Made by a program: the position numbers and the translations under genes
Notes under the pieces: model-generated
Told to the model about the DNA's origin: nothing
Database searches by the model: none
What the model saw: only the letters and a program-made list of their open reading frames with translations
In this document: in pieces, positions 1 through 12,480 of the stretch
Position numbering within the stretch: the first letter of the stretch is position 1
Layout of the letters: each line of letters begins with the position of its first letter
From: Deltaproteobacteria bacterium
GTDB taxonomy: Bacteria; Desulfobacterota; Desulfobacteria; Desulfobacterales; ETH-SRB1
Direction: 5' to 3'
DNA: 12,480 bases
NCBI GenBank assembly: GCA_019314185.1
Contig: JAFCZU010000165.1
Location: 1-12,480, forward strand

Positions 1-137
1 TCTTTATCAGTGACATTATTGAGAAGGAGAGATGCGATCTTTCGGGTTTCCTGAATAAGAAGAGAGCCTGCAACTATATCGCCGTTATAGATGTTGGTAT
101 TGTCAGGTCTATTTTTTATGGTTTTGGAAGCGCTCAT
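1..137 (-). CDS. brxA: BrxA-like protein (DUF1819), N-terminal 45 codons, runs off the left edge
   Basis: Reading down from the ATG at 137-135, the frame stays open to the window edge (45 codons plus two bases). The first ~17 residues are variable. They are followed by the pattern GSLLIQETRKIASLLL, which matches what I know of the start of DUF1819/BrxA proteins (a small all-helical protein that begins type I BREX operons). Established knowledge: BREX operons usually run brxA, brxB, brxC, pglX, pglZ, brxL and block phage replication using a methylation mark. If the call is right, the rest of the operon lies outside the window to the left. No strong Shine-Dalgarno is visible; the leader from 138 to about 280 is AT-rich. 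Nothing downstream can be checked here, and 45 residues are few, so confidence is moderate. Confidence 0.6.
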   Translation of the reverse strand, partial: MSASKTIKNRPDNTNIYNGDIVAGSLLIQETRKIASLLLNNVTDK

Positions 138-283
138 TTAATTAAAATAATTTTGATGGTGTTGTAAAAAGCCATCGTATTTATATGATATTCCTCGGTT
201 TATAAGTTTGTATCGTCAAAAACAGAACAGCTAAATTTGTATTTTTAGTTCATGGTTTCACGCCCAGGCCTGTAAAACAAAAA

Positions 284-327
284 CCCCATTCTTCATGTCA
301 CTGAAGAAATGGGGATTTATTTTTTTG
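284..327. terminator. Strong hairpin with T-tracts on both strands (bidirectional terminator)
   Basis: The arms CCCCAT-TCTTCA (284-295) and TGAAGA-A-ATGGGG (302-314) pair with one bulged base around the 6-nt loop TGTCAC. On the plus strand the stem is followed by ATTTATTTTTTT. On the minus strand it is followed by TTTTTGTTTT. It should therefore stop transcription in both directions and insulate the brxA-like promoter from read-through of the helicase pseudogene upstream. It sits about 150 bp upstream of brxA. Confidence 0.7.
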
Positions 328-447
328 TAATCTTGTGATTATTCACATGAGCTTCCTGCTTGAGATTCAAAAACAGCCTGAAATGGTTTTTTAAAAATAT
401 ATATTAAGTGAATATATAAGTCAATTTATCAATATAATATCAATCTT

Positions 448-511
448 CGTCTTCTCTATCAGGATGCAAACAAAGGGTACGTCTTCTCTATCAGGATGCA
501 AACAAAGGGTA
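448..511 (+). repeat. Perfect 32-bp tandem duplication
   Basis: A 32-bp unit beginning CGTCTTCTCTATCAGG and ending AAACAAAGGGTA occurs at 448-479 and again, unchanged, at 480-511. There is no spacer between the copies. The second copy ends with AAAGGG, which also serves as a plausible ribosome-binding site for the small ORF starting at 519. Perfect identity suggests a recent event, for example replication slippage. Function is unknown; it could double a regulatory site upstream of the small ORF. Confidence 0.85.
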
Positions 512-518
512 ATTAATC

Positions 519-683
519 ATGGCAAATTCCCAACAAGGAACACTGGTTAAGAACGAATTGGATACCGGACATGATCAGCCTTTAACACCCGTTGGTGTTT
601 GGGCTCCAGAATACGGCCAAGCGTTACAACTATTCAAAGATATTGAAATTAAACCAAAAGGACATGGGAGTGCAAAATTATGA
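519..683 (+). CDS. Small unrecognised protein, 54 aa
   Basis: ATG at 519-521 lies 7 nt after AAAGGGTA, a reasonable ribosome-binding site supplied by the 32-bp duplication. The product begins MANSQQGTLVKNELDTG, contains PVGVWAPEYGQALQLF and ends KPKGHGSAKL. It is hydrophilic, with no signal peptide or membrane segment. I recognise no family. The stop TGA overlaps another ATG (ATGA at 680-683) that opens only a 16-codon frame before a stop, so the region could be the start of a decayed two-gene unit. An AT-rich stretch with a TATAAT at 433-438 lies upstream. It is the only plus-strand gene candidate between brxA and the toxin-antitoxin pair, and it may not be expressed. Confidence 0.35.
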   Translation: MANSQQGTLVKNELDTGHDQPLTPVGVWAPEYGQALQLFKDIEIKPKGHGSAKL

Positions 684-933
684 CGTATTTATTGATAGAT
701 GGTATGGGGGTATGGAAAGAAAGAATGTGACTATCCAATTATGTAGGTGCCAATGCCACAGATTACATATAAATATCGCAACTGTCTGTGAATAAGGCTG
801 AATGTTTGATGTATAGCAGCTATCTATGACATTCGCCTTCACCCGTTCATCGGGTGCAAGGCGTGGTTGGAACATTCAGAAAGAAAAGCATAGGCTGTCA
901 ACTGCGTAGATCTGATACCCATACCTTTGAGAA
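684..933. other. Intergenic, no gene recognised; one GC-rich hairpin
   Basis: No convincing gene is visible. A hairpin at 834-863 pairs CGCCTT (834-839) and ACCCG (841-845) with CGGGT (851-855) and AAGGCG (858-863) around TTCAT. It has no T-tract on the plus strand and only a weak one on the minus strand. It lies about 70 bp beyond the 3' end of the helicase pseudogene and may be an RNA end-processing hairpin or a repeat-element remnant. Confidence 0.4.
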
Positions 934-2705
934 TTATGTGATTAGCACAACCTCTTCTTCCTTGAACCAACCCTCTTTTATAACGTGATTCTTTACCTGT
1001 TCGGGTCTGGGTGTGTAAGCAACAAGAGCAAGGCTGTCTTCGGCACGGCTGCATGTGACATAGAAAAGTCGTCTTGTGCGATCATTTGAGGTATCCTGTC
1101 CTGGATTTTTTCTCCCGGAATCTTGGTTTGTCCCAAAAAGCTTATCATAGGAAAACATGAATCCTCGGGCTTCAAAATCATCCATAATCACACAGACTCG
1201 TGAAAATTCTAAACCCTTAATACCTTGATGGGTATCGTACTGAGCCTCTCCTTGAATGTACTGACTGTAACGTTCAATTTGATCAAACGGTGTTTCAAGA
1301 AAATTACTCCACGCTCCCAACTCATCATTCTTATCTTCAGTTTCTTCGGCTTCCTCGAATTCTTCTGTAGGATCTTCAACGAACTTTGCAAATGTGCGTA
1401 GGATTTCCGGCAATCTGAATAAATTTGTCTCATTTACCGTTTTTAGCACTTGTAAAAAAGTAGGAATATTCTTTTCGGACCAAAGAGCGGTTAAGGAGTC
1501 CATTGCCAACTTTGCCTTTTTGATTTGACTTGTTTGATCATCAGCGCATGCTTCAAGAGTGTTTTTTTCAAGTAGAGGAGAGTCTTTGCGAACTATCGAT
1601 GCTACAGCAAAGCTATTGTCATTTTTATGAGCCTTGATTAAAGGCAAGATGATATGTGAAAAAAAGCGCAATCCAGGCAACGTTCCGTCCCTAAGTCCGG
1701 TCTGTAGACGGTTTACACCACTAAGTGCATCCCACATAGGCAGGAAATTAAGCCGATTGGCTGCCATGCGATGTTCCAGAATAAGGGTCTTTACGTGTTT
1801 ACCAGGTTCGAGCCAGTCTGTATCTTCCGTTATCTCAGCCATTCGTATACAGATCTCAAGCTCTTGGGTGGATTTATCGACGGTTTCAGTCGGTAATATG
1901 AAAAACCTAACAAAACCTTCACTTTTGTCTGAACGTGGTTGCTGAGTTTGGTTGTCGACAGGCTGCCGGATACGATTGATCAGTTTAATAATACGGTGAC
2001 AAGATCGGTGATTCATTTTTTTTGACGGCGTCGCCCAATCATCAGGCAGATTACTGTCAAGATCCAGTTTGCCAGCCGTGTAGATCCGCTGCATCATGTC
2101 TCCGATCGAGGATAAACGACTCTATAAGTTCCCTATTCGTATCTTGGCTCTCATCGATAAGAAGAATAGGAAATCGATTCACAAGTAAACTTTGCATCAA
2201 TGGTTTGTTTGTAAGAAATGCAGATGTGATCTTGATTACTTCGGCGTGGTTGAGAGCATTGTGTTCTGGATTATCACTGTTTGGATTGTAGATGAATTTT
2301 TTTATTTGATTGAGAAGCTCAAGACGTTCACTCTTTGATGCAATCGACTTTATTCGGATAAGTGATGCTTTTGTGCCGGCACGACCTTTGCGTTCTTTTT
2401 CTTCAATTTCTTCAATTTCATTTTGCAGGTTGAGCCTCAGCCATTCTTTTATGTCGTTGTTAAGGCCTTTAATCATCGACCAAGCAAAGCTATGAATGGT
2501 GGAGACTGCGAAAAGATCATCATATTCTATGCGATGCTTGATTTCATTGTAAAGCATCTACGAGAGAACGCGTTTTACCTGACCCTGCGCCAGCAAATAA
2601 AAAGAAGCTGATTGGAGGATCCGCAGTAATACATTCGGCGATCAGTTTATCCGCTTCGTCGTCAATATGATCATCAGTCGGTGCATCTAAATTATCTATC
2701 ATCAT
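934..2705 (-). pseudogene. UvrD/PcrA-like SF1 helicase (GajB-like partner of the OLD nuclease), broken in two places
   Basis: Three consecutive minus-strand frames together spell one SF1A helicase. Frame 1 (2705-2544) carries Walker A, FAGAGSGKTRSLV, then hits a TGA. Frame 2 (readable from 2557 to 2057) carries VSTIHSFAW and the Walker B box ILLIDESQDT. Frame 3 (2097-934) starts at GDMMQRIY and continues with NHRS, HQGIKGLEF (motif V) and LFYVTCSRA (motif VI), ending EEEVVLIT. Between Walker A and the EIKHRI that normally follows the TYTNxA motif, roughly 30 residues are missing. Between DESQDTNRELIESF and GDMMQRIY roughly 15-20 residues are missing. Both losses shift the frame, so this is inactivation rather than programmed frameshifting. 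The ATG overlaps the nuclease stop by ATGA (2702-2705), so the two genes were translationally coupled. Family knowledge: class 2 OLD nucleases (Gabija GajA) work with such a helicase (GajB). Missing lengths are estimated from memory of the family. Confidence 0.85.
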
Positions 2706-5125
2706 GTACCTTCTGAAAGCGCCTTTGTGCTTTCATTTTCTTTCAACAATGCTTCCTTCTGGCGAAGTAACAATTTGTTTTCCAGCCATTTGAGTCCATT
2801 GTGTATATATTCAGGTACGTTAATTAATGCAGGATCTTGGGAATAAAGCATGTCCAAGGCGAACCCTGCTTTATTCCCCGATGTAAGTGCATCAAATAGA
2901 GCTTGGGATAATTCGGAAATATCATTTTTGCTTGTCACAGCCTCTTTGAACTTCTTCAAAAGACCTGTGCCATTTGCCTTGCGAAAAAGATTAATATTTT
3001 CAAAGACTAACGCGTCCTCAAAAGTCCTTGGAATCGCTTCCGAACTTTCTTCTTTTTCCTTTAAAGTCACTTGCACTGGCTTTTGATAGGCTACACGTAT
3101 CGAAAATGAATCATCATAAACTCTTTCTTTTTTGTCCTCTGTTAGATCTAATAATTCATCGAGTGATTCTTTCTCTGGATGCAATTTCTTGAGAACATTA
3201 TTACCAGTCAGCAAACCAGCCCCTCTTTCTGGACGAGCTTTTTTATGGCTGGTGGTATCCTCAACAGCATCAATATCAGTTATAATCAGTGTGTTAAGTC
3301 CTAAATGTTTAATCAAAGGAGCCAACCGATGGGCATGGCTTCCGCCAACTTCCATGAGCGTGACGTAACAACTGTGCAAATCTTTGTAATGATGTCGAAT
3401 GAAATGTGGAACGAGCATTCGCTCCGCAGCGCCTTCCACCAGGATTGCGCCATCCGCAAAGAATAAGTCAGCATGAGTCGCCTGCAAGTAACGGGAAACC
3501 CATTGTGCTGTTTCATCTTGAGTCCCGAAAACTTCCGACAAGTTAATAACAGTTGAAGACGGCGTCTCGTTTGAATTGCGTGCAGGATGCCTCCTGAAAT
3601 AGCGCATGTGGGCGAAGTCGACTTCATGGGCAACATGGCTGGAATGCGTGCTGACCACGAGCTGAGTCGAGAGTGGACTTTTTTTATCTTTCAGGTCAGG
3701 ATGTTGTCGCAGTACATCATAGGCTTTGCGTATAAATACCTGCTGTACCTGCACGTGTAGATGCGCTTCAGGCTCTTCCAATAAGATAAGATGAAGAGGA
3801 GGCAGCGAAATGGTACTCACCCCTGTTTCCTCGTCAGTTCGAGCGGATTTTCCAACCTTCATCCAATCATCGCGGAAGCTGATCAACCGAAATACCATGG
3901 AAATGAGGTTTTGATATCCCAGCCCGTTGCATTGCTCGGGAAGCCGATAAGGAGTTACGCCCTTGTTGTTCGTCGGTGTGACGTCGTACTGGACAGCAGA
4001 CTGATGTTTGAGTCCTTCCACTGGGTTAATGGATGTGGAAATGATTAGACGCGGATTAGCAACCCCTGGATAACCAAGTTGTTCTAACTCATCAAGGGAT
4101 GTTTTGAAACAATCCTTCAATCTTTCATCGAAAGCAACTTGTGCTTCATGAATTGCTTGAAGGGCGGTGATGTCTGAGGGCTCAGGTGCCTTTAAGGGAT
4201 CAAGGTGTTTTCCGTAATATGTTTTTAATTGAGAGGTTAGCAGTTGTCTGCGACCCCTCTCATCCTGATCTGATTCGTCTCCATCTCCACTGGTTCCTGA
4301 ATAATCACTCAAGCCCCGATGAGCTGGAACTTCATCGATTCTTATCAGGCCCTTGAAAGGATTGTCTTCGAGAGGTTCTACATCATCAGGAAGTTTTTGT
4401 GGCCGGGCCACGCCATCACTGGGAGCCTTCTTTTTGGTTGGATCAAGCAGGTATGCTTTCACAGTAAGGGAACCGGACATGCGTTTTTTTAGAAAATCCA
4501 TGAAATTTTCTGGCCAAAGCGAAAAACTATTGCGAGTTCCATCCCCTCCCTCTTGTTCTGTCTCTTCTTGCTTCGTGTCTTCTTGCGCTGTACCCTCTTG
4601 TTCTGTACCTTCTTGCTCCTTCTCCTCTTGGTTATCGATGGGACTTTCTGGAGTCTTGTCCGGTTGCCCTGCATTCAGTGTGTCGAACGAGGCCTTTTTA
4701 GCATTTACATATGCTTTTTGAAGCTCATCAAGTTTCTTAGGTTCCAGCTGCAGACGAACGCCAATCCCTTTATCAGGACTCCAATCCAGAGTTGGGATTA
4801 AATGGGAAACGTGATGGAGTTCACCTTCAGAGACCTTTAGCCAAACATCGAGCGAGGGAAGGATTTCCTTCCATTTGTATTGAGGCTCTTCGTTTTCTGC
4901 TTTCTCGAAAGCCTCACCTAATTCATCAATGCACGGCCAGAGAGCAAGGGGGATATCATAAACTGAAAAGGCGCTCTGCTGGATCAAAAAGTAACGAAGA
5001 GAGGTGATTGCTGATGTTTTGCCGCTATTATTCGCGCCAACAAAAAGCGTCGTTTTTTCTGAAAAATCGAGCCGGACCGCAGCCAGTCGCCTGAAATTCT
5101 TAATTTCTATAAAGTCAATGCGCAT
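2702..5125 (-). CDS. OLD-family ATP-dependent endonuclease with TOPRIM domain (class 2, GajA-like)
   Basis: About 807 residues. The N-terminal ABC-type half starts MRIDFIEIKNFRRL and has Walker A GANNSGKTS near residue 32. LILLEEPEAHLH (signature/Walker B region) lies near residue 450 and VVSTHSSH follows. The C-terminal TOPRIM domain shows LVEGAAERML near 565 and TDIDAVE near 615, holding the metal-binding Glu and the DxD pair. Family knowledge: such proteins are ATP-regulated DNA nickases; in Gabija, GajA senses nucleotide depletion during phage infection. At ~807 residues it is well above the ~580 of typical GajA, partly from an insertion with a Glu/Gln-rich repeat near 170-200. I prefer the ATG at 5125, because the fold begins there; a GTG at 5140 in the same frame has no spaced ribosome-binding site. 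A leader ORF with a strong Shine-Dalgarno overlaps the start and may couple translation. The frame is intact although its helicase partner is broken. It could act alone, like class 1 OLD, or be a relic. Confidence 0.88.
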   Translation of the reverse strand: MRIDFIEIKNFRRLAAVRLDFSEKTTLFVGANNSGKTSAITSLRYFLIQQSAFSVYDIPLALWPCIDELGEAFEKAENEEPQYKWKEILPSLDVWLKVSEGELHHVSHLIPTLDWSPDKGIGVRLQLEPKKLDELQKAYVNAKKASFDTLNAGQPDKTPESPIDNQEEKEQEGTEQEGTAQEDTKQEETEQEGGDGTRNSFSLWPENFMDFLKKRMSGSLTVKAYLLDPTKKKAPSDGVARPQKLPDDVEPLEDNPFKGLIRIDEVPAHRGLSDYSGTSGDGDESDQDERGRRQLLTSQLKTYYGKHLDPLKAPEPSDITALQAIHEAQVAFDERLKDCFKTSLDELEQLGYPGVANPRLIISTSINPVEGLKHQSAVQYDVTPTNNKGVTPYRLPEQCNGLGYQNLISMVFRLISFRDDWMKVGKSARTDEETGVSTISLPPLHLILLEEPEAHLHVQVQQVFIRKAYDVLRQHPDLKDKKSPLSTQLVVSTHSSHVAHEVDFAHMRYFRRHPARNSNETPSSTVINLSEVFGTQDETAQWVSRYLQATHADLFFADGAILVEGAAERMLVPHFIRHHYKDLHSCYVTLMEVGGSHAHRLAPLIKHLGLNTLIITDIDAVEDTTSHKKARPERGAGLLTGNNVLKKLHPEKESLDELLDLTEDKKERVYDDSFSIRVAYQKPVQVTLKEKEESSEAIPRTFEDALVFENINLFRKANGTGLLKKFKEAVTSKNDISELSQALFDALTSGNKAGFALDMLYSQDPALINVPEYIHNGLKWLENKLLLRQKEALLKENESTKALSEGT
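4551..4630 (-). repeat. 15-bp tandem repeat (about 5 copies) coding an EQEGT-type pentapeptide repeat
   Basis: On the plus strand the 15-bp units start at 4551, 4566, 4581, 4596 and 4611, each beginning TCTTG; a sixth TCTTGG begins at 4626. Read on the minus strand they encode EKEQEGTEQEGTAQEDTKQE and a little more, a highly acidic, flexible linker. It lies in the middle of the OLD nuclease, away from both catalytic regions. A unit length divisible by three lets copy number change without breaking the frame. Confidence 0.9.
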
Positions 5126-5183
5126 GGCTTCCACATCCACCTTTAGAATTAAGTATCACATGGTACGCTTCCTGTTTTGGCAT
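5115..5183 (-). pseudogene. ParA/MinD-like ATPase N-terminus, truncated in the P-loop; leader ORF of the OLD gene
   Basis: ATG at 5183 follows AAAAGGAGGCTCATC, the strongest Shine-Dalgarno in this region. The 22-codon ORF begins MPKQEAYHVILNSKGGCG, the typical first strand and deviant Walker A (KGGCGKS/T) of ParA-type ATPases. After KGGCG the sequence departs from the family and stops at TGA 5117-5115. That stop lies 8 nt inside the OLD coding sequence, whose ATG is at 5125-5123. This looks like the 5' end of a ParA-like gene joined to the OLD gene. Functionally it may now be a leader peptide that delivers ribosomes to the OLD start by termination-reinitiation. The ParA identity rests on 18 residues, so it is an inference from pattern. 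Confidence 0.6.
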
Positions 5184-5588
5184 GATGAGCCTCCTTTTGA
5201 TCTATTTAACAAGTTATTGTATACTTTTTTTTCTTGGCTATTCCAGTTAAAAGGATCTGGATAACATGAAATTTGTAATGTTATGTAGCAACAGGTATGA
5301 ATTATTTGTCAGCTGGCTTTCTTTAAAGACCACAGAACGTAGATTTCCAGTCATGCTTTTAAATACATATCTTGCCAACTGCGTAAATCATAAATCAAGC
5401 AATTCTTATGCAGATAGTGTTTGTATATCACAAATTTTAAAAGGTTTCAATTTGTTATGATAGCAGAGATCTTAAATGTTTAGCATTTAGCTTTTCTGTG
5501 TGTCCACTAAATAGGGTAAAGTTCATATGCCCCATACCCTTGAATGACGGTCAAAGAACTTTAAAATTATACACTTTAAATTTTTCAC
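5184..5588. other. Non-coding leader and upstream region of the OLD operon
   Basis: No gene is visible. Transcribed leftward from the promoter at 5422-5450, the ParA-like leader ORF would carry a 5' untranslated region of roughly 230 nt. Its last part (about 5190-5225) resembles the corresponding part upstream of the YhaO-like remnant (about 7026-7060). No riboswitch or tRNA-like fold was recognised. From 5475 to 5588 nothing was found. Confidence 0.5.
5405..5474 (-). promoter_or_regulatory. Promoter and operator repeat, copy A (upstream of ParA leader/OLD)
   Basis: On the minus strand a -35 TTGAAA (5450-5445) and a -10 TATACA (5427-5422) are 17 bp apart. A dyad TGTATA/TATGCA with a 9-bp spacer (5407-5427) overlaps the -10 box; one arm has a single mismatch to the perfect version in copy B. 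The surrounding ~65 bp is highly similar to 7138-7212. Confidence 0.6.
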
Positions 5589-5732
5589 TCACAACTCGTG
5601 GATTTGAATTGCTCGCTTGCCTTTAATACTGTTCGCCTCTTCCACAATCTGCCCCGTGAGGGTCGCCTTGGATCGATCATCATCAAAGTTGATCAGAATA
5701 TCATCCACAATAAATTGTTGTCTCCAGTTTTT
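5589..5732 (-). pseudogene. C-terminal remnant of a YhaN/SbcC-like AAA ATPase
   Basis: Minus-strand codons from about 5729 to the stop at 5589-5591 read ...FIVDDILINFDDDRSKATL, then TGQIVEEANSIKG and end IQIHEL. FIVDDILINFDDDR is the Walker B region of the large SMC-like ATPases of the YhaN family, partners of the YhaO exonuclease. In the family a helical stretch and a THH motif normally follow before the C-terminus; here RSKATL runs straight into QIVEEA, so an internal piece also appears lost. Upstream, the frame runs into the 20-bp repeat and then into the 3' end of the YhcG-like gene in another frame. It has no start of its own and is not expected to be functional. Its identity fits the YhaO-like 5' fragment at the other end of the YhcG-like gene. 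Confidence 0.65.
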
Positions 5733-5752
5733 AACCACGAAATACACGAAAA
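5733..5752 (+). repeat. 20-bp repeat AACCACGAAATACACGAAAA, inverted copy 1
   Basis: Identical to the minus-strand copy at 6906-6887. It lies between the YhaN-like remnant and the 3' end of the YhcG-like gene (stop at 5776), so it marks one boundary of the inserted segment. From memory, this sequence recurs in many bacterial genomes next to accessory genes. Confidence 0.85.
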
Positions 5753-5775
5753 TTACGAACAAGAAAGCAGAGGAA

Positions 5776-6831
5776 TTAATGACCTTTCCATTGCTCATCC
5801 GCTGAAAGTTCAGATTCAATTTCTTCAATAGTGGGTAGACTTGATTTAAGATTTTCAGGCAAGGACTCTGTTATCTGTCTTTCCCACTTGGCAACACCCA
5901 TCGGGTTGGTGAATCCGGCAAGGGCATATTTAGCCAGGGTTCTGTTTTTCTCTTTTACCAGCAATAGTCCGATTGTCGGCTTGTCATCCGGGTGACGCAT
6001 CAGATCATCAACGATATTCATATACATATTCAATTGACTGACATGGCCGGCCTGAAATTTTCCCGCCTTTAACTCAACTACCACATAGCAGCGCAATTTG
6101 AGGTGATAAAAAAGCAGATCAATATAAAAATCATCATCTCCCACTTCCATATGAACCTGTCTACCTACAAAAGCAAACCCCTGCCCCAGTTCCAATAGAA
6201 ATTTTCCAAGGTGATCGATAAGCTTCTGTTCTAATTCCGCTTCTCTACGAGGATCAGCCGTCCCCAGAAAATCAAAAACGTAAGGATCTTTGAAAATTTG
6301 AGATGCCATATCAGAATCGGCAGGAGGGAGCGCCAGTTCAAAGTTATTGGTAGCCTTACCCAATCGTTTGTAAAGCTGCGTTTCAATCTGGAAGGATAAA
6401 ACATCACGACTCCAGCCGTTTTCTATTGTCTTTTGAGCATACCAAAGTCGTTGTTTGAGGTCTTTTATTTTGTCCAATAGTGCCAAATTGCTGCGCCATG
6501 GAATTTGTGCAACGGTGCGTTGCACTAATTGACGATCCTTCCATGATTCAGCAAATTTGCGCATATATTTCAGGTTTCGTGCGGAAAACCCCTTCATATC
6601 CGGGAATGCTTCTTTTAAATCAAATGAAAGCCTGTCTATGACTTTTGCGCCCCAGCCCTCGGTTTGCTGTCTTTCAAGTATGGATGTTCCAATATCCCAA
6701 TAGAGCATCACCATTGCGCAATTGGCAGATATAACCGTCTTAATGCGCTCCTGTTGAATACGTTTCTTGAGGGAGGCTAATAAATTTGCGTAGCCGTCGG
6801 GAAGGTCAGATTGTGAAACCGGAACGGGCAT
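5776..6831 (-). CDS. PDDEXK nuclease of the YhcG/DUF1016 family
   Basis: From the ATG at 6831 the product is 351 residues, the usual family size. The N-terminal DUF1016 domain includes YANLLASLKKRI, MLYWDIGTSILERQ, GWGAKVIDRLS and GFSARNLKYMRKFAE. The C-terminal nuclease domain follows PYVFDFLGT and carries DDDFYIDLLFYHLKLRC and VVVELKAGKF, giving the D...ExK catalytic core. It ends at about ELSADEQWKGH. Family knowledge: DUF1016 proteins are restriction-like nucleases found in defence islands, often near restriction-modification genes; the target is not well defined. Starts at 6909 and 6966 are in frame, but the extra residues there (NHEIHEKQE...) come from the 20-bp repeat and older sequence. 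GGGA lies 7 nt before 6831; GAGGCGG precedes 6909, so a longer product is possible. Transcription probably comes from promoter copy B through the YhaO-like remnant. Confidence 0.88.
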   Translation of the reverse strand: MPVPVSQSDLPDGYANLLASLKKRIQQERIKTVISANCAMVMLYWDIGTSILERQQTEGWGAKVIDRLSFDLKEAFPDMKGFSARNLKYMRKFAESWKDRQLVQRTVAQIPWRSNLALLDKIKDLKQRLWYAQKTIENGWSRDVLSFQIETQLYKRLGKATNNFELALPPADSDMASQIFKDPYVFDFLGTADPRREAELEQKLIDHLGKFLLELGQGFAFVGRQVHMEVGDDDFYIDLLFYHLKLRCYVVVELKAGKFQAGHVSQLNMYMNIVDDLMRHPDDKPTIGLLLVKEKNRTLAKYALAGFTNPMGVAKWERQITESLPENLKSSLPTIEEIESELSADEQWKGH

Positions 6832-6856
6832 GATAATCCCGTTTTTTTGTTTCACA

Positions 6857-7021
6857 TTACGCACCCTTCGCTGTCCTGTTTCTTGCTTTTCGTGTATTTC
6901 GTGGTTCATAAGTCCGCCTCGTCGCCCCGCGAATTTCTTCAACAGGCGCATCTTCATGCGCCTCAAGCCCTTTTAATGGACTATCGAGATGTATGTCTGC
7001 CGTGTGGATAAATTTAACCAT
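6857..7021 (-). pseudogene. YhaO/SbcD-like DNA repair exonuclease, N-terminal fragment (about 39 native codons)
   Basis: From the ATG at 7021 the frame reads MVKFIHTADIHLDSPLKGL, then EAHEDAPVEEIRGATRRTYE. This is the start of metallophosphoesterase nucleases of the YhaO/SbcD type, with the metal-binding D-x-H motif (ADIH). Family resemblance stops at about 6905, exactly where the 20-bp repeat begins; the frame then runs to a stop at 6857-6859. The rest of the nuclease (several hundred residues) is absent. The fragment begins about 130 nt downstream of promoter copy B, so it is probably still transcribed. Its stop lies just upstream of the ATG at 6831, so it could act as a short leader ORF for the YhcG-like gene. 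Confidence 0.75.
6887..6906 (-). repeat. 20-bp repeat AACCACGAAATACACGAAAA, inverted copy 2
   Basis: Exact inverted counterpart of 5733-5752. It directly follows the last recognisable YhaO-like codons. Together the copies bracket about 1.15 kb that holds only the YhcG-like gene. Confidence 0.85.
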
Positions 7022-7137
7022 AGATTTGATACCTATTTGATTTCCTTAACCAATTATTTTATAGTTTCTGAATATTCCTACAGACATTTTGAAGTTCAAA
7101 TTCCTTGCCAGCAGAACAACTCAAGAATCAGACTATA

Positions 7138-7212
7138 TCTTATGCAGATAGTGTTTGCATATCACAATTTTTAAAGTGTTTCAATTTGTTACATAGATAG
7201 CAGATATCTTTA
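7138..7212 (-). promoter_or_regulatory. Promoter and operator repeat, copy B (upstream of YhaO remnant/YhcG gene)
   Basis: On the minus strand the -35 TTGAAA (7184-7179) and the -10 TATGCA (7161-7156) are separated by 17 bp. The -10 box is one arm of a perfect dyad, TATGCA-N9-TGCATA (7141-7161). A protein bound there would cover the -10 and the start site. It shares about 65 bp with copy A, including identical -35, nearly identical spacer and the whole of TATGCAGATAGTGTTTG. Confidence 0.62.
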
Positions 7213-7236
7213 ATTTTAAGGGTGAGCTTAACATTG

Positions 7237-7286
7237 CGCGTCATGCAACACAAGATTAAGTCCTCTACCTGACGTGGCATGACGCG
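7237..7286. repeat. Perfect 10-bp inverted repeat with 30-bp loop
   Basis: CGCGTCATGC (7237-7246) pairs with GCATGACGCG (7277-7286). There is no T-tract, so it is not a typical intrinsic terminator. It could be the end of a mobile-element remnant or a protein-binding dyad; nothing decides between these. Confidence 0.5.
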
Positions 7287-7492
7287 TGCTTCCGGAATAT
7301 GAGATGTTGCCTTCTGTATTCTTGAAGTACATCGGCACTTGGATTTATGTCTCTTGCGAGGCTCAATATTCAGCCTGCACTTTCCCTTGTCAACGCTTCA
7401 CCGGCAATGTTACCATTACCAGCGCACTCAGGGCTGATTTGGGTGGCTAATCCTTAATCATAGGACACTTTCAGTCCCTACTTCTGCCGGTT

Positions 7493-8014
7493 TTAATCGG
7501 CGCTTTCAACCATAGACCCCTTTTTCATATTTCTAATAATTATCAAATGAGAATTAGCCCTTGATGTTGCGACATAAAGCAATTCGTCTTTCCTAACTTC
7601 CCTAATGGCATCTGTTTCTGTGAGAATAACAACCGGACTTTCCAGCCCTTTAAATGAATGAATTGTTGAGCAAAATATATTGTTTTCCATCCCTTGCTCA
7701 GTTCGTTGCCATGTTATAGGACAATTTGCAAAACAATCTCCTGTGTTCCATATTGATTTGCTTTCCTTGTGAGGTGTAAGAATCGTTATATCGGATGGAA
7801 CAACTTTCTCATTTCGTAAAAGGTCAGCAACGACTTTTCTCACAATCTCTTTCTCTGTACTCTGTGCGTTGATCTTAACAATTTCAGGAGACTGCCCCTC
7901 TGGGCCAATGGCCTCAGGTTTAATCTCCCCTCTGTAATACTTCATGGTTTCTTTATGAATTTCTTTGGTATTCCGGCAGTTTTCACACAGAGAAAAGGGT
8001 GGTGTTAGCGGCGG
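7493..8014 (-). pseudogene. SF1 (UvrD-like, possibly NERD-type) helicase, C-terminal 173 codons, 5' end removed by the IS21 element
   Basis: The frame is open from the transposon border at 8014 to the stop at 7493-7495. It contains FSLCENCRNTKEIH, the N-x-R-N-T motif (motif IV region) of UvrD-like helicases. Later it has CSTIHSFKGLESPVVILTE (motif V) and ELLYVATSRANSHLIII (motif VI). Walker A and B and the other N-terminal motifs are absent, because the sequence upstream of 8014 is the transposon. An internal ATG at 7945 could start 150 residues, but that product could not be an active ATPase. The order of motifs resembles nuclease-related-domain (NERD) helicases, but the N-terminus that would show this is missing. 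It is a different gene from the helicase at 934-2705. Confidence 0.8.
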
Positions 8015-8050
8015 TGTGAAAATGTCATAAAATGCCTGGTTTGAAAATGT
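8015..8050 (+). repeat. IS21 element terminal repeat, istB end
   Basis: TGTGAAAATGT at 8015-8025 and TTGAAAATGT at 8041-8050. The GAAAATGT cores are 25 bp apart, matching the spacing at the other end in opposite orientation. Confidence 0.75.
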
Positions 8051-8055
8051 ATCCC

Positions 8056-8096
8056 AAAAAAAGCCGGCAAATCATCATTTTTTGATCAGCCGGCTT
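8056..8096 (-). terminator. Rho-independent terminator of the istA-istB operon
   Basis: On the minus strand AAGCCGGC (8096-8089) pairs with GCCGGCTT (8068-8061), and a run of seven T residues follows (8062-8056). It lies 11 bp after the istB stop and just inside the end of the element. Confidence 0.85.
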
Positions 8097-8106
8097 AGGA
8101 TAAAAA

Positions 8107-8841
8107 TTATTCTTTTTTCTCTTCTCTCATCCGATAACTGTCCCCTTCAATAACGACTGCCTCCGTATGATGCAGCAATCTATCAAGCAATGCAGATGTA
8201 AGAGTGCTGTCATTGTTGAAGATTTTTGGCCATTCACGGAACACGCGATTTGTTGTAATAATAATGGAGCCTTGTTCATATCTCTGGCTTATAATCTGGA
8301 AGAGTAGATCTGCGCCTGTTTTATCAATGGGAAGGTAGCCAAGTTCATCAAGATAAAGCAGGCTTGGTTTGAGGTATTTTTTCAGTTCCTGCTTCAATAG
8401 ACCTGCGCGTTGTGCTGCGACCATATTATTGACAGCATCAATGGCGGAGGTGAACAATACCGTATTAGTTTTAAGACAGGCCTGATACCCCAAAGCTGTA
8501 GCAATATGGGTTTTGCCAACACCAACAGAACCTATAAATATGACATTACTTTTTTTCTCGATGAACTTCAAACGGAACAAGTTTTCAATTTGAACCCGGT
8601 TGATTTTTTTAGGCCAGGACCAGTTAAAGTGATCCATGGTTTTTATTACAGGGAATTTAGCCATATGGATTCGGCGCTGGATCATTCTATCCCTGCGCAG
8701 GCCTGATTCCTGCTTAATCAGTTCTGATAGAAAATGAGTATGTGTCCATTCTTTGCGGGCTGCTGTTGCTGCAACCGATTCATAGTTTTCTCTGATATAA
8801 GGCAGTTTTAAATATGACATGTGGTTTTCTAAATCAGTCAT
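8107..8841 (-). CDS. istB: IstB, AAA+ ATPase of IS21-family transposition
   Basis: 244 residues, the usual IstB length. Walker A is GSVGVGKTH (about 104-112) and Walker B is LLYLDELGYLP (about 161-171). IIITTNRVFREW (about 193-204) is the sensor-1 region typical of IstB. Family knowledge: IstB is a DnaA/DnaC-like ATPase that oligomerises on DNA, selects the target and activates the IstA transposase. The start ATG overlaps the end of istA by 8 nt (8834-8841) and is preceded by GGAGATAAAA within istA, so the two are translated together. A terminator follows directly. No defect was seen. Confidence 0.95.
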   Translation of the reverse strand: MTDLENHMSYLKLPYIRENYESVAATAARKEWTHTHFLSELIKQESGLRRDRMIQRRIHMAKFPVIKTMDHFNWSWPKKINRVQIENLFRLKFIEKKSNVIFIGSVGVGKTHIATALGYQACLKTNTVLFTSAIDAVNNMVAAQRAGLLKQELKKYLKPSLLYLDELGYLPIDKTGADLLFQIISQRYEQGSIIITTNRVFREWPKIFNNDSTLTSALLDRLLHHTEAVVIEGDSYRMREEKKE

Positions 8842-10306
8842 TTTTATCTCCTATGCTGTAAACCGAGAAGTCCGGCGGGTTAATGGTTAAATCCAGTAAA
8901 TCACTACTTCTGGTAACATGAAGTGCCCCCGGCTCTTCGGCCGGGCGTAATCGCTGTTCTAAAATGTTGGTAATATATTCACTTGAGAAAGCATCAAATT
9001 TAATAGCGTCCTCAATAGCCAGGGCAATCTGTTCTTTAGGATAAATTTCACTTAAAGCAACAATTTTCCGGATATGAAGGAACGGGTTTAACCGACGATG
9101 TCCTAATTGCATGTAATACTCTTTTGCCTTATCGGATAAGGTTAAAAACCGCATGTAGATTGCCTGATCCGACGCTTTTTTTCTTTGGGCCAACAATATT
9201 TTTGAATGATCCGGATTTTGTATGTCCTGCTTGCGATCATAACTTCTGGCATGCCGGGCAACCAAATCTTTCCCATGATACAGGCAAATCCGGTCCGTGT
9301 ATTTTTTTAAAGTAAGTCTGACACCGGCCAATTGTGCCGGAACCGTATACCTGTTGCCGTCAAGGCTTATCCTGTATTGTGGTGAAGCTCTGACCTGACT
9401 GATTTGGCTGACATCATAGGGGGTTGCAGGTAACCGCCCAAGATGAGAGGATTCTTCTTTGAACATATCCAAAGGACGTTTGCCGGTTTCTCCATGGGTT
9501 CTGACATTGGCTATTGTGTCAACCCAAGTTTTTGCCACAGGCTCCATCACACAAAAGTCCGGTATATCCAAGCCGTTCAAAAGATTCTTTTTTACATAGC
9601 CCACTGCATTTTCCACACGGCCTTTTTCATTGCCTTTACCCACATTACAGGCAGCGATTGAGAACCCGTAGTAGTTTGCAAAATCAAGATATCCAGGGTT
9701 GAATACCGGCGCGCACCCAACGGTTCTTTTCAGCACAGCGGATTTGAGATTATCCACCATGATTTTTTGGGGAACCGCACCAAAAAAATGAAATGCATTC
9801 AGATGGCATCCTAAAAAATGTTCCATGGTTTGAGATACTGTAAATTCAAGGTACATCATCCGGCTGTGGCACAGCACCATCACAAAAAAGCTTAATCTGC
9901 GGGTGGTCGAACCTACACGAACCGTTCCATATGATCCCCAGTCCACCTGGGCGCACTCACCCGGGGCAAATTCCAGTTTTAAATATGCTTTTATTTTAGG
10001 AGGACGGATCTTTCTGACATAATCTTCCACAATGGTGATTCTTCCTTTAAATCCGTCTTCTTTAATACGCTGGTAAATCTGTCGCGCTGTAAAGGCATGT
10101 TTTTCCAGCATTTGAATAATATGGTCTTTAAAAGGATCAAGCTTGCTCTTACGCGGTGTTGATTTTCTTGCCCGGTATCTTTTTTCATTTGCCCAAATTG
10201 CCACTGTTCGCTGATCCAATCCCAGTTTGTTGGCTATCTGGCTGTATTTTAAATAATCTCGGGTAAAATAATTTCTGATCCGCACATAGGTTTCATAATC
10301 AATCAT
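8834..10306 (-). CDS. istA: IstA, DDE transposase of an IS21-family element
   Basis: 490 residues, normal for IstA. The N-terminal helix-turn-helix is YSQIANKLGLDQRTVAIWAN (about 21-40). The rve-type catalytic core shows Asp122 (QVDWG), Asp185 (MVDNLK) and Glu232 (GRVENAVGY), a complete DDE triad. A beta-rich C-terminal domain follows (YRISLDGNRYTVPAQL). It cuts and joins the element ends with IstB. The ATG overlaps the stop of the upstream accessory gene (ATGA, 10303-10306) and is preceded by GGGAGGTGG. The gene appears intact, so the element may still be able to move. Confidence 0.96.
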   Translation of the reverse strand: MIDYETYVRIRNYFTRDYLKYSQIANKLGLDQRTVAIWANEKRYRARKSTPRKSKLDPFKDHIIQMLEKHAFTARQIYQRIKEDGFKGRITIVEDYVRKIRPPKIKAYLKLEFAPGECAQVDWGSYGTVRVGSTTRRLSFFVMVLCHSRMMYLEFTVSQTMEHFLGCHLNAFHFFGAVPQKIMVDNLKSAVLKRTVGCAPVFNPGYLDFANYYGFSIAACNVGKGNEKGRVENAVGYVKKNLLNGLDIPDFCVMEPVAKTWVDTIANVRTHGETGKRPLDMFKEESSHLGRLPATPYDVSQISQVRASPQYRISLDGNRYTVPAQLAGVRLTLKKYTDRICLYHGKDLVARHARSYDRKQDIQNPDHSKILLAQRKKASDQAIYMRFLTLSDKAKEYYMQLGHRRLNPFLHIRKIVALSEIYPKEQIALAIEDAIKFDAFSSEYITNILEQRLRPAEEPGALHVTRSSDLLDLTINPPDFSVYSIGDKND

Positions 10307-10683
10307 CGACCACCTCCCACGGCATTGTTCAGGATATCCGACAGACTCATCATCTGCCCTGATTTGCGGGTATCGACGCTGGGCTCAAGGCTGAGAACCT
10401 GGTATATGGGTTCCTGCCATGCGATCAAGTTGTTTTTGATCAAACCTGCTCTGGCTTCTTTCAAAGTCTGTATATCCATAGCCAGTTTTTTTATAATGGA
10501 TTTGTCCGAATAATAGCTTAAGCCTTTGACATCAGATACACAGACCAAAAACAAATACAGGGCTGACTGCTCATGGGTACAGGATTCAATATACTTGTAT
10601 TTAACCAGTCGGTGATCGACCCATCTGAAGCTGTTGGGTATTTTCCTGATTCTTTGTTTTAAAATTGGACTTTTTACAATCAT
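10303..10683 (-). CDS. IS21 accessory protein, winged-helix-like, 126 aa
   Basis: I start this at the ATG at 10683, which follows AAGGAGGAGCCC; an ATG further upstream at 10767 has no comparable site and lies inside the preceding gene. The product begins MIVKSPILKQRIRKIPNSF. A helical stretch then runs through SALYLFLVCVSDVKGLSYYSDKSIIKKLAM and KEARAGLIKNNLIAWQEPIYQVLSL. This alternation resembles a winged helix-turn-helix of the kind seen in replication or transcription regulators. I recall such small genes between a zinc-ribbon gene and istA in some IS21-type elements of Desulfobacterota and related bacteria; their function is not established. It overlaps the previous gene by 83 nt and istA by 4 nt, so all four genes form one operon. 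Confidence 0.75.
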   Translation of the reverse strand: MIVKSPILKQRIRKIPNSFRWVDHRLVKYKYIESCTHEQSALYLFLVCVSDVKGLSYYSDKSIIKKLAMDIQTLKEARAGLIKNNLIAWQEPIYQVLSLEPSVDTRKSGQMMSLSDILNNAVGGGR

Positions 10684-11176
10684 GGGCTCCTCCTTGGTTT
10701 TGGGTTTGAAAAAATAAAATTTCCTGCCCGGATTGTTCCATACGAAGGAGGGTGTTGGCGATGTCATCTTGTAACGCAGAGCCGGTTAAATTGGAGATTA
10801 GCCCTATAATAACAGGAGATTGCGCCATTAAGAGATCTTGTAACGCATGTTTTTGGGGCTGCGCATCAATTTGACTGTTATCTTCTTTGTTTTCAGTGGG
10901 TTGTGGCGTTAAGTGATCTTGTAACGCAGTTGAGCGGTTTGTCCGTTTCCAATATTCGGGGGTGTTTTCCCTCCATTGTTGAACCCTCTCTACATTGTCA
11001 GGACCTCGAAAATAGTCTTTGTTTTCAGGTTTACTCAACCATTTTTTTTGGCTGGCCGCTTTGCTTGCTTTTCGACAAGGAGTTTTTTCACAATAATTCT
11101 GCTTTTCCCTGTTTCGGTGATCCGGCACAAATAACTGCCTGCAATGACAACATTTTTTCTTTTGTGTTTTTTTCAT
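10601..11176 (-). CDS. IS21 accessory protein with Cys-rich zinc-ribbon-like N-terminus, 191 aa
   Basis: The ATG at 11176 lies about 10 nt after GGAGG; an in-frame ATG at 11185 is too close to that site. The N-terminus has CCHCRQLF, HRNREKQNYC and PCRKASKAASQKKWL: a CxxC followed by C-x4-C, which suggests a zinc-binding knuckle. DYFRGPDNVERVQQWRENTP follows. The second half is Gln-rich and low in complexity. It contains the phrase ALQD three times, the last two followed by related text, so it may have grown by short duplications. The conserved front half matches a protein I associate with IS21-like elements in Desulfobacterota; its role in transposition is unknown. It is the first gene of the transposon operon and overlaps the next gene. 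Confidence 0.75.
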   Translation of the reverse strand: MKKTQKKKCCHCRQLFVPDHRNREKQNYCEKTPCRKASKAASQKKWLSKPENKDYFRGPDNVERVQQWRENTPEYWKRTNRSTALQDHLTPQPTENKEDNSQIDAQPQKHALQDLLMAQSPVIIGLISNLTGSALQDDIANTLLRMEQSGQEILFFQTQNQGGAHDCKKSNFKTKNQENTQQLQMGRSPTG

Positions 11177-11316
11177 CCACAACATGCCTCCAGATAGAAT
11201 CCATAATTAAAGACATGATTGTGCCAGTGAAAAAATCTTTCAAGAAGAAGAGAAGAATATGAAGAAAATTAATTGAATTTTTATTTTAAAGTGGAAGAAA
11301 AAGAAAAGAAGAATAC

Positions 11317-11352
11317 GCATTTTCAGTCCGGGAAGGTAATTACATTTTCAGA
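11317..11352 (-). repeat. IS21 element terminal repeat, accessory-gene end
   Basis: CATTTTCA occurs at 11318-11325 and 11343-11350, the complements of TGAAAATG 25 bp apart. It matches 8015-8050 in inverted orientation with no gaps. Confidence 0.75.
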
Positions 11353-11436
11353 TCGGCCCTGACGAAGCTCTTAAACGACATTGCTTTGGACAAAAAGTAT
11401 AAGGATCATTTTTTGAAAGGCAATCCTGAGCAATAA
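11353..11436 (+). pseudogene. 3' tail of an unknown gene cut by the IS21 element
   Basis: From the transposon border the plus strand reads SALTKLLNDIALDKKYKDHF, then LKGNPEQ and a stop at 11434-11436. It is hydrophilic, helix-like and looks like a genuine protein C-terminus. I do not recognise the family. It cannot be the missing front of the helicase on the other side of the element, because it reads on the opposite strand and is itself a C-terminus. This supports a deletion at the insertion site. The tail is only 27 residues, so the coding claim is tentative. Confidence 0.35.
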
Positions 11437-11569
11437 TTAATATTTAAGATGCGACCCTGTTACTTTTTCTGTTGCTTCCCCAAAGGCCTGCGCCATCTTC
11501 AGTCTTTTTCCGACTTCCGACATCTGAGATCTGACCTCTGTCTTTTCCTGCACCCCTGCCAACTTTTTC
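11437..11569. other. Intergenic with short degenerate TCTGACC-type repeats
   Basis: Around 11508-11542 the motif TTCCGACATCTGAGATCTGA recurs in an 8-bp-like rhythm (TCCGACA, TCTGAGA, TCTGACC, TCTGTCT). Such strings are common non-coding repeat debris. A minus-strand frame of 63 codons spans it but shows no domain and overlaps the toxin promoter, so I do not call it. Confidence 0.4.
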
Positions 11570-11598
11570 TTGACAAATCGTCCCATAATAGGTACATA
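11570..11598 (+). promoter_or_regulatory. Promoter of the toxin-antitoxin operon
   Basis: A consensus -35 TTGACA (11570-11575) is followed 17 bp later by TACATA (11593-11598). A better -10 sequence, TATAAT (11599-11604), is 23 bp away. The toxin ATG is at 11607, so the transcript would be leaderless or nearly so unless translation begins later. The AT-rich alternation over 11593-11608 could also serve as antitoxin operator. Confidence 0.6.
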
Positions 11599-11606
11599 TA
11601 TAATAT

Positions 11607-11966
11607 ATGGATGTAAAAAGAAGAACAATTATTGATGTTCAGTTTTATAAGTCAGACGCAGGGGGTATCCCTGTCAAGGAATGGTTAAAAAAATTGACCG
11701 TCGCTGACAGAAAAAATATCGGTGATGATATCCGGACTGTTGAATTTGGATGGCCTATTGGTATGCCACTTGTTGAAAAAATAGATATGAACTTATGGGA
11801 AGTCCGTTCTAATTTATCAAACAACCGGATTTCCAGAGTTCTTTTCACGGTATACAGCGATATGATGGTTCTTTTACATGCCTTTATCAAAAAAACCTCA
11901 AAAACGCCCAAGAACGATCTGAAGACAGCAAAACGACGTATGTCACATATTAAAAGGAGAAAATAA
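11607..11966 (+). CDS. higB: RelE/HigB-like toxin, phage Gp49-like family (DUF891)
   Basis: 119 residues. The pattern VQFYKSDAGGIPVKEWLKKL near the start, then VEFGWPIGMPLVEKI, LWEVRSNLSNNRISRVLFT and LLHAFIKKTSKTP, is typical of the Gp49/HigB branch of RelE-fold toxins. Family knowledge: these cut mRNA on the ribosome and are held inactive by a cognate antitoxin. The toxin gene comes first, as in higBA loci, and its stop directly abuts the antitoxin start. The ATG at 11607 lies close to the -10 region with no Shine-Dalgarno, which suggests weak or leaderless translation and would keep toxin low relative to antitoxin. The frame is complete. Confidence 0.9.
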   Translation: MDVKRRTIIDVQFYKSDAGGIPVKEWLKKLTVADRKNIGDDIRTVEFGWPIGMPLVEKIDMNLWEVRSNLSNNRISRVLFTVYSDMMVLLHAFIKKTSKTPKNDLKTAKRRMSHIKRRK

Positions 11967-12254
11967 ATGATCAGAACTAATAAAAATTTAGGCGGGAGTT
12001 TCAATGATTTTCTTAAAGAAGAAGGTATCCTTGAAAAATGCACGGAAACGGCCATCAAAAGAGTCTTAGCTTGGCAAATAGAACAGGAAATGAAAAAGAA
12101 CAACCTGTCTAAATCAGCTATGGCAAGAAAAATGAAAACAAGCCGATCATCCCTTGACAGAATCCTTGACCCTATCAATGAATCAGTGACATTACATACC
12201 TTAAAAAAGGCAGCTCATGCCGTCGGTCGAACAGTAAAGCTCGAATTAGCCTAA
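11967..12254 (+). CDS. higA: XRE-family antitoxin (HigA-like)
   Basis: 95 residues. An N-terminal arm (MIRTNKNLGGSFNDFL) precedes a helix-turn-helix: LAWQIEQEMKKNNLSKSAMA and RKMKTSRSSLDRILDP (about 33-70), then TLHTLKKAAHAVGRTVKLEL. This arrangement matches antitoxins paired with Gp49-like toxins. Family knowledge: it binds and neutralises the toxin and represses the shared promoter. The ATG directly follows the toxin stop (TAA then ATG), and AAGGAGA lies 6 nt upstream, much stronger than anything before the toxin, so antitoxin should be made in excess. The next gene converges from the right edge. Confidence 0.9.
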   Translation: MIRTNKNLGGSFNDFLKEEGILEKCTETAIKRVLAWQIEQEMKKNNLSKSAMARKMKTSRSSLDRILDPINESVTLHTLKKAAHAVGRTVKLELA

Positions 12255-12270
12255 AAACCAGCACCAATGC

Positions 12271-12306
12271 AATCCCAAAGGGATTCATCCAAACTCCGAA
12301 GGAGTT
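12271..12306. repeat. Two small hairpin repeats in tandem
   Basis: AATCCC-AAA-GGGATT (12271-12285) and AACTCC-GAA-GGAGTT (12292-12306) are perfect 6-bp stems with 3-base loops. Each is followed by CATCC, and a third TTCATCC occurs at 12314-12320. They lie between convergent genes and may protect or end both transcripts, or be a short palindromic repeat family. No T-tract follows. Confidence 0.65.
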
Positions 12307-12310
12307 CATC

Positions 12311-12480
12311 CTATTCATCCATTCTCGTTAGGCAATCATCCATAGAAACAACCAGCTTCCACCCCAGCAAATCCCGAGCCTTGGAGCTGTCCACCTACAA
12401 AGAACCAAACAGACGATCCGCCACATCCTTCTTGCCCAGCATATTCGCCACAAAGGTCATCAAGCCAACCGGCACCGGCA
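12311..12480 (-). pseudogene. NAD-dependent sugar-nucleotide epimerase (UDP-glucose 4-epimerase-like), C-terminal part with in-frame TAG
   Basis: From the right edge the minus strand reads PVPVGLMTFVANMLGKKDVA, DRLFGSL, then TAG (12397-12395), then VDSSKARDLLGWKLVVSMDD and CLTRMDE with a stop at 12313-12311. The pattern RLxGSLQVDxSKxRxLLGWxPxVSxxEGL is typical of the C-terminus of extended short-chain dehydrogenase epimerases used in surface polysaccharide synthesis. The conserved position between GSL and VD is normally Gln, so CAG to TAG is the simplest reading. The loss removes about the last 28 residues, including the SSKARDLLGW segment, which is likely but not certain to abolish activity. 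The rest of the gene lies outside the window. It converges on the toxin-antitoxin operon. Confidence 0.75.

Follow-up and report, generated by a model that had tools for sequence, protein, structure and literature searches.

A yhcG-type nuclease gene in place of most of a yhaO-yhaN operon, with two arms of an interspersed hairpin repeat

A yhcG gene between the remains of yhaO and yhaN

The window analysed here, the whole 12,480-nucleotide stretch of contig JAFCZU010000165.1, carries a yhcG gene at 5776-6909 on the reverse strand, identified from its open frame, Pfam, PADLOC and DNA identity. The gene has 377 codons without an internal stop, starts with an ATG at 6909-6907 and encodes a DUF1016_N domain followed by a YhcG_C nuclease domain of PDDEXK type. 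Both domains match nearly at full length (PF17761, 4.1e-44; PF06250, 1.7e-62), and scores of 210.4 bits (PF06250) and 150.4 bits (PF17761) against curated cut-offs of 32.5 and 32.8 place the product in the YhcG/DUF1016 family (COG4804, PF06250-PF17761). It shares with this family both domains and a VVELK motif, typical of PDDEXK enzymes, that is present in its translation. PADLOC assigns it to the candidate defence family PDC-S02 (3e-149). An earlier study predicts YhcG to be a PD-(D/E)XK nuclease (PMC1189080), and a genome paper lists PDC-S02 as a candidate defence system (PMC11719660). Judging from the sequence, YhcG is probably a DNA-cutting defence enzyme, and a defence role is likely for the copy in the window.

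A Gabija-like system adjoins the gene at 934-2700 and 2702-5140 on the reverse strand (PADLOC, open frames). Its gajA is open over 812 codons (GajA, 7.5e-280); gajB is split over three frames, being either frameshifted or mis-sequenced. Among distant yhcG relatives, type I restriction genes were read by eye in the flanks of four loci (L005, L006, L007 and L009).

The fragments on either side of yhcG were identified through an intact relative rather than through Pfam or solved structures: a Pfam search with the two remnants alone gave no yhaO or yhaN match, and a solved-structure search with the yhaO remnant listed just a designed protein (E 0.84). The relative G403 keeps the whole operon at locus L134, with a yhaO of 419 codons (Metallophos domain) and a yhaN of 1167 codons (AAA_27 domain), in the same order and on the same strand as the remnants in the window. 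The first 36 codons of yhaO (6914-7021, reverse strand) share 94% protein identity over 36 residues with the L134 gene, and at the DNA level 6906-7022 corresponds to L134 4394-4278 with 90.6% identity. The frame of this fragment continues for 18 codons and ends at a TAA inside yhcG. With a 46-residue probe from 7021, matches were found in 23 of 58 relatives of G001 (E up to 0.01), the best of them in G403 (87% over 39 residues).

On the other side, all on the reverse strand, a yhaN fragment (FIVDDILINFDDDRSKATL) at 5654-5715 corresponds to L134 8922-8861 with 93.5% identity. It is followed by the last yhaN codons and stop (5589-5653) and a conserved 3' flank (5459-5588), which together (5459-5653) align with L134 9168-8974 at 91.3% identity; between the two yhaN pieces a further 51 bp (17 codons) are lost. 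Relative to L134, the window lacks 4,466 bp (L134 4395-8860) and has 1,190 bp (5716-6905) in their place. The complete metallophosphatase and ATPase genes of this SbcD/SbcC-like operon are thus absent: both ends are recognisable in their original order and strand, and such fragments are surely non-functional as a pair. A yhcG-type gene has replaced most of a yhaO-yhaN operon.

These alignments bear out the central part of a preliminary description of this DNA, namely that the remnants are the start of YhaO and the end of YhaN (90-94% identity) and that several kilobases between them have given way to one nuclease gene. Its suggestion of comparing the remnants with protein families fared in part: Pfam was silent, and the intact yhaO and yhaN of L134 supplied the match. 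One detail has to be corrected, as the first six residues ascribed to YhaN (KNWRQQ) are encoded, according to the alignment, by the tail of the incoming segment.

Alignment of the window with L134 found no similarity before the yhaO start, on its upstream side, so that either a second break or plain divergence begins there. In the genome that holds L001, a second yhaO start lies at L137 5058-5240 as a 60-codon open frame with other genes after it, and is possibly a second gutted yhaO.

A second interspersed repeat of the window, apart from the 20-mers described below, is present as direct copies at 5404-5483 and 7138-7220, both on the forward strand. We considered it as a target duplication and rejected it, since a probe of 7138-7225 had 36 matches in 8 of the 19 genomes around G403: it is one more dispersed repeat. 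A group II intron match (RF02005, 99.1 bits) at 7252-7471 on the reverse strand contains no open frame of at least 60 codons and is located immediately past the end of a C-terminal fragment of a UvrD helicase (7493-7945). An IS21-family istB/istA pair occupies 8107-10306 (reverse strand), and a 32-bp unit is perfectly duplicated in tandem at 448-511. At 11607-12254 on the forward strand, a Gp49-family gene (DUF891) and, after it, a gene whose helix-turn-helix matches are weak are likely a toxin-antitoxin pair.

The incoming segment and the position of the 20-mers

The 20-mer AACCACGAAATACACGAAAA is found exactly at 5733-5752 on the forward strand and at 6887-6906 on the reverse strand, confirming the inverted pair reported earlier; it did not appear in any of 200 shuffles of the window at up to 3 mismatches. 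The same report had put the two copies exactly at the junctions and had taken them for the ends of a defined, transposase-free cassette. The first point does not hold: the 5' copy sits directly after the ATG of yhcG, within the gene, where it forms codons 2-8, and the 3' copy lies in the 3' spacer of yhcG, separated from yhaN by 17 bp (5732-5716).

To delimit the incoming DNA we relied on the three closest yhcG loci with DNA: L001 (91.6% identity), L058 (88-91%, in two pieces) and L002 (81.6%). The two pieces in L058 reflect an interruption of its yhcG by about 260 bp (about 5635-5892). In all three loci GAGGAWAWTAAGGCAGMATTATGAAT precedes yhcG, and a short spacer followed by CTGGAGACRACAATGRATAAATTGACA comes after it; CTGGAGACRACAATGRATAAATTGACA can be read as a ribosome-binding site with the first bases of the next gene, putatively a type III modification-methylase-like one. 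The 17 bp at 5716-5732 of the window (AAAAACTGGAGACAACA, reverse strand) align downstream of yhcG in L001, L002 and L058, the tail CTGGAGACRACAAT being common to all four, and in the window this tail lies beyond the 3' 20-mer. It is probably the former ribosome-binding site of the downstream gene.

At the 5' end, the blastn match of the yhcG region to L001 extends to 6919, past the 20-mer. Together with the L134 and L001 alignments, this points to a probable scrap of the segment at 6907-6919 (AGGCGGACTTATG, reverse strand), which is joined to yhaO through a short microhomology. We are less certain of where this scrap comes from than we are for the 3' tail, because it is short (11 of its 13 bases are like L058) and also resembles yhaO. 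The 3' 20-mer is thus clearly nested inside the incoming segment and the 5' 20-mer likely so; with segment material outside the one copy, and probably outside the other, the 20-mers are not the segment ends.

The surroundings of the three related genes differ. Pfam places yhcG next to an HTH/IrrE-type gene and an RNase_T (dnaQ-type) exonuclease gene in L001, an HTH/IrrE-type gene and cas3 in L002, and a WYL gene and cas3 in L058. Around yhcG, these loci nevertheless share scraps of one earlier set of neighbours, parts of which are also present in the window, and the ends of the segment vary from one locus to the other. In L001, an imperfect direct duplication of about 110 bp (about 5760-5870 and 7215-7330) borders yhcG on both sides; it covers the junction between the irrE-type gene and the dnaQ-type gene.

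Neither 20-mer has a counterpart in these loci: the 18-base core of the repeat is absent from all three at up to 3 mismatches. The 3' spacer of the window is longer than theirs and unlike them. At the 5' site they have other bases, for instance ATGAATCGCGAAAGAGATAAAAAG in L058, and the 20-mer aligns without gaps with the native codons 2-8, so that the length is unchanged. The product starts with MNHEIHEK in the window versus MNGERDKK or MNDERDKK in relatives and MNRERDKK in L058; an NHExHE start was absent from all 120 protein relatives among the matches listed (120 of 7,998). The 20-mer differs from L058 at 6 of 20 bases and from L001 at 7 of 20. Compared with L001, the window gene has differences at 7 of the 24 sites in codons 1-8 and at 81 of 1056 elsewhere (Fisher p = 0.002); the excess is weaker against L058 (6/24 vs 29/276, p = 0.046), while L001 and L058 differ from each other at 1 of these 24 sites. 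The window gene is set apart from its family by its place within yhaON remnants and by these first codons, probably overwritten by the repeat.

An interspersed hairpin repeat

Each of the two 20-mers is an arm of a hairpin repeat that is widely interspersed. A scan of 395 genomes of the phylum found the 20-mer, with 1 mismatch at most, in 17 of them and gave no match of the reversed-pattern control. In ten genomes, picked for having the 20-mer, a close yhcG or yhaON, the looser pattern ACCACGAANNACACGAA was found at one mismatch in every case, with 1 to 144 copies vs 0-5 in the controls (30 in G403, 36 in G001, 144 in G073 and one in G003). Single weak sites are unsafe, because G403 gives 43 sites at two mismatches vs 13 for reversed-pattern controls. 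A search of viral contigs returned two that match the 20-mer and, for yhcG, one relative with 48% identity.

At these sites the repeat consists of ACCACGAAG-AACACGAAG and its reverse complement on either side of a loop, with 9-bp units CACGAAnnA; the four clear arm pairs fold strongly (z-scores -6.3 to -10.5). It resembles the REP/BIME elements, which are interspersed hairpin repeats: they are likewise short, mostly intergenic, present in many copies and arranged in inverted, hairpin-forming pairs. Unlike them, the repeat has 9-bp sub-repeats and no RAYT-type gene beside it. A RAYT origin was rejected, the motif standing beside none of 30 Y1_Tnp loci (of 43 matches, 6 genomes). We found no name for the family in the literature: six spelled variants of the repeat were not found, though such sequences are rarely printed as one word, and the matches listed for palindromic repeats and Desulfobacter held nothing relevant.

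The geometry of the repeat was counted over 149 merged sites in 7 genomes, excluding G001, G073, G003 (one site) and 13 two-mismatch sites of G403. Of 25 neighbouring pairs of arms no more than 250 bp apart, 21 are convergent, that is inverted; the figure is 2/4 at 251-499 bp, 2/15 at 0.5-5 kb and 3/19 beyond 5 kb. Counting neighbours only is biased against a cassette, because the neighbours of hairpins are divergent by construction. When all pairs at 0.5-5 kb are taken, 11 of 45 are convergent, 11 divergent and 23 on the same strand, and lone arms at this distance are convergent in 4 of 18 cases. The convergent arrangement of the window is in no excess at 0.5-5 kb and is as frequent as chance would give.

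In G403, 26 of the 30 sites lie outside open frames of at least 150 codons (some sites being two arms of one element), whereas 75% of positions drawn at random from these loci fall inside such a frame. The 20-mer belongs to a scattered hairpin repeat that in relatives is mostly intergenic. The possibility raised beforehand, that it would be strewn about with no preference for gene borders, is right as to the scattering; the sites are mostly intergenic all the same, and they do not bracket genes.

In G403 the repeat has a density of about one copy per 110 kb, and for such a repeat the convergent pair of the window, with its exact copies 1.13 kb from each other, is unusual. Among 270 loci examined, five contain the exact 20-mer (two of them, L085 and L149, are one place) and none an exact pair. 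The core was found at up to 3 mismatches in three of 80 yhcG loci: about 3 kb from yhcG in L005, near the yhcG start in L011 (a 3-mismatch match), and as a related repeat at 7143-7169 of L004, directly behind the yhcG stop codon of a Nitrospirae MAG whose yhcG is 70% identical. The repeat may be associated with the 3' end of yhcG.

Replacement by recombination and its alternatives

We consider it probable that the yhaO-yhaN operon was replaced illegitimately by a yhcG segment, with local conversion between repeat copies in addition. The order of events that we infer is the following. Besides yhcG, the segment would have brought along some bases of the gene's previous 5' neighbour and about 60 bases of spacer from its 3' side, and it would have replaced about 4.5 kb of chromosomal yhaO-yhaN by illegitimate recombination. 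This is suggested by the short sequence shared at the junctions (AAGGCRG at the yhaO junction and about 2 bp, AT, at the yhaN junction) and by the alignment with relatives, in which no target duplication is seen at either junction. An arm of the hairpin repeat would have got into the spacer 3' of yhcG. The first codons of the gene, which in L058 agree with the 20-mer at 14 of 20 bases, would then probably have been made identical to it by template switching or gene conversion; such a step is suggested by the excess of change in codons 2-7, directed towards the nearby inverted copy. The gene is probably still expressed, now from the former yhaO transcript.

A broader reading, in which yhcG spreads as a bare gene from one defence locus to another through recurrent recombination, illegitimate or assisted by repeats, and hairpin repeats convert its ends, we regard as doubtful; if true, it would provide a concrete case of transposase-free turnover of defence genes.

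It is unlikely that a single hairpin repeat stood here and received yhcG in its loop, leaving one arm on each side. The orientation of the arms, forward then reverse, is that of hairpin elements, but the tail at the 3' end falls beyond the arm there, the arm at the 5' end matches native codons 2-8 of yhcG with no gaps, and the yhaON of G403 has no repeat site within or close to it, the nearest listed sites on that contig being about 50 kb or more away.

A misjoining of contigs from two organisms appears slightly less likely still: the window may be a metagenome-type contig and has several broken genes nearby, but its junctions lie at short microhomologies rather than at longer repeats, and both yhaON remnants match one relative at 90-94%.

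Least likely of all, and not supported, is that the 20-mers are the true ends of a small yhcG cassette moved by an enzyme supplied from elsewhere. Exact inverted copies do surround one gene, the same gene recurs in several settings, and in L004 a related repeat follows the stop codon of a more distant yhcG. Against this, segment material extends beyond the 3' copy and probably the 5' copy, the core is missing from the three close copies of the segment, whose ends vary, no target duplication accompanies the junctions, 4.5 kb have disappeared, and convergent pairs at 0.5-5 kb show no excess in 7 genomes (11/45).

The literature matches listed for DUF1016/YhcG, YhaO/YhaN and PDC-S02 give no account of such a replacement. 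Replacement by illegitimate recombination looks like a gene exchange of a familiar sort, part of the ordinary patchwork of bacterial genomes. It shows clearly, and at base resolution, a defence-type gene in the place of a DNA-repair operon. It also cautions that exact inverted repeats flanking a gene can simply be two members of a common hairpin family.
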